This document shows positions 1-64,000 of a stretch of DNA of 64,000 bases, piece by piece. The notes beneath the pieces were generated by a model. It did no database searches. It worked only from the letters and a program-made list of their open reading frames with translations, and was not told the DNA's origin. Both the position numbers and the translations under genes were made by a program. How positions within the stretch are numbered: the first letter of the stretch is position 1; the number at the start of each line of letters is the position of its first letter. The stretch lies in contig NC_019703.1 in assembly GCF_000317045.1 (NCBI RefSeq), forward strand, positions 4,286,934 through 4,350,933. Direction: 5' to 3'. Source of the DNA: Geitlerinema sp. PCC 7407 (GTDB lineage Bacteria > Cyanobacteriota > Cyanobacteriia > PCC-7407).

Positions 1-53
1 AGCAGAGCAATAGTTTAGAGTAGAAAATGAGCTGAGCGATTAAGAGACCTTAT

Positions 54-401
54 ATGGTGTTTAACCCTGACTTTCTCGGTACCCACAGCGAAGAAGGCCA
101 AGCCAACCCCCTCCTGAAGTATCTTCAGCACCAGTCTCCAGAGGTGCTGGCTCGGGTGGCGCGCTCTGCCAGTCCAGAAATCAAGCAAATCATCTCTCAG
201 AATGTCCAGGGTTTGGTCGGGATGCTGCCCTCGGAGCACTTCAACGTTCAAATCACCACCGACCGAGAAAATCTGGCCGGTCTACTCGCCTCTGCCATGA
301 TGACGGGCTATTTTCTGAGCCAAATGGAGCAGCGCATGCAGCTAGAAGCTAGCCTAACGGGCTCGTTCTCTTTGTCCAAAGACGGCAAGGATGACGCTTA
401 G
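54..401 (+). CDS. DUF760 family protein
   Basis: This small soluble protein of 115 residues has the look of the DUF760 family, which is found in cyanobacteria and plant plastids and has no firmly assigned reaction. The conserved core runs from about residue 19 to 100 and includes the stretches NPLLKYLQHQSPEVL and QNVQGLVGMLP, followed by the hydrophobic LLASAMMTGYFL segment. It ends in a short charged tail. There is no signal peptide or clear membrane segment. The ATG at 54 is preceded only by a weak purine run (AAGAGA). The gene faces the Deg protease convergently, with about 55 bp between stops. The family assignment is recognition from memory of the motif pattern. Confidence 0.75.
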   Translation: MVFNPDFLGTHSEEGQANPLLKYLQHQSPEVLARVARSASPEIKQIISQNVQGLVGMLPSEHFNVQITTDRENLAGLLASAMMTGYFLSQMEQRMQLEASLTGSFSLSKDGKDDA

Positions 402-455
402 GCTCCAAGGAGTGTCTGAACAGGAAGTCCCGAGCCCCCTAGAAAAGATTACGCA

Positions 456-1652
456 TCAGTTGCCTTCTACTGGAAACTGACCCGGTCGTACTGCGATCGC
501 CACAGCCTGGCCAGCGCGATTGATCTCCAGCTTCAGATCTTTGCCAATTTCGCTAGACTCGACGATCACCTGGACCTCTGAGGCATTGTTAACCGTCTTG
601 CCATTGACTTTCACAATCACGTCTCCGGGCTGCAAATCCGCCTGGGCCGCCGGCGAACCCTCAAGCACCCGCACAATCAGCACGCCCTGATCACGGGCAA
701 TATTGATCGGCAGCTCGCCCGTTTCGTTGAAGTCTTTGCGCAGGTCTGCGGTCAAGCTCATCATCTGAATGCCCAAGAAGGGATGCTCTGCCCGTCCCTT
801 CGTGACCAGCTGATCGGCAATCCGCAGTGCCGTCTCAATAGGAATTGCAAACCCCAGGCCCTGAGCGTCGGCCCGAATCGCGGTGTTGATCCCGACCACT
901 TCCCCGCGATCGTTGAGGAGGGGGCCGCCGGAGTTGCCGGGGTTGATAGCCGCATCGGTCTGAATGAAGCTCACGCGCTTGTCCGGCACGCCCACCTGGG
1001 AGCTCGAGCGGCCAATGGCGCTAATGATGCCAGCAGTGACGGTATTGTCGAGGCCCAGGGGATTGCCAATGGCGATCGCCCATTGTCCTGGCATCAAACT
1101 ATTCGACCGGCCAATGGACACCGTCGGCAAATCCGACGCCGAAATCTTGATCACGGCCACATCCGTCACCGGATCGGTCCCGACCACCCGCCCGTCCAGC
1201 TGCCGCCCGTCCTTGAGCGTCACCTTGACAACATCTGTGCCCGAGACCACGTGGGCATTGGTAATCAGTCGGCCATCCTCTGAGAGAATAAACCCAGAGC
1301 CCGTGCCGCGCTCGACGCGTTCTTGAGGCTCCGGGATTGCATTACCAAAAAAGCGCTTGAGCAGCGGATCTTGCAGAGCGCCGGTCAGGTTGTTGCTGAC
1401 GGTGCGCGAGGCGTCGATGCGGACCACTGCTGGACCTACTCGCTCCACCGCCTGGGCAATGAAGTTGGGGTTGCCCCCTTGGGCCGGCACTCGAGCCGCC
1501 GTCTCCTGCTGCGATCGCCGATTGAGCACTACCGGCACCACAGAAGCACTTGGCTGCGGACTGCTCCAGTAGCGGCTTCCCACCAGTCCTGCACCGCCCC
1601 CCAGCGCCAACAGAGCCAAATAAATTCCTAACTGCTTTGCCGAAACGCTCAT
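456..1652 (-). CDS. Deg/HtrA-family serine protease (HhoA/HhoB type)
   Basis: This is a trypsin-fold serine protease with one C-terminal PDZ domain, the usual layout of cyanobacterial HhoA/HhoB/HtrA proteins that handle misfolded periplasmic or thylakoid-lumen proteins. Residues 1-27 form a signal peptide or membrane anchor (LGIYLALLALGGGAGLVGS). The catalytic triad is visible: His134 in TNAHVV, Asp164 in TDVAVI and Ser241 in GNSGGPL. The PDZ domain covers roughly residues 290-390 and contains GSPAAQADLQPGDVIVKVNG. The length of 398 is normal for the family. Which of the three cyanobacterial paralogues it matches cannot be decided by eye. It is transcribed alone, convergent with the DUF760 gene. 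Confidence 0.93.
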   Translation of the reverse strand: MSVSAKQLGIYLALLALGGGAGLVGSRYWSSPQPSASVVPVVLNRRSQQETAARVPAQGGNPNFIAQAVERVGPAVVRIDASRTVSNNLTGALQDPLLKRFFGNAIPEPQERVERGTGSGFILSEDGRLITNAHVVSGTDVVKVTLKDGRQLDGRVVGTDPVTDVAVIKISASDLPTVSIGRSNSLMPGQWAIAIGNPLGLDNTVTAGIISAIGRSSSQVGVPDKRVSFIQTDAAINPGNSGGPLLNDRGEVVGINTAIRADAQGLGFAIPIETALRIADQLVTKGRAEHPFLGIQMMSLTADLRKDFNETGELPINIARDQGVLIVRVLEGSPAAQADLQPGDVIVKVNGKTVNNASEVQVIVESSEIGKDLKLEINRAGQAVAIAVRPGQFPVEGN

Positions 1653-1732
1653 GGTCTAACTTCCTAACCCATAGCTGCGGCAGTGAACCGCTTTTCCAAT
1701 GTAATCAAAAAAATTTGTGGCTTGGGTCGTCT

Positions 1733-3007
1733 TCAAAACACGAAACGTCCAGTCATACCAAAGCTGGGGCTAAAGTGAGTACTGAAGGCGACATTCAGGT
1801 TTTCGAGGGTTTTGACAAGCCACTCTACCGTGGCATGCGTACAGGTTTCGTAATGCTTGAACAGGAGCGAAAAGCGGCGCTCGAGATAGGGCTTAGCCTG
1901 TCGGCAGATCAGCAGCAGCTTGAGCAGCAGGCTGACCGTTGCAGTCGCTCCTAGGTTGGTCGTCAGGTCCAGGAAAACTAGGTGGTGGGGCTTTTGAGGG
2001 CTGGCCACCAAAAAGTCGAGCAGGCGGCGCACGGTCCGAACACGCAAAAGTTCGTTGGGCGGCTCAAACTCAGACTGAGCTAAGCAAGCGCTGAGGTGCG
2101 ATCGCAGTTTTTGGTTGAACTGGTGACTGCCGTAGTCTGTATCCACTGAGGCCGTTAGATACTCATACAGATCGTCTTTGAAGGTCCGATAGTTGCGGGC
2201 TTGGCTGCTGTAGACCACAAAGTTTTGGGCCAGGTCCCGGCAGGTTCGCCCTTGGGCCACGGGCTCCATAAACTCTCGCAGAGCAGTGTTGAGCTCGTAG
2301 TCTGTCAGGAGCGTGGGATTGGTGACGGAGTGAATAATGCGCTCAGGCTGAGGTACAAGTAGGCCGCTCGCGCGATCGTGCGATCGCCGCTGCTGGTAGG
2401 TGATGTAGCGCGACAAATCAACGTCAAACTTGCGCTGAGCCTGGGTCTGGATTTGCTGAATAGCGTGGCGCTGCTCGATGCCTTCGTCCTCGCTCAGCAG
2501 GCAGTGCCGATAAAGGTAGGGATAGCGCGGAATCAAAATGCCGAGGGGCTGGGTGTTGAGGCTCTCTGGGGACGCGGCATTTTGCTGTACGAGCACCTGG
2601 GCGAGGCGGCGCAGGGCCAGATACTGCTCTGTTTTGATAAATTGCCGAATGAGCTCACGCAGGCGCTTGGTGATGGCTGTGCGGATTTGGCTCGTGGGAG
2701 TCTGCTCAAAAAGATCGACTAGGTCTGCGATCGCCGGTTGAAAGCGGATTTGGGTTTGCCAGCGGTTGATTAGGATATAGCAGCAGCGGTTGAGCACAAA
2801 GCGGAAGCGCTGCTCCGCCAAGGGCGAAGACACAATTTGGCAGAGTAGGTGCCACACCTCGCGATCGGGGTAACCGATGCCCTCTACAAACAGGCATCGA
2901 AAACGCTCAATCATCTGCTGAGGAGACTCTTGCGCCACTAACTCGATCCAGTGGCTATACAGCTGCTCCTCAGGACTCGTTGGGCGGCCATAGTCGTGTG
3001 GTATCAC
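1733..3007 (-). CDS. Conserved cyanobacterial protein of unknown function
   Basis: This 424-residue protein is predicted to be soluble and largely alpha-helical, with many Arg, Gln and Leu residues. There is no signal peptide or membrane segment. I do not recognise a catalytic motif. The reading frame is long and uninterrupted. It begins at a GTG with a good ribosome-binding site (GGAGG, about 9 bases upstream), which supports a real gene. The C-terminal part (about residues 330-415) has hydrophobic helices such as VSLLLKLLLICRQAKPYLERR that could form a helical-repeat surface. The gene lies downstream of rpaA on the same strand but is separated by 412 bp and a likely terminator, so it probably has its own promoter. 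Confidence 0.75.
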   Translation of the reverse strand: MIPHDYGRPTSPEEQLYSHWIELVAQESPQQMIERFRCLFVEGIGYPDREVWHLLCQIVSSPLAEQRFRFVLNRCCYILINRWQTQIRFQPAIADLVDLFEQTPTSQIRTAITKRLRELIRQFIKTEQYLALRRLAQVLVQQNAASPESLNTQPLGILIPRYPYLYRHCLLSEDEGIEQRHAIQQIQTQAQRKFDVDLSRYITYQQRRSHDRASGLLVPQPERIIHSVTNPTLLTDYELNTALREFMEPVAQGRTCRDLAQNFVVYSSQARNYRTFKDDLYEYLTASVDTDYGSHQFNQKLRSHLSACLAQSEFEPPNELLRVRTVRRLLDFLVASPQKPHHLVFLDLTTNLGATATVSLLLKLLLICRQAKPYLERRFSLLFKHYETCTHATVEWLVKTLENLNVAFSTHFSPSFGMTGRFVF

Positions 3008-3419
3008 CGGGTATTACCTCCGCGAGTGCCTAAGCACCCATGCTTCTGAGCGGGAACGTGCGCGCAGCAAGCTTTAGACCAAATCATCACAAAAGACGCC
3101 TAGACGTACTAACCCCCGGCAAAAGCTCCCAGTAGAGCTTTTTGGACAATGCTACAGGTTAGCGCCAAGACTAACAGGGGCGCACAGGTGCACGGTGGAT
3201 ATAAGGGAACTTGTCAGCAGCAACAGACATTGGAACAACGGTCAGAGCTGTTGGCTTGACGATGCCATCCGACAATATAACACTCGCCCTTTTTGCGATC
3301 GCTGACCGAGTGGACAGTTTTGCAGCCCTGTCCCAGCACAGGAGCGATCGCCTCTGACCTTCGTCGCCAGCCTTCCCGAATTCGCTCGAGAGTCGCTCCA
3401 ATGCTCTTAGCTTCAGCGA
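3008..3419. other. Intergenic region between rpaA and the hypothetical gene
   Basis: This 412-bp stretch holds the 3' side of rpaA, a terminator-like hairpin at 3121-3142 and the upstream region of the hypothetical gene. A 76-codon frame on the minus strand (3171-3401) begins only at TTG, has no recognisable family and is not counted as a gene. I see no other structured RNA here. Confidence 0.6.
3121..3142 (-). terminator. Probable intrinsic terminator for rpaA
   Basis: AAAAGCTC (3121-3128) and GAGCTTTT (3135-3142) form a perfect 8-bp stem with a 6-base loop and a T run on either strand. On the minus strand it would end the rpaA transcript with a 3' untranslated region of roughly 280 bases. 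The stem is A/T-heavy at its base, so efficiency is uncertain. Confidence 0.5.
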
Positions 3420-4175
3420 TTAGCTGGCCGCCTGCTCATTCGCCGTTTCGTCGGTCTCCACATAGGTTTGGCCACTATTGGGCAACTCCAGGCAGTACCC
3501 GGCACCATAGACCGTCTTGATATAGCGAGGATGGCGAGGATCGGGCTCTAGCTTTGTGCGCAGGTGGCGGATGTGCACCCGAATCGTTTCGATATCATCA
3601 TCCGGATCGTAACCCCACACCTCCTTGAGGATTTCACTCGGCGACACCGTTTGGCCGTGGCGCTGGAGCAAGCAGTGCAGCAGCTCAAACTCCAAATGAG
3701 TCAGCTTCACCGTTTGGGAAAACCAGATAGCCTCAAAGCGCTCCGGAATCAGCGTCAACGGGCCATAGTTGAGGATCTCGCTGTGCTTGGCTGCTTGGGG
3801 AATGCGATCGGTCCGACGCAGCAGCGCCCGCACCCGAGCCAGCATTTCTTCGACTTCAAAGGGCTTGGTGAGATAGTCATCGGCCCCAGCATTGAACCCT
3901 TCAACCTTATCCTGGGTTTGGCCGAGAGCCGTCAGCATCAATACGGGAATGTCAGAGGTACGCTCATCGCGTCGGAGCCGCTGGCACACCGTAAAGCCGT
4001 CCACGCGGGGCAGCATGAGATCCAGCATGATCAGATCGGGCGCTAGCTGCACGGCGAGGGCCTGACCTTTGATGCCATCCTCGGCTTGAGTCACTTCGTA
4101 GCCAGCCATTTCTAAGTTGATTGCGACCAATTCGGAAATGGCGGGGTCATCATCGATGACGAGTATTCGAGGCAT
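3420..4175 (-). CDS. rpaA: Response regulator RpaA (circadian output, OmpR family)
   Basis: This is a two-domain OmpR/PhoB-type regulator: receiver domain at about residues 3-118 and winged-helix DNA-binding domain at about 150-240. The acidic pocket is DDD near residues 9-11. The phosphoacceptor Asp lies in [12 protein letters not shown] (about residue 52), with the Thr in MLTALGQT and the Lys in [10 protein letters not shown]. The linker and effector stretches [18 protein letters not shown] and [19 protein letters not shown] match what I recall of RpaA rather than the paralogue RpaB. RpaA is phosphorylated by SasA and relays KaiC timing to genome-wide promoters; a sasA gene is present at 59.2 kb. 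The ATG at 4175 is preferred over the GTG directly before it. The gene appears monocistronic. Confidence 0.88.
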
Positions 4176-4310
4176 CACTAATTAAGAATGAAACAGCTGT
4201 TTATTATTACGGCTCGCTAAGAACCATCACAGGGATACTAAGAATCCTGTACAGATTATAAGCAGATCTTTTGAAGGCGACGGTGAGCCGCAGACGACAC
4301 TTCATCACTT

Positions 4311-5366
4311 TTAATAACCTATTTTCGGGCGGATCCAGTCAAGGACTCGATTCCAGGCCCACCAAGGATCGCGATCGCCATATTGTTGCTGGCAGCGACG
4401 GCTACTGAAGTAGCCCACATGACCGCCATATTGGGTGAGGGCTAGGGTAATTGCTGAATTGCCTGCGCACGCAGCTTTTAGATCCGCTGCAACGGACGGA
4501 TCAAATAGGGGATCATCTGCCGCATACAAAATCAAGGTTGACTTGTTTAAAACGGGCAAGATGGGCAAAGGACTAGAAGCGTCGTAGTATTCCTCTACCG
4601 ATGCAAATCCTAGTCGCTCAATGACCAGTTCGTGATCGAAGCCCCGAATGCTGTTGGCTCGCTCGATGGCTGCTGGATCGAAGTGGCCGGGATGCTGATC
4701 ATGGAGCTGCCACGCCAGTTTTTTGAGTCCTTTGGCGATCGCCTGCTCGAGGTAGCGGCCCAGGGGATGCCGAACCAAATAGGTCAAAGAGCGGTTGGAG
4801 TCGAGGTTTGGGCAGATCACCGCTCCGCCGCCAATATCCCCAGACTCCAGGCCCAGGGCGGGCAGGGGCTCCATGACCTGAGCCGCTTTGACGCCCCACA
4901 GGGCGAGCTGGCCGCCCAGGGAGTAGCCGGTAAACCACAGCGGCGCGGGACAGCCCAGGGCCTTGGCCTGGGCGGCGATGCGCACGAAGTCTTCGCCTTC
5001 GTAGAGGCCGTCGGAGGTCAAGACCGGGGATAGCTCTGCGCTTTTGCCGTGGGCGCGCCAGTCAAAGAGGACCACGGCAAAGCCTTGGGCGTAGGCCTTG
5101 CGGCCCAAAATCCGCAGAAACCACTGGTTTTCGAGGGTGCCGGTGATGCCGTAGGTGCCGACGATGGTGGCCTTCGGATGCTCTGGGATGGCCACCCAGC
5201 CAAAGAGCGGAACGTCGCCAGCACCGGTAAAGTAGGCTTCCTGATAGGGCGGCTCGGGCTCGAGGGTGTGGGGCTCCCAGTGCTGGTCATTCCACAGGGC
5301 GGTGTACAGGGTCATGGCCAGCCCGCTGCGCAAAAACCAGGGCGGCGAAAAGGCGAAGGATTCCAT
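4311..5366 (-). CDS. YheT-like alpha/beta hydrolase
   Basis: This 351-residue protein has the alpha/beta hydrolase fold of the COG0429/YheT group, whose natural substrates are mostly unknown (esterase or lipase-like activity is expected). The nucleophile elbow is GYSLGG (residues 147-152, Ser149). The acid is probably Asp284 or Asp285 in YAADDPLFDP, and the base is His316 in YGGHVGYF. The complete triad argues for an active enzyme. There is no evident signal peptide. It lies 135 bp upstream of rpaA and 78 bp downstream of the phosphoesterase gene on the same strand, so loose co-transcription is possible. Some family members start at the second Met (residue 18), so the start is uncertain. Confidence 0.82.
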   Translation of the reverse strand: MESFAFSPPWFLRSGLAMTLYTALWNDQHWEPHTLEPEPPYQEAYFTGAGDVPLFGWVAIPEHPKATIVGTYGITGTLENQWFLRILGRKAYAQGFAVVLFDWRAHGKSAELSPVLTSDGLYEGEDFVRIAAQAKALGCPAPLWFTGYSLGGQLALWGVKAAQVMEPLPALGLESGDIGGGAVICPNLDSNRSLTYLVRHPLGRYLEQAIAKGLKKLAWQLHDQHPGHFDPAAIERANSIRGFDHELVIERLGFASVEEYYDASSPLPILPVLNKSTLILYAADDPLFDPSVAADLKAACAGNSAITLALTQYGGHVGYFSSRRCQQQYGDRDPWWAWNRVLDWIRPKIGY

Positions 5367-5444
5367 GAAGTTTTGTGACTGACTGGTTCTATTGTTAACG
5401 ACAAAGGGCGATCGCCGCAGAAAACGCCCAGGCCGCAGTCCTTC

Positions 5445-6740
5445 CTAGAGCAGGCGCAGCTGGGTGTTGCCGTCAGAGCGAACCGCCAAAGGGGCGATCG
5501 CCTCATCGGTGAGCGCGTCTTCCTCGTCCGTCACCTCCAGCAGCTGCTGGGCCGCCTCCAGCAAGTCAGCCTCGATATCTTGCAGATCTTCGCGGCTGGT
5601 GAGGTAGGTTTGCAGGGCACGCAGGGGATCTAGGCTGGCTTCGGCGGCCAGCTCGGGCAGCCGAGGTCGGGCCAACTGGCTGATCAGCTCGGGCTGAATG
5701 GTATAGCTGTGGGCCGCTTTGAGGGCTTGGTGCAGGACTTGGTTGTCGATTTGGTCGAGCTGCTCGGAGCGGACCTGGTAAATCAGCCGAATCACGGCCT
5801 CGGCGATCGGGGCTTTGGCGATCGCCTTGAGCAGGACCTCCTGGGGCTCGTCCTGGGTGGACACATCGACCCGGAGCGTGCGAAAAGGTCGCGCTGGCAC
5901 CGGACAAAACGCCATCGTCGTCTCGCCCCGCGCCAAGTTCACCAGCACATAGCCCTTCTCTTCGTCCTCTTCGCTAAAGTCCACCCGCTCCAGACTGCCG
6001 GGATAGACCACCGGCGGCGACTCGCACAGCACCTGATGGCGATGCACATGACCCAGGGCCACATAGTCAAAACAGGGCCGCGTCAGCAGCGCCAAAGGAA
6101 TCGTGAAACCCTTGCCCACCGCCAAAAATCGCTCGGCACCAAAGCGCGCTGTATCCGTCATCAAGTGTGCAAGCAGAACCGTCGGCACCGCCGGATCGAG
6201 CTGGCGAATTTCTCCTTCGAGGGCCACGCCTAGCCGATCGATCAAAAGCTGGCTGACGTCGGCTAGGGACATGCCTTCGGTTTCGGGGCGGGTCAGCAGG
6301 GTCGAGCGGGTCACCCAGGGCAGGGTGATCACCTGAACCGGGCCTTGGCGGGTTTCGAGGCGATGGGTCGTGAGGCGATCGCCCACCACAAAGCCCGGCA
6401 CCCCCAGGGTGCGATAAATGCACAGGCTCGCGCCGCCCTGGCCCTGGGAGTGCTGGTCGTGGTTGCCCACCAGCAGCACCGTGGGAATCTGGGCATCGAC
6501 TAGGCGGCGAAACTGGCTGGCAAAGGCCTCTTGGACGTAGGGCGGCGGCGTGGCATCCGGGAAGGCATCCCCGCCAAACAGCACCAGGTCCACGGGTTCC
6601 TTGATGGCGCGATCGATACAGAGGCGCAGGGTCGTGACAAAGTCTTCCAGGCGCGTGTTTAGGCCCGTTTCGGGATTGATGCGGCCGTGGGCAAAGCCGC
6701 TGCCCATATGAATATCGGAGAGATGGAGGACTTTGATCAT
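5445..6740 (-). CDS. SbcD/Mre11-like metallophosphoesterase
   Basis: This is a calcineurin-like phosphoesterase of the DNA repair exonuclease group (COG0420). The metal-binding motifs appear in order near the N-terminus: LSDIHMG (residues 7-13), LFGGDAF, VGNHDQH, then LLAHLMTD and GHVHRH. The C-terminal part (about residues 270-431) is the cap and helical region and is less conserved. SbcD normally works with the SbcC ATPase to process hairpins and double-strand ends, but no sbcC is adjacent, so it may act alone or with a distant partner. I place the start at the ATG giving MIKVLHLSD. An upstream in-frame ATG would add nine residues unlike the family. Confidence 0.85.
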   Translation of the reverse strand: MIKVLHLSDIHMGSGFAHGRINPETGLNTRLEDFVTTLRLCIDRAIKEPVDLVLFGGDAFPDATPPPYVQEAFASQFRRLVDAQIPTVLLVGNHDQHSQGQGGASLCIYRTLGVPGFVVGDRLTTHRLETRQGPVQVITLPWVTRSTLLTRPETEGMSLADVSQLLIDRLGVALEGEIRQLDPAVPTVLLAHLMTDTARFGAERFLAVGKGFTIPLALLTRPCFDYVALGHVHRHQVLCESPPVVYPGSLERVDFSEEDEEKGYVLVNLARGETTMAFCPVPARPFRTLRVDVSTQDEPQEVLLKAIAKAPIAEAVIRLIYQVRSEQLDQIDNQVLHQALKAAHSYTIQPELISQLARPRLPELAAEASLDPLRALQTYLTSREDLQDIEADLLEAAQQLLEVTDEEDALTDEAIAPLAVRSDGNTQLRLL

Positions 6741-7019
6741 GGCGATGAAGCCTCGGGCCTGGCCCAAGCGGGGGTCTGCGGATGTCGCCTACCACGCTAG
6801 CAAAGGAAACGAGCGCGCGACCGGGCGATCGCGGGATTCTACATCGCCCCAGCCCAAGGACTTGGCACGAATCTGGGGTTTCATCTGTATCAAAGCGGAG
6901 AGGGTCTGTATCTTTTGACATAGCCCCATGGAGCCCCAGAGAGTCTTTCAAACGCGGCCTTTCTCAGCCAACGCCTCTCTGGCCCTTGAATTTATGTCGT
7001 TTACTGCACTGGAATCGTT

Positions 7020-8747
7020 ATGAGCAAGCGCAAGCGTTTTGATAGCCGCTCTGGCAGCCCTTGGCGATCGCTGGCGGCCCTTGCCCTGGTTGTGGCCCCC
7101 ATGGTCGGGACAGACGCAGCCCTGGCCGAAAAGCCCGAACACCGCAAGCAGCTCCTGGAAACCCGACGCTGCATCAGCTGCGACCTCAGCAACGGCGACT
7201 ATGGGCGGGCGAACCTCAGCGGCTTTGACCTGAGCAACAGCAACCTCGAGAACGCCGACTTCGAGAGCGCCGACCTGCAACGCACCGACTTTAGCAGCGC
7301 GAACCTGCGGCGGGCCGACCTGGAGCGGGCGGACCTAGAGCGGGCGGACTTTCAAAGCGCCATTCTCAACGGGGCAGACCTGAGCAACAGCGACTTGAGC
7401 TATGCCAACTTGAGCAATAGCGATCTGAGCTATGCCGACCTGTCGGGCAGCGACCTAGACGGCGCCAACTTTTGGGGCGCGAATCTTTTCCAGGCCAACT
7501 TCGATCGCACCAATCTGAGCAATATTTCTCTCAATGGGGCGCGCCTGGAAGGGGCCAACCTGAGCAATGCTTACTTGTCGGAGTACACGCTGCGATCGGC
7601 TCGCCTAAGCGGGGTCAACCTGCGGGGGGCCAACCTGAGTAACTTCAATCTCAATGGCGTCGATCTGAGCAATGCAGACCTCAGCGGGGCAAACCTGGCG
7701 GGCGCAAATCTGCGCGGGGCCAATCTGCGGGGCACCAACATTGACGGGGCGAACCTGAATGGCGCTGATCTGCGGGGGGCCGACGTGGACTTTCGCAGTG
7801 TGCCCACGGGGAATTTTCAGGCGGAGGCCAGTGACTTTAGCCGGTGGGGCGAGAGCCTGTTTCGGCGCGGGGACCAGCGGGGGGCGATCGCCTTTTACGA
7901 GCGCGCCTTGAGCCTGGAGCCCAACAATGTCGCCGTGATCGTCAGCCGGGGCAACGCTCTGCGCGCCATGCGGGACTATCCGGGAGCCCTGGCGGACTAC
8001 GAGCGGGCGATCGCCATCAACAGCAACTACGCCCCGGCCTACAACAACCGCGGCCTGGTCTATCGCTACCAAAACAACCTAGAAGGGGCGATCGCCGAAT
8101 ATGGCCGCGCCATCGAGGCAGACCCCAGCTACGCCGAGGCCTACAACAACCGGGCCTATGCCTACGCCGCCCAGCGCAACTACGAGCAGGTGATCGCCGA
8201 TGCGTCCCAGGCGATTCGCATCAACGGTAAGTACGCTGCGGCCTACAACGTGCGCAGCCTCGCCCGCTTCGAAAAAGGAGACTACCAGGGCGCCCTCGAA
8301 GACGGCCACCGCGCCATTGACTCCTCGGACGGGTACGCCGACGCCTTCTTTAACCGGGGTCGCGCCCGCCTGCGCCTGGGCGACCCGCGAGAAGCGACCA
8401 AAGACCTCGATCGCGCTATCGAGCTGAATGAAGGCATGGTGGACGCCTACTATTACCGGGGCCTCGCCCGCTTCGATCGCGAAAAATACGAGGACGCAGT
8501 CAAGGACTACGATCGCGTCCTCAGCCGCGACCCCAGCTACGCCGCCGCTTACCACCACCGGGGCTTGGCCTACCAGCAGCTCAAGAAAATGCCCCAGGCA
8601 ATCGCCGACTGGCAGCAGGCGATCGCCCTCTACGAGCGGCAAAGCAACATCGAGCAGCAGGACATCGTCCAAGCGCTGCTCGACCAGGTCCAGGGTCCAG
8701 GCACAGTTCCCAACCGCACCGTGCCGACGACTGCCCCAAGCCCCTAG
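7020..8747 (+). CDS. Exported pentapeptide-repeat / TPR protein
   Basis: The 575-residue product has a signal peptide (hydrophobic stretch about residues 18-34, likely cut near ALA-EKP). A short Cys-containing lead (RCISCDLS) opens a run of about 40 A(D/N)LxX pentapeptide repeats (residues 51-262), which should fold as a right-handed square beta-helix. The C-terminal half (about 280-555) is eight consecutive 34-residue TPR units of the AYNNRG...AIADYxxAI kind. The two repeat types together suggest a scaffold for protein contacts in the periplasm, lumen or cell surface; no enzyme motif is seen. Its promoter must lie in the 279-bp spacer shared with the divergent phosphoesterase gene. It is convergent with argJ and the stops are only 8 bp apart. 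Confidence 0.9.
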   Translation: MSKRKRFDSRSGSPWRSLAALALVVAPMVGTDAALAEKPEHRKQLLETRRCISCDLSNGDYGRANLSGFDLSNSNLENADFESADLQRTDFSSANLRRADLERADLERADFQSAILNGADLSNSDLSYANLSNSDLSYADLSGSDLDGANFWGANLFQANFDRTNLSNISLNGARLEGANLSNAYLSEYTLRSARLSGVNLRGANLSNFNLNGVDLSNADLSGANLAGANLRGANLRGTNIDGANLNGADLRGADVDFRSVPTGNFQAEASDFSRWGESLFRRGDQRGAIAFYERALSLEPNNVAVIVSRGNALRAMRDYPGALADYERAIAINSNYAPAYNNRGLVYRYQNNLEGAIAEYGRAIEADPSYAEAYNNRAYAYAAQRNYEQVIADASQAIRINGKYAAAYNVRSLARFEKGDYQGALEDGHRAIDSSDGYADAFFNRGRARLRLGDPREATKDLDRAIELNEGMVDAYYYRGLARFDREKYEDAVKDYDRVLSRDPSYAAAYHHRGLAYQQLKKMPQAIADWQQAIALYERQSNIEQQDIVQALLDQVQGPGTVPNRTVPTTAPSP

Positions 8748-8755
8748 GGCGATTC

Positions 8756-8760
<5 letters not shown>
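8743..8760. terminator. Short inverted repeat holding both convergent stop codons
   Basis: CCTAGG occurs at 8743-8748 and again at 8755-8760, and the two copies can pair with a 6-base loop. The TAG stops of the pentapeptide/TPR gene and of argJ each lie inside one copy. The stem is only 6 bp and has no T run, so any terminator role is weak inference. Confidence 0.3.
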
Positions 8761-10021
<1,261 letters not shown>

Positions 10022-10548
10022 GGTTTCTCCTTCACCGTCAGATTGCTTGAGAGCGGATTATATCAGCCTTTGAGCGATCGCTTGTGCCAGCGCAGCCGGG
10101 ACGCAAACCCCCACAAAAGGAAAAGGGGAGCCCCGCCAAAGCGAACCTCCCCTTACATCAGGGTGCATCTACTTATCACAGTATGCCATTGAGGGGGTGA
10201 GGGGTGATACCCCCTTTATCTAACTTTTAAGTTCGCCGCCAAAAGATCTGGATTCTCAGACATCCAAACATTTGGCCCAAACCCTCACCGGCCAAAGGTT
10301 CTAGCGCTGCCCAGCCAAGGGTCAATTGCGAAGATATAGAAGATCGCCGGAGCAACCCCCAACCGCAGCAGGGCCGGGGGCTGGCCCTTTGGGAGCTGAA
10401 CAGCACTCGATCGCGCCCAAACCCAGAGGCAGCGCGATCGCCCTCCGAAGCGCTTTGAGGCCCTTGGCGTGTCAACCAGATCGTGCTTCGATGGTATTCG
10501 TCCAAGTCCCGCCGGGACGCCCCTGGGAATTTCCTTCACGAGAAAGCC
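10022..10548. other. argJ-aspA divergent spacer
   Basis: This 527-bp spacer should carry both divergent promoters, though I could not assign -35/-10 boxes with confidence. It contains three inverted repeats: 10123-10154, 10192-10215 and 10370-10388 (AGGGCC/GGCCCT with a 7-base loop). The minus-strand open frames here have no recognisable product. The first two repeats are described as a candidate RNA. Confidence 0.6.
10123..10215. ncRNA. Candidate small RNA with two G/C-rich hairpins
   Basis: AAGGGGAG (10123-10130) pairs perfectly with CTCCCCTT (10147-10154). AGGGGGT (10192-10198) pairs with ACCCCCT (10209-10215), followed on the plus strand by a T-containing tail. Neither neighbouring gene ends here, so these hairpins do not terminate argJ or aspA. 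The layout of hairpin, linker, then terminator-like hairpin would suit a small RNA of roughly 100 bases on the plus strand. No known family (Yfr1, 6S, SRP RNA) was recognised. They could instead be leader structure of argJ on the minus strand. Confidence 0.3.
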
Positions 10549-11961
10549 ATGACTGAGCCGAGCGCCTACCGCATCGAAAAAGACTCTATGGGAGAGCGGC
10601 AGATTCCTGAGAGTGCCTACTATGGCATTCAAACGCTGCGGGCGACCGAGAACTTCCCCATCAGTGGCCTCAAGCCGCTGCCGACCTACGTCGAGGCCTG
10701 CGTGCTGATCAAGAAAGCCGCGGCGATCGCCAACGGACAGCTCGGCTGCATTTCGGCGGAGATGGCCCAGGCGATCGTCCAAGCCGCAGACGAAGTCCTG
10801 GCGGGCAGCCTGCGAGAGCAGTTTGTGGTGGACGTTTACCAGGCAGGGGCCGGCACCTCCCACCACATGAACGTCAACGAAGTCTTGGCCAACCGGGCGC
10901 TAGAGCTGCTGGGAGACCAAAAGGGCAACTACGGGCGCGTCAGCCCCAACGACCACGTGAACTACGGCCAGTCCACCAACGACGTGATTCCCACGGCGAT
11001 CCGGGTGGGCGGCCTGCTGGCCCTTGAGCGGACCCTGATTCCGGCGCTTACCGAGGCCATCACCGCCCTCGACGCCAAGGCCGACGAATTCCAGAACATC
11101 ATTAAATCTGGCCGCACCCACCTCCAGGATGCCGTGCCCGTTCGCCTGGGCGAGTCCTTCCGGGCCTGGGCTCAGATCCTGATGGACCACCTAGTGCGCA
11201 TCGAAACGGCGGCCACTGACCTGACCCTGCTGGGTCTGGGCGGCAGCGCGGCGGGCACCGGCCTCAACACCCATCCCCAGTACCGCTTTCGCGTCGCTGA
11301 GATCCTGGGAGAGCTGATCGACCAGCCCCTCAAGCCCGCCCCCCACCTAATGGCCGCGATGCAGAGCATGGGGCCCTTTGTGGCGGTGTCCGGCACCCTG
11401 CGCAACCTGGCCCAGGACCTGGCCAAGATTTCCCATGACCTGCGTCTGATGGACTCCGGCCCCAAAACCGGCTTTAAAGAAATCCAGCTGCCGCCCGTGC
11501 AGCCCGGTTCGTCCATCATGCCCGGGAAATACAACCCCGTGATGGCGGAAATGACCTCCATGGTGTGCTTCCAGGTGATGGGCTACGACGCCGCGATCGC
11601 CCTTGCCGCCCAGGCTGGCCAGCTCGAGCTCAACGTGATGATGCCGCTGATCGCCTACAACTTGATTCAGAGCATCGAGATTTTGGGCAACACCATCGCC
11701 GCCCTGACCGAGCGCTGTCTCAAGGGCATCACCGCCAGCGAGGAGCGCTGCTTGGCCTACGCCGAGGGCAGTCTGGCCCTGGTGACCGCCCTCAACACCC
11801 ACATTGGCTATCTCAACGCTGCGGCCGTCGCCAAGGAATCTCTGGAAACCGGCAAGTCTCTGCGCCAGATCGTGCTCGAAAAGGGCCTAATGGACGAGGC
11901 AACATTAGCCGAAGTCTTGAATCTGGCCGAAATGAGCCAAATGCCGCCGAATCAAGCCTAG
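10549..11961 (+). CDS. aspA: Aspartate ammonia-lyase
   Basis: This belongs to the fumarase/aspartase superfamily and interconverts aspartate with fumarate plus ammonia. The signature loop is GSSIMPGKYNPV near residue 318, containing the catalytic Ser. Substrate-site stretches GAGTSHHMNVNEVLANRA, NPNDHVNYGQSTND-like sequence and GRTHLQDAVP are present. The N-terminus (ERQIPESAYYGIQTLRATENF) and the C-terminal CLKGITASEERC resemble aspartase more than class II fumarase. The start is taken at the ATG giving MTEPSAYRIEKDSMG; an upstream in-frame ATG at 10483 would add 22 residues with no family match. Length from this start is 470 residues, normal for AspA. A HIP1 hairpin follows the stop by 11 bases. 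Confidence 0.87.
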   Translation: MTEPSAYRIEKDSMGERQIPESAYYGIQTLRATENFPISGLKPLPTYVEACVLIKKAAAIANGQLGCISAEMAQAIVQAADEVLAGSLREQFVVDVYQAGAGTSHHMNVNEVLANRALELLGDQKGNYGRVSPNDHVNYGQSTNDVIPTAIRVGGLLALERTLIPALTEAITALDAKADEFQNIIKSGRTHLQDAVPVRLGESFRAWAQILMDHLVRIETAATDLTLLGLGGSAAGTGLNTHPQYRFRVAEILGELIDQPLKPAPHLMAAMQSMGPFVAVSGTLRNLAQDLAKISHDLRLMDSGPKTGFKEIQLPPVQPGSSIMPGKYNPVMAEMTSMVCFQVMGYDAAIALAAQAGQLELNVMMPLIAYNLIQSIEILGNTIAALTERCLKGITASEERCLAYAEGSLALVTALNTHIGYLNAAAVAKESLETGKSLRQIVLEKGLMDEATLAEVLNLAEMSQMPPNQA

Positions 11962-11972
11962 TTTAGGCATTT

Positions 11973-12004
11973 GGGGCGATCGCCTTTTAGAGAGCGATCG
12001 CCCC
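11973..12004. terminator. HIP1-based hairpin between aspA and the hydrolase gene
   Basis: GGGGCGATCGC (11973-11983) and GCGATCGCCCC (11994-12004) form a perfect 11-bp stem with a 10-base loop, placed between the ends of two convergent genes. It could stop transcription from both sides, though there is no long T run. Each arm contains one full HIP1 octamer. Confidence 0.55.
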
Positions 12005-12017
12005 GTCTCGCCCAGTC

Positions 12018-12839
12018 CTAGGGAGTCGGCAGGGTCGCCGCGAAGGCCTGAATCGCTTTCCAGTAGCGATCGCCCGCCACCGCCACCAAGTCATTGTGGC
12101 CAGCGCCCTCCACCCACAAAAACTGCGTCGGGCCGGGAGCCTTGGCCAGCAGCCGCTCGCCGTGCCTCAGGGGGATCAGCTCGTCCTCGGTCCCGTGAAT
12201 CACCAGCACCGGACACTCGACGCGACGAATTTTCGCCAAATTCGAAAACTTGTCAAAGGGAAATAGCGGCACCTGGGTCATCACCACGAAGGCCGAGGTA
12301 AAGGCGCTTTCAAGGATCAAGCCCGCCACAGGAACTTCGCGCGCCAAATCCACGCTAGGCCCTGAGCCCACCGATCGCCCGTGCAAAATGATCTGCTCCG
12401 GCGGCACCTTGAGGGTTTCCGTCAGGTAGCGGTAGGCCGCGCGAATGTCCCGATAGGCGTTGCCCTCGGTGGCGCGGCCCTCGCTCAGGCCGTAGCTCCG
12501 ATAGTCGTAGGCAAAAACCGAAAAGCCCGCCGCCTGGAGATCTTGCAGGATCGGGTAAATGTATCCCAGATCTTCCGCGTTGCCGTGGCTGTAGAGCAGG
12601 GTGTAGCGGGCCTGGGGATTGCGCAGGTAGGTCGCCGCGATCGCCACGCCCTCAGCACTGGGAATCTTGATCAAGTTGGCATTGGCGACGTAGCTGGCAG
12701 GCGGCGGCTGAAAGATCAGCCGGTCGGAGAAAAAGAAGGCATACAGCGCGATCGCCCCATAGATAAACAGGAGCGATCGCCCCAAGCGTCCCCAAGTCAA
12801 AGGGCCAATCAGCTTGGACCACACAGGATGCTGGAGCAT
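12018..12839 (-). CDS. Membrane-anchored alpha/beta hydrolase (ABHD13/Bem46-like)
   Basis: The 273-residue protein starts with one transmembrane helix (about residues 22-38) and continues as an alpha/beta hydrolase domain. The triad is visible: Ser156 in HGRSVGSG, Asp219 in HGTEDELIP and His248 in EGAGHNDL. The oxyanion region YSHGNAEDLG and the YDYRSYGLSEG stretch fit the Bem46/ABHD13 group of serine hydrolases; the substrate is unknown. The start codon lies 8 bp after the hisH stop on the same strand, so the two are almost certainly co-transcribed, although nothing links the hydrolase to histidine synthesis. The HIP1 hairpin follows its stop. Confidence 0.85.
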   Translation of the reverse strand: MLQHPVWSKLIGPLTWGRLGRSLLFIYGAIALYAFFFSDRLIFQPPPASYVANANLIKIPSAEGVAIAATYLRNPQARYTLLYSHGNAEDLGYIYPILQDLQAAGFSVFAYDYRSYGLSEGRATEGNAYRDIRAAYRYLTETLKVPPEQIILHGRSVGSGPSVDLAREVPVAGLILESAFTSAFVVMTQVPLFPFDKFSNLAKIRRVECPVLVIHGTEDELIPLRHGERLLAKAPGPTQFLWVEGAGHNDLVAVAGDRYWKAIQAFAATLPTP

Positions 12840-12847
12840 AAAGCCTT

Positions 12848-13489
12848 TTAGCGGGTCAGCGACGGCTGGCGGCTAACCATCTGCACAAAGTTGGCCAGGA
12901 TCTTCAGGCCCGCGTCCGAGGACTTCTCGGGGTGAAACTGCACGGCCATCAGGTTGTCGCGGGCGATCGCCGCCGTCACGGTCTGGTTGCCGTGGCTCAC
13001 CGTCGCGGCGCGCACCTGCGGATCGCGCGGCTCCACATAGTAGGAGTGCACAAAATATACCCAGGGATCTGCGGGCAGGTCTTGCCACAGGGGCGACGCG
13101 GGCTGGGTGAGCTGGAGCTGATTCCAGCCCATGTGCGGAATGGTCATTCCCGGCTCGGACCGAAAGCGCTTCACCGTCCCGGGCACAATGCCCAAGCCTG
13201 GTTCCCGGCCCTCTTCGCTCGACTCAAACAAAATCTGGAGCCCCAGGCAGATCCCCAGGAAAGGCTTGCCGCTCGCGATCGCCGCCCGAATCGGCTCCTC
13301 GAGCTGCCGCGATCGCAAATGGTCTACCGCCGGATCAAAGGCTCCTACCCCCGGCAGCACAATCCCCTCTGCACGGGCAATTTCGCTCGCAGAATCCGTG
13401 ACAACAGGCGTTGCTCCCGCATTCTCCAGCCCCTTGCAGACGGAGTGAAGGTTGCCCATGTCGTAGTCAATCACGGCGATCACAGCCAT
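12848..13489 (-). CDS. hisH: Imidazole glycerol phosphate synthase glutaminase subunit HisH
   Basis: HisH is the class I glutamine amidotransferase that feeds ammonia to HisF in histidine biosynthesis. The nucleophile Cys81 is in FLGICLGLQ and the His/Glu pair is in VQFHPEKSS (His186, Glu188). The N-terminal VIDYDMGNLHSV and the PGVGAF loop are characteristic. The ATG giving MAVIAVIDYD is preferred. A longer frame from 13516 would add nine residues not found in the family. hisF is not adjacent, which is common in cyanobacteria where his genes are scattered. It is divergent from the muramidase gene and 8 bp upstream of the hydrolase gene. Confidence 0.95.
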   Translation of the reverse strand: MAVIAVIDYDMGNLHSVCKGLENAGATPVVTDSASEIARAEGIVLPGVGAFDPAVDHLRSRQLEEPIRAAIASGKPFLGICLGLQILFESSEEGREPGLGIVPGTVKRFRSEPGMTIPHMGWNQLQLTQPASPLWQDLPADPWVYFVHSYYVEPRDPQVRAATVSHGNQTVTAAIARDNLMAVQFHPEKSSDAGLKILANFVQMVSRQPSLTR

Positions 13490-13715
13490 GGCCTTGTCCT
13501 GAATATTTTGAGTCAATCTTCCTCTGAAACTATAGCGCGATCGCCCTATGGGCTCGATCGCTCAGCTCCTCGAGAGGCCTCCTGCCAAGGCTTCGTCACC
13601 TTCTAGCATAGGGACACCCGGAGGCCGGTCTCAGGATTTTTGCGGAGATCTCCGAGATCCCGCACAGCTGCTCTGTAGATATTTCGTGAGTCCACGAAAA
13701 TCGTCATTGTTGGCC

Positions 13716-14585
13716 ATGCGTCTCCAAGATATCTACGCCTCAGGGCAGCCTCTCCACCTGGATCGCCTCCCCTCCTATCCGCACCTCGTCCGTCAAATCC
13801 AAATTCGTCTTTCGGCCCTAGAGCTCTTGCCCCCCGCTAGCATTGATGGCATCTACGGCCCCCGCACCGCCTCCGGTCTCCAAGCCTTCAACCGAGCCTT
13901 CGGCCTGAGCCCCTACTTCATCGATCGCTGGACTGCCAAGCACCTCATCGAAGCCAAGTCCCTCCCCAATCCCTTCACGCTGGGACAGCCGCCCCGCCGT
14001 CTCCAGGAGCAGGACTACGCCGAAGTGGCCGTACGACTGAGCGTCGAGGTCGCCGTGATCAAAGCCGTGGTCCAAGTCGAGAGTAGCGGCGCTGGCTTCC
14101 TCAGCGATGGCCGTCCCAAAATCTTGTTTGAGGCCACCTGGTTTAGCCACTTCACCGAAAGCCGCTACGATCACCTTCACAGCAACCTGTCCAGCGCCAA
14201 GTGGGACCGCTCCCTCTACAAAGGAGGACTGGCCGAATGGCGCCGCCTCAATGCCGCGATCGCCCTCTCTCCCAAATCTGCTCTGAAGTCCGCTAGCTGG
14301 GGACTGTTTCAGATCATGGGCTTCAACCATCCCCTGTGCGGCTACGCCAACATCGAGGACTACGTCACCGACATGCAGCGCAGCGAAGGCCATCAGCTGC
14401 GCGCCTTCGTCGCCTTCATCGAAAACCAGGGCCTCAGCAAGTACTTGCGCAATCGAGACTGGGCCGGATTTGCTTATCACTACAACGGGCCGAGCTACGC
14501 CACGCTGGCCTACGACCATAAGCTCGCCAGCGCCTACTCCGCTTATTTGGCCGAAGACATCGCCTTGGGAGCGCCTGTTGTCTAG
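13716..14585 (+). CDS. N-acetylmuramidase-domain protein with peptidoglycan-binding domain
   Basis: The product has a peptidoglycan-binding module of the PG_binding_1 type (about residues 20-70, DGIYGPRTASGLQAFNRAFG) and then an N-acetylmuramidase domain (DUF3380/Muramidase type, about 100-285). The latter shows QVESSGAGFL with a probable catalytic Glu, then ASWGLFQIMGFNH and FAYHYNGPSYA. Such domains occur in phage endolysins and in bacterial wall hydrolases. No phage genes surround it, so a resident cell-wall hydrolase or a domesticated lysin are both open. No classical signal peptide is seen from this start. An in-frame ATG at 13548 would add 56 residues without family likeness. Its stop overlaps the stop of the next gene by 4 bp. 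Confidence 0.82.
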   Translation: MRLQDIYASGQPLHLDRLPSYPHLVRQIQIRLSALELLPPASIDGIYGPRTASGLQAFNRAFGLSPYFIDRWTAKHLIEAKSLPNPFTLGQPPRRLQEQDYAEVAVRLSVEVAVIKAVVQVESSGAGFLSDGRPKILFEATWFSHFTESRYDHLHSNLSSAKWDRSLYKGGLAEWRRLNAAIALSPKSALKSASWGLFQIMGFNHPLCGYANIEDYVTDMQRSEGHQLRAFVAFIENQGLSKYLRNRDWAGFAYHYNGPSYATLAYDHKLASAYSAYLAEDIALGAPVV

Positions 14586-15112
14586 GCGCGGCTGAAGTAC
14601 TGCTGAAGCCGGACCTTGGACGTGACGTAGAGGGGAAACTGGCAGTGTTCGGCCACCAGCCAGGCCACCAGTCCCAGATGAAAACAAAATGTCAGGCCTG
14701 CCCAGGCCAGGGGTAGCCACGCCCCCCGACTCCCTGGCAGGGGCGGAAACATGTAGCCCGACAGCAGCACCAGCGCCGTGGGCAAAACCGTCAGCGTGAT
14801 TCCTACGCCAAACAGCAAAATCGTCGTATCCCAAGGTCCCTGACGAGCGCTCCGCCACTGGCGGCCATCCCAGCGCCAGGCTAGACGCTGAGAGCTGTCT
14901 GCCACCTGAAGCGTTTGCTCGCGGAGGTTGGCCGTGAAAATGTGCCGGCAGAAGTTACAGCTGTAGGCTTCCATGAGGGCGAGAGCAGACAGCTCGCCAT
15001 GACGACACATGGGACACAGATAGGTGTCGTTTAGATCTAGGGGACGGGCGATCGCTTTTTCGGGCGATCGCCCTTGGAGATCGCGTGCGTCTGACGCAAA
15101 GTCTCTGGGCAT
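14582..15112 (-). CDS. Zinc-ribbon membrane protein, unknown function
   Basis: This 176-residue protein carries a CxxC...CxxC zinc ribbon at about residues 33-57 (LCPMCRHGEL and YSCNFCRHIF). A soluble stretch with WRWDGRQWR follows, then two transmembrane segments (about residues 96-120 and 132-154), and a C-terminal QFPLYVTSKVRLQQYFSRA. It looks like a membrane-anchored ribbon protein; I do not recognise a named family. The stop codon overlaps that of the convergent muramidase gene by 4 bp. The promoter side adjoins the lipoprotein gene on the same strand, about 67 bp away, so the two may be transcribed together. Confidence 0.75.
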   Translation of the reverse strand: MPRDFASDARDLQGRSPEKAIARPLDLNDTYLCPMCRHGELSALALMEAYSCNFCRHIFTANLREQTLQVADSSQRLAWRWDGRQWRSARQGPWDTTILLFGVGITLTVLPTALVLLSGYMFPPLPGSRGAWLPLAWAGLTFCFHLGLVAWLVAEHCQFPLYVTSKVRLQQYFSRA

Positions 15113-15179
15113 GGGAGTGTTCCTGCAAACCTCTTGCGAACCAAGGGCAGCCGTGCAAAGACACTACCGAGGTCAGGGG

Positions 15180-15944
15180 CTAGCGGCTAGCGATCGTGCG
15201 ATCGCTGCCCACGGGCCGAACCACCTCAATACCACCCTGCTCTAGGATAACGACTGGCTCCCCGCCCGATCGCATTTCGATGCGCTTGACCCGCACTTTG
15301 CCATCAGCCAGCGAGTCGCCAGCCGAGACATACCGGCTCGAGGTTTCGTTGGGCACCTTCACAATGGCGCTGACTCTGCCGCTCGCCTCCAAGATACCGC
15401 TGACTTCTACCGCGCTAGCGATGCTCGTCGGCGACTCGGGCAGGGCGGGCTTGACTGGCGCTGCGGGCACCGTTAGGCCATTCACGGGGGCGCTAGCTGC
15501 GCCAGGCGACAGGTTTGGCACGCTGGTGGTCGAAATGGCCGGCAGCGGCGTTCCTGCCTTGGGCTTGTCCTGGGCCTCAGGAACGGGCGGCATTTTGGGC
15601 ACCCGGCCCGCAGCGGTGCCAGCAGGCGGAGTGACTTTACCCGGGATGACGACTGGGGTCGTGGGCACCATAGCGAAGGGATCGGTGCGGCCGACGGACA
15701 CCTGGGGCAGTCGGGCGGTGGGATTGGTGGACTGGAGCAGACCCGGCGCGCCGCCTTGGGCCGTTGCAACCATGGGCTGTGAAAAATTCGCGGGCTTCTT
15801 CTGGGCAGCGGTGGGCGCTGCGGGTGCTGCCGGGGCTTGGGCGGCGGGTGACGGGGCCGGAGTTTCGGCCTCCGGTTCGCTGCTGCATGCCGTAAGCAGC
15901 AGCATTACAGCACTGGCGCTGCAGAGCCACTGACGTTGGTTCAT
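15180..15944 (-). CDS. Putative lipoprotein with PilP-like C-terminal region
   Basis: The start at the ATG giving MNQRQWLC has a ribosome-binding site (GGGGAG) and yields a lipoprotein signal with lipobox LLTAC, so lipidation at Cys20 is expected. The following roughly 150 residues are rich in Pro, Ala and Thr and look disordered. The C-terminal 75 residues contain VSGILEASGRVSAIVKVP, RYVSAGDSLADGKVRVKRIEM and EPVVILEQGGIEV. This is a small beta-rich unit reminiscent of PilP-type pilus alignment proteins and of conserved cyanobacterial proteins of unknown role. Resemblance to PilP is weak and no pil genes are nearby. A longer in-frame extension to 16109 is not supported. Confidence 0.75.
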   Translation of the reverse strand: MNQRQWLCSASAVMLLLTACSSEPEAETPAPSPAAQAPAAPAAPTAAQKKPANFSQPMVATAQGGAPGLLQSTNPTARLPQVSVGRTDPFAMVPTTPVVIPGKVTPPAGTAAGRVPKMPPVPEAQDKPKAGTPLPAISTTSVPNLSPGAASAPVNGLTVPAAPVKPALPESPTSIASAVEVSGILEASGRVSAIVKVPNETSSRYVSAGDSLADGKVRVKRIEMRSGGEPVVILEQGGIEVVRPVGSDRTIASR

Positions 15945-16170
15945 GGACACTCCCCAAATTTTCCCCTTAGGATAGCCCCTCTTGATCCGGAAGCAACACC
16001 CTTGATCGCCCATATGGCAAGAAGAAAATTGGAGATTTTCTAGCTTGATCGCTAGAGGTGAGGAAAAGGCCTGAGTGGGCGAGGCTTTCGGGCGATCGCG
16101 CTCTCCCAAATTTCGCTTTCAAAAGTTGAGAACTTCCACCCATACCCGAGCGGCATGGGTGGCGAAGGGA

Positions 16171-16431
16171 TCACGCCAGAGATTCCTGGCAGTGAATAGG
16201 GGCAAGGGCGGTATTTGCGATGCGCTGGCGCTTGAGGGTACGGAGCTGTTCTAGCAGGTTGTCAGCTTGGTGCTGAAGGTCCAACAGCTCTGCTTGCTGA
16301 TCGGCACGATAGAGGGAGGTGACCTTCTCCGAGGTTGTAGCGGGGGAGGAGACAGGGATCACATCGCTGCTGGAATTCCCATCGTGCACAGCCGTAGCGG
16401 TGGCAGAGGTACGAGATAGGTAATCAGCCAT
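16171..16431 (-). CDS. Small conserved coiled-coil protein
   Basis: The 86-residue product has a low-complexity Ser/Thr/Ala N-terminal half and a short helical C-terminal half (about residues 44-70, AELLDLQHQADNLLEQLRT) that could form a coiled coil. It is soluble with no signal peptide. Similar tiny proteins with a LQxQxDxLLxQL pattern exist in other cyanobacteria, as far as I recall, but no function is known. It is isolated: 226 bp from the lipoprotein gene and divergent from thrC. Confidence 0.6.
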   Translation of the reverse strand: MADYLSRTSATATAVHDGNSSSDVIPVSSPATTSEKVTSLYRADQQAELLDLQHQADNLLEQLRTLKRQRIANTALAPIHCQESLA

Positions 16432-16855
16432 TGGTGAAAGTAGTAATTTGTACTTAGCGTAGGCTACCTCGCTATTCTAGCGGGCTGCCCAGGGAGGATT
16501 GTATGCGATGTGGCGGTTTTTGAAGTGGTTTGTGCGGGCGAATTGCTCCCTAGATTGAGGGTTTAGCATACCGGCGGCGATCGCTTTTTGAAAGACACAC
16601 CCCCACGGGCTAGATGCGGGCGATCGCCTCAAAACCAGGTCCATGGGCCTAGAACCACTCTTTCCCCCGTGGACCCCCTGAATCCGGACCTCCCAGAGAG
16701 GGTAAACTAATTGATACGATCTAGAGATCGCTGAGGGAAAGCAGAGAGTGTCCCAGCTGCCAAAAGCGCTGAGATCCTCAACAATTGTGTGCGAGCTTCT
16801 GCTTTGACGGTCCTCAGATGCACTTGTCGCTTATTTACTGAACCTAGCCGCCACT
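16432..16855. other. Upstream region of thrC
   Basis: This 424-bp spacer between two divergent genes contains HIP1 copies and an AT-richer patch around 16700-16730 (TAAACTAATTGATACGATCT) that may hold the thrC promoter. I could not fix -35 and -10 boxes. No riboswitch or attenuator structure was recognised. Confidence 0.5.
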
Positions 16856-17968
16856 GTGACTCTAAGCCTGTCAACTGCCAACTCCCAATCTTCCAGTGCT
16901 CCGCTCCGGGCTCAAAACTGGCCGGGACTCATCGAAGCGTATCGTCCCTATTTGCCGGTGAGCGACCAGACGCCCGTGATCACGCTGCTCGAAGGCAGCA
17001 CGCCGCTGATCCCTGCCCCTGCGATCGCCGATCGCATTGGTCGCCAGGTGAAGGTGTATGTCAAATACGACGGCCTCAATCCCACCGGCAGCTTCAAAGA
17101 CCGGGGGATGACCATGGCGATTTCCAAGGCCAAGGAAGCAGGCGCTGAGGCTGTCATCTGTGCGAGCACGGGCAACACGTCGGCGGCGGCAGCGGCTTAT
17201 GCCCGGCGGGGCGGCCTGCGCGCCTTTGTACTGATCCCCGATGGCTACGTGGCGCTGGGGAAACTGGCCCAGGCGCTGCTCTACGGAGCCGAGGTTCTGG
17301 CGATCCAGGGCAACTTTGACCGGGCGCTGGAGATCGTGCGCGGCATGGCCGAGAGCTATCCCATCACGCTGGTGAACTCGGTCAATCCCTATCGTCTAGA
17401 AGGCCAGAAAACGGCAGCCTTTGAGGTGGTGGACGTGCTGGGAGATGCACCCGATTGGCTGTGCATTCCGGTGGGCAACGCGGGCAACATCACGGCCTAC
17501 TGGATGGGCTTTTGCCAGTACCACCAAGAAAATCGCTGCACGCGCTTGCCCCGCATGATGGGCTTCCAGGCGGCGGGCTCAGCGCCCTTGGTGGCGGGCT
17601 CGGTGGTGGAGCATCCCGAGACGGTGGCCACGGCCATTCGCATCGGCAACCCAGCCAACCGCGATCGCGCGATCGCCGTGCGGGATGCCAGTCAGGGACA
17701 GTTTGACGCGGTAACCGACGACGAGATCCTAGAGGCCTATCGTATTCTGGCTTCCGAGGAAGGGGTCTTCTGCGAGCCAGCCAGCGCGGCCTCAGTGGCC
17801 GGCCTGCTCAAGCACAAAGATCAGGTGCCCACGGGCGCGACGATCGTGTGCGTGCTGACCGGCAATGGCCTGAAGGACCCCGACTCGGCAATCAAGTTTA
17901 GCGGCAACCAGTTCAAGCAGGGAATTGCGCCTGACCTAGGGGCGGTAGCTCAGGCGATGGGTTTCTAG
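16856..17968 (+). CDS. thrC: Threonine synthase
   Basis: This pyridoxal-phosphate enzyme converts O-phosphohomoserine to threonine. The PLP lysine is Lys81 in [10 protein letters not shown]. The phosphate and cofactor loops [13 protein letters not shown] and [12 protein letters not shown] are present, as is the C-terminal SAASVAGL. The 370-residue length matches the short bacterial class. The start is a GTG at 16856. The upstream ribosome-binding site is poor, so the true start could lie a few codons downstream. The 3' end overlaps the convergent coiled-coil gene by 56 bp. Confidence 0.95.
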
Positions 17969-18524
17969 ACTCTCGGTTTTGATCTTCAAAATCAGACAGT
18001 CCTTCATGAGCCGCCTGCCCCTCGGGGGTGGGCGGTTCGTGTTTGCGGCTGGCCCGCTCTCGGGCGAGGCTGTCGATGGTGTCGCCTAGGGCTGTCGTGA
18101 GGCTGCGCCGGGTTTGCTCGTGGCTGGCCTGCTCGGCCTGGAGGAGCTGGCTCAGGCGGTGGACCTCGCTGCGGAGACGCGTGTTTTCGAGCAGGACTTG
18201 GCGCAGCTTGGCGGCGATCGCCGCTGGATCTTGGAGCTGGCTGAGCTCGCTGTGGACCACGGCGGCGATCGCCGCTTCCTGGTCCTGCTCGCCCTCTTCA
18301 TCGAGGGGCAGGCGGCCCTCCATCTGGCGCACCTTGGCCTCTAGCTCACCGAGGCTGCGCTCGTACATCCGCGCTTCTGTGCGCCGCTGTTTGGCCTCCG
18401 TTTCGTAGAGCTGTCGCCAGTTGCCCTCGCTCGCTTGAGCATCCTCTCGCTCCCGCAGCGCCTGGGCAAGCTGGACCTTCAGAGACTGGATTTCTGCCAG
18501 CCATTGGCTCACTTCGTGATTCAT
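17913..18524 (-). CDS. Coiled-coil protein of unknown function
   Basis: The 203-residue protein is acidic and almost wholly helical, with heptad-like runs from residue 5 to 80 ([20 protein letters not shown]) and from 105 to 155 ([21 protein letters not shown]). The tail is disordered and Pro-rich. No signal or membrane segment is visible. A strong ribosome-binding site (GGGAGG) precedes the ATG. It starts 19 bp after the site-2 protease stop, on the same strand, so the two are likely co-transcribed. The last 56 bp overlap the end of thrC on the other strand, suggesting extension of the 3' end into thrC. Confidence 0.72.
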
Positions 18525-18543
18525 CGCCCTGACCTCCCAAACC

Positions 18544-20028
18544 TCACGTCATTGCGCTGAGCAGTTCTATCAACATCTTCGGTGCTGGCAGCACGATCAT
18601 CACCAGCAGCACCAGCGCCAGCAGTCCCCAAAGATCCCGGCGATCGTCCAGTTCGCTGACGTCGTTGAGGGCTGGCTCGTCAATCACGGGAATGAAAAAG
18701 AGCAAAATCGCCCACATCAGCAGCTCGGGCCGCACAAAAGACAGCAGCAAGACCAAAAGCCGAGCAACTTGGCCGATGGCGGCTCCGGTGCGCTGACCAA
18801 ACATGGCGTGGACGATGTGGCCGCCATCGAGCTGACCCACGGGCATCAGATTTAGGGCAGTGACCAGCAAGCCAATGTACCCTGCGATCGCCACTGGGTG
18901 CAGCTTGAGGGCCGCCGTCGCCGTGAGGCTATCCCCCAGGGCAATGTGGCTCAACACGCTGAGCAGCAGAGACGAGTGGGGGTTGAGCGCATCAAACTGG
19001 AGAATGCTGGCCTCGGGCACCTGGGTCACCACCGTGGAATGGGCCAAGCCCCACAGCAGCACCGGCAGCGTCACCACCAGCCCCGCCAAAGGCCCCGCGA
19101 TCCCCACGTCAAAGAGGGCCTTGCGGTTAGGCACGGGGGAGCGAATCTGAATAAACGCGCCAAAAGTGCCCAAAAAGAGCGGCACCGGAATGAAATAGGG
19201 CAGCGTTGTGCGAATTTTGTAGAAACGAGCAGCCAGGTAGTGGCCCAGCTCGTGAATGCCCAGAATCCCCATCAGGGCGATCGCGTAGGGCAGGCCCCGC
19301 AGCCACAGATTTGGCGAAGTCAGGAGCTGCTCGAGGGTCAGCGTCTGCTCCGACGCGGCCCCCAGATTTAGGCCCATGCCCACCCAGGTTGTCGTCAGCA
19401 GGGTCACCCCGAGCAGGCCCAGAGCCAGTCCCGGCCGCACCAAGGGCTCAGTGCTAAGGCGGCTAGCCATTGCTTGAGGATTGGGCACCAGAGCAAAAAA
19501 CGGCTTTCCCTGCAAGCTTTCCTGAAACACCACCAAGAAGCGATCGCCAAAGTGCGACACCACGTTGTCCCGCACCGTCGCGTAGGCCGCTTCTGGATTG
19601 GTGCGCAGCTGACCGCGACAGATCACCGCCTGGGGGCGATACTCAATGTTTTGAAGATAAAACACCGTCCACGGAAAGCAGTTTTGCAGCGTGGCTTCCT
19701 CTTCTTTCTCGATGGGGCGCAGGGGCGGTCGCTTGGCCGCCGCGATCGCCTCCTCCTGCGCCATCTGCGCCTCCTCCGGCGACAGTCGCCCCCACTGCAG
19801 CAGCATCCAGTACAGCAGCGGACAGGCCACAAACGGCCCCACGATCAGCACCAGCGGAATGGGCCGACTCGGGCCGAAGGCCAGTCCCCACAGCGCCCAA
19901 ATAAACGCTGGCATCATCATGACCAACCACAATAGCCAGACCGGAGTGCGCGTCATACTGGCAACACTTCGTTGCACAATGAAGTAGGTGATGAGTCCCA
20001 ACAATAGTAGCCAGAACCAAAAAATCAT
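18544..20028 (-). CDS. Site-2-protease-family (M50) membrane metalloprotease
   Basis: The 494-residue membrane protein has the zinc site GIHELGHYLAAR (His259, Glu260, His263) and the third ligand in MPVGQLDGGH (Asp401). Two helices form the N-terminus (about 1-18 and 31-78). They are followed by a soluble domain (about 105-190, containing an Asn-Cys-Phe-Pro-Trp stretch). Four or more helices surround the catalytic core. The layout matches the EGY-like S2P homologues of plastids and cyanobacteria, which cleave membrane-bound substrates within the bilayer. The substrate is unknown; no anti-sigma factor lies next to it. A coiled-coil protein follows in the same transcript. Confidence 0.88.
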   Translation of the reverse strand: MIFWFWLLLLGLITYFIVQRSVASMTRTPVWLLWLVMMMPAFIWALWGLAFGPSRPIPLVLIVGPFVACPLLYWMLLQWGRLSPEEAQMAQEEAIAAAKRPPLRPIEKEEEATLQNCFPWTVFYLQNIEYRPQAVICRGQLRTNPEAAYATVRDNVVSHFGDRFLVVFQESLQGKPFFALVPNPQAMASRLSTEPLVRPGLALGLLGVTLLTTTWVGMGLNLGAASEQTLTLEQLLTSPNLWLRGLPYAIALMGILGIHELGHYLAARFYKIRTTLPYFIPVPLFLGTFGAFIQIRSPVPNRKALFDVGIAGPLAGLVVTLPVLLWGLAHSTVVTQVPEASILQFDALNPHSSLLLSVLSHIALGDSLTATAALKLHPVAIAGYIGLLVTALNLMPVGQLDGGHIVHAMFGQRTGAAIGQVARLLVLLLSFVRPELLMWAILLFFIPVIDEPALNDVSELDDRRDLWGLLALVLLVMIVLPAPKMLIELLSAMT

Positions 20029-20173
20029 GAACTCTATCTCAACTCATCCGCCCCAACGCTGGGGATAATCTCCCATCAGCGGCACCTCGCTTCGGCCCAT
20101 CGACCCAGCGTCCGCCTCCAGAATTCTCGTCTGGCCAAAACCACCGTCTTGCCCAGCATTACCAACTAGAACA

Positions 20174-20903
20174 GTGTATCCAGATTCCCAGCCATCCGGC
20201 GTCGCCTCCCCTGTGGCCACGCCTCTCGACGCTCAGCCCAGCAGTACTGCCAAACCGCCTCGTCTGATCCTGGACTCCACTCACCTGGGCAACGGCCGAT
20301 CGATTTACGCCTTTGCACCCAATCGAGACACCTTGGGCGGGACCGCTTACTTCATTGTAGAAAACGGGGAAGGAATCCTCATCGACTGCCCAGCGTGGAA
20401 CGATGTGAACCAGCGCTTTTTGCAGGAGCACGCGGTGCGCTGGTTTCTGATCACCCATCGCGGTGGCCTCGGCAAGACCGTCCAGTGGCAGCAGCAGCTA
20501 CAGTGTGACGTCCTTATCCAAGAGCAAGAAGCCTACCTGCTGCCCGAGATCACCGTCACCACCTTTCACCGAGAGTGCCAGCTTTCGCCCTCGGCGCAGG
20601 CTCTGTGGACCTCTGGCCACTCCCCCGGCTCGGCCTGCCTCTACTACCAGCCCGGCGGCGTCCTCTTTACCGGTCGTCATCTGCTGCCCGATCGCGACGG
20701 CAACCCCGCCCCCCTGCGCACCTCCAAGACCTTTCACTGGCCCCGGCAGCTCCGCAACACCGCCGGCCTGCGATCGCGCTTTAGCCCCGAGACCCTGCGC
20801 TACATCTGCCCTGGCGCCAGCACCGGCTCCCTACGCGGCCAAGGCTACATCGACCACGCCTACGAAAAACTCGCCGCGATCGACCTAGACGCCCTCCAAG
20901 GCG

Positions 20904-20920
<17 letters not shown>
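20174..20920 (+). CDS. Degenerate metallo-beta-lactamase-fold protein
   Basis: The 248-residue product follows the pattern of the metallo-beta-lactamase fold: NRDTLGGTAYFIVENGEGILIDCP near the N-terminus, then ITHRGGLGK, then TSGHSPGSACLYY and LFTGRHLLP. The usual HxHxDH zinc motif is replaced by HRGGLGK, so one metal site is lost, while the later His of GHSPGS and the Arg/His of TGRHLL remain. It is probably non-hydrolytic or uses an altered site. It begins at a GTG, and the last 17 bp overlap the convergent histidine kinase gene. The fold call is solid, the function open. Confidence 0.75.
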
Positions 20921-23849
<2,929 letters not shown>

Positions 23850-24459
23850 AAGGGATGGCCGCAGGATGTGGGTTGTACCTCAGCGTGGGTCCTCGATGGG
23901 GCATGACAGCGATTGCCACACAAGCTGAATCTCGAGCGAACAAGGGACCAAACTAAGCCCCTCAAAAATCCGTCAAATAAACCCCAAACTCTCCGAAAAA
24001 GGACCGTAGAACCTATCTCACACAGATTGGGCTATGCCAACAAGAATGCCCATGCTGACCGGACAAAACAGCAAGATAAACTCAGTGCAAAATTTAGCAG
24101 CAGCAAGCGCGCTGACAAAAGCATCCTCTAAATCGCCTTGGTAGCGCTTAAACAAGGCTATATGGCGATTTTTGGCGCATTGGTCAGGAATGATGCAGCA
24201 TGGAAGCGAATGCAGAAAACCTCCAAAACGCCAGGAATTAGACACGAGGCATGGTACAGGAGACACCAATGTTTTACCTGAAAGATCCAGACGAAGGGGA
24301 GACCTAACACCCAAGATCAAAATCTTAGCCAAAGCAGCAGAAGCCTCACGCCATCATCTTTGATTTGGCGTTGAGATGAATGCGAGCGAGCGAACGACAC
24401 TCCTCTGACCTATGCCGCAGGCGTGAGAAGGGGAGAGGGAGGAAACGAGCAAATCTCTC
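23850..24459. other. Gene-poor spacer with repeat remnants
   Basis: No convincing gene is present. A minus-strand frame at 24018-24332 has no family likeness. An ACGCCA/TGGCGT hairpin lies at 24348-24371, and CTCACGCC (24345-24352) can pair at longer range with GGCGTGAG (24420-24427). These may be part of the decayed element whose structured end follows. The 200 bases between that element and the ctpA stop (24758-24958) contain only a small inverted repeat, GTCTAG/CTAGAC at 24917-24931. Confidence 0.5.
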
Positions 24460-24757
24460 ATGATGCAAAACGGGTTTGATACACTCAGGGTAAGGGTTTG
24501 AGCTAATCGCCGCCCTGAAACTTGAACCTTAACAACCTGGAATATGGGGTTCTGCCTAGAAACAGACGATTCGTCGTCGCATCTGTGGGCAGGTAAAATT
24601 CCAGCAGTACCAAGGAGAGAACAACACTCTTTGTATTGTTCCGGTGCGGTGGGGCATCCCGTATCGTCAATAAAGCTCAGGAAACGCCCGATGGGATACC
24701 AGGGGTCACTGAGAAGCCTACGCTGCATACGTCAGTATCAGCGTAGGAGTATGTCAC
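24460..24757 (+). ncRNA. Structured RNA resembling an orphan OMEGA/HEARO or IS200/IS605 end
   Basis: Many helices can be drawn. 24537-24543 pairs with 24598-24604, enclosing CTGCC (24552-24556)/GGCAG (24588-24592) and CAGA/TCTG (24563-24566, 24582-24585), capped by CGA-TTCG-TCG. GAACAA (24619-24624) pairs with TTGTTC (24636-24641). TCAGGG (24485-24490)/CCCTGA (24513-24518) crosses 24495-24502/24521-24528, a pseudoknot layout. A terminal 9-bp hairpin, CCTACGCTG/CAGCGTAGG (24717-24747), is followed by AGTATGTCAC. From memory, such a hairpin followed by ATGTCAC marks ends of cyanobacterial IS200/IS605-type or IscB-type elements. No nuclease or transposase frame survives. Strand and class are inferred; both ends are approximate. 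Confidence 0.5.
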
Positions 24758-24958
24758 GGGCAACCCACTCAGTCTGGAATCGCCCTAGAACCAGATCAGC
24801 CAGGAATCCAGAAACGTCATCCCTGAGAAATCCAAGGATCGGCAGTAGGGCATTGAAGCCTTGGGCGATCGCCCGCAAGCTCCTGAGGGATTAATCACAT
24901 TTTAGGGTTGAGGCCAGTCTAGCTTCTAGACAGAGGCTAGGGCCGACCCCCAACCAGA

Positions 24959-26254
24959 TCAGCGGGACAGGAAAGGCAAGCGACGCTTGGGCGCAGTTTG
25001 CTTGCTCCAGGCAGCTTGATCAGGGGCGCCAGCCAGCACTGTGGCCTGATCCAGCAGGGCGATCGCCGCTTGGTACTGCGGGTCATCCGACGTCGCCACC
25101 TGCTCGCGCTCCAGTTGCTCTAGGGCCACCGGCACATCCGGCTGAATGCCTAGCTTATTGATGTCGTGGTGATTGGGCGTCTCGTACTTCGCCACCGTCA
25201 CCGCCAGACCCGACCCGTCCGAGAGCTCAAACAGCGACTGAATCAGCCCCTTACCAAAGGTTGTTTCACCCACCAGCTGCGCCCGGCCATTGTCCTGGAG
25301 CGCACCCGCCAAAATTTCGCTGGCGCTCGCCGTGCCGCGATTGACCAGCACCACCAGCGGCGCTCGGGTCAGCGCTGACCCTGTGGACTCATAGCTATCC
25401 AAAACGCTCTGGCGGTTGACCGTATAGACGATCGTGCCCTCATCCAGCCACAGCCGCGCAATTTCAATGCCGGCCTGGAGCAGTCCGCCGGAGTTGTTGC
25501 GCAGGTCCAGCACAAACTCCTGGGCTCCCTGGCGCTCCAGATCGCGCACCGCTTCGGCCAGCTCGGTGGTGGCGTTGGCGTTGAACTGGGTGAGGCGAAT
25601 GTAGCCCACAGGAACCGCTGCCGAAGTACGATCGAGCTTGGCCACCACGGGATTGAGCTCGATGCGATCGCGCACAATCGTCAGCGATCGCGGCGACTTT
25701 CCGTCCCGCTCGATCGTCAGCACCACCTTGCTGCCCGCTGGCCCGCGCATCCGAGTCGCCGCCTCGTCCAGCGTCAGAGCCTCACTGGGCGTCCCGTCAA
25801 TGCTCACGATGCGATCGCGCGGCAAAATTCCCGCTTTATCTGCTGGCGACCCTTCAATGGGCGCGATCACCTGAAGACTTCCGGTTTCAGCATCCAGAGC
25901 AATCTGTAAGCCAATCCCCGTCAGCTCCCCCGCCGTACTCACCTGCAAACTGCGGTACTGGCTCGGCCGCAAAAAGCGCGTAAACGGATCGTCCAGAGAT
26001 GCCAGCATCGACTGAATCGCCGTGTAGGTCTCCTCGCGCGATCGCAGCGGCTTCTGAAGCGTCTTCTGGCGAATCATCCACCAGTTTTGGTCATTAAAAG
26101 TTTCGTCGACGTAAGCGCGATTGACAATCCGCCACGCCTCGTTAAAAAGTTTTTGCTCATCCGTCAGGGCATAGGCCGGAGCCACCCAGATGACAAATGT
26201 AAAAATAATTTGCGAGAAAATTAAAAATCCAGCTAGCCAAAAGCGTTTGCCCAT
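24959..26254 (-). CDS. ctpA: Carboxyl-terminal processing protease (CtpA type, S41)
   Basis: This S41 serine protease has an export signal (GKRFWLAGFLIFSQIIFTFVI... ending near AYALTD). A helical N-terminal region follows, then a PDZ domain (GSPADKAGILPRDRIVSIDG) and the catalytic core. Using the longer frame numbering from 26317, the nucleophile is Ser331 in RGTASASEI and the general base is Lys356 in TFGKGLIQ; the 25-residue spacing fits D1-processing proteases. CtpA trims the D1 precursor of photosystem II in the lumen; paralogues have other substrates. It is divergent from petB, and a ctpA-petBD neighbourhood is known in other cyanobacteria. The start at 26254 (MGKRFW) is preferred; 26266 and 26317 are possible. 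Confidence 0.88.
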   Translation of the reverse strand: MGKRFWLAGFLIFSQIIFTFVIWVAPAYALTDEQKLFNEAWRIVNRAYVDETFNDQNWWMIRQKTLQKPLRSREETYTAIQSMLASLDDPFTRFLRPSQYRSLQVSTAGELTGIGLQIALDAETGSLQVIAPIEGSPADKAGILPRDRIVSIDGTPSEALTLDEAATRMRGPAGSKVVLTIERDGKSPRSLTIVRDRIELNPVVAKLDRTSAAVPVGYIRLTQFNANATTELAEAVRDLERQGAQEFVLDLRNNSGGLLQAGIEIARLWLDEGTIVYTVNRQSVLDSYESTGSALTRAPLVVLVNRGTASASEILAGALQDNGRAQLVGETTFGKGLIQSLFELSDGSGLAVTVAKYETPNHHDINKLGIQPDVPVALEQLEREQVATSDDPQYQAAIALLDQATVLAGAPDQAAWSKQTAPKRRLPFLSR

Positions 26255-26687
26255 AGTCGGTGCCATTGCTTCAATCGATGCCCATCGAGGGACCCCTAAC
26301 CTAGCAGACTCCCTCAAAACTTGGTCGCCCTGGTCATCCCCAGATTCCCAGTCTTGCAGCGAGAATCGCCCGTCTCAAGGGCGATCGCGCCTCTGAGGTT
26401 ATGTTAAAAATTCCTTCAAAAATCTCTGGGATTTCCAGTTTGCGATGCCAGAAGTGTAACATTTCAATAAGTGTCTGAAGCTGGGTTATTGTTGTCATGC
26501 CTAGTTCAGGGGCTGCAACTGCACAATGGTTTGAGCAAGGTTCCCTCTGATCCCCCAGATTAGAAGCCTGCCCTAAAACTGCTAAGTCAGCAGTTGACCT
26601 GAGTCGAGCGCTGTTTAGCCTCGGGGTCGAAATCAGACGCCCCAGACCTTTGACAACACGCAATACATCTTTAGGAATTTCGGCTTT
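26255..26687. other. ctpA-petB divergent spacer
   Basis: This spacer of about 430 bp must carry the promoters of ctpA (minus) and petBD (plus). One possible petB promoter is listed separately. A small hairpin CTGCT/AGCAG lies just before it (about 26579-26593). The 35-codon-plus frames here are not convincing. Confidence 0.5.
26594..26621 (+). promoter_or_regulatory. Possible petBD promoter
   Basis: TTGACC (26594-26599) and TAGCCT (26616-26621) are separated by 16 bases, about 65 bp before the petB ATG. The -35 is good, the -10 is a weak match. Confidence 0.3.
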
Positions 26688-27335
26688 ATGGCGAACGTGT
26701 ACGACTGGTTTGAGGAACGTCTAGAGATCCAGGCGATCGCCGAAGACGTTACCAGCAAGTATGTACCTCCCCACGTCAACATCTTCTACTGCCTGGGCGG
26801 AATTACGCTAACTTGCTTTTTGATCCAGTTTGCGACTGGATTTGCAATGACGTTCTACTATAAGCCGACCGTGGCTGAGGCCTTCTCATCAGTGCAATAT
26901 CTGATGACCGACGTCAACTTCGGCTGGCTGATTCGCTCCATCCACCGCTGGTCCGCCAGCATGATGGTGCTGATGATGATCCTCCACGTCTTCCGGGTGT
27001 ACCTCACCGGCGGCTTCAAAAAGCCCCGCGAGCTGACCTGGGTGACCGGCGTGATCCTCGCCGTGATCACCGTCTCCTTCGGCGTGACGGGCTACTCTCT
27101 GCCTTGGGACCAAGTCGGTTACTGGGCAGTCAAGATCGTCTCTGGCGTTCCTGAGGCCATCCCTGTTGTGGGCTCCTTGATCGTGGAACTCATCCGAGGC
27201 GGCGATAGCGTTGGTCAAGCAACCTTGACCCGTTTCTACAGCCTGCACACCTTCGTGCTGCCCTGGCTGATTGCAGTCTTCATGCTGCTGCACTTCCTGA
27301 TGATCCGGAAGCAAGGCATTTCCGGTCCCTTGTAA
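26688..27335 (+). CDS. petB: Cytochrome b6
   Basis: Cytochrome b6 is the di-haem core subunit of the cytochrome b6f complex in thylakoids, which passes electrons from plastoquinol to plastocyanin or cytochrome c6. Its 215 residues are the canonical length. The haem ligands fall exactly where expected: His86 and His100 ([16 protein letters not shown]), His187 and His202 ([20 protein letters not shown]). Cys35 (NIFYCLGG) is the covalent attachment site of haem cn. Four transmembrane helices are evident. petD follows after 126 bp on the same strand, the usual petBD operon. The sequence shows no oddity. Confidence 0.98.
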
Positions 27336-27461
27336 GTCGCCTTTGGGCTGTGCCGAAGGCCAAGGCCTTTGGCACGCCAAAGACTTCGATACTCGTTGCT
27401 TGCAGGCTGGTTTAGCCTCGCCCTGCTGGCCTTAACAGAGTCATAGAGAGAGCACATAATC

Positions 27462-27944
27462 ATGTCAATTCTAAAAAAGCCGGATCTTAGCGATCCTCAA
27501 CTGCGTGCCAAGCTTGCCAAGGGCATGGGCCACAACTACTACGGTGAGCCTGCTTGGCCCAATGACCTGCTTTACGTTTTCCCGGTAGTTATCCTGGGCA
27601 CCATTGCCTGCTGCGTGAGCCTAGCCGTGCTGGACCCCGCGCTGGTGGGTGAGGCTGCGAATCCCTTCGCAACGCCGCTGGAAATTTTGCCGGAGTGGTA
27701 TCTCTACCCCGCGTTCCAAATTCTGCGGATTCTGCCTAACAAGCTCCTCGGTATCGCTGGCATGACCTCGATTCCTCTGGGCCTGATGCTGATTCCCTTC
27801 ATCGAGAGCGTCAACAAGTTCCAAAACCCCTTCCGTCGCCCTGTGGCAACCACGCTGTTCCTGTTTGGTACGGTGGTTACCCTGTGGCTGGGTGTGGGTG
27901 CAACGTTCCCCATCGACAAGTCTCTGACCTTGGGCCTGTTCTAG
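27462..27944 (+). CDS. petD: Cytochrome b6f complex subunit IV
   Basis: Subunit IV of the cytochrome b6f complex, the counterpart of the C-terminal half of mitochondrial cytochrome b. The 160-residue length is canonical, and three membrane helices are visible. The quinol-site motif PEWY appears in [17 protein letters not shown]. The N-terminus [20 protein letters not shown] is highly typical. It forms an operon with petB. Confidence 0.98.
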
Positions 27945-28168
27945 AGCGCCTCGGCAAGCTTGACTCTGAACGCCTGTATATTTCTCTGCTGTGCTAAGGT
28001 TTTGGCGGAGAGTATGCGGGCGTTCAGGCTGTCGGGGGTCGGAGAATCGCGATGGGGCTGGGATGTCTGAGGTGCACCATTCTTGAGGTCCCTGCTCTGG
28101 CTGCTCTGAACCTGCGATCGCCCTTGTGCGTCTTAAACTTTTTGTTTCTCTAGTGGCCAAGCCGAGTC

Positions 28169-28609
28169 ATGGTGCAGCGCGACCATCTCACCGTGAACAG
28201 TGACCTGACGGTCTTGACGAAGGTCCAGAACTGGTTTGAGCAGTTCTGTCTGCATCACGCTTCAGGCAAGAGCTGGTCAGAAAACCAGATTTATTCCCTA
28301 AATTTGGCGCTGGCGGAGGGGTTCACAAACGCGGTGCGCCACGCCCATCATGGCTTGCCGCCAGAGACGGCGATCGAGATCGAGGCGAGTGCATGGGGCG
28401 ATCGCATTGAGCTGCGCATCTGGGACCAAGGCCAGCCCTTTAATCCAGATTTACTGCCGGAGCCGGAGCCAGGAACCCTACGAGAAGGGGGATACGGCTG
28501 GTTTTTGCTGCGGCGCCTAGCTGACCGCGTGACCTATGAGCGGACGGGCGATCGCCGAAATTGCTTGGTCATCGTCAAATACAGCCTGCAAGCGCAGCTA
28601 GCGGATTAA
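28169..28609 (+). CDS. RsbW-like anti-sigma factor / serine kinase ATPase
   Basis: A 146-residue single-domain GHKL ATPase of the HATPase_c_2 type, as found in RsbW/SpoIIAB anti-sigma factors that phosphorylate STAS-domain antagonists. The N-box is LALAEGFTNAVRHAHH (Asn54), the G1-like region is IWDQGQPFNPD and a GGYGWFLLRRLADRV stretch corresponds to the G2/ATP-lid region. No sigma factor, STAS protein or PP2C phosphatase lies nearby, so partners are unknown. It follows petD by 224 bp on the same strand, but there is no reason to link it functionally. Confidence 0.85.
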   Translation: MVQRDHLTVNSDLTVLTKVQNWFEQFCLHHASGKSWSENQIYSLNLALAEGFTNAVRHAHHGLPPETAIEIEASAWGDRIELRIWDQGQPFNPDLLPEPEPGTLREGGYGWFLLRRLADRVTYERTGDRRNCLVIVKYSLQAQLAD

Positions 28610-28820
28610 AGCGTCTTCGGGGCGCGATCGCCCTGAGCGGCAAAGCCTTTGCCCAGATCTTCTGCAATTTCGTCGATTCGGTGACGAGAGCCCAAATTGG
28701 GGCACTCTCAAACCAGGTTGACGCGGTCTAGCCACTCCCTGACTCGAGTCTGGGCAGGCAATCAGAGACGGTGGGCTAGACTAGCGAAACTGGCGATCGC
28801 GCAGCAAGGGAGGAGGCACC

Positions 28821-29822
28821 GTGGAGCAAAGCCATTCAGAGAGACGGACCGCGCTCATTACAGGCATTACCGGCCAGGATGGCTACTATCTGAGTCAGCT
28901 GCTGCTCTCGAAGGGCTATCGCGTCGTGGGCCTAGTGCCGCCGGAGCGCCGGGCCAGCGTTGCCAAACTCGGCGATATCGCCGATCGCGTTGAGATTTAT
29001 CCTGTCCATTTGACGGACGCTTCGGGCCTCCTGGCCGCCGTGGAGCAGCTGCGCCCAGACGAGATTTACAACTTGGCGGCCCCCAGCTTTGTGCCGAGCT
29101 CCTGGGACGATCCCCTGGGGACGCTGGACCTGGTGACGGGTACCGCAACGCGGCTGCTGGCGGCCGTGCGGCAGGTGGGGCTAAAAACGCGCTTCTACCA
29201 GGCCAGCAGCTCGGAGATGTTTGGGGCGGTCGATCGCTCTCCCCAGGACGAAAACACGCCGTTTCGGCCCATGAACCCCTACGCTGCGGCCAAGGTGCAC
29301 GCCCACTGGACCATGGTCCACCACCGCCAGCGCTACAGCTTGTTTGCCTGCAGCGGCATCCTGTACAACCATGAGTCGCCGCTGCGGCCACCAAATTTTG
29401 TGACCCGAAAGGTGACCCTGACGGTGGCGGCTATCAAGCTGGGACTGCGCGATCGCCTACCAATCGGCAACCTAGAAGCCAAGCGCGACTGGGGCTATGC
29501 AGGGGATCATGTCGAGGCAATGTGGCGCATGCTGCAAACCGAGACCCCTGAGGACTACGTCATCGGGACAGGGCACCTGCACAGTGTGCGCGACTTGGTG
29601 GCGACGGCGTTTCAGTGTGCCGACCTCGACTGGGAGCGCTACGTGAGCGTCGATACCGCGCTGTTTCGGCCCGATGAGCATTTCCACTTGGTCGCCGATC
29701 CGCGCAAGGCTCACCAAAATTTGGGCTGGCAGCCAACCCTCACTTTTGAGGAACTGCTGGGGAAGATGGTGAGGAAAGATATAGAGCGGCTGCAAAGCGG
29801 AAGCGTGGAGCTGCCGAGGTAG
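28821..29822 (+). CDS. GDP-mannose 4,6-dehydratase-like SDR enzyme
   Basis: This extended short-chain dehydrogenase has the NAD(P) motif TGITGQDG (residues 14-21) and a catalytic pair Tyr154/Lys158 in NPYAAAKVHAHW. It also has QASSSEMFG with the catalytic Ser and ILYNHESPLRPPNFVTRKVT, both typical of GDP-mannose 4,6-dehydratase. That enzyme makes GDP-4-keto-6-deoxymannose for fucose or rhamnose-type sugars. At 333 residues it is slightly short but complete. It starts with GTG at 28821 behind a strong AGGGAGGAGG site. A glycosyltransferase gene follows downstream, consistent with surface polysaccharide synthesis. The stop codon sits in the left arm of a long hairpin. Confidence 0.88.
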   Translation: MEQSHSERRTALITGITGQDGYYLSQLLLSKGYRVVGLVPPERRASVAKLGDIADRVEIYPVHLTDASGLLAAVEQLRPDEIYNLAAPSFVPSSWDDPLGTLDLVTGTATRLLAAVRQVGLKTRFYQASSSEMFGAVDRSPQDENTPFRPMNPYAAAKVHAHWTMVHHRQRYSLFACSGILYNHESPLRPPNFVTRKVTLTVAAIKLGLRDRLPIGNLEAKRDWGYAGDHVEAMWRMLQTETPEDYVIGTGHLHSVRDLVATAFQCADLDWERYVSVDTALFRPDEHFHLVADPRKAHQNLGWQPTLTFEELLGKMVRKDIERLQSGSVELPR

Positions 29823-29854
29823 GCGATCGCGGCGGGGCGATCGCCTACCTCGGC
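29813..29854 (+). terminator. Perfect 18-bp hairpin at the gmd-like gene end
   Basis: An 18-base left arm (29813-29830) and its exact complement (29837-29854) are separated by a 6-base loop; each arm contains a HIP1 octamer. The TAG stop at 29820-29822 lies within the left arm. A factor-independent stop is likely although no T run follows; it should isolate the dehydratase gene from the glycosyltransferase gene. Confidence 0.6.
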
Positions 29855-30012
29855 CAAGTCCTAACGTTTACCTGGTATCAACCGGGTTTCTTCCGGGAAC
29901 CTTAGAAGCAGTCTGCTGAACCGATCATGACAGCAACGTCACCGGGCACGGGCGCAGGCTCGGCCCCTTGAGCTGTCACCGGCGCGAAGACAAGCAAACC
30001 GTGGTGAAACCC

Positions 30013-31233
30013 ATGCCGCAACCGTCCGTTCGACATGTCTTTGTTTTCTTAGAAATTTTTTCCTGCGAGGGCGGCATTCAGTCCTATGTCAAAGACATTT
30101 TGCGGGCCTACGATGAGGCAGTAACGGCTGAGGGCTCGCAGCAATCTCAGGCTGACGTTTTGCTGCTGCGAGACGGCCCCGACTGCCCCAATCCCTGGGC
30201 TACCAGCCCAGCGTTTCGGTTTCACTACCTCAAGTCGTCCTTGCCGCAGTTGGGACGAGGGCGTCTGGCGATCGCCCTGCTGAGGGTCCTGCTGCTGCGC
30301 CGCCCTGCGCGCGTGTTTTGCGGCCACATCAAGCTGGCGCCGCTGGTGCGATCGCTGTGTCAGCTCACCGGCACCCCCTACACGGTCCTCACCTACGGCA
30401 AAGAAGTCTGGGAGCCTCTCCCGCCGCGATCGCAGCAAGCCTTGCAGCAAGCAGACACCGTGTGGACCATTAGCCGCTACAGCCGCGATCGCGCCTGCCG
30501 CGCCAATCACCTGGATCCAGCGCAGTTTCGGATGGTGCCCTGCGCCGTCGATGGCGCTCTCTTTACCCCCGGCCCCAAATCTGCCGAGCTGGTGGCCCGC
30601 TACGGCCTAGCCAACGCGCGCGTCCTGATGACCGTTGCTCGCCTGTGGTCCGGCGATATTTACAAAGGCGTTGACGTGACGATCCGGGCGCTGCCCGCGA
30701 TCCTGCGCGCCTTTCCCGACGTAAAGTATTTGGTGATCGGGCGCGGGGACGATCAGCCGCGTCTGGCTCGCTTGGCCGCCGAGATGGGCGTTGCCGACCG
30801 GGTGATTTTTGCTGGATTTGTGCCCACCGAGGCCCTCGTTGACCACTATCGCCTGGCTGACGCCTACGTCATGCCCTCCCAGGAGGGCTTTGGCATTGTT
30901 TACCTCGAAGCACTGGCCTGCGGAGTGCCGGTGCTGGCCGGCGATGATGACGGCTCTGCCGACCCGCTCCAGGACGGCCGCCTGGGCTGGCCAGTCCCCC
31001 ATCGCGATCCGGAAGCCGTCGCTGCTGCCTGCTGCGAAATCTTGGCGGGGCAGGATCGGCGCTGTGATGGGCCGTGGCTTCGCCAAGAAGCGCTCAAAGT
31101 CTTTGGCAAAGAAGCCTTTCGGCGCTGCGTGGTGCGGCTGCTCGAGCCGATCCCGCCAGCAGCTGACCCCAAGAACCGATCACCGATCGAGGCAGTGTCC
31201 TCCCGATCGGCGTCGTCGGGCGATCGCCCCTAG
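30013..31233 (+). CDS. Glycosyltransferase family 4 protein
   Basis: A GT-B glycosyltransferase of family GT4. The N-terminal acceptor domain has the glycine loop EGGIQSYVKDIL. The donor domain has MTVARLWSGDIYKGVDV, then GRGDDQPRL and the EGFGIVYLEALACGVPVL motif, in which the two Glu residues bind the nucleotide sugar. No membrane segment is visible. Nucleotide sugar and acceptor are unknown, but the gmd-like gene upstream points to cell-surface glycans. The ATG at 30013 is chosen; frames beginning at GTG 30001 or TTG 29968 are possible but lack better ribosome-binding sites. The last 20 residues are low-complexity. Confidence 0.87.
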   Translation: MPQPSVRHVFVFLEIFSCEGGIQSYVKDILRAYDEAVTAEGSQQSQADVLLLRDGPDCPNPWATSPAFRFHYLKSSLPQLGRGRLAIALLRVLLLRRPARVFCGHIKLAPLVRSLCQLTGTPYTVLTYGKEVWEPLPPRSQQALQQADTVWTISRYSRDRACRANHLDPAQFRMVPCAVDGALFTPGPKSAELVARYGLANARVLMTVARLWSGDIYKGVDVTIRALPAILRAFPDVKYLVIGRGDDQPRLARLAAEMGVADRVIFAGFVPTEALVDHYRLADAYVMPSQEGFGIVYLEALACGVPVLAGDDDGSADPLQDGRLGWPVPHRDPEAVAAACCEILAGQDRRCDGPWLRQEALKVFGKEAFRRCVVRLLEPIPPAADPKNRSPIEAVSSRSASSGDRP

Positions 31234-31356
31234 ACCCGCGGGGGAAGCAACGCTCGGGCAATCGCGAGTAGGATAGAAAATAGGTCGCTCGTCTAACCCC
31301 ATAGACCCCTGCGAGCGATCGATTGCAGATCGTTTGGATGCGCAGAGGAGGCGAGC

Positions 31357-31737
31357 GTGAACCTAGACGGCCCCAAATCGTTTCAACTTAATTTGTCCAA
31401 TTTTGGCTGCTCCCTAACCGCGATCGCCCTCATTTGGCTCCTCATCACCATCGGTGCTGGCTGGCTAGTGAAGTCCCTTTTCGTCTTGATGGGCCTGCTG
31501 ATTTTGGCGCCTATTGTGGGGTTTTTCGCCTTTCGCTGGTGGCTCAAGCGCAATCTGGTCCAGGAAAACTGCCCCGTCTGCAACTATCCCCTGGCGGGCT
31601 TCAACCAAGCAGCGCTGCAGTGTCCCTCCTGCGGCGAAGCCTTGACGGTCACCCACGGCCACATCGAGCGCCCCACGCCACCCGGAACGGTGGACGTCGA
31701 AGCGATCGAGGTGCCGACCAAGCTGCTAGAAGACTAG
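31357..31737 (+). CDS. Small membrane protein with zinc ribbon
   Basis: The 126-residue product has two adjacent transmembrane helices (about residues 19-38 and 40-60) and then a zinc ribbon with two CxxC pairs (ENCPVCNYPL and LQCPSCGEAL). It closes with an acidic tail. The GTG start at 31357 has a good site (AGAGGAGG). Conserved proteins of this plan occur in cyanobacteria; function unknown. It differs in topology from the other ribbon protein at 14.6 kb, which has the ribbon first. Confidence 0.78.
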   Translation: MNLDGPKSFQLNLSNFGCSLTAIALIWLLITIGAGWLVKSLFVLMGLLILAPIVGFFAFRWWLKRNLVQENCPVCNYPLAGFNQAALQCPSCGEALTVTHGHIERPTPPGTVDVEAIEVPTKLLED

Positions 31738-31848
31738 GATCGACCCGCCCAGCGCTCCCCATCTGGGCTGGGGCGAACCCAGCGGAAAGTGAGCAGCCTG
31801 GGCGGTCATCCTAGATGTCGCGTCGGCAAAAAATGAATCGGCGAAAGA

Positions 31849-32268
31849 TTAAAGGTGGGAGATAGAGAGCTTGTAGCTGTACTGGCCCGGGCTGCGGTTG
31901 CCGATGAAGAGGGTGTAGGAGCCCTTGGCCCAGAAGCCAGGCACCTCGACAACACCCCCCGAGAAGCCGTCGGCTTGGACGCAGGTTGTGCGGCCACCGG
32001 CTTCTTGGATCATTAGGGTCGGCTGCCCTTCGCCCTCAACGGTGAAGCGCAGGTTGTCAAAGTCGTCGGCTAGGGTGACAACGTGGCTAGGAGCGATCGC
32101 AATGCTGCCGCACGGGCTGCTCTCCGTGGCGCTGACGGTGCTTTCGACAACCAGCGGATTGGCGGAATTTTCTGTAATGTTGAGGGTTTCAGCTTTTGCG
32201 CTCGTGGCGATCGCTAAGCTGGCGATCGCGGCCGGAACCATCGTCCACACGTGACGGAATTTCATCAT
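31849..32268 (-). CDS. Secreted PPC-like small protein
   Basis: A 139-residue exported protein: signal peptide MMKFRHVWTMVPAAIASLAI ending near SAKAE, then a beta-rich domain. The C-terminal end (FWAKGSYTLFIGNRSPGQYSYKLSIS) has the pattern of bacterial pre-peptidase C-terminal domains, which are small accessory beta-sandwiches. Two Cys residues (SPCGS and TTCVQ) could form a disulphide. The start at tandem ATGs (32268) has an excellent GGGGAGGG site; a longer frame to 32313 is not preferred. Function unknown. Confidence 0.75.
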   Translation of the reverse strand: MMKFRHVWTMVPAAIASLAIATSAKAETLNITENSANPLVVESTVSATESSPCGSIAIAPSHVVTLADDFDNLRFTVEGEGQPTLMIQEAGGRTTCVQADGFSGGVVEVPGFWAKGSYTLFIGNRSPGQYSYKLSISHL

Positions 32269-32487
32269 TACCCTCCCCCATTGCCGAAAAAGCTTGACGA
32301 GACCCAAAATCAAGCAGATTTAGGAATACTCTCGTCCTTAATTTCATCCTAGGGTCGCTCTTTGGGGTTTGGGGAGCCCAGGGTTCAGATCCCTGAGTGT
32401 CACATATCACCCGCCAAAACGCGAGATCGGTTCCACTGGGGCAGGGGTCTCTCGCTAGACTGCTTTCAGAGAGCTCGTCCCACTGCC

Positions 32488-33537
32488 ATGTCCCAATCAA
32501 ACCCATGGATCGCCGTGAATCTTTCAGTCTGCCTGCCTGGGCTGGGCCACATCTACGCTGCCCAGTATCCCAAGGCCGGGGCGTGGTTCCTGGGGACGCT
32601 CGGCTGCGCGCTGCTGGCGCTGCGATGCGTCTTTGCGGCAGAGGGAAATACAGCGGTGGGGCTGTTTTTTGCGGGGGCGGCGGTGGTGGTCTACGCGAGC
32701 TGTCTGCTGGACGCGTACTACTGTCTCTCAGAAGGAGCGCCGCCCGCCTTTCCGCGATCGCGCGATCGCTGGTTTGCTGTCTTTTTGTCCCAGGTGCTGC
32801 CTGGCCTCGGTCACCTCTATCTCCAGCGGCTGGGGCTGGGTGCGGTGCTGATGGTGGCGATGATTGTTGCCAGTAATATAGCCAGTCAGTCAGCGCTCTG
32901 GATCGCAGTGCCGCCGACCATTGCGGCGATCGCCTGCTGTAGCGCCTATCAGGTCAACACGTCGCCCCGCTCTCGCAGCAAAACTCTCATCACAGCGATC
33001 GTGATTTTGCTGTTGGTGGTGCGCCTTGGCGTGGCATCTTTGCCCCTGGCCCTGAATGCGCAGCTTGAGCGATTTGTGGTGCCGAGCGGATCCATGCAGC
33101 CGACCCTGCAAGTGGGCGATCGCATGTTTGTTCGCAAAAGCGCCGCCTACCGTCCTCAGCTGGGCGATCTCATTGTGTTTCGATCGCCCCGCGCAGCTCG
33201 TAGCAGCGCCCCGCAGAGCAGCAGAAACAATCAATCAGAAACCTTCTTTGTCAAACGCGTGATCGGCACACCGGGCCAAACGATCGAGGTGCAGGGAGGG
33301 CAAGTCTACCTCAACGGCCAGGCGATCGACGAACCCTACCTCACCGAAGCACCGCGCTATCGTCTCGCCCCCGTGACCCTCGGCCCTGATCAATACTTCG
33401 TCCTGGGGGACAACCGCAACAACAGCTACGACTCCCATGTCTGGGGGCCGATGAATCAATCCGTCATTGTCGGCCAAGCTTACAAAATCTATTGGCCCCT
33501 CGACCGGAGCCAATCGCTGCTGCCCGAGGACCGCTGA
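32488..33537 (+). CDS. lepB: Signal peptidase I with N-terminal multi-helix domain
   Basis: The C-terminal part (about residues 170-349) is a type I signal peptidase. It has a membrane anchor, the Ser nucleophile Ser202 in VVPSGSMQPTL, Lys256 in FFVKRVIGTPG and the late motif VLGDNRNNSYDSHVWG. It removes signal peptides of exported proteins. Ahead of this lies an unusual membrane domain of about 160 residues holding two related units, each beginning with an LPGLGH(I/L)Y motif (residues 16-23 and 104-111). That domain resembles small TM2-like membrane proteins. The ATG at 32488 is preferred over an in-frame upstream ATG at 32362, which lacks any family match. It is convergent with a beta-barrel-like gene 19 bp away. 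Confidence 0.88.
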   Translation: MSQSNPWIAVNLSVCLPGLGHIYAAQYPKAGAWFLGTLGCALLALRCVFAAEGNTAVGLFFAGAAVVVYASCLLDAYYCLSEGAPPAFPRSRDRWFAVFLSQVLPGLGHLYLQRLGLGAVLMVAMIVASNIASQSALWIAVPPTIAAIACCSAYQVNTSPRSRSKTLITAIVILLLVVRLGVASLPLALNAQLERFVVPSGSMQPTLQVGDRMFVRKSAAYRPQLGDLIVFRSPRAARSSAPQSSRNNQSETFFVKRVIGTPGQTIEVQGGQVYLNGQAIDEPYLTEAPRYRLAPVTLGPDQYFVLGDNRNNSYDSHVWGPMNQSVIVGQAYKIYWPLDRSQSLLPEDR

Positions 33538-33556
33538 CAGTCGCGATCGCAGCTCC

Positions 33557-34078
33557 CTAGAACCGGAGGCCCACGCCACCCTGAAGGGAGACGGCGCTGC
33601 CCCCTTCCCGGAAGCCATTGAAGCCAATGATGGCATTTCCAAAAATCACGGTGTTGCTGTTGGGGACCACATAGTCAATGCCCGGCTGCAGCGCAAAGCT
33701 ATCGCGATTGCCCACCGGAGTATTGCCGCTGACAAAGGCAACGCCAGCGCCCAGATAGGCCGTGGTTTGCCAGTTCAGGGGCAGATCGTAGGAAACCGTC
33801 GGCACGATCGCCGTCCCGTCCCCAATGATGGCCTGGGTTCGCAGAGACACCGGCGCTTCCAGGAGGCGGTAGCGCAGCGCGATCACCCCAGCGATTTCTC
33901 GATCTTCCTCCACGCCGTCACCCTCAGTCAAGCCCACCGAAGGGCCAACGCCGACATAGCTACCGTAGGCTGCCTGGGCGTGACTGGGAGCCTGGACACC
34001 TAGCACCAACCCCGTAGCGAGGGCCACGCTGCTGACCAGGGCTGCGCTAAAACCGAGTCGCTGATTCTGGGGACGCAT
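33557..34078 (-). CDS. Putative outer-membrane beta-barrel protein
   Basis: The 173-residue protein has a clear signal peptide (ALVSSVALATGLVLGV... cut near SHAQA). The rest alternates polar and hydrophobic residues in short beta-strand-like runs (GYVGVGPSVGL-like, VIALRYRLLEAPVSLRTQ, TAYLGAGVAFVSG). It ends in GLRF with a terminal Phe, as in many outer-membrane barrels. Length would suit an eight-stranded barrel. The start ATG at 34078 has a good GAGGAG site. No enzyme motif is visible. Confidence in the fold is moderate. Confidence 0.72.
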   Translation of the reverse strand: MRPQNQRLGFSAALVSSVALATGLVLGVQAPSHAQAAYGSYVGVGPSVGLTEGDGVEEDREIAGVIALRYRLLEAPVSLRTQAIIGDGTAIVPTVSYDLPLNWQTTAYLGAGVAFVSGNTPVGNRDSFALQPGIDYVVPNSNTVIFGNAIIGFNGFREGGSAVSLQGGVGLRF

Positions 34079-34299
34079 CGTTATCAACTCCTCACTGTTT
34101 GTGAAATTCAGCCTGCGGGCCGGGTTTGCCCAGTTCACGGCCTAGCTTGCCGCTGCGACGAACGCTCATCGCGGCTTGCTCCGTGCAACTTAACGACAAC
34201 CACGGCTCTATTCAATCAAATTGACAATTTATTGCCCGTAGATTGTTATCTATTTTGACACTCTCCGGCAGGAAATGAGCGCTTCCTAGCTGATACCTG

Positions 34300-35484
34300 C
34301 TAAGCGGCAGACTGAGGGCTGCGGGTCAGGCGGGCGATCAGTTGCTTGCCCAAGCGCAGACCGGGCTGCTCGATGCTGTGAAAGGTGATTTCAGCCAAAA
34401 GATAGGTCACAGCGGTCGTCAAGGAAAAAGCAAAAAGAATCTTGAGGGTACTAAAGAAAGGGTCCGCATTTTGCTGAATCCAAGGCGTGGCTGCTAGCTG
34501 CGGTCCCAGGAGACGCAGCACCAAAAAGTGCAGAAGATAGATGCTGTAAGAGACTTTGCCGAGCCGGATCAAGAGGGGATTGACCAGCCAGATCCTGGAC
34601 TGAAGCGCCAGGGAGAAGGTGAAGGCAAGCCAAGCGAGAGAAAAAAGCAAAAGCACATCACCAAAGCGCCGCATAGCTGCCAGCATTAGCATGGCGGCAA
34701 TCCAAAGCAGCGATCGCGAAAATTGGCGTTTTTGCCCCGGGCTAATCGGTACACTCAACAGCTTTTGGAATAGGAAAAAGAGGCAGATTCCCAATCCAAA
34801 AACAAACAGTTCTCGAGGCAGCCAAAATACATTGAAGTAGTGATCTAGAAGTCGATGATATCTTTCATCTGCTTGGGGCATAGCGATCGCCAGGCCCATT
34901 TCGCTCAAAATCAAGCCGCCCATGTAGGCCAAGCAGGTAAAGTTTAGTGCCTTTGAGAGATTGGTGATTTTGCAAAAAAGAAAGGGAATGAGGCAATAAA
35001 AACTCATTTCAATCGCAATGGACCAGCCACCATCTACAACGGAGGTAATGGCGTCGGGTTTCCAAGCATTCAGAAACGTGATGGCAAGTCCAATATCATC
35101 CCAGCCAATGCCGTCAGGGGCCCAGGTTCTCGGACTCATTCCGCGCCAAAGAAAATTAACGATCAAGACGGCATAAAAGAGTGGCGCGATTCGAAAAAAA
35201 CGCCGGATCCAAAAGAAAAGAATGGGGCGATCGTCTGTGCGCGATCGCTGCTGATAGGACAGAAACAGCGTGAACGCGCTCAGGAGATAAAAAAGCTGTA
35301 CCCCCTTGTCGCCAAAGGCTGCAACCAGCCGGACAGGCTCCCAGGTCGGGCCCACATAATCCAGGATGTGGATGGCAATCACTCCTAGACAGGCAAGACC
35401 TCGCAGGGCGTCAATGAACGCGTATTTTTGGATGTCTGCTGTTGGGGGAGCCTGGATCGTCGAGAGGAGGGCGTTGGAGGTCAT
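34300..35484 (-). CDS. Acyltransferase 3 family membrane protein (OafA/YrhL type)
   Basis: A 394-residue polytopic protein with about ten membrane helices. The family opening is FIDALRGLACLGVIAIHIL with the conserved Arg and His. Further family-like elements are VQLFYLLSAFTLFLSYQQR and WSIAIEMSFYCLIPFLF, and KVSYSIYLLHFLVLRLL near the end. These enzymes transfer acyl groups (often acetyl) onto sugars of surface polysaccharides or lipids. The exact substrate cannot be read. There is a GGAGG site before the ATG. It stands alone, divergent from truB. Confidence 0.9.
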   Translation of the reverse strand: MTSNALLSTIQAPPTADIQKYAFIDALRGLACLGVIAIHILDYVGPTWEPVRLVAAFGDKGVQLFYLLSAFTLFLSYQQRSRTDDRPILFFWIRRFFRIAPLFYAVLIVNFLWRGMSPRTWAPDGIGWDDIGLAITFLNAWKPDAITSVVDGGWSIAIEMSFYCLIPFLFCKITNLSKALNFTCLAYMGGLILSEMGLAIAMPQADERYHRLLDHYFNVFWLPRELFVFGLGICLFFLFQKLLSVPISPGQKRQFSRSLLWIAAMLMLAAMRRFGDVLLLFSLAWLAFTFSLALQSRIWLVNPLLIRLGKVSYSIYLLHFLVLRLLGPQLAATPWIQQNADPFFSTLKILFAFSLTTAVTYLLAEITFHSIEQPGLRLGKQLIARLTRSPQSAA

Positions 35485-35710
35485 GGGCGATCGCTTGGCA
35501 CAACAGGAACGAAGATTTTACGGCACGATGAAGCAGACTAGCTCTACAGTTAGGCAGATCTTCGAAACAGACTTTGTGGGCAGAAGCAGCACGGCTGAGG
35601 CAGCGGACACCAGAGTAAACTGAAGCTTCGTCTATTTCTCGAGCCCTGGCACCGGAGGAGCCGATTTCGGCGCGCAGCCTTCGCCACAGGAGAAAGTTGC
35701 AGGAGGATTT

Positions 35711-36616
35711 GTGCAAGGTTTCGTCAATCTCAACAAGCCAGCTGGCTGGACATCCCATGACTGCGTGGCCAAGGTCCGCAAGCTGTTGCGCACCAAGCGA
35801 GTAGGCCACGGGGGCACCCTGGACCCAGCAGCTACGGGCGTGCTGCCCATTGCGGTGGGCAAAGCCACGCGCCTGCTGCAATATTTGCCGGAGGACAAGG
35901 CTTACCGGGCAACAGTACGCTTTGGGGTGACGACAGCAACCGATGACCTAGAGGGCGATGTGCTCTCCCAGCAGGCAGCGCCCGACTTGACGCTTGAGGC
36001 GATCGCCCCCCTCCTGACGCAGTTTTTGGGCACCATTAACCAAATTCCGCCCCGCTACAGCGCCATCCAGGTCGACGGCAAGCGACTCTATGACCGCGCG
36101 CGGGCGGGCGAAGACTTTGAGGTCCCAGCACGGACGGTCGAGGTCTACGATATTCGGGTTCTGGAGTGGCGATCGCAGGCGTATCCCGAGCTGGATCTGG
36201 AGATCGCCTGCGGCCCCGGCACCTATATTCGCTCGATCGCGCGAGACCTGGGCGCCGCCGCAGGCACCGGCGCGGCGCTAGCCCAGCTCCAGCGCACCGC
36301 AAGCTGCGGGTTTCGCCTCCAGGACAGCCTGAGCCTGGAGGAGCTGGCAGCGGCCCTAGAGGGCGATCGCCTGCCGCTCACCGAGCCCAACGACGCCTTG
36401 CGGCACCTGCCGACGATTCAGCTATCCGAGCCCCTCGTGGCCCTGTGGCTCAACGGTCGTCGCCTGCCCCTAGCAGAGCTGGGAGACCTCGAGCCTGGGA
36501 TAGCCACCGCTCCGAGCGTGCGCATCCAGGACCCAGCGGGTACGTTCCTGGGCATTGCCGCGATCGCCCTCGACGCTGAGCCAGCGCTGCTTGTGCCCAA
36601 GCTGGTTTTTAACTGA
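35711..36616 (+). CDS. truB: tRNA pseudouridine(55) synthase
   Basis: TruB makes the universal pseudouridine 55 in the T loop of tRNAs. The catalytic Asp38 is in GHGGTLDPAATGVL, and downstream motifs YRATVRFG, GTINQIPPRYSAIQVDG and CGPGTYIRSIARDLG are all present. The 301 residues include a C-terminal PUA-like part. It begins at a GTG with a textbook AGGAGG site 5 bases away. It is convergent with the RodZ-like gene, 19 bp between stops. Confidence 0.95.
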   Translation: MQGFVNLNKPAGWTSHDCVAKVRKLLRTKRVGHGGTLDPAATGVLPIAVGKATRLLQYLPEDKAYRATVRFGVTTATDDLEGDVLSQQAAPDLTLEAIAPLLTQFLGTINQIPPRYSAIQVDGKRLYDRARAGEDFEVPARTVEVYDIRVLEWRSQAYPELDLEIACGPGTYIRSIARDLGAAAGTGAALAQLQRTASCGFRLQDSLSLEELAAALEGDRLPLTEPNDALRHLPTIQLSEPLVALWLNGRRLPLAELGDLEPGIATAPSVRIQDPAGTFLGIAAIALDAEPALLVPKLVFN

Positions 36617-36635
36617 GGCTGAAGCAGGCGATCGC

Positions 36636-37706
36636 CTAGAAATTCATCGCTTCCGGCGGAGCAATGTCTCCGCCCACCGACACACCACCCCGAGAAGACT
36701 GGAGTCCCGGCGTACTGATCGGGGCCGGGTCGCTCAGGGACGAAGATTGATCCGAAGGCGTAACCGGATCATTGAGCGGATGGGACGACGTGTCTGGCGC
36801 AGACTGCTGAGAAATCCAGAATAGGCCGCCCACTGCGCCCGCCATCAGGGCAGCATACCCCAGGTACAGATGCGCCGAGCCCAGGCCTTCCATGCCACCG
36901 CTGCTGGAGTTTTGGCCAGTTGTTTCCGGGTGATACCACGATGGAATAACGGACTTCACTGGGTCAGGAGCTGGCAGGGAAGCCGCCAGAACGCCGCCAT
37001 CGAGTTTGAGGGCGTTGCCGATGCGGCGGATAAACCCGCGCACATACACGTCCTCCGGCAGCAGGCCCATGTTGCCATCCTCCAGCGCCTTGATCAGATG
37101 CATCGGCACCAGCGTTTGATTGTGGAGCTGCGTGACCGAGAGCGAGGCCGCCTCTCGAGCCTGGCGCAGGGTTTGGCCAATTTCCTTGAGGGCTGTTTCT
37201 CGGCTGGCTTCTAACAGTTGTTCTTGTTCGACGGCGCTGAGCCGTTTTTTCGGCTTGTTAGCAGGCCGGAAGAAGGGCGTGGGCACATCCTGATCCAAAG
37301 CTTCGGCCTGGGTGTCCACCGTGGTGTCTACCTCAGGCGTCAGCGCCGTCGCGGAGATCTGGAGCAGATGGGGCGATGGCGGGGGAGCAGGCGGCGGCAC
37401 AGGCCGACCGGCTGCCGCAGTGGTGCCGCTGACGGGCGGAGCACTCGTCTGGGCGATCGCCATCGACTGGGTCAGATAGCGACAAGCCAGCCGAATGGCT
37501 TCTCGGCCCACGGTTTTGACCAAAACTTGGGCGCTTTCCGCCGCTTCTCCCAGCAAGACTTGCAAACCTGCCAGCGATCGCCCATAGACATCGCTTTGCT
37601 GAAACTCCGCCTCGATTTGGCCCACCAGTGACTGCAAATACTCTTGAGAAATCTCAACGGCTGGGCTACTTGCGCTATCCAAGGAATAAATAGGCTTCAA
37701 AACCAC
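36636..37706 (-). CDS. RodZ-like helix-turn-helix membrane protein
   Basis: The 356-residue protein has a Cro/C1-like helix-turn-helix of the RodZ type (about residues 176-236: IGQTLRQAREAASLSVTQLH, then LPEDVYVRGFIRRI). One transmembrane helix (about 279-298) and a Ser/Pro-rich outer tail follow. RodZ links MreB filaments to the wall machinery and affects cell shape. Unlike classic RodZ, the HTH is preceded by about 170 extra residues: a helical stretch (1-85) and a Pro-rich linker. The start is GTG. It could instead be a membrane-bound regulator. mreB is not nearby. Confidence 0.78.
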   Translation of the reverse strand: MVLKPIYSLDSASSPAVEISQEYLQSLVGQIEAEFQQSDVYGRSLAGLQVLLGEAAESAQVLVKTVGREAIRLACRYLTQSMAIAQTSAPPVSGTTAAAGRPVPPPAPPPSPHLLQISATALTPEVDTTVDTQAEALDQDVPTPFFRPANKPKKRLSAVEQEQLLEASRETALKEIGQTLRQAREAASLSVTQLHNQTLVPMHLIKALEDGNMGLLPEDVYVRGFIRRIGNALKLDGGVLAASLPAPDPVKSVIPSWYHPETTGQNSSSGGMEGLGSAHLYLGYAALMAGAVGGLFWISQQSAPDTSSHPLNDPVTPSDQSSSLSDPAPISTPGLQSSRGGVSVGGDIAPPEAMNF

Positions 37707-38937
37707 GATTGCACGGCCTCCACACTACCGACTGAACAGGACTTGCAAAGGAATCGCGGCAGGCGGAAACAGTCCCCAGGCTCCACCTCACCACCAAGCC
37801 AGCTTCCGGACTGAAAATTGGCCTACCCCCTCTATTCAGAGCCTTTCCTGCCTCTCCGGACAATCTAGACAACCGCTGGCTTTGGCCCGCCCAGCCTCAG
37901 CTACCAAAACCAAGCCGGCCCGCTGGGCAGCAGGCCGGCTTGAATCAACGTGATTGCAGTGCATCGAGACGAGACTATACTCCCAAGAAACCAAGCCACT
38001 TAGGCAAGAGCAACTCTGTGGCCCTGCCAGCGAGGCCCTGTCAGTAAGGGCGGCTTTCGGACTCGCAGTCCCGCGCCAGGCATCGCTCTAGAAACTGAAC
38101 TTGATACAGTGACCAAAAACGTTTGGGACTCATAATCAGAGGACTGGAGTTATCAAAAAGGGGCTGATTGAGATACTTCCAGAGGGGAAAGCGGAGGCTG
38201 CTATGTTTGGGATCCATGGGTGGAACGCTTGGAATGAAATGTATCGAGTGCTACAGACAACCAATCCCTCAGCAATTAGACTTTCTGGCCTGTTGTCTGT
38301 TCACTCTAATTTGCCAAAATCTTCGAGGGTTGCGTTAGTCAGGATCACGGAACCCTTGACAATTTTTATTGCTGAAATCTATTCGCATCCGGGAACTTTC
38401 GAAATTCTTCCCAGCGCGCTTTTCAACTGACAGGCACAATTCGGTCAAAAATCTCGCGTTTGGGCTGGTTTTGGGGCGATCGCGCCCTATGAAACGAACT
38501 AAAAACCAGTGTGAAGTTTGGCTTGATTTGAGTCATATAACCTTAACAAAGCGCGGCAAGAGATTCTCTGGTTTGGTAACAAGTCTGTTACCTACTGGAA
38601 CGACAATTTAGACAGAAACGGCAAGGCACAGAGGGCAATGCTTCTTGACGAGCGGGCTCGTTAGCAGCTCAATCGGGTGAGAAGCGCGGCGATCGCGCGT
38701 CATCGGCTTCTTGGACTCGCTAGAGCAGCTTGTTCGAGGATTCAGCTTTATTGAGCCGGATTTCGCAGGAGAGTGACATCTGTTTGAAGAGGCAAAGTGA
38801 GTCTCTGCTTCTCTACCCAAAGAGGGAGCAGCCTCAGCCTTGATTTCGCTGCGGTTTGCCCCCTGATTGCGCTCCAGACTTCTGGCGCGATCGCGCTTTG
38901 GCAGGCCGGTGAGCAGTTTGAGTAGCCCTTGCAAACG
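37707..38937. other. Gene-poor region of 1.2 kb with inverted repeats
   Basis: No open frame here looks like a real protein; those at 38203-38430 (+) and 38608-38934 (-) have random composition. Inverted repeats seen: AAGCCGGCC (37912-37920)/GGCCGGCTT (37933-37941), followed on the minus strand by GGTTTTGG; ACAGACAAC (38253-38261)/GTTGTCTGT (38292-38300) with a 30-base loop; GGTAAC/GTTACC (38575-38592). A promoter-like TTGACA (38356-38361) with TATTCG 18 bases later faces right. These could belong to small RNAs or to decayed mobile DNA. I recognised none of the standard RNA families. Confidence 0.5.
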
Positions 38938-38972
38938 AAAAAGGCATTCCCTCGCTTCAGGAATGCCTTTTT
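38938..38972 (-). terminator. Intrinsic terminator of tRNA-Leu
   Basis: A 13-bp perfect stem, AAAAAGGCATTCC (38938-38950) with GGAATGCCTTTTT (38960-38972), and a 9-base loop. On the minus strand it ends in five T's, 18 bases after the tRNA. It is the strongest terminator-like structure in the window; it also works in the other direction. Confidence 0.85.
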
Positions 38973-38990
38973 CGCTTTGTATTACTTAGA

Positions 38991-39072
38991 TGCGGACGAA
39001 AGGACTTGAACCTTCACGCCTTGCGGCACTAGAACCTAAATCTAGCGCGTCTACCAATTCCGCCACGTCCGC
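38991..39072 (-). tRNA. tRNA-Leu (anticodon UAG)
   Basis: The 82-nt gene folds as a class II tRNA. The acceptor stem is GCGGACG/CGTCCGC with discriminator A. The anticodon stem CTAGA/TCTAG has loop TTTAGGT giving anticodon UAG. There is a long variable arm (TGCCGCAAGGCG) and a T arm with GGTTCAAGTCC. It reads CUA and probably other CUN leucine codons. CCA is not encoded. A TATGAT -10 lies just upstream and a strong terminator downstream, so it is a single-gene unit. Confidence 0.96.
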
Positions 39073-39439
39073 AGGTCATTAGCCAAACCATCATAGCAAA
39101 GCTCTCCGGGCGCGACACACCCTTGCTTCAGGAATTGTGGAACATTTTGTAAAGGCTGCGGTCAGAAAAGCTTGAAACTGGACGGAACGCAGCGTTTTGC
39201 ACACTGATAGAGAAAAGTCGGGCGATCGCCGATTGGCGGGGCCTCGAATCGGCTATGATTGCCGAAAAATCATCTGTCAGGCTGTCTTTCCGTCGCTGCT
39301 CTCTTTTTGGGCGATCGCGTTTTGTTTTTAGGCCGATCGGACGGTCCTGCTGCTCCATTCAGGCACTGCTCCGGCGCGACTCAAACCGTTTCTCAGGCGC
39401 GATCGCGGCTCATCTCCGCGTATTCTAGAGGCTCTCGCT
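39073..39439. other. Spacer between tRNA-Leu and the Omp85 gene
   Basis: This 367-bp divergent spacer holds the tRNA-Leu promoter at its left side and should hold the Omp85 promoter. A TATGAT at 39254-39259 facing right is a candidate -10, without a good -35. HIP1 copies are present; no other structure stands out. Confidence 0.45.
39085..39120 (-). promoter_or_regulatory. Probable tRNA-Leu promoter
   Basis: On the minus strand, TTTGCTATGATGG provides a -10 box TATGAT (39090-39095), placed so that transcription would start about 10 bases before the tRNA. The -35 is weak (around GTGTCG), so recognition may rest on the -10 region. Confidence 0.45.
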
Positions 39440-41575
39440 ATGCGCGTTTCCACCGCCGCTCTTTTGACGATGACCGCTGCTGCTGGCTGCTTGGCCACGC
39501 CAGCGGAGGCCAGCCCTGCGACGCTCGCGGCTTTGGATACAGCCCCAGCTCAGGCTGTCTCGCCATCACCGATTTCGCCAGCAATTTCGACGGCGATCGC
39601 CGAGCCCGAGACCCTAGCCGTGCAAGAATTTGCGGCTCCGACCGTCGTTGCGCAGGTCTACGGCACCTATCAAAGCGCAGCGCCTGAATCTGGGACGTCT
39701 CTTTCCCAAAACACCCCGACAACCACAGTCCCCACCACCGCCGAAACTTCTCAAACGCCCGCCAACGCCTTTCCACGGCCAGAACCAGCAGCAGAACCGG
39801 CGGCAGCACAAGCGGCCGCAGCGGACGGCACTGATTTGGCCTTGCTGACTGTCAGCGTCGAAGTCGTGGGCGCCGAGGGCGAGCTAGCGTCTTTGGTGCG
39901 GGACACGGTGCAGACGCGGCCCGGCGGCGAAACGAGCCAGGAGCAGATCCAGGCGGATATCCAGGCCCTGCGCAACACTGGTCTTTTTCGCTCGGTCGAA
40001 GCGTCCAGCCGCGACACCAATGAAGGGCTGATTGTGGTGTTCCAGGTGGACCCGATCACGGTGCAAAGCGTGCGAGTCGAAGGGGCGACGGTCCTCACGG
40101 ATGCGATCGCCGCTCAGCAGTTTCAGGCCCAAATCGGCCAAACCGTTGATCCGGCCCTGCTGCGGCGCGGGATCCAGGGCGTCGGCCGCTGGTACGCCGA
40201 CAATGGCTACACCCTGGCTCGCGTCTTGGCAGTCCGGCCCTCCACCAGCGGCGTGGTCACCCTAGAGGTGGCCGAGGGCGTCGTGGGCGAAGTCCGCCTC
40301 CGCTTCGTAGATGAGGAGGGCAGCCCCGTAGACGAAAATGGCGATCCGGTGGAAGGTCGGACGGACGAAGAATTTATTCGGCGCGAGATTCAGCTTCAGC
40401 CGGGCCAAGTCTTCCGGACGAAGGCTGCCCAAGAGGATCTGCGACGACTCTATGAGCTGGGGCTCTTCTCGGATGCCAATGTCTCCCTCGACGGCAACGC
40501 CAGCAACGTCATCGTTACCTACAACGTGTCCGAAACGCCTTCTCGGGCAGTGAATTTCGGCGGTGGCTATGACTCCAACACGGGGGTCTACGGGACCATT
40601 ACTTATAACGATCGCAACGTGAGCGGCACCGGCCAGCAGCTCAACACCAATGTCTTGATTGGCACCCGCGATTTTCAGTTTGACGGCCGCTTCTCTAGCC
40701 CCTACCGAGAAAGCAACCCCGATCGCCCGGGCTACAGCGTCAATGCCTTCCGTCGCCGCACGGTTTCTTCCACGTTCAACGACGAGGTGGATTTGCCCAA
40801 TGGAGATGATCCCCGCGAGGGTCGCTACGGCGGCGGCGTCAACCTGACTAAGCCCATTGGCGACGGCTGGCGCGGCACCCTGGGCCTCAACTACACCCGC
40901 ACCAGCATTCGCGATTCGGACGGCGAGCTGGCCCCCTTTGATGAGCTGGGCAACCGCCTGAGCTTTAGCGAGAACGGCATCGACGATCTGACGACGGTCT
41001 CTCTCTCGGCCTCCCGTGACGATCGCGACAATCCGCGCAACCCGACCTCTGGCTCAGCGCTGACCCTCAGTACGGAGCAGTCGATCCCCCTGGGTGAGGG
41101 CAATATTTTGATGAATCGCGTCCGGGCCGACTACTCATACTATTTGCCGGTGACCTGGCTGGACTCGGGGGACGAAGACGATCGCGAGGTCTTGGCCTTC
41201 AACTTGCAGGGGGGAACGACCCTCGGCGATCTGCCGCCCTACCAAGCCTTCAACCTGGGCGGGACAAACTCGGTGCGGGGCTACGGCTCGGGGGATGTGG
41301 GCAGCGGCCGCAGCTATATCCTGGGCTCCGCAGAGTATCGCTTCCCGGTGTTTGATCCGGTGGGGGCGGTGGTGTTTCTGGACTTTGCCAGCGACTTGGG
41401 CTCGGGAGATACGGTGCCCGGAGAACCGGCGGAGGTGCGCGGCAAGCCGGGAAGTGGCGTTGGCTACGGCTTCGGCGTGCGGGTGAAGTCGCCGGTGGGC
41501 CTGATCCGCGCGGACTACGGCTTCAATGACGATGGGGAAGGCCGTCTGCACGTGGGCATTGGCCAGAAGTTCTAG
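39440..41575 (+). CDS. Omp85/BamA-family outer-membrane assembly protein
   Basis: The 711-residue protein inserts beta-barrel proteins in the outer membrane and is the cyanobacterial relative of plastid Toc75. An N-terminal signal peptide is followed by an unusual Pro/Ala/Thr-rich linker (about residues 25-130). Three POTRA domains come next (about 130-205, 205-300, 300-395; for instance QADIQALRNTGLFRSVEA and AQEDLRRLYELGLFSDANV). The C-terminal half is the 16-strand barrel, with the diagnostic NSVRGYGSG of loop L6 and a terminal Phe (IGQKF). Three POTRAs is the usual number in cyanobacteria. It is monocistronic and its promoter lies next to the tRNA-Leu gene. Confidence 0.94.
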   Translation: MRVSTAALLTMTAAAGCLATPAEASPATLAALDTAPAQAVSPSPISPAISTAIAEPETLAVQEFAAPTVVAQVYGTYQSAAPESGTSLSQNTPTTTVPTTAETSQTPANAFPRPEPAAEPAAAQAAAADGTDLALLTVSVEVVGAEGELASLVRDTVQTRPGGETSQEQIQADIQALRNTGLFRSVEASSRDTNEGLIVVFQVDPITVQSVRVEGATVLTDAIAAQQFQAQIGQTVDPALLRRGIQGVGRWYADNGYTLARVLAVRPSTSGVVTLEVAEGVVGEVRLRFVDEEGSPVDENGDPVEGRTDEEFIRREIQLQPGQVFRTKAAQEDLRRLYELGLFSDANVSLDGNASNVIVTYNVSETPSRAVNFGGGYDSNTGVYGTITYNDRNVSGTGQQLNTNVLIGTRDFQFDGRFSSPYRESNPDRPGYSVNAFRRRTVSSTFNDEVDLPNGDDPREGRYGGGVNLTKPIGDGWRGTLGLNYTRTSIRDSDGELAPFDELGNRLSFSENGIDDLTTVSLSASRDDRDNPRNPTSGSALTLSTEQSIPLGEGNILMNRVRADYSYYLPVTWLDSGDEDDREVLAFNLQGGTTLGDLPPYQAFNLGGTNSVRGYGSGDVGSGRSYILGSAEYRFPVFDPVGAVVFLDFASDLGSGDTVPGEPAEVRGKPGSGVGYGFGVRVKSPVGLIRADYGFNDDGEGRLHVGIGQKF

Positions 41576-41799
41576 GAGCGGATGGTTTCGCTGATCCCCA
41601 AAGAGTCAGCAAGTTTTTGGGAAACGGGGGCTGTCGCCGCTGAAGTTCTGAGGATGCGGGCGATCGCCGCTTTGGCTACTCGATCTACAGGCGCTGTGGA
41701 AGTCAGTAGCATTGTATTGTTGTGAAGAACTTTTGCGATGGCGGGCGATCGCGGGCATGACTGCTCGTCCCGGCATCCCGTGTCCTGGGAGAGTGCGCG

Positions 41800-43272
41800 A
41801 TGAACTCTTTGGTCGGTCAAACCCTGCAAAACGGCAAGTACACGCTCCAGGAAGAAATCGGGCGTGGTGGCTTTGGCGTGACGTACAAGGCAACCCACCA
41901 TTATTTGGGTCAGTGGGTGGTGATCAAAACCCTCAATGAAGGGATGCACAACCACCCTGATTTTCAGGCGTCAGAACAAAAGTTTCAGGACGAGGCGCGA
42001 CGCCTAGCGGCCTGTAGCCATCCCAATATCGTGCGGGTGAGCGACTTCTTTATCGAAGGCGGCCTGCCCTACATGGTGATGGACTATATTCCAGGCCCCA
42101 CCCTCGACAAGCTGGTTTTTCCCAATAATCCGCTGCCCGAGGCGCTGGCAGTCCACTACAGCCGCCAGATCGGGGCGGCGCTCCAGGCCGTTCACCAAAA
42201 TGGCTTGCTCCATCGGGATGTGAAGCCGCAAAACGTGATTTTGCGGGAGGGCACTCAGGATGTGGTGCTGATTGACTTTGGCATCGCGCGGGAGTTTTCG
42301 CCCAATGTGACCCAGGTGCACACGAGCATGGTGTCGGCGGGCTATGCGCCCATCGAGCAGTATCTGACGAAGGCGAAGTATACGCCTGCCAGTGATGTGT
42401 ATGGGCTGGCGGCGACGCTGTATGCGCTGGTGACGGCCCAAGTGCCAGTGGCGTCGATCCTGCGCGATCGCCAGCCCCTGGCAATGCCCCGCAGCATCAA
42501 TCCCCAGCTGAGCCCGGCCCTGGAGCAGGCGATCTTGCGGGGAATGGCGATGGAGGTAGACCAGCGCCCGCCCACGATGGATGCGTGGCTGGCGCTGCTG
42601 CCAGCGACCGGCGTGGCAGCGGGCGCGATGAAAGGGGAAACCCGCACTCAGACGGCGGCCACGGTGCCGGTGATGCCGCGCCGGCCAGCGCCGCCGCGAT
42701 CGCCCGCAGCGACCCGCGCCGCCGCACCGAAGCCTCGCACGGCTGCGCCGCCCCGGCGATCGCCCTCGCCTGCCGCGCCGCGCCGCACGGGCGATCCGGC
42801 GTCGTTTCCCATGGCGCTGTTTGGCCTGATTGCCCTGGCGGTGATCATTGGATCGGCGATCGCCGCGTTCCAGATTCAGCGCGATCGCCCCTCAGCACCC
42901 TCGCCCTCACCCGCCCCCGAGACTCCCAGCAGCGAGCCCAGCCCGTCGATCGCGCCGCCGATCGATTTGGCGCCGCCCGAGCCCAGCGAGTCTCCAAGCC
43001 CTGAGCCCAGCGTACCGCCCGAGCCCTCACCCCCTTCGCCGGAACCCAGCGAGTCTCCTTCACCGAGTCCCGAACCAACCGCCTCCCCCAGTCCAGAGCC
43101 CACGGTTTCGCCGTCCCCCGAGCCCGTCGAGGAAAGTCCTGCGCCCGAGCCCAGCCCCGAACCGCCCGTCGAGCCAGTGCCGCCCGAGCCCGAACCAGTG
43201 CCCCCTGAGGTAGTCAATCCCGAACCGGTAGAGCCAGCACCTCCTCCCGCTGAGCCCCAGCCGCCGGTCTAG
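41800..43272 (+). CDS. Membrane-bound Ser/Thr protein kinase with Pro-rich tail
   Basis: A Hanks-type kinase: glycine loop [11 protein letters not shown], Lys43 in WVVIKTL, Glu65 in FQDEARRL, catalytic HRDVKPQN (Asp140), DFG (Asp159) and an activation segment [10 protein letters not shown]. The kinase domain spans about 10-275. A basic, Ala/Pro/Arg-rich linker leads to one transmembrane helix (about 330-350). The last 135 residues are repeats of PSPEPSxSPSPEP type, a rigid extracytoplasmic stalk rather than PASTA domains. The start has a GGGAGAG site. The stop overlaps that of the convergent REC/kinase gene by 4 bp. Substrates are unknown. Confidence 0.93.
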
Positions 43273-44531
43273 GCTGCTGACGTGGCAGCCTGGCCAAGGG
43301 GAATCTGGATCACAAACTCGGTGGTGCTGGGCGGCGTGGTCTGACAGCGAATCACGCCTTGGTGCTGCTGGACCACGATTTGGTAGCTGATGGCCAGCCC
43401 CATCCCCACCCCTTGGCCCACCGGTTTGGTGGTGAAGAAGGGATCAAACATGTGGGCCTGGACCTGCTGGGGGGGCAGCGGGCCATTGTTGCCGATGCAG
43501 AGGGTGGCGTAGCGATCGCCCCTTGGGCTGTCGCGCAGGGAGGTCGAGATCCAGATTTGCGGCTCCCGGAAATTCGCGTCCTTTTTGCAGCGCTCCTCCA
43601 AGGCGTCAATGGCGTTCGTGAGCACATTCAAAAAGACCTGGTTGAGATCTTTGGCGTAGCACTCGACGAGGGGTAGGGCGCTGTAGTCCCGATGGAGGGC
43701 GATCGCAGGGCGGCCATTGGCCTGAAAGCGATGCTGCAACATCAGCAGCGTCGTTTCGATACTGTCATTGAGATTAACGGGCTTGAGGTCCGCTTCATCT
43801 AGGAGCGAAAACCGACGCAGCGACTGCACAATGTCCTGCACCCGAGTCGCGCCGGAATGCATAGAGGTCATCAAGCGCACGGCGTCTTGCTGCACAAAGG
43901 TCGGATCAAAGTCCTGGAGCTTCCGCTGAAGCTGAGGCCCTGGCTGGGGAACTTCGGCCTGATATAGAGTCAGCAGCTCGATCAAGTCTTCAACGTAGCC
44001 CCGTAGGTGGGGCAGATTGCCCAAGATAAACGTGATGGGATTGTTGATTTCGTGGGCGATGCCGGCCACCATCTGCCCGAGGCTCGACATTTTCTCGGTT
44101 TGGACCAGGCGGGCCTGGGTTTGCTGCAAGTCCTGAAGGGCTTGGTTCAACCGCTGGTTGGCCTGGCTCAGGCGCAAGCCCGCCCGCACCCGCGCCAGCA
44201 GCTCCTGAATTTCGACCGGTTTGGCCAAGAAGTCGTCCGCCCCGGCGTCTAAGCCCTGAATGCGATCGTCGAGCTGCTCGCGGGCCGTGAGCAGGATAAA
44301 GAACGTCGCCGAGAGCTGAGGCTCGCACTTTAGGGCATGGCACAGAGACAACCCGTCCATTTCCGGCATCACCCAGTCGGAGATCACAAGATCGGGCTGC
44401 CACTGCAGAGCGGTGGCAAAACCTTCTTGTCCATCACTCACAACTCGCACGCAGTGCCCATCTTCTTCGAGGGCGCTCTGCAAAATCATTTGAGTGGTGA
44501 TGTCATCATCGACAACTAAAACTTTGGACAT
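43269..44531 (-). CDS. Response-regulator/histidine-kinase fusion (REC-HisKA-HATPase)
   Basis: The 420-residue protein begins with a receiver domain (acidic pair VVDDD; phosphoacceptor Asp52 in [12 protein letters not shown]; Lys104 in FLAKPVE). A coiled linker follows, then a HisKA domain with His160 in [12 protein letters not shown] and an ATPase domain ([23 protein letters not shown]). Such REC-kinases are phosphorylated by an upstream kinase. The hybrid kinase gene ends 22 bp before this start on the same strand, so it is the natural partner. No membrane segment. No DNA-binding output is encoded nearby. Confidence 0.93.
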
Positions 44532-44553
44532 ACCGACGGGTTGTTGCTCCTGC

Positions 44554-47500
44554 TCAGGATGGTAAATGGGTTTGAATCCAAGACTCTAGGGCTGCTAGCT
44601 GGGATTCGATGCGCGCCAGAAGCTCAGCCGTGCCTGCACTCTGGCGATCGCGCACGCAGATCTCCAAGTCGCGGGCGATCGCCGCCAGCTCCGTCATTCC
44701 GACATTGGCGCTCGAGCCCTTGATCCGGTGGGCGTACTGCGCCACCTGCTCAAAATTGGCCTCGGCGATCGCCTGGCGCAGCAGCGGCAGCTCCTCCAGA
44801 GACTTCGCCAAAAAAGCCGTCAGCAGCTTGCGCTCAAACTCCGCTCGTCCCTTGGAGACCGATCGCAACCGCTGGAGATTGATCACCCCAGTCGGCTCCT
44901 CTGGATGCGCTGCCTCTGGCAGCTCGGGCGATCGCGCCTCCTCCAGCGGCTCAGAGCGATCCGACAGCGCGATCGCTTTCCGAGAATTGGCTCCATTCTG
45001 AGTTTTCACCCCTCTGGACCGATACACCTCCTCCGAGGGACCGATCCACAGATTATTTGCAGCGCGCTGGCGAACGCGAGTCCCCCAGTACTGCAGCAGC
45101 CGCGCCAGATCCGCCTGGTCCACCGGCTTACTGATATAGTCATCCATCCCCGCCGCCAGACACTTTTCGCGGTCCGTCGGCATCGCGTGAGCCGTCAGCG
45201 CGATCACCACCATCCGGCGCTGATCTCCCTCCCGCTCCCGCAGTAGCCGAGTCGTGGCGTAGCCATCCAAGACCGGCATCTGGCAGTCCATCAAAATCAA
45301 ATCGCAGGTCTCTTTTTCCAGATACTCCAGCGCCTCCTGGCCGTGGCTCACCACCGCCGGGCTATAGCCAAACTCCTCCAGCTGATGCAAAATCACCTGC
45401 TGATTGATCGGGTGGTCCTCCACCAGCAAAATCTTCAGGTCCGATCGCTCCACCGCCACCGGCGACACCACCGGCACCGGCACATCGCAGCGCTGCCCCG
45501 CCAAATCATCCGTAATGCGGCGCGCCACCGCCGTCAGCAAACTATCAAACAGCCGCGAGGGCCGCACCGGCTTGATCAAAAAGCTCGAAATGCCCTCCAA
45601 TAGCAGCTGCTCCGCGCGATCGCGCTGATAGATCGACGTCATCAGCACCACCTTCGTCTCCGCCAGCGCCTCCTCTTGGCGAATCGTCTCCACCAGCAAA
45701 TCCCCCTCCCCCGCCAGCAGCTGATGATCCACAATCAGCGCATCGTAGGGAGTTCCCGCCTCCACCGCCTGCCGCAGCGTTTGCAGCGCCTCCGCTCCCG
45801 TCTCCACCTCCCCGATCTCCATCCCCCAAGCCTGGGTCAGGTAGCGAATCGACTGGCGGACCACCGCGCTTCCATCCGCAATCAGCAGCCGCAAATCCGT
45901 CAGGCCCCGGGGCAGACGCGTCACCGGGGGCAGCGTCACCGGTCGACCAAAGGTCGCGCTGAACCAGAACGTCGACCCCTGGCCCAGCTCGCTTTCCACC
46001 CCAATTTCTCCCCCCATCAGCTGCACCAGCTGCTGAGAAATCGCCAGCCCCAGACCGGTCCCCTCAAAGGGGCGCGTGAGGGACGCATCCACCTGGGAAA
46101 AGGACTGAAACAGTCGCTGCTGACCTTCCGGTGAGATTCCGATCCCCGTATCCGTCACGCTAAAGCGCAGAACCGCCTGCTGGGGCCAGGTAGCCTCCAG
46201 ATTCACCCGCAAGACCACATCCCCTTGGGAGGTGAACTTGATCGCGTTGCTCATCAAGTTGAGCAGGACCTGGCGCAATCGGCCCGGATCGCCCTGGATC
46301 TGGCGAGGCACCGCCTGGTCCACCAAAATGGCGATTTCCAGGCGCTTCTCGGCGGCCTGAGTCGACAGCAAATTAACCACCATTTCCAGGCAGTCATCGA
46401 GATCAAAATCCAGCTTGTCCAGCTGCATTTCCCCAGCTTCGAGCTTGGAGAAATCCAGGATGTCATTGATGATGGCCAGCAGATGCTCGGCGCTGGTGCA
46501 GATCGCCTGCACAAAGTCCTGCTGCTTGGGGGTGAGGTCCGTTTTGCGCAAAAGGCCGGCCATGCCCAGCACGCCATTCATGGGGGTGCGAATCTCGTGG
46601 CTCATGTTGGCCAAGAACTGAGACTTGAGGCGGGCGTGCTCGAAGGCAGCTTCGCGCGCCTTTACCAGTTCATCGATGCAGTCGACCGCCAGGATAATGC
46701 CGCCGATAGCGCCCTCTGGTCCTTCCCACGGATGAATGGCCCAGCGCGTGTAGTGCTTCGAGCCATCGGGATAAATCATCGTGTCTTCGCTACTGCGAAT
46801 GATTTCGCCCGCGAGGGCGCGCTGATGAATGGCAAGCCAAGCGTCGGGATGATGGGGAAACAGGTCGTAGTGGCTGCGGCCAATCAGGTCAGTTTCTTCT
46901 AGGCCATAGTCTGTGAGCCACTTTTGGCTGTAGGCGATGTAGCGCATGTCGGTGTCGAACATGGCCATGGCCACTGGGGCGCTGGAGATGATGGCGCGCA
47001 GCTGCTGGCGTTCTCGCTGGAGGGCGATTTCGGCGAGTTTGCGCTGGGTGATGTCGTGCATGACGCCGACGGCACCGATTTTGCGGCCTTCACTGTCGCA
47101 CAAGGGGTCGCCGTTGGCGAGGATGTAGCGCAGGGGCTGGTTAGCGGCGGCGATGACCATTTCGGCACCACGAACAGACTCACCCTGGAAGGCACGCACG
47201 AGGGGAATGTTTTCGGTGGGGAGAGGGGTGATACCGTCAGAGCAGCGCAAGTCGTAGTAGTCAGACCAACGCTCGGCGGGGATGTCGCGGGGGTCGGTGC
47301 CGTGCCACTCACGGGCAACGCGGTTGAAGAGGGAGAGCTGACCTGTGGCGTCGCAGGCAACGAGGGCTTCGGAGAAGCTTTCGACCATGGCGCGCCGAAA
47401 TTCTTGCTCGTGATGAAGGGCGTCTTCGGTAGCTCGGCGCTGAGTGATGTCGCGGGCGGCGGCGTAGATGCGCTGTTCGCTGGGAACGGCGACGAGGTTC

Positions 47501-48477
47501 CAGGCGAGCCAGCGATAGGAGCCGTCGCGGTGACGGCAGCGGTTTTCGAGGGTGCTGCTGCGATCGCCCGCAAGCAGACCCTCGATGGACTGGAGGGTGC
47601 GATCGAGGTCTTCTGGATGGATCAGGTCGGGCCAGGAGAGGGCACACAGCTCGCTGAGGCGATAGCCCAGGGTTTCTTGGGCGGCGGGGTTGGCCAGGAT
47701 GAAGGCGCCCTCGAAGGTGGCGATCGCCATGAGATCTTGGGAAAGTTCAAAGATGCGATTTTTGGCGTCGAGGTCGCGATCGAGATGGCGCATGAGGACG
47801 GCGACCATCGCGGAGACCAGGACGCCAATCACGGCGATCGCCCCGACAATGGCCCAGGCCGCCTGACGCTGGTAAGCCAAATCCTGCTGCCGAGTCGCCA
47901 GGAGGCGAGTTTCCTGGGCCATAAAGGCGTCGATGGCTTGCCGAGCCCGATCCATCGCGTTTTTGCTTTCTTTGAGCGATCGCTCTAGGCGCTGAAACTC
48001 CACCACGCTGCCCAGCTCAGCGTCAATGCTTTGTAGGGTGTCCAGATTGACTGCCAGCTCCTTGAGAACCACCGCCGTCTCGGCTTCAATGGTGGCCAGA
48101 TTGCGCATCTGCTGAGGATTGTTCGTCACCATTCCCTGCAGCTGGGCCAGCAAACGCGGAATTTCGAGTTTTGCGCGCTCGTAGGGCTCCAGGAACTCTG
48201 CCTGCCGAGTCAGGTCATAGCCTCGTACGCTCGTTTCAGCATCCAGCAGGGACGCAAGCAGTTGATTGGTCTCGACCCGAATCATCTGGGTGTGATCGAC
48301 CCAGTGCTCGATGTCTGCGGCTCGCAAATGCAGCCAGCCAAAGGTCGTTAAGGCGGTGACCAAAGAGGCGATCGGAACCGCAGCCAAAACGATTCCCCGA
48401 TGACGACGCAGAACCGTGGCAATAAAAGTGGGGACAAGCTGTTTTCGCTTCATTCGGGGTAAGGAGGAGGAGCGCAC
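44554..48477 (-). CDS. Hybrid sensor kinase (CHASE3, PAS x3, HisKA, HATPase, REC x2, HPt)
   Basis: A 1307-residue phosphorelay protein. Two membrane helices (about 28-50 and 207-229) flank a CHASE3-like sensor (DAETSVRGYDLT). Three PAS domains follow (about 240-350, 360-480, 490-605). His627 lies in ANMSHEIRTPM, followed by the ATPase core (NLMSNAIKFT, GTGLGLAIS). A first receiver (about 880-1000) keeps the Asp in ALIVDHQLL but lacks the usual MPxMDG. A second receiver is canonical (LILMDCQMPVLDG), and a C-terminal HPt domain has YAHRIKGSSANVG. It carries a full relay in one chain. The first Met or the one eight residues later may be the start. Confidence 0.93.
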   Translation of the reverse strand: MRSSSLPRMKRKQLVPTFIATVLRRHRGIVLAAVPIASLVTALTTFGWLHLRAADIEHWVDHTQMIRVETNQLLASLLDAETSVRGYDLTRQAEFLEPYERAKLEIPRLLAQLQGMVTNNPQQMRNLATIEAETAVVLKELAVNLDTLQSIDAELGSVVEFQRLERSLKESKNAMDRARQAIDAFMAQETRLLATRQQDLAYQRQAAWAIVGAIAVIGVLVSAMVAVLMRHLDRDLDAKNRIFELSQDLMAIATFEGAFILANPAAQETLGYRLSELCALSWPDLIHPEDLDRTLQSIEGLLAGDRSSTLENRCRHRDGSYRWLAWNLVAVPSEQRIYAAARDITQRRATEDALHHEQEFRRAMVESFSEALVACDATGQLSLFNRVAREWHGTDPRDIPAERWSDYYDLRCSDGITPLPTENIPLVRAFQGESVRGAEMVIAAANQPLRYILANGDPLCDSEGRKIGAVGVMHDITQRKLAEIALQRERQQLRAIISSAPVAMAMFDTDMRYIAYSQKWLTDYGLEETDLIGRSHYDLFPHHPDAWLAIHQRALAGEIIRSSEDTMIYPDGSKHYTRWAIHPWEGPEGAIGGIILAVDCIDELVKAREAAFEHARLKSQFLANMSHEIRTPMNGVLGMAGLLRKTDLTPKQQDFVQAICTSAEHLLAIINDILDFSKLEAGEMQLDKLDFDLDDCLEMVVNLLSTQAAEKRLEIAILVDQAVPRQIQGDPGRLRQVLLNLMSNAIKFTSQGDVVLRVNLEATWPQQAVLRFSVTDTGIGISPEGQQRLFQSFSQVDASLTRPFEGTGLGLAISQQLVQLMGGEIGVESELGQGSTFWFSATFGRPVTLPPVTRLPRGLTDLRLLIADGSAVVRQSIRYLTQAWGMEIGEVETGAEALQTLRQAVEAGTPYDALIVDHQLLAGEGDLLVETIRQEEALAETKVVLMTSIYQRDRAEQLLLEGISSFLIKPVRPSRLFDSLLTAVARRITDDLAGQRCDVPVPVVSPVAVERSDLKILLVEDHPINQQVILHQLEEFGYSPAVVSHGQEALEYLEKETCDLILMDCQMPVLDGYATTRLLREREGDQRRMVVIALTAHAMPTDREKCLAAGMDDYISKPVDQADLARLLQYWGTRVRQRAANNLWIGPSEEVYRSRGVKTQNGANSRKAIALSDRSEPLEEARSPELPEAAHPEEPTGVINLQRLRSVSKGRAEFERKLLTAFLAKSLEELPLLRQAIAEANFEQVAQYAHRIKGSSANVGMTELAAIARDLEICVRDRQSAGTAELLARIESQLAALESWIQTHLPS

Positions 48478-49120
48478 GGTGGAGGGGGTGCCGGGAGAAA
48501 AGTCGGTGGACTTTATACCAAATTGATCCCCGTGAGGCCTTTAGACGGTCGACGTGGGATAAAAGGTTTATAAAACTTTTAAAAACTAAAATTCGCGTTG
48601 TGGCGATCGCTGAGCGCCACGCTCCCAAACCCCAAACCCCATTCAGGCCCAAGCGCTGGCCTCAGTATTCGCACGGATCGCCGTTTGCCAGGGAGGCACT
48701 AGCCTAGCGTTCGACAGAGCCGGTTCAATTCAGCAATTGCGTGTGCAAACTTGTACTGGGAGTAAGGGGCAATCGCAGAGGAATCAGCACCCTTTAATCG
48801 TTTCCCAAGCATTCAATTAGGCGATGTATTCAAAAAAACTTAAAACTTATCCTTACAAAATATTATGCTGCACTTTCTAACGAAAAGACGATCGGGAGTA
48901 GATTTCCGAGAAAATACGGTCCTGTAGCGCTTTGGGACTTTTTTTGCAAACATTTTGGGCGGTTTAGGCGCACCTCACAAAAACACTAGAAATTGCAAAA
49001 TTCGCCACTAAATGCTCATTTAATCGGCCAAAATGCCCCATGATCAAATTCGTCCTTGGGCGCGGGATAGGTGGGCAGCCCTGACTAGGAGATGTGGTTT
49101 CTCGGAGGTCTTATAGAGTC
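48478..49120. other. Spacer upstream of moeA and the hybrid kinase
   Basis: This 643-bp divergent spacer is AT-richer than its surroundings from about 48820 to 49060, with runs such as TTCAAAAAAACTTAAAACTTATCC. It should hold both promoters but no convincing -35/-10 pair was found. No RNA gene or molybdenum-cofactor riboswitch fold was recognised. Confidence 0.5.
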
Positions 49121-50365
49121 ATGTTGTCAGTTTACGAGGCAGAAACGAGAATTCAGGCGCAAATTCAGCCATTTAGCGCAGAAAACGACCAGGAACGGGT
49201 GCCCCTCCTGCAAGCTGCGGGCCGCGTACTAGCCATGCCGGTCCAAAGCGGGCTGGACTTTCCCCACTGGGACAACGCCTCAATGGACGGCTACGCCGTT
49301 CGCCACGAGGACTTGGCGACGGTGCCGGTGACGCTGACGATCGGGGAGGAGATCCCGGCGGGGTACCAGCCTCAGCAAGTCGTGGCGGCGGGGCAGGCGG
49401 CCCGGATCCTGACGGGCTCGATGATGCCAGCGGGGGCTGACACGGTGGTGATGCAGGAGAACACGGAGCGATCGGGCGATCGCGTGACGATTTTGCGGGC
49501 TCCTGAGCCCCAGGCCAATGTGCGCCACCGGGGAGCCTTTGCGCGGGCAGGAGCGCCCCTGCTGGCGGCGGGCCTCGTGCTCAACGGCCCCGAAATCGCG
49601 GTGCTGGCGGCGGCCCAGTGCGTCCAGGTGCCGGTGTTTCGGCGGCCTCGGGTGGCGATCCTGTCGACGGGCAGCGAGCTGGTGTCGCCCGAGCAGCCCC
49701 TGGCGCCGGGCCAGATCGTGGACTCCAATCAGTACGCCTTGGCGGCGCTGGTGGCCCAGTCGGGGGGCGAAGCCCTGCCCCTAGGCATCGTGCCGGATCA
49801 GCCGGAGGCGCTGCGGGCGGCGATGGCAGGAGCGATCGCCCAAGCAGACGTGGTGATCTCCTCGGGGGGCGTCTCCGTCGGAGACTACGACTACATTGAC
49901 GGCCTGCTGGCGGAGCTGGGCGGGACGATCCATGTGCAGTCGGTGGCGATCAAGCCCGGTAAGCCGCTGACGGTGGCGACTTTTGGGCGATCGGGCCAGC
50001 GACCGGTGCTGTACTTTGGCCTACCCGGCAATCCGGTGTCGTCACTGATGAGCTTCTGGCGCTTTGTGCAGCCCGCGATTCGCCGCCTCGGGGGCCAAGC
50101 CCGGGGCTGGGAGCCCGTCTTTGTCACGGGGCGATCGCGCCAAGACCTGCGCGGGGGCGGCCAGCGCGAAACCTACCTATGGGGACGGCTGACCCTGGTG
50201 GGCGGGGCCTACGAGTTCGAGCTGGCGGGCGGCGGCCACAGCTCGGGCAACTTGATCAACCTGGCCGCGACCAATGCCCTGGCCGTGGTGCCCGTCGGCC
50301 AAACGTTGGTGCCCGCCGGTGAGCCCACCCGGATTTTGCAGGTGGGGGCCGTGTTCCCAGGCTAG
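49121..50365 (+). CDS. moeA: Molybdopterin molybdotransferase MoeA
   Basis: MoeA inserts molybdenum into adenylated molybdopterin in the last step of cofactor synthesis, needed in cyanobacteria mainly for nitrate reductase. Signatures are DNASMDGYAVR near residue 47, VMQENTE, the MoCF domain with STGSELV and SSGGVSVGDYDYI, and FGLPGNPVSSLMSF. The 414-residue length is standard. The ATG giving MLSVYEAETRI is chosen; a ribosome-binding site (GGAGG) lies upstream. The frame could extend nine residues to 49094 without support. Other moa/moe genes are not in the window. Confidence 0.94.
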   Translation: MLSVYEAETRIQAQIQPFSAENDQERVPLLQAAGRVLAMPVQSGLDFPHWDNASMDGYAVRHEDLATVPVTLTIGEEIPAGYQPQQVVAAGQAARILTGSMMPAGADTVVMQENTERSGDRVTILRAPEPQANVRHRGAFARAGAPLLAAGLVLNGPEIAVLAAAQCVQVPVFRRPRVAILSTGSELVSPEQPLAPGQIVDSNQYALAALVAQSGGEALPLGIVPDQPEALRAAMAGAIAQADVVISSGGVSVGDYDYIDGLLAELGGTIHVQSVAIKPGKPLTVATFGRSGQRPVLYFGLPGNPVSSLMSFWRFVQPAIRRLGGQARGWEPVFVTGRSRQDLRGGGQRETYLWGRLTLVGGAYEFELAGGGHSSGNLINLAATNALAVVPVGQTLVPAGEPTRILQVGAVFPG

Positions 50366-50415
50366 GGTCAAAGGCCCAGGACTGCCGCCATGACTGCTTC
50401 TGGGCGCTGCCCCTG

Positions 50416-53064
50416 CTATTCCTCCAGCGCGCTGAGGGCGAACTGGCCATCGCGCCACGCCCGGGCCAGATTGCCGCGCATCAGGGCCGCCACGGCGCTG
50501 AGCCCGTGGATTTCTGGTGATTCCGGTGCCAGGGTCAGGGCCTGATCGATCGCTGGGCGGGCAGCCTTGGCCCGGAAATCGTAGAGATTGACCACCGCCA
50601 GATAGGCGTGGGCGTTGGGGTTGGTCGGGTCGAGGGCGACGACGCGCTCTAGGGCGGCGATCGCCTGGGGCACGTGGCGCTGCTGAGCCTCGGCGAGGGC
50701 GACCCCGTAGGCAAAAGCCGTGTTGTTTGGCTCCTGCTGTAGCCGCGCCTCCAGCGCCGTGGCGAGCTGGGCCGCGTAGTCCTGGATCGGGTCGTACTGG
50801 CTAATGCGCCCGATTTCTTCAAAGATGCTGTCGAGGGCTGCTCGTCCTTGGGGCAAGCCCTGGGCCAGCGTCCGGAACTGGGTCACCAAATCGACCTCCG
50901 GCGCGGGGTTGGAGGCCGCATTGGGGCGGATCACCAGCGATGCTGGCGGCACCTGGATCGGATAGCGATCGCCCGTCTGGCGATCGAGGTACTCGGCGAC
51001 CAAGCGGTAAGTCCCCGGCGCGCTCTCCGGGGGCGGCAGCATGGCCAGCCGCTCGGTCACCTGAAAGGCGCTCTGCTGCTCCTCCGGCGGTACCCGGCCA
51101 TCGTGGAGCGCTCCGAGGGCGATCGCGTGGTCATGGAGCCAGCGCTGCTCGGGGCGCGAACCGGCCTCTTGGCGCTGCCAGGTCAGCAGCACCATGCCGT
51201 GGTGAAGATGATGCCAGGGGCCTTGCCAGGTGTAGGTCACCGGCACCGGCGCGCCTGGTGGGGCTTGGGCTGGCACCTGAATCTGCGTCAGGGTGACACG
51301 CTCCGGCGTCTGGGCCAGGGTCCGCTGGGCCGCAACAAAGGTCGGGCTCGTTTCTGGGGCGGCCTTGCCAACGGTCAGGGGCTGCACCTGAACCGCAGGC
51401 TGGCGGCGGTGGTGCAGGGTCAGCGTGCTGCCGTCTGGCAGAGGCCAGTTCCGGAGCGCCCATAGGTCCGGGCTTTGGCGAACGCCCTCGGCCATCAGCG
51501 CCTGAGACTGCGGCACAGAGCCCTGGTCCCCGGTTTTAGTCACAAACCAATCCAGCGATCGCAAATCCTGGGCCACGGTTTTTTCTCGGGTGCCCACCTG
51601 GCGGCCGTAGACCTGGAAGTCCCGGAGCGCCCCAAAGTAGTTGAGATTGTGCTGGTTGATGCCCGGGGTGGACGGCAGCACCGCCAGGGTCGAGCGCAGG
51701 TAGGGCTCCGTGTCGGTCACCGTTTGGATCACCGCCGGGTGGGGCCAGCGAATGCGGCCATCCGCGAAGTGCTGGGCCTTGGGACTCAGAAAATTCGTCA
51801 AGCCCGTTCCCCAAACCCCGCCCACAGGAAACACATTCAGGACCAGCAGCAGCAGGCCCAGGGCCGCCGTCCAGTGGGAGAGCGATCGCCAGCGCACCGG
51901 CAGCAGGGTCAAGCCATAGGCCAAAAGCACGCTCAGCACCGGCAGCATCGCCAAGGTGTAGCGCCCGTCTTTATTGACGTTGAGGGAGCACAAGATATAG
52001 GCGCCCAGCAAAAAGCGCAGCAGCCAGGCTACCCGGGGCCACTCCTGGGCCAGGGGCGCGGGCAGATGCCACTTGCCCTTCGAAAGGGTGATATTTCCGG
52101 CGCGGATCTGGCGAGCGATCGCCCATCCGCCAAAGACCAGCAGCCCCACCAGGGGCACCAGCAGCAGCGGCCAGGACACCTGGTAGGGCAAAATTCGCCC
52201 GTAGTAAGTCCAGGCATCGAGACTCAGCAGCGAAGGGTCTCCTTCGGCGATCGCCGAATCCACCGTGGCCCGCTTGCCGGAGGTGAGAACCAGCAGCCAG
52301 TTGGTGCGGTACCAAGGCCCCGCCACCGCGATCGCGGCGATCGCCCCCACCAGTCCCTGAGATCGCCGACGCCACCGCTGGGAAGGCCCTTCTCGGGTTC
52401 CCAGGGGGCTGGCCAGGGGCACTAGCAAAAAAAAGATCGCCGTCTGCTTCACCAGCAGCGCCAGTCCCAGAGCCGCCCCCCAGGCCACCGCCCAGGGCCA
52501 GCCGTGCCAGCGCTGACTCGATCGCCCCAGGGTCAGGAGCGTGAAGCACAGCGTGACTGTCACCACCAAGGGATAGTCCGTCAAAAAATTCAGCCGCACC
52601 TGGTACAGCCCCGGCATCAGCAAACTGATCACCGCTGCCCACCGCCCCACCACCGGCGAAAACAAGTGAGCCCCCAAGGTATACACCGAGGCCAGCAGCA
52701 CCGCGCTCAAAAAGAGGTTGAGCAGGGTCGCCGACTCCAGACCCGTCCCAAACAGGTTCAGAAACGGCACCGTAGCCAAGTAGGTCAGGGGCGGCACCTT
52801 GGAGGTGAGCTGCCACAGCGAGGCCCACCAGCTCCCATCAAACCATTGGGGCGTTTGCAGGGCGTGCCAGTAGTTGAGGGCGCCGGTCAGGTAGTCGGCG
52901 GGGTCCCAGGTGGGCACATCGCGATCGACCACAAACCACAGGCGATCGAGCACCGCGCTGAGCGCCCAAACCACCGCCAAAAACAACACATCGGGCGATC
53001 GCCAGAGCAACGTTCGACTCACGAGAGACCTCAGGGAGATAGTGTCTGCGCAACTGCCCCCCAT
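50416..53064 (-). CDS. Glycosyltransferase family 39-like membrane protein with TPR tail
   Basis: The first roughly 450 residues are a polytopic GT-C enzyme of the PMT/ArnT type with about ten helices. An acidic first loop (DRDVPTWDPADYLTG) is likely to hold the catalytic Asp residues. Such enzymes use lipid-linked sugars outside the cytoplasmic membrane. A large outer domain follows (about 450-740). The C-terminus (about 750-880) is TPR-like (NTAFAYGVALAEAQQRHVPQ and LERVVALDPTNPNAHAYLA). The combination of GT-C and TPR is uncommon but seen in Omp/glycan systems. The start may be the GTG at 53022, with a GAGGT site, rather than the ATG at 53064. It is convergent with moeA. Confidence 0.82.
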   Translation of the reverse strand: MGGSCADTISLRSLVSRTLLWRSPDVLFLAVVWALSAVLDRLWFVVDRDVPTWDPADYLTGALNYWHALQTPQWFDGSWWASLWQLTSKVPPLTYLATVPFLNLFGTGLESATLLNLFLSAVLLASVYTLGAHLFSPVVGRWAAVISLLMPGLYQVRLNFLTDYPLVVTVTLCFTLLTLGRSSQRWHGWPWAVAWGAALGLALLVKQTAIFFLLVPLASPLGTREGPSQRWRRRSQGLVGAIAAIAVAGPWYRTNWLLVLTSGKRATVDSAIAEGDPSLLSLDAWTYYGRILPYQVSWPLLLVPLVGLLVFGGWAIARQIRAGNITLSKGKWHLPAPLAQEWPRVAWLLRFLLGAYILCSLNVNKDGRYTLAMLPVLSVLLAYGLTLLPVRWRSLSHWTAALGLLLLVLNVFPVGGVWGTGLTNFLSPKAQHFADGRIRWPHPAVIQTVTDTEPYLRSTLAVLPSTPGINQHNLNYFGALRDFQVYGRQVGTREKTVAQDLRSLDWFVTKTGDQGSVPQSQALMAEGVRQSPDLWALRNWPLPDGSTLTLHHRRQPAVQVQPLTVGKAAPETSPTFVAAQRTLAQTPERVTLTQIQVPAQAPPGAPVPVTYTWQGPWHHLHHGMVLLTWQRQEAGSRPEQRWLHDHAIALGALHDGRVPPEEQQSAFQVTERLAMLPPPESAPGTYRLVAEYLDRQTGDRYPIQVPPASLVIRPNAASNPAPEVDLVTQFRTLAQGLPQGRAALDSIFEEIGRISQYDPIQDYAAQLATALEARLQQEPNNTAFAYGVALAEAQQRHVPQAIAALERVVALDPTNPNAHAYLAVVNLYDFRAKAARPAIDQALTLAPESPEIHGLSAVAALMRGNLARAWRDGQFALSALEE

Positions 53065-53138
53065 CTTGCCATGGCACTTTGGGAAAATGCCCAGCCCGTG
53101 CGGAATTCACCCGCCCAGCATCGCGCGAGTCCCTCCGG

Positions 53139-56117
53139 CTAATCGACGCCTTCGAGGGGCGCGAAGCCCTGACGCTGGATATTCTCGGTGATGGCCCGCG
53201 GTTCGAGGAATTGCAGCAGATAGTCGGGTCCCCCGGCCTTGGAGCCGACGCCCGAGAGCTTGAAGCCGCCGAAGGGCTGGCGGGCCACGATCGCCCCGGT
53301 GATGCCCCGATTGATATAGAGGTTGCCCACCTGAAAGTCTCGCTGAGCCTGGGCAATGTGGGAGGGCGTGCGCGAATAGAGGCCGCCGGTGAGGGCATAG
53401 CGCGTGCCGTTGGCGATCGCCAGGGCCTCCCCAAAGGTCTTGGCCCGGATTACCGCCAGCACCGGCCCGAAGATTTCGTCCTGGGCCAGGGAGCTGTCGG
53501 GATCAACGTCGGTAAAGATGGCCGGCCCGACAAAAAAGCCGCCCTCCGGTGCCGCCATGGCCAGCGCCAGGGTGGCTTGTTCTTTCCCTTGCTCAATCAA
53601 GCTTTGGATGCGCTGTTGGGCCGCCCCATCAATGACCGGGCCGACTTTGGTGCTGGGGTCTTCGGCTGGCCCCACCTTCAGCGATCGCGTCGCCTCGATC
53701 AGCCGCTGCACCACGCTGTCGTACACCGCCTCCAGCACGATCACCCGGGAGCAGGCCGAGCACTTTTGGCCGCTGTAGCCAAAGGCCGACTGCACCACCC
53801 CCTGGACGGCCTGGTCGAGGTCGGCGCTTTCGTCGATGATGATGGCGTTTTTGCCGCCCATTTCGGCCACGACCCGCTTCAGGTGCTGCTGGCCGGGCTG
53901 GAGCTTGGCCGCCTCGGCGTAGATGTGGCAGCCCACCTCCTGGGAGCCGGTGAAGGTGATCATGTGGACGTCGGGGTGCTGCACGAGGTGAGCGCCCACG
54001 GTGGAGCCCCGACCCGGCACGAACTGAAACACCCCCTTGGGGATGCCCGCTTCGATGAGGATCTGGGCGATCTGGCCAGCGATCGCCGAGGAGGTTTCGG
54101 CGGGCTTGAGCAGGGCGCAGTTGCCGGTCACCAGGGCCGCCACGGTCATGCCCAGGGGAATCGCCAGGGGAAAGTTCCAGGGGGAGATGACCACCACCAG
54201 ACCCCGGGGCTGATAGTGGTAGCGGTTGGTTTCCCCCGGCAGATCGTAGGCGCTGCCCGCGGCGAGGCGCTCCATTTCGTCGGCGTAGTAGCGACAAAAG
54301 TCGATCGCCTCAGACACTTCGCCATCGGCTTCCCGCAGGGGTTTGCCCACCTCCAGGACCATCCAGGCATTCAGATCGGCCCGCCGCTGGGCCAGGAGAT
54401 CGGCGGCCCGCCGCAAAATGGCGGCGCGCTGGGTCGCAGGCGTCGCCCGCCAGCCCGGAAAGGCTGCCTTGGCCGCTGCGATCGCCTCTTCGGCCTGGGC
54501 CACGCTGATCAGGCCCACGCGGCCCACCACCTCGGCGCTGCGGGACGGGTTCACCCGCTCAAAGAAGGCCTCGGTGTCGCGATATTCGCCGTTGATCCAG
54601 GGGCGATGGGTGTGGCCGAGCTGCTGGCGCACCCGCTGGAGAGCCGCTTGGGCTCCTTGGCGGGGAGCGATCGCCGCGTAGTCCGTGTCGGCAGCATTGG
54701 CAAAGAGGCCCGGACGGTGGCGGGGGGCGATCGCCCCAGTTTCCGGGACCTGGGGCGGGGCCAGCAGCTCATCCACGGGCCGATCTTCCAGACTCTGGCG
54801 CAAAAAGGACGAATTCGCCGTATTTTCCAGCAGGCGGCGGATCAGGTAGGCCATACCGGGCAGCAGGTCGCCGTAGGGGCAGTAAACCCGCACCCGATAG
54901 CCCCGCTGGGCGATCGCCTTGGCCAGCTTGTCCCCCATGCCGTAGAGCACCTGACACTCCAGGCGGCGCTTCGGGATTTGTAGCGTTTCGGCGATCGCCA
55001 GCGCCTTGGCCTGGGATCGCACATTGTGGCTGCCGATGGCCGCGTAGAGGACGTCGTGGTTCTCCAGCAGCCGCTGGGTCAGCCGCTCAAAGTTGGCGTC
55101 CGTCTCAGCTTTGTGGGCGTACACCGGCAGCGGCCAGTCGCGCTGGGCCGCCTTGATGGTTTCCTGGTCCCAGTAGGCCCCCTTCACCAGCCGCACCGTC
55201 ACCGGATAGCCCCGCTCCTTGGCCCACTCGATCAGCCCCTGCAAGTCGGCTTCGCTGTCGCGCAGGTAGGCCTGGAGGGTCAGGCCCACGTCTGTGCGCT
55301 GGCGAAACTCCGGCTCTAGCAGCAGATTTTTGAGAATTCTCAGCGTCGCATCTTTGTAAACGAACTGCTCCATGTCGAAGTGCACCGCAGCTCCCACGCT
55401 CTGGGCCTGACGCAGCAGCTCTCGCAGGCGATCGCCCACCCGCGCCTCGCTGCCCGCTGCATCCAGCGGATCAAACTGCGAGTCAAAGGCCGTCAGCTTC
55501 ACCGACACCTGGACCGTCGGCAGGCGATCGCCCTCCGCGTGGTCAAGGGCCGCCACCGGCGACCAGTGCTGAGCCGCCGCCGTCAGAGCCGTCATCAGCT
55601 CGATGTAGCGCCGAAAGTAGCCCTGGGCCTCAGCTTCAGTGATCACCGCCTCCCCCAGCAGATCGATCGTGAAGGCCATGGACTCCTTGCGCAGCCGCTC
55701 CACCGTCTTGATCACCTGGGGCAGCGTCGCCCCCGCGATGTACTTGTGGGCCAGGGCCTCCACCGCCGCCGACACCGTCGACGCGGCCACCTGACCCGGC
55801 ATCGAGTCCGCCTGGGCAAAGTTCATCAGCCCCTTGAGGGCGCTGGGCAGCTCCACCGCCTCCGCCGTCAGGTACTCCTGCAAGTGGCGCGCGATTTCCG
55901 GCTTGCTGCCCAGGGCGGGCAGACAGTCAATGAAGCGAAAGAGCTGCACCCGCAGGCCCGGATTGCCCATCGCCCAGGCCAGTAGCTTGTCATCCCAGCG
56001 CATCTGGTCCCGCATCTGGGCCAAAAACGACCGATGTTCGCGGGTTGCGCTGAGCAGTTCCCGGGCGATCGCCTGAGTCTTGGCTTCGTAGGTCGGATCG
56101 GAAACTTGAACCACCAC
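53139..56117 (-). CDS. putA: Bifunctional proline dehydrogenase / P5C dehydrogenase
   Basis: This 992-residue enzyme oxidises proline to glutamate in two steps. The FAD-dependent proline dehydrogenase barrel covers about residues 100-460 (VSVKLTAFDSQFDP, VRLVKGAYWDQET, and the C-terminal GYRVRVYCPYGDLLPGMAYLIRRLLEN). The aldehyde dehydrogenase part (about 520-985) has VISPWNFPLAIPLG, FTGSQEVG, the catalytic Glu in VVAEMGGKNAI and the Cys near residue 785 in GYSGQKCSACSR. There is no N-terminal ribbon-helix-helix, so it is not a DNA-binding trifunctional PutA. The start is a GTG with an AAGGAG site. A terminator-like hairpin of the upstream gene lies about 160 bp before it. Confidence 0.94.
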   Translation of the reverse strand: MVVQVSDPTYEAKTQAIARELLSATREHRSFLAQMRDQMRWDDKLLAWAMGNPGLRVQLFRFIDCLPALGSKPEIARHLQEYLTAEAVELPSALKGLMNFAQADSMPGQVAASTVSAAVEALAHKYIAGATLPQVIKTVERLRKESMAFTIDLLGEAVITEAEAQGYFRRYIELMTALTAAAQHWSPVAALDHAEGDRLPTVQVSVKLTAFDSQFDPLDAAGSEARVGDRLRELLRQAQSVGAAVHFDMEQFVYKDATLRILKNLLLEPEFRQRTDVGLTLQAYLRDSEADLQGLIEWAKERGYPVTVRLVKGAYWDQETIKAAQRDWPLPVYAHKAETDANFERLTQRLLENHDVLYAAIGSHNVRSQAKALAIAETLQIPKRRLECQVLYGMGDKLAKAIAQRGYRVRVYCPYGDLLPGMAYLIRRLLENTANSSFLRQSLEDRPVDELLAPPQVPETGAIAPRHRPGLFANAADTDYAAIAPRQGAQAALQRVRQQLGHTHRPWINGEYRDTEAFFERVNPSRSAEVVGRVGLISVAQAEEAIAAAKAAFPGWRATPATQRAAILRRAADLLAQRRADLNAWMVLEVGKPLREADGEVSEAIDFCRYYADEMERLAAGSAYDLPGETNRYHYQPRGLVVVISPWNFPLAIPLGMTVAALVTGNCALLKPAETSSAIAGQIAQILIEAGIPKGVFQFVPGRGSTVGAHLVQHPDVHMITFTGSQEVGCHIYAEAAKLQPGQQHLKRVVAEMGGKNAIIIDESADLDQAVQGVVQSAFGYSGQKCSACSRVIVLEAVYDSVVQRLIEATRSLKVGPAEDPSTKVGPVIDGAAQQRIQSLIEQGKEQATLALAMAAPEGGFFVGPAIFTDVDPDSSLAQDEIFGPVLAVIRAKTFGEALAIANGTRYALTGGLYSRTPSHIAQAQRDFQVGNLYINRGITGAIVARQPFGGFKLSGVGSKAGGPDYLLQFLEPRAITENIQRQGFAPLEGVD

Positions 56118-56275
56118 GGTGTGAACACTCCTTGGGAAGGAAGGACAGGAGAGGGCAAAGTTTGAAGCGGGCTCTCTCCAGATGCCTCTACCTTAAGCTG
56201 CCAAAATCCTCTCTAGCGGCAAGGGATTGTCCGCAAACCTTGACTTCGGCCCTGCTGCTGTCCACCCCCAACCCA

Positions 56276-56301
56276 CAAAAAAAAGGAGCCTCGGGGCTCC
56301 T
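56276..56301 (-). terminator. Intrinsic terminator of the DUF2079 gene
   Basis: AGGAGCC (56284-56290) and GGCTCCT (56295-56301) form a 7-bp stem with a 4-base loop; on the minus strand it is followed by eight T's. It lies 34 bp after the DUF2079 stop and insulates putA from it. Confidence 0.85.
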
Positions 56302-56334
56302 GGCAAATCTTTAGAAGGCGGGGCAATGCCGCGT

Positions 56335-57957
56335 CTAGGTCAGCGACAGCAGCGCAGCCTCCACCGTTTGGCGATAGCTCTGCCAAGCCGCGAAGGCCTC
56401 AGGAGTCGAGGGCACGCCCCGCCGCAGCAGGATCACGCCATCCTCCAGGCCCACCACGCCGTACTGCTGGCTGGACAGCATTTGGTCGATCCCGGCCAGG
56501 CTGGACTGCAGCACCCGCCGATCGTGCTTGAAGGCGGGAATGTACTGCTGGAGCTGCCACAGATCCGCGATGCCGTACTCCATTTCCTCGATCTCGCCGG
56601 CATCGTTGCGCAACTGGAGGGCCGGAAAGCGGAGAATCTTGCGGCGACCCGACAGGTGGGGCACCAAAAAGGTCGAGGCCGATACGCTGGCATCCTCAGG
56701 GATCTGGGCCAGCAGCGCCCGCGGGGCCGGAGCGTGGCGCCACTGCTCGCTCAGGGGGACGTAGACCCAGGGCCGGATCGAGTCTGGAATCGCAAAAGAC
56801 AGGGTCCGGTTGGGGTTGGCGAGCAGACAGATCGTCAGGGACAGGGCGATGCAGACCGCCCAAAATCGCTGGAATTTGGGGGTCAGGGCGTCGCTATGGC
56901 GAGACCACCAAAACACGCTGCCGACAAAGAGGCCCGGCACCACGGTCATGGCGTAGCGAATGTTGATGGACAGGACGCTGTCGCCCTGGGCCAAGAACAG
57001 CTTCAGCAGCGGAAATCCAGCGATCAGCCACGCTTCGGGGGCGATCGCCGGGACGAAGGCCAAGGGCAGCCACTGGCCCAGCAGGTACAGCAGCGTTTCC
57101 CCCAGCGGGGAGAAGATTTCACCGATCAGGCGCAGGGGATTGCTGACGATGCCCCAGATGATTTCGAGGCTGGAGGCCTCTTCCCCACTGGCGTACTGAC
57201 CAAAGCGCTCCATCATGAAGCGCCGCGAAATATCCTCCGAAAACAGCGGCATGATCACGTTGGTGAGCACCACCATGTAGCCGAAGCTCCAGACGCACAG
57301 CCCCAGCCCAATGCGGGGATAGCGCCGGCTCAGAGCCAGATAGAAGCCGATGCTAAAGAGGGTGACGCCGGAGTCTTCGCGCACGAGGGGCAGCAGCAGG
57401 GCCATGGCCCCAAAGAGCCACCACCAGCGCCGCTCCAGGGCCAAAAAGAGCGTAAAGACCATCAGCGGAATTTGGAAAATGTCGTGGAAGTTTCCCAGGG
57501 TCGGGCCGACCACGGCATTGGCCCCATAGAAGGCCAGGGTGAGCCAAGCGGCGATCTGGGGTTCCACGTGGTGCCGCGCAAAGAGATAAAGCACCAGGCC
57601 CGCGGCGGTGATGAGCGTGACTTGCAGGACCGTGAGGGTCACGGGCGAGGGGAACAGGGCGTACAGCGGTAGCCACAGCAGCAGTGCTGGGGTGAAGTGC
57701 TGTCCCAAGCGGTGATAGAACACTTCCGGCACTTGGCCGTCGTGGACGACTTGGGTGGAGAGGGACGACGAGAGGGAGCTCTGGAAAAAACGTCCCTGGG
57801 TGCCGTTCCAAAAGACTTGGTTGAAGATGCCCTGGTCGAAGGACGCGTAGAAGTTGTAGTAGCGATGCAGCGTGAGGGTGAGAGCGATCGCAAAAAAGGC
57901 GATCGCCCCCAGCACCACGAGCCGCAGCCATGGATTCTTCTGCAAGCTTGCTAGCAT
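56335..57957 (-). CDS. DUF2079 polytopic membrane protein
   Basis: A membrane protein of about 540 residues with some ten helices. The DUF2079 family features are visible near the N-terminus: HRYYNFYASFDQGIFNQVFWNGTQG and FYHRLGQHFTPALLLWLPLYALFP, with LPLVREDSGVTLFSIGFYL later. The family looks like GT-C glycosyltransferases, with an acidic first loop (FDQG). The activity is unproven. The ATG giving MLASLQKN is preferred over a frame start 16 codons upstream. It is divergent from the Usp gene and has its own terminator. Confidence 0.85.
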   Translation of the reverse strand: MLASLQKNPWLRLVVLGAIAFFAIALTLTLHRYYNFYASFDQGIFNQVFWNGTQGRFFQSSLSSSLSTQVVHDGQVPEVFYHRLGQHFTPALLLWLPLYALFPSPVTLTVLQVTLITAAGLVLYLFARHHVEPQIAAWLTLAFYGANAVVGPTLGNFHDIFQIPLMVFTLFLALERRWWWLFGAMALLLPLVREDSGVTLFSIGFYLALSRRYPRIGLGLCVWSFGYMVVLTNVIMPLFSEDISRRFMMERFGQYASGEEASSLEIIWGIVSNPLRLIGEIFSPLGETLLYLLGQWLPLAFVPAIAPEAWLIAGFPLLKLFLAQGDSVLSINIRYAMTVVPGLFVGSVFWWSRHSDALTPKFQRFWAVCIALSLTICLLANPNRTLSFAIPDSIRPWVYVPLSEQWRHAPAPRALLAQIPEDASVSASTFLVPHLSGRRKILRFPALQLRNDAGEIEEMEYGIADLWQLQQYIPAFKHDRRVLQSSLAGIDQMLSSQQYGVVGLEDGVILLRRGVPSTPEAFAAWQSYRQTVEAALLSLT

Positions 57958-58053
57958 CTTGGTGGATTCCCAGCAAAATAAAAAAGACATTGTTAAAGCT
58001 CTCATGTCCTCTGCGTGGACTCAAGTGAAGGACAGACAGCCCTGCGATCGCCC

Positions 58054-59037
58054 ATGACTCAAACTCTTCCCCTGGTTTCGCCCCTTCTCGTGGCCACGGA
58101 TGGCTCACCCAGCGCGCTGCTGGCCCAGCGCCTGGTGTACCCCCTGGCGTCGGTGGTGAAAATGCGCGATCGCGAGCCCGTGCTCCACTGTCTGACCGTC
58201 GAGCCCAGGCCCAGCCGCCGCCGAGCCGCCGAGGCCGAGCCCCCAGACCCCGAAGAGGCTTCAGGCGAAGCCGCCCCCACCGCCAGCCAGAACGCCGTGC
58301 TCGAGGCGATCGCCGCTGACCTACCCGCCGATCTCTCCGTCAGTCTCCAGGTCCGCCAGGGCCGACCCGCCAACGAGATTTTGCGCTACGCCCGCCGCAC
58401 CCGTCCCGGCCTGATCGCCCTCGGCCAGCACGGCGTCGGCGGCGTGCGCGAGCTGCTCCTCGGCAGCGTCTCCTCGGCGATCGCCCGCTACGCCGACTGC
58501 CCCATCCTGATCGCCCGCCACCCCGAGACCGAAGCCCCCACCGAAGCCCGCTGGCAGCGCATTTTGCTCGTGGTCAACGGCTTTCCGGCCACCAAACAGG
58601 CGATCGCCCTCACCCGCCAGATCTTGCCCATCGGCGTTCAGCACGTCAGCATCTTTTGCGTCCAGCCGCCCCTGACCAGCCAGTACCTGTTTGGCCCCTT
58701 CGCCACCCCCACCCCCAACTCCCAGCTCACCCTGTCCCTCCAGCAGGTCCAGCACGAGCAGAGCGAGCAGCTCATCCATCAGGCCGAAGCCGCCCTCGCC
58801 GATAGCGGCATTGACGTGAGCAGCCAAATTCAGATTGGCGAACCTGGCCCCCTGATCTGTCAGCTCGCCCAGCATCACCAGTCCGACCTGATCATCGTCG
58901 GGAGCGATCGCCGCCCAGCCTTCCGAAATATCCGCCTCAACGCCACCGGCGACTACCTGATCCACCACGCCCCCTGCCCCGTTTTGCTGTGTCGCAACCC
59001 CCAAAACGACACGGCGCACCCCGCCGAATCCCCCTAG
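58054..59037 (+). CDS. Tandem universal stress protein
   Basis: Two UspA domains in one chain of 327 residues: about 10-165 and 180-315. The first keeps a full nucleotide-binding signature (GQHGVGGVRELLLGSVSSAI, then CPILIAR). The second has a degenerate one (GSDRRPAFRNIRLNATGDYL, then CPVLLCR). Usp domains bind ATP or AMP and act in stress tolerance; tandem forms mimic the homodimer. The ATG at 58054 starts MTQTLPLV; a longer frame from 58015 is less likely. No operon partner. Confidence 0.9.
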   Translation: MTQTLPLVSPLLVATDGSPSALLAQRLVYPLASVVKMRDREPVLHCLTVEPRPSRRRAAEAEPPDPEEASGEAAPTASQNAVLEAIAADLPADLSVSLQVRQGRPANEILRYARRTRPGLIALGQHGVGGVRELLLGSVSSAIARYADCPILIARHPETEAPTEARWQRILLVVNGFPATKQAIALTRQILPIGVQHVSIFCVQPPLTSQYLFGPFATPTPNSQLTLSLQQVQHEQSEQLIHQAEAALADSGIDVSSQIQIGEPGPLICQLAQHHQSDLIIVGSDRRPAFRNIRLNATGDYLIHHAPCPVLLCRNPQNDTAHPAESP

Positions 59038-59201
59038 CGGCGTCTCAGCCCCTCCCAGCGCATGTCAAAATCTAAATAAAATAGAAAGGATCTATCGCCA
59101 GACACTTTCCCCAGCTCCACGACTCAGTAGGCTCCCAGCCTCTCTATTTGAATCGTGACGTGATCCTTGATTCCTTGACTCTCGAGGTAAAGAGAGATTG
59201 C

Positions 59202-60383
59202 ATGCAATCATCTCCGACAGATCCGGCAGAATCTATCCAACAGGAAGCGCCCCTACAGCTCCTGCTGTTTGTCGATCGGCGACCTAGCTCCCGAGAGCAA
59301 ATCCGCACCATTCGCAACCGCCTCAAAAATCTTGAGGCTGAAACGCCCTTTGCCCTCGAGGTCATTGACGTCGGCGAGCAGCCCTACTTAGCAGAGCACT
59401 TCAAGCTAGTCGCCACCCCCGCCCTGCTAAAAATTTGCCCTGAACCTCGCCAAACCCTAGCCGGCAGCGATCTCGTCAAGCAGCTAGAGCACTGGTGGCC
59501 GCGCTGGCAGCGAGCCGCCGAAGAATACCTCGCAGCCCAGACCGCCGGCGGCAAGAAGCTACATCCCGAAGGCAATCCCAGCTCCGTCGCCCGCTCCACT
59601 GAGCTTATTTACCTTTCCGACGAAATCTTTCGCCTCAACCAGGCCAACGAGAAGCTCCAAGAGCAGCTCCAGTTCAAAGATCTGATCATCTCCATGCTGG
59701 CCCACGACCTGCGCAACCCGCTGACGGCAGCCTCGATCGCCCTAGAGACCCTGGAGATGGCCTACCAGCAAAATGCCGATACTCAGCGGGCCTCCCGCCT
59801 CACCCCCGAGCTGATGGCCCAGCTGCTGCGCCACGCGCGCACCCAGACTCGCTCCATCGATCGCATGATCACAGACATCTTGCAGGCTGCTCGCGGCAGC
59901 AGTACGGAGCTGTGCATTTATCCCCAGGGCATCGATGTGCGGGAGCTGTGCCTAGAGGTGCTGGACGCGCTCCAAGAGCAGCTCCAAGGCAAAAACCTAG
60001 AAGTCTGGGTAGACATTCCGGCGGATCTGCCGCGAGTCTATGCCGATCGCGAGCGGATGCGTCAGGTGCTGATGAACCTGATGGACAATGCGATGAAGTA
60101 CACGCCTCCCGGCGGCAAAATCGGCATTTCGGGGCTCCATCGTACGACCCAAAAAGTCCAGATCACGATCTGCGACGATGGTCCCGGCATTCCCGAGGAG
60201 AACCGCGAGAAGATTTTCGAAGATCGCTTTCGTCTGAAGCGGGATGAGGGCCAAGCGGGTTATGGGATTGGCTTGGCGCTCTGCCAGCGGATTATTCGGG
60301 CCCATTATGGCCAAATCTGGGTGGATTCTGCGCCCCAGCAAGGTAGCTGTTTTCACTTCACGCTGCCGGTGTATCGAGCCTAG
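59202..60383 (+). CDS. sasA: Adaptive-response/circadian sensor kinase SasA
   Basis: SasA binds KaiC through an N-terminal KaiB-like thioredoxin domain and phosphorylates RpaA. The KaiB-like domain is at about residues 17-103 ([40 protein letters not shown]). A helical linker follows. His168 sits in [15 protein letters not shown], and the ATPase domain shows [22 protein letters not shown] and [11 protein letters not shown]. The 393 residues match known SasA. The ATG at 59202 has GAGAG upstream; a TTG-initiated extension from 59148 adds nothing recognisable. Its partner rpaA lies at 3.4-4.2 kb. A hairpin follows the stop. Confidence 0.95.
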
Positions 60384-61346
60384 GATGGCGACAGTTTGTG
60401 AACGCCTCGGGCGCTGATCCGACGGCAGAGTGCTGAGACCCGCTGGGCCTCAGCCGAGCTCTGGCTGAGGTCCGCCCCGAAAAGGCGATCGCCATCGACC
60501 ATTTTCTTAAACCAATTAATACTGTCACGGTTGTAAATCTACTGACTTACCGCCTCATTTCGTTCATTTAAATTTATCTTTGGACCTAGGATTGCCCCGC
60601 AGTTGACAAGGGGGCGATCGCTTCTGTAGAAAGAGAGTCGACCTCGCAAAAAGCGATCAAACAGCCTGCTTCTCTTTCTTCGTTGCGGGTGTCTTTTGAT
60701 TTTTTAGAACGCCGAAAGACCGTAGACAAAATTTACTGAGTATTCAACATACCTTCGATCAAAGTAAGCTACGGATCGGATTTTTGAGCATCAAAACGTG
60801 TCTTTAAAAGAGTTTCATCGGCGAGCACGGCGTTGATAAGCTAGGATTTTCCGTAATTTTCCTGAGAAAATCACCAGAAGGCGATCGCCGAGAATCTGTG
60901 AATCAGCCTTCAATTTTGTCACAAATATCACTGCGTTTTCTCAATCAAGACCCAAGCCCAACGGTCTCGATCTTTATCAGATAATCGTTATTTTTCTCTA
61001 AGTCCTCTTGCAAAAATTCCGGAAGTTAGAGCTAATATATTTCCAGATTCATTTCGGCCCTGAATTCCGTAAAGGCTTAACAAAGAAGTCGTAAAGATTT
61101 CAACAAGTTCAACGGATACCAGACTATCAAAATAGATCCGCCATATCGCTGATCTGATTTTGGTTTTATTAGTGTTAGCTTCTAATTGCCAACCAGAGAT
61201 TCTTTTGGAAACCTCTAAGTTCTCCAAGCTAAACTTTGAGAAATCAGTGATTCTAAAAAGTCTCGCGGGAGCTGTTACGGTTGCCTGGTTTTTCTTGCCA
61301 GTCACGCTGTCCGTCCTCGAACATCCTTAAGCGTACTCTCGTTCCA
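60384..61346. other. AT-rich spacer of about 1 kb
   Basis: A long spacer with several AT-rich patches and three or four HIP1 copies. A 105-codon frame on the minus strand (60988-61305, product beginning MTGKKNQATVTAPARLFRIT) has some regularity but no family or ribosome-binding site that I recognise; I give it about 0.2 as a gene. A TTGACA lies near 60603 without a clear -10. No standard RNA fold was identified. Confidence 0.5.
60448..60470 (+). terminator. Hairpin after sasA
   Basis: CCTCAGCC (60448-60455) pairs with GGCTGAGG (60463-60470) around a 7-base loop, about 65 bases after the sasA stop. There is no T run, so it may stabilise or end the transcript only partly. Confidence 0.5.
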
Positions 61347-61619
61347 ATGAAATCTGATTCTCTGGAGTTTCAAAAGAGCCAACCTGATGTTGGCGTTTAT
61401 GAATGTGAAGTCCATTTGAAGTTTCGCCTCATAGAAGAGAAAGGGGCTCTCAGCGATCGCGATCAGCTGCTCGAAATGCTGCTCGACGCTTTTTCTGGTG
61501 GTGCCGATGAATATCTCGAACTGATTCAGGCAGTAGCCAAAGCCGAAGAAGTACCCGAGATTCATACCTCCCCCCAGATGCGGCGTCAGATCATCCGGCT
61601 CCGCAACTCCCGAGACTAA
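61347..61619 (+). CDS. Small conserved protein, Npun_R1517-like regulator family
   Basis: The 90-residue product contains VGVYECEVHLKFRLIEEKG, then DRDQLLEMLLDAF and a tail SPQMRRQIIRLRNS. This matches my memory of a small cyanobacterial family labelled Npun_R1517-like heterocyst differentiation regulator. Members also occur in species that form no heterocysts, so the name should not be read as proof of heterocysts here. The protein is acidic with a basic tail and no DNA-binding motif I can point to. The ATG at 61347 (MKSDSLEF) is preferred over an upstream in-frame start at 61281. tRNA-Glu follows after 302 bp. Confidence 0.7.
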   Translation: MKSDSLEFQKSQPDVGVYECEVHLKFRLIEEKGALSDRDQLLEMLLDAFSGGADEYLELIQAVAKAEEVPEIHTSPQMRRQIIRLRNSRD

Positions 61620-61921
61620 AACCCGTTTGCCTGTTCTTTGGGCCAGCGGTTTCTGTCTCTTCGAAACAGCCAGCGTCCCGCTCGTTTTGCACCAAGTTTT
61701 TCCCTTCCCCTGTTGATGATTCGGCCAGTTTCGCGGGAGCAGTGGGTGACCAGCACTCCGTTTCAGGTTCCTGGACGCCCACTCCTGCCCGCCTCCTCCG
61801 GCCCCCCACAGCCCCACCTGTGGCTACCTGAGAGCCCCGGCTCATCCCCCCGAAAAAAACTTTTTGAGGGTGTTGACAAGCTTTAGGAAATTGATTAGAT
61901 TAAAAAACGTCAAAGGCACGC
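61620..61921. other. Spacer between the small regulator gene and tRNA-Glu
   Basis: About 300 bp of non-coding DNA. It holds the tRNA-Glu promoter at its right end and nothing else that I can support. Confidence 0.55.
61873..61901 (+). promoter_or_regulatory. Promoter of tRNA-Glu
   Basis: TTGACA (61873-61878) and TAGATT (61896-61901) are separated by exactly 17 bases. The start would fall about 14 bases before the tRNA. The AT-rich block downstream (TAAAAAACG) fits an open complex. This is the best sigma-70-type promoter in the window. Confidence 0.75.
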
Positions 61922-61994
61922 GCCCCCATCGTCTAGAGGCCTAGGACACCTCCCTTTCACGGAGGCGACGGGGATTCGAATTCCCCTGGGGGTA
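61922..61994 (+). tRNA. tRNA-Glu (anticodon UUC)
   Basis: A 73-nt cloverleaf with acceptor GCCCCCA/TGGGGGT and discriminator A. The anticodon stem-loop CCTCCCTTTCACGGAGG gives UUC, and the T arm is GGGGATTCGAATTCCCC. CCA is not encoded. In cyanobacteria this tRNA also serves as the substrate of glutamyl-tRNA reductase for tetrapyrrole synthesis, which may explain the strong promoter. Confidence 0.96.
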
Positions 61995-62012
61995 TCTAAG
62001 ACTAGATACGAA

Positions 62013-62052
62013 CCAAAGCGGCTCAAGGAATATAAACCTTGGGCCGTTTTGG
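62013..62052 (+). terminator. Long hairpin terminating tRNA-Glu
   Basis: Bases 62013-62028 pair with 62037-62052 over 16 bp with two G-T wobbles and an 8-base AT loop, 18 bases after the tRNA. The right arm contains TTTT. It probably stops or processes the tRNA-Glu transcript before the glycosyltransferase gene. Confidence 0.65.
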
Positions 62053-62207
62053 CGTTTAAACGCGTCAACCAGCAGCAGCAAAAGTCGGCAAATTTTCGGC
62101 CCTGGGCAGTAGGTGAAGGGTCAATAAAGTGCGACGGATTGGTGATCCGAAGTGGAGCACCTGTTATTACACTTTTTAAATCGCGAGAAGCTTTGAGGTC
62201 CTCCGGG

Positions 62208-63395
62208 ATGAAGATTCTAGTACTGACCTGGGAGTTTCCTCCTCGGATTGTGGGGGGCATCGCGCGTCATGTGGCTGAGCTCTACCCTGAGCTGGTGAAG
62301 CTGGGGCACGACATTCATCTGATGACCGTGGAATTTGGGGAGGCGCCGCTCTACGAGGTCGTGGAGGGAATCCATGTCCACCGGGTGCCGGTGGGGCCGA
62401 GTGAGAATTTTTTCCACTGGGTTGTCAATATGAATGAGAGTATGGGGCTCCACGGCGGCAAGCTGCTGCTGGAGGAAGGCCCGTTTGACATCATTCATGC
62501 CCATGATTGGCTGGTGGGGGATGCGGCGATCGCCCTCAAGCATACGTTTAAGGTCCCTCTGATTGCGACCCTGCACGCGACGGAGTTTGGACGCTACAAC
62601 GGCCTTTACAACGACACCCATCGCTACATTGCGGGCAAGGAGCGGGAGCTCGCTTTCAATGCCTGGCGCGTCATTGTGTGTACGTCGTATATGCGCCAAG
62701 AGGTCGGGCGAGCGCTGCACACGCCCTGGGCAAAGGTCGATGTGATCTACAACGGCATTCGGGCTGAGAAGAAGAAGCGCCAGTACGATTTTGATTACTG
62801 GCGTTTCCGGCAGCGCTACGCCGAGGACGGCGAGAAGATTTTTTATTATGTGGGCCGGATGACCTACGAGAAGGGGCTGTCTGTGCTGCTGGCGGCGGCG
62901 CCCAAGGTGATTCAGGAGATGCACGGCTACGCCAAGCTGGTGATCATTGGGGGGGGCAACACGGACGCGCTGCGGCGGCAGGCCTGGGACCTGGGCATCT
63001 GGGACAAGGTGTTTTTCACCGGTTTCATGCCAGAAGAGGATCTAAATCGCTTCCAAACGGTGGCGGACTGCGCGGTGTTTCCTAGCTTGTATGAGCCCTT
63101 CGGCATTGTGGCGCTCGAGAGCTTCGCGGCGCGGGTGCCGGTGGTGGTGTCGGATACGGGCGGCTTCCCGGAGGTGGTGCGCCACACGAAAACGGGGGTG
63201 GTGACCTGGACCAATAACGCGGATTCTTTGGCTTGGGGCATTCTGGAGGTGCTGAAGAACCCCGACTATGCGCAGTGGCTGGTGGACAATGCCTATGAGG
63301 AGCTGGATCGGCGGTTTCGCTGGAGTGACTTGGCGCGGCAGACGGAGGCGGTCTATGAGCGGGTGTTTCAGGAGCGATCGCAGACAGCCTGGTAG
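62208..63395 (+). CDS. Glycosyltransferase family 4 protein (glycogen-synthase-like)
   Basis: A GT-B enzyme of 395 residues. The start MKILVLTWEFPPRIVGGIARH holds the glycine loop that binds the donor. Other marks are IIHAHDWLVGDAA, YVGRMTYEKGLSVLL, LVIIGGGNTDALR and the EX7E region EPFGIVALESFAARVP. It resembles a common cyanobacterial GT4 group close to bacterial glycogen synthase, but the donor is not known. The ATG at 62208 has GAGG about 10 bases upstream; a longer frame starting at 62049 runs through the tRNA-Glu terminator and is rejected. No partner gene lies beside it. Confidence 0.9.
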   Translation: MKILVLTWEFPPRIVGGIARHVAELYPELVKLGHDIHLMTVEFGEAPLYEVVEGIHVHRVPVGPSENFFHWVVNMNESMGLHGGKLLLEEGPFDIIHAHDWLVGDAAIALKHTFKVPLIATLHATEFGRYNGLYNDTHRYIAGKERELAFNAWRVIVCTSYMRQEVGRALHTPWAKVDVIYNGIRAEKKKRQYDFDYWRFRQRYAEDGEKIFYYVGRMTYEKGLSVLLAAAPKVIQEMHGYAKLVIIGGGNTDALRRQAWDLGIWDKVFFTGFMPEEDLNRFQTVADCAVFPSLYEPFGIVALESFAARVPVVVSDTGGFPEVVRHTKTGVVTWTNNADSLAWGILEVLKNPDYAQWLVDNAYEELDRRFRWSDLARQTEAVYERVFQERSQTAW

Positions 63396-63514
63396 GGGAG
63401 AGGCGATTAGCTTTCATAAACAAAATCAATAATTTATTTCAAAATTAATTAGATTGATTTATGTAGCGGCGTGATAGCGTAATTCCAGAACGATTTGACG
63501 CGACGAGGTGGATC

Positions 63515-64000
63515 ATGGAGCACGCTGAGCGCATTCGTTGGCTGCGAGAGTTTACGCTGTTTGGCTCGCTGGCGGAGGAACCCCTCAGTGCGATCGCCGC
63601 TGCTGTTGAGGCGGAGCCAATCCAGCCCAACCGCCGTTTGGTGATGGAGGATGCCGCTAGGCCCGATCTGCTGATCTTGCGGACGGGTCACTGGGAGAGC
63701 TACCACACCGCTGAAAGTAGCGCTGTCAAGGGAGTGAGCCTGCTGCCGGGCAGCGTCGTCCATCTGAAGGAGCTGCTGCTGGAGCGTCCGGCATCGCAAA
63801 CGGTGATCACCCTGGATGCAGGGGAGCTGTGGCGGGTGCCGCGAGAAGCGTTTCTGGCGATCGCGACGGCCCATCCAGAGATTGGCCGGACATTTTCCCA
63901 GCGGCTGGCGGCGGAGCTAGAGCAGGTGTCGTCCCAGCTGGCCTACGAGCAGGAGCGACAGGGAATTTTGCGGCCCTATGTGGTGCCTAAGGTGAGCCGG
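63515..64000 (+). CDS. Cyclic-nucleotide-binding-domain-like protein (partial, cut by window end)
   Basis: An open frame of 162 codons from the ATG at 63515, behind a GAGGTGG site, runs off the right edge. It begins MEHAERIRWLREFTLFGSLA. The stretch up to about residue 125 looks like a cNMP-binding beta-roll (LLILRTGHWESYHT, VSLLPGSVVHLKELL), followed by helices and RQGILRPYVVPKVSR. The pattern fits cyanobacterial proteins in which such a domain precedes further regulatory or ATPase domains, but the rest is not visible. An AT-rich inverted repeat (AAATCAAT/ATTGATTT, 63423-63460) lies upstream. Confidence 0.7.
   Translation, partial: MEHAERIRWLREFTLFGSLAEEPLSAIAAAVEAEPIQPNRRLVMEDAARPDLLILRTGHWESYHTAESSAVKGVSLLPGSVVHLKELLLERPASQTVITLDAGELWRVPREAFLAIATAHPEIGRTFSQRLAAELEQVSSQLAYEQERQGILRPYVVPKVSR

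Follow-up and report, generated by a model that had tools for sequence, protein, structure and literature searches.

A patchily distributed type of cyanobacterial signal peptidase with a doubled PGLG membrane module at its N terminus

The closest described relatives of the protein treated here are LepB of Escherichia coli and the cyanobacterial signal peptidases LepB1 and LepB2. The available part of one study reports at least one LepB1 and at least one LepB2 homologue in all four cyanobacteria that it examined (PMC3210150), and the accessible text of another presents it as an open question how cyanobacteria manage protein sorting and maturation in two membranes with a few signal peptidases (PMC6878006). 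A further parallel is SipA of Streptococcus pyogenes, which, according to the available excerpt of PMC4049620, lacks the Ser/Lys dyad, yet is needed for pilus polymerisation; the same excerpt gives roles for Gly272 and Ser278 of the E. coli enzyme. The gene described in this study lies in a window of 64,000 nucleotides from Geitlerinema sp. PCC 7407 ("the window" denotes this whole stretch). It extends from an ATG at position 32488 to a stop codon at 33535-33537 (32488..33537, + strand) and, as judged from its frame, its S26 match and an alignment of 27 fused homologues, encodes a type I signal peptidase of 349 residues with N-terminal tandem membrane modules.

An earlier note on this DNA, made from the letters alone, had called the catalytic half ordinary, and this description is borne out. 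Residues 172-336 match Peptidase_S26 (PF10502) with an E-value of 2.6e-39 and 135.3 bits at a cut-off of 22.9, and the score for TIGR02227 is 119.1 at a cut-off of 47. The predicted catalytic domain (residues 191-345, 33058..33522, +) has a LepB-like fold and can be superimposed on the E. coli signal peptidase 3s04_A with a Z-score of 13.9 and an rmsd of 2.7 over 131 residues, at 33% identity. Alignment identifies Ser202 (33091..33093, +) as the predicted nucleophile, equivalent to Ser90 of E. coli. Lys256 (33253..33255, +) is the predicted general base, equivalent to E. coli Lys145, on the basis of an alignment that is shifted at the edge of the region together with the KRxxGxPG motif. All 27 homologues have Gly307 and Ser313, which correspond to Gly272 and Ser278 of the E. 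coli enzyme. Fold, dyad, these two residues and an anchor helix in front of the catalytic domain (residues 162-183, 32971..33036, +; from the predicted structure and the S26 match, which begins at residue 172) are features common to the window protein, E. coli LepB and the cyanobacterial LepB1 and LepB2. Unlike ordinary type I signal peptidases, the window protein has this conserved part preceded by tandem membrane modules, which comprise about 160 residues.

That these additional membrane residues belong to the protein, as the earlier note had proposed, is supported by the alignment of the fused homologues, in which 25 of 27 have a Met start just ahead of an invariant W7-A9-G18-G20-Y23 block. 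The remaining Met residues of the window protein are at positions 122 and 125 (within a helix of module 2), 203, 213 and 322, so that no Met is usable between the membrane part and the active-site loop. As far as Met starts are considered, a translation start after the membrane part is therefore unlikely. The span 32488-33040 assigned to the membrane part in the earlier note does contain both modules, but its end also includes the ordinary anchor helix. The gene stands alone between two genes on the opposite strand (31849-32313 and 33557-34138, both -), neither of which matches a Pfam family at E up to 0.01; by eye, the proteins of both have signal-peptide-like starts. A promoter scan of 32200-33700 found no candidate, with 0.5 expected by chance, and is uninformative.

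The membrane part consists of two modules with the same order of predicted helices, namely, a short helix, a PGLG turn, a second short helix and two long helices. Module 1 (residues 6-78, 32503..32721, +), which is defined by the predicted structure and by homology to module 2 and to free-standing modules, has predicted helices at residues 6-15, 19-23, 27-49 and 55-78, and contains the motif LPGLGHIY (residues 16-23, 32533..32556, +), of which G18, G20 and Y23 are invariant in 27/27 homologues. A Lys/Arg-rich linker, which is probably cytoplasmic, follows (residues 79-93, 32722..32766, +); residues 79-94 have on average 3.37 Lys plus Arg versus 1.48 Asp plus Glu per protein in the 27 homologues. 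Module 2 (residues 94-155, 32767..32952, +), assigned by profile homology and predicted structure, has predicted helices at 94-103, 107-111, 115-134 and 141-155 and contains the motif LPGLGHLY (residues 104-111, 32797..32820, +) with P105, G106 and G108 invariant in all 27. It is followed by the anchor helix and the catalytic domain. The mean pLDDT of the full-length prediction is 87.9, and the membrane part predicted alone has the same helix order at a pLDDT of 90.4.

For a comparison of the two modules, profiles of residues 4-85 and 92-160 were built from the 27 fused homologues. The hhalign score of module 1 versus module 2 is 73.1 (probability 98.39, E 7.2e-15, 38 columns), compared to a maximum of 16.8 for 100 column shuffles of module 2 and 8.9 for the reversed profile, and when a module is compared with the anchor helix or with the catalytic domain, none of the four scores reaches 14. 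A chance likeness of the two LPGLGH motifs is thereby ruled out. The sequence alignment covers the first 38 columns; beyond them, in its second half, module 2 is matched by the predicted helix order only. The internal duplication recognized in the earlier note is thus real; it is supported by sequence for the module's first half and by predicted structure for its full length. Lys and Arg cluster at the N terminus and in both linkers, whereas the tips of the two helix hairpins have few of them; together with the prediction this suggests that the N terminus, the PGLG turns and the linkers are cytoplasmic. A sequence search of solved chains with the module profile gave no match at E up to 1. When the module model was compared with solved structures (63 chains examined), the best hit was a receptor with Z 6.1 and an rmsd of 12.8, which is taken as no match within this set of chains.

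The module had been suspected to be of the TM2 or DUF5683 type, and a domain search supports this. DUF5683 (PF18935) is matched at E up to 0.01 by 26 of the 27 fused proteins (best E 3.5e-08), DUF6677 (PF20382) by 17 and TM2 (PF05154) by three. The window protein itself remains just below the Pfam cut-offs: it reaches 22 bits versus 26.7 for DUF5683 and, as a whole, 23.8 bits versus 24.3 for DUF6677, while residues 1-196 alone reach 25.9, and the DUF6677 match spans just 30 residues of module 2. It is absent among the TM2 matches at E up to 1. Module 1 resembles all three families in starting with PGLG(H/Q)xY and ending with DA(Y/F); the difference lies in the presence of two modules in tandem and their fusion to a peptidase. 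The module also exists free-standing, as a single copy in short proteins of genomes from another class of the same phylum. A profile of seven such free-standing modules matches module 1 with a probability of 99.44 over 82 columns (maximal score of shuffles 26.9) and module 2 with a probability of 97.95 over 36 columns (maximal score of shuffles 17.1). A search of the own genome for free-standing copies of the fused-type module to E 10 retrieved only the window gene itself. Three single TM2 genes are present there, and one of them, encoding a TM2 plus SHOCT protein, lies about 0.9 kb away from the gene of an ordinary signal peptidase (G000:C1:138648-138806, -; locus L114, 3391-3819), a proximity that is possibly due to chance.

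The fusion of module and peptidase is recurrent. In the class survey, 10 of 39 genomes, including the own genome, contain a fused match that is either near full length or truncated at the end of a contig. In the phylum survey the membrane part was matched at E up to 1e-5 in 35 of 291 genomes; 21 of these are the own genome or members of the same class, and the other 14, from outside the class, have partial, single-module matches. Three of the 21 have damaged copies, with internal stops in G172 and G206 and a cut frame in G130. The family f30, perhaps the Nostocaceae, has matches in 23 of 217 genomes. Among named genomes, a pattern search that was narrow, so that a non-match does not mean absence, yielded 44 stretches, 32 of which encode a relative; all 32 are in records with cyanobacterial titles, e.g., Leptolyngbya, Spirulina, Microcoleus, Halomicronema and Phormidesmis. 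A scan of genome contigs with the single window protein as query gave no match. The literature search, judged by titles and the openings of abstracts, retrieved no paper treating a fusion of a signal peptidase with a PGLG module.

Besides the window gene, the own genome encodes two ordinary full-length S26 peptidases, and at least two full-length ordinary enzymes accompany the fused one in 23 of 24 chosen genomes; G340 shows one. As both LepB1 and LepB2 were found in all four cyanobacteria mentioned above, and the ordinary enzymes are retained, the fused type is an extra peptidase. Taken together, the fused protein represents a conserved, patchily spread cyanobacterial subfamily and a recurrent third peptidase, and not an isolated fusion. 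The patchy presence and the broken copies indicate that its role is dispensable. The distribution also bears on the sorting or membrane-targeting role that the earlier note had suggested beside substrate recruitment. In this view the modules would direct the peptidase to the thylakoid or to the plasma membrane, and the proteins processed would differ between the two compartments. Compartment-specific peptidases are plausible because LepB1 and LepB2 of cyanobacteria are described in the available parts of two studies as non-redundant and their location as disputed (PMC6878006, PMC3210150). However, most of the surveyed genomes lack the fusion and two ordinary peptidases are already present, so that compartment sorting cannot generally depend on it, and we regard this explanation as improbable.

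Several remnants of peptidase genes were observed. Three S26 signal peptidase fragments, interrupted or flanked by stops, lie within a 5.3-kb stretch of the own genome, outside of the window (G000:C1:2768466-2773743, -), and are perhaps decayed tandem copies. The cut gene of G130 (L061/L133) ends after about 144 residues, with a frame downstream that is, by eye, transposase-like. The remnants in G206 (L067) and G172 (G172:C1:2286096-2286326) contain several stops, and the genomes have sizes of 2.8-3.0 Mb; G168, which has the same genus code and a genome of 4.8 Mb, has an open copy of the fused gene.

Clustering of the neighbours of 39 loci, several of which are short or cut and some of which represent the same genome twice, revealed sharing only at the level of lineages, and no partner emerges. 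The commonest family, by eye a short-chain dehydrogenase-like protein, occurs at 8 of the 39 loci, and at this frequency no operon partner is named. At L057 and L139, both of family f30, a similar protein, by eye HD-hydrolase-like, is encoded beside the fused gene.

The phylogeny was analyzed with 71 catalytic domains, 50 from fused and 21 from ordinary enzymes. Forty-one fused proteins, including that of the window, are split from the rest with a support of 100/99, while the other nine group with the ordinary enzymes. A second tree with 46 rows has the same split (100/100), and the branch of the window protein is thus set apart from the ordinary cyanobacterial enzymes with full support. The best trees need two changes between the fused and the ordinary state, and a single change is found in 24% of the bootstrap trees; a tree in which the ordinary enzymes are held together is not rejected (p-AU 0.447). 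A single fusion event is therefore possible, though the trees would fit one or more origins.

An unexpected feature of the fused type is the repeated loss of the catalytic dyad. It was scored in 66 fused rows, which comprise 60 distinct rows plus L121, L134, L135, L136, L137 and L138; the pairs L058/L117 and L075/L076 are more than 97% identical. Loci with a contig end, runs of N or a missing first module (L013, L014/L101, L063, L083, L097, L104) and those with cut frames (L061/L133, L139) were left out, and in one of these, L063, Ser and Lys are intact. Both residues are present in 48 of the 66 rows. In the remaining 18 a dyad residue is lost, by exchange of Ser for Ala in 13 cases and for Thr in one, and of Lys for Ser, Asp or His in four. 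All Ser-to-Ala proteins belong to family f30 (L057, L058, L059, L117, L120, L122, L124, L126, L127, L129, L131, L137 and L138). The exchange recurs in 13 rows with several genera codes, and sequencing errors are an unlikely cause. In the branch of the window protein all 41 members are intact, whereas 18 of the 25 others are without one dyad residue. The control set of ordinary enzymes is intact in 49 of 49 readable loci (L154, the 50th, is unreadable). On the tree the pattern needs at least five changes at the Ser position and at least three at the Lys position, with gains and losses not told apart.

Most of the Ser-less pairs that were compared are, as far as can be judged from substitution rates, under purifying selection. 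Across 12 Ser-to-Ala pairs, which overlap and several of which have a dS near saturation, dN/dS of the catalytic domain is 0.09-0.22 in 11, and undefined in one. In the modules it is 0.10-0.30 in 10 pairs, 0.56 in one with very few changes (L058/L117), and again undefined in one. For pairs with an intact dyad the values are mostly 0.05-0.31, and two close pairs are higher, up to 0.65. The Lys-less pair L135/L136 has values of 0.64 and 0.87, based on few changes, and L134, which also lost a dyad residue, is split by a stop; these cases look like decay. The values for the modules are also relevant for the idea that a spare peptidase simply acquired a hydrophobic domain, which has since been retained as a functionless passenger. 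Such neutral accretion would fit the patchy occurrence and the damaged copies, but across 27 diverse homologues the motifs of the modules do not vary, and the dN/dS of the modules is well below 1 in most pairs. This constraint already disfavours neutral accretion, which we regard as very improbable.

The loss of the dyad raises a further alternative, namely, that members of the family act in essence as binding or assembly factors embedded in the membrane. Their work would be done by the doubled module together with the peptide cleft, and catalysis would be optional, as in SipA; the window copy would then cleave only incidentally or narrowly. The contrast between 18 of 66 fused and 0 of 49 ordinary enzymes, the multiple changes on the tree at both dyad positions and the low dN/dS of the catalytic domain in 11 of 12 Ser-to-Ala pairs all speak for it. 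Like the dyad-less relatives, SipA has a signal-peptidase fold without the dyad and is nonetheless needed; the window protein differs in that Ser202 and Lys256 are both present, and SipA, in the portion of the source available, is encoded in a pilus locus and is without such membrane modules. Furthermore, every loss lies outside of the branch of the window protein, some losses resemble decay, and the first Ser of the PSGA motif might in principle serve instead. For the window protein this alternative is conceivable, but we think it rather doubtful.

The explanation that we prefer, with a probability of roughly 55%, is that the window gene encodes an accessory, probably active signal peptidase, and that its doubled module forms a platform in the membrane on which substrates or a partner dock. 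This third type I signal peptidase would have its N terminus in the cytoplasm. In each PGLG module, a short helical turn is predicted to re-enter the membrane from the cytoplasmic side and to precede two membrane helices. In a geometric reading of the predicted model, both modules would, together with the usual anchor helix, build a compact membrane platform. The catalytic domain would be located on the far side, where the Ser202/Lys256 dyad would cleave signal peptides. The platform most likely holds a subset of substrates, or a partner, and presents it to the catalytic domain.

Given the loss of the dyad in relatives, the core function may be something other than cleavage, even in the window protein. 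Repeated dyad loss together with the constraint in most Ser-less pairs makes it conceivable that binding, rather than cutting, was the ancestral or core role. The fused family as a whole might then consist of membrane-embedded signal-peptide-binding factors that have the doubled PGLG module as their core, with proteolysis as an option that was repeatedly lost under continued selection. We offer this only tentatively and hold it to be unlikely; if true, the family would serve exported or membrane proteins as a chaperone or as a retention factor, with the window protein as a version that still cuts. The loss of the dyad in some relatives that retained the protein hints at a separate task for the membrane part. 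A third type of peptidase that is equipped with its own membrane platform and has natural relatives without a nucleophile would be a ready genetic tool that offers the scaffold with and without catalysis, and the fused type may be a lead on the role of the very common, uncharacterised PGLG module.
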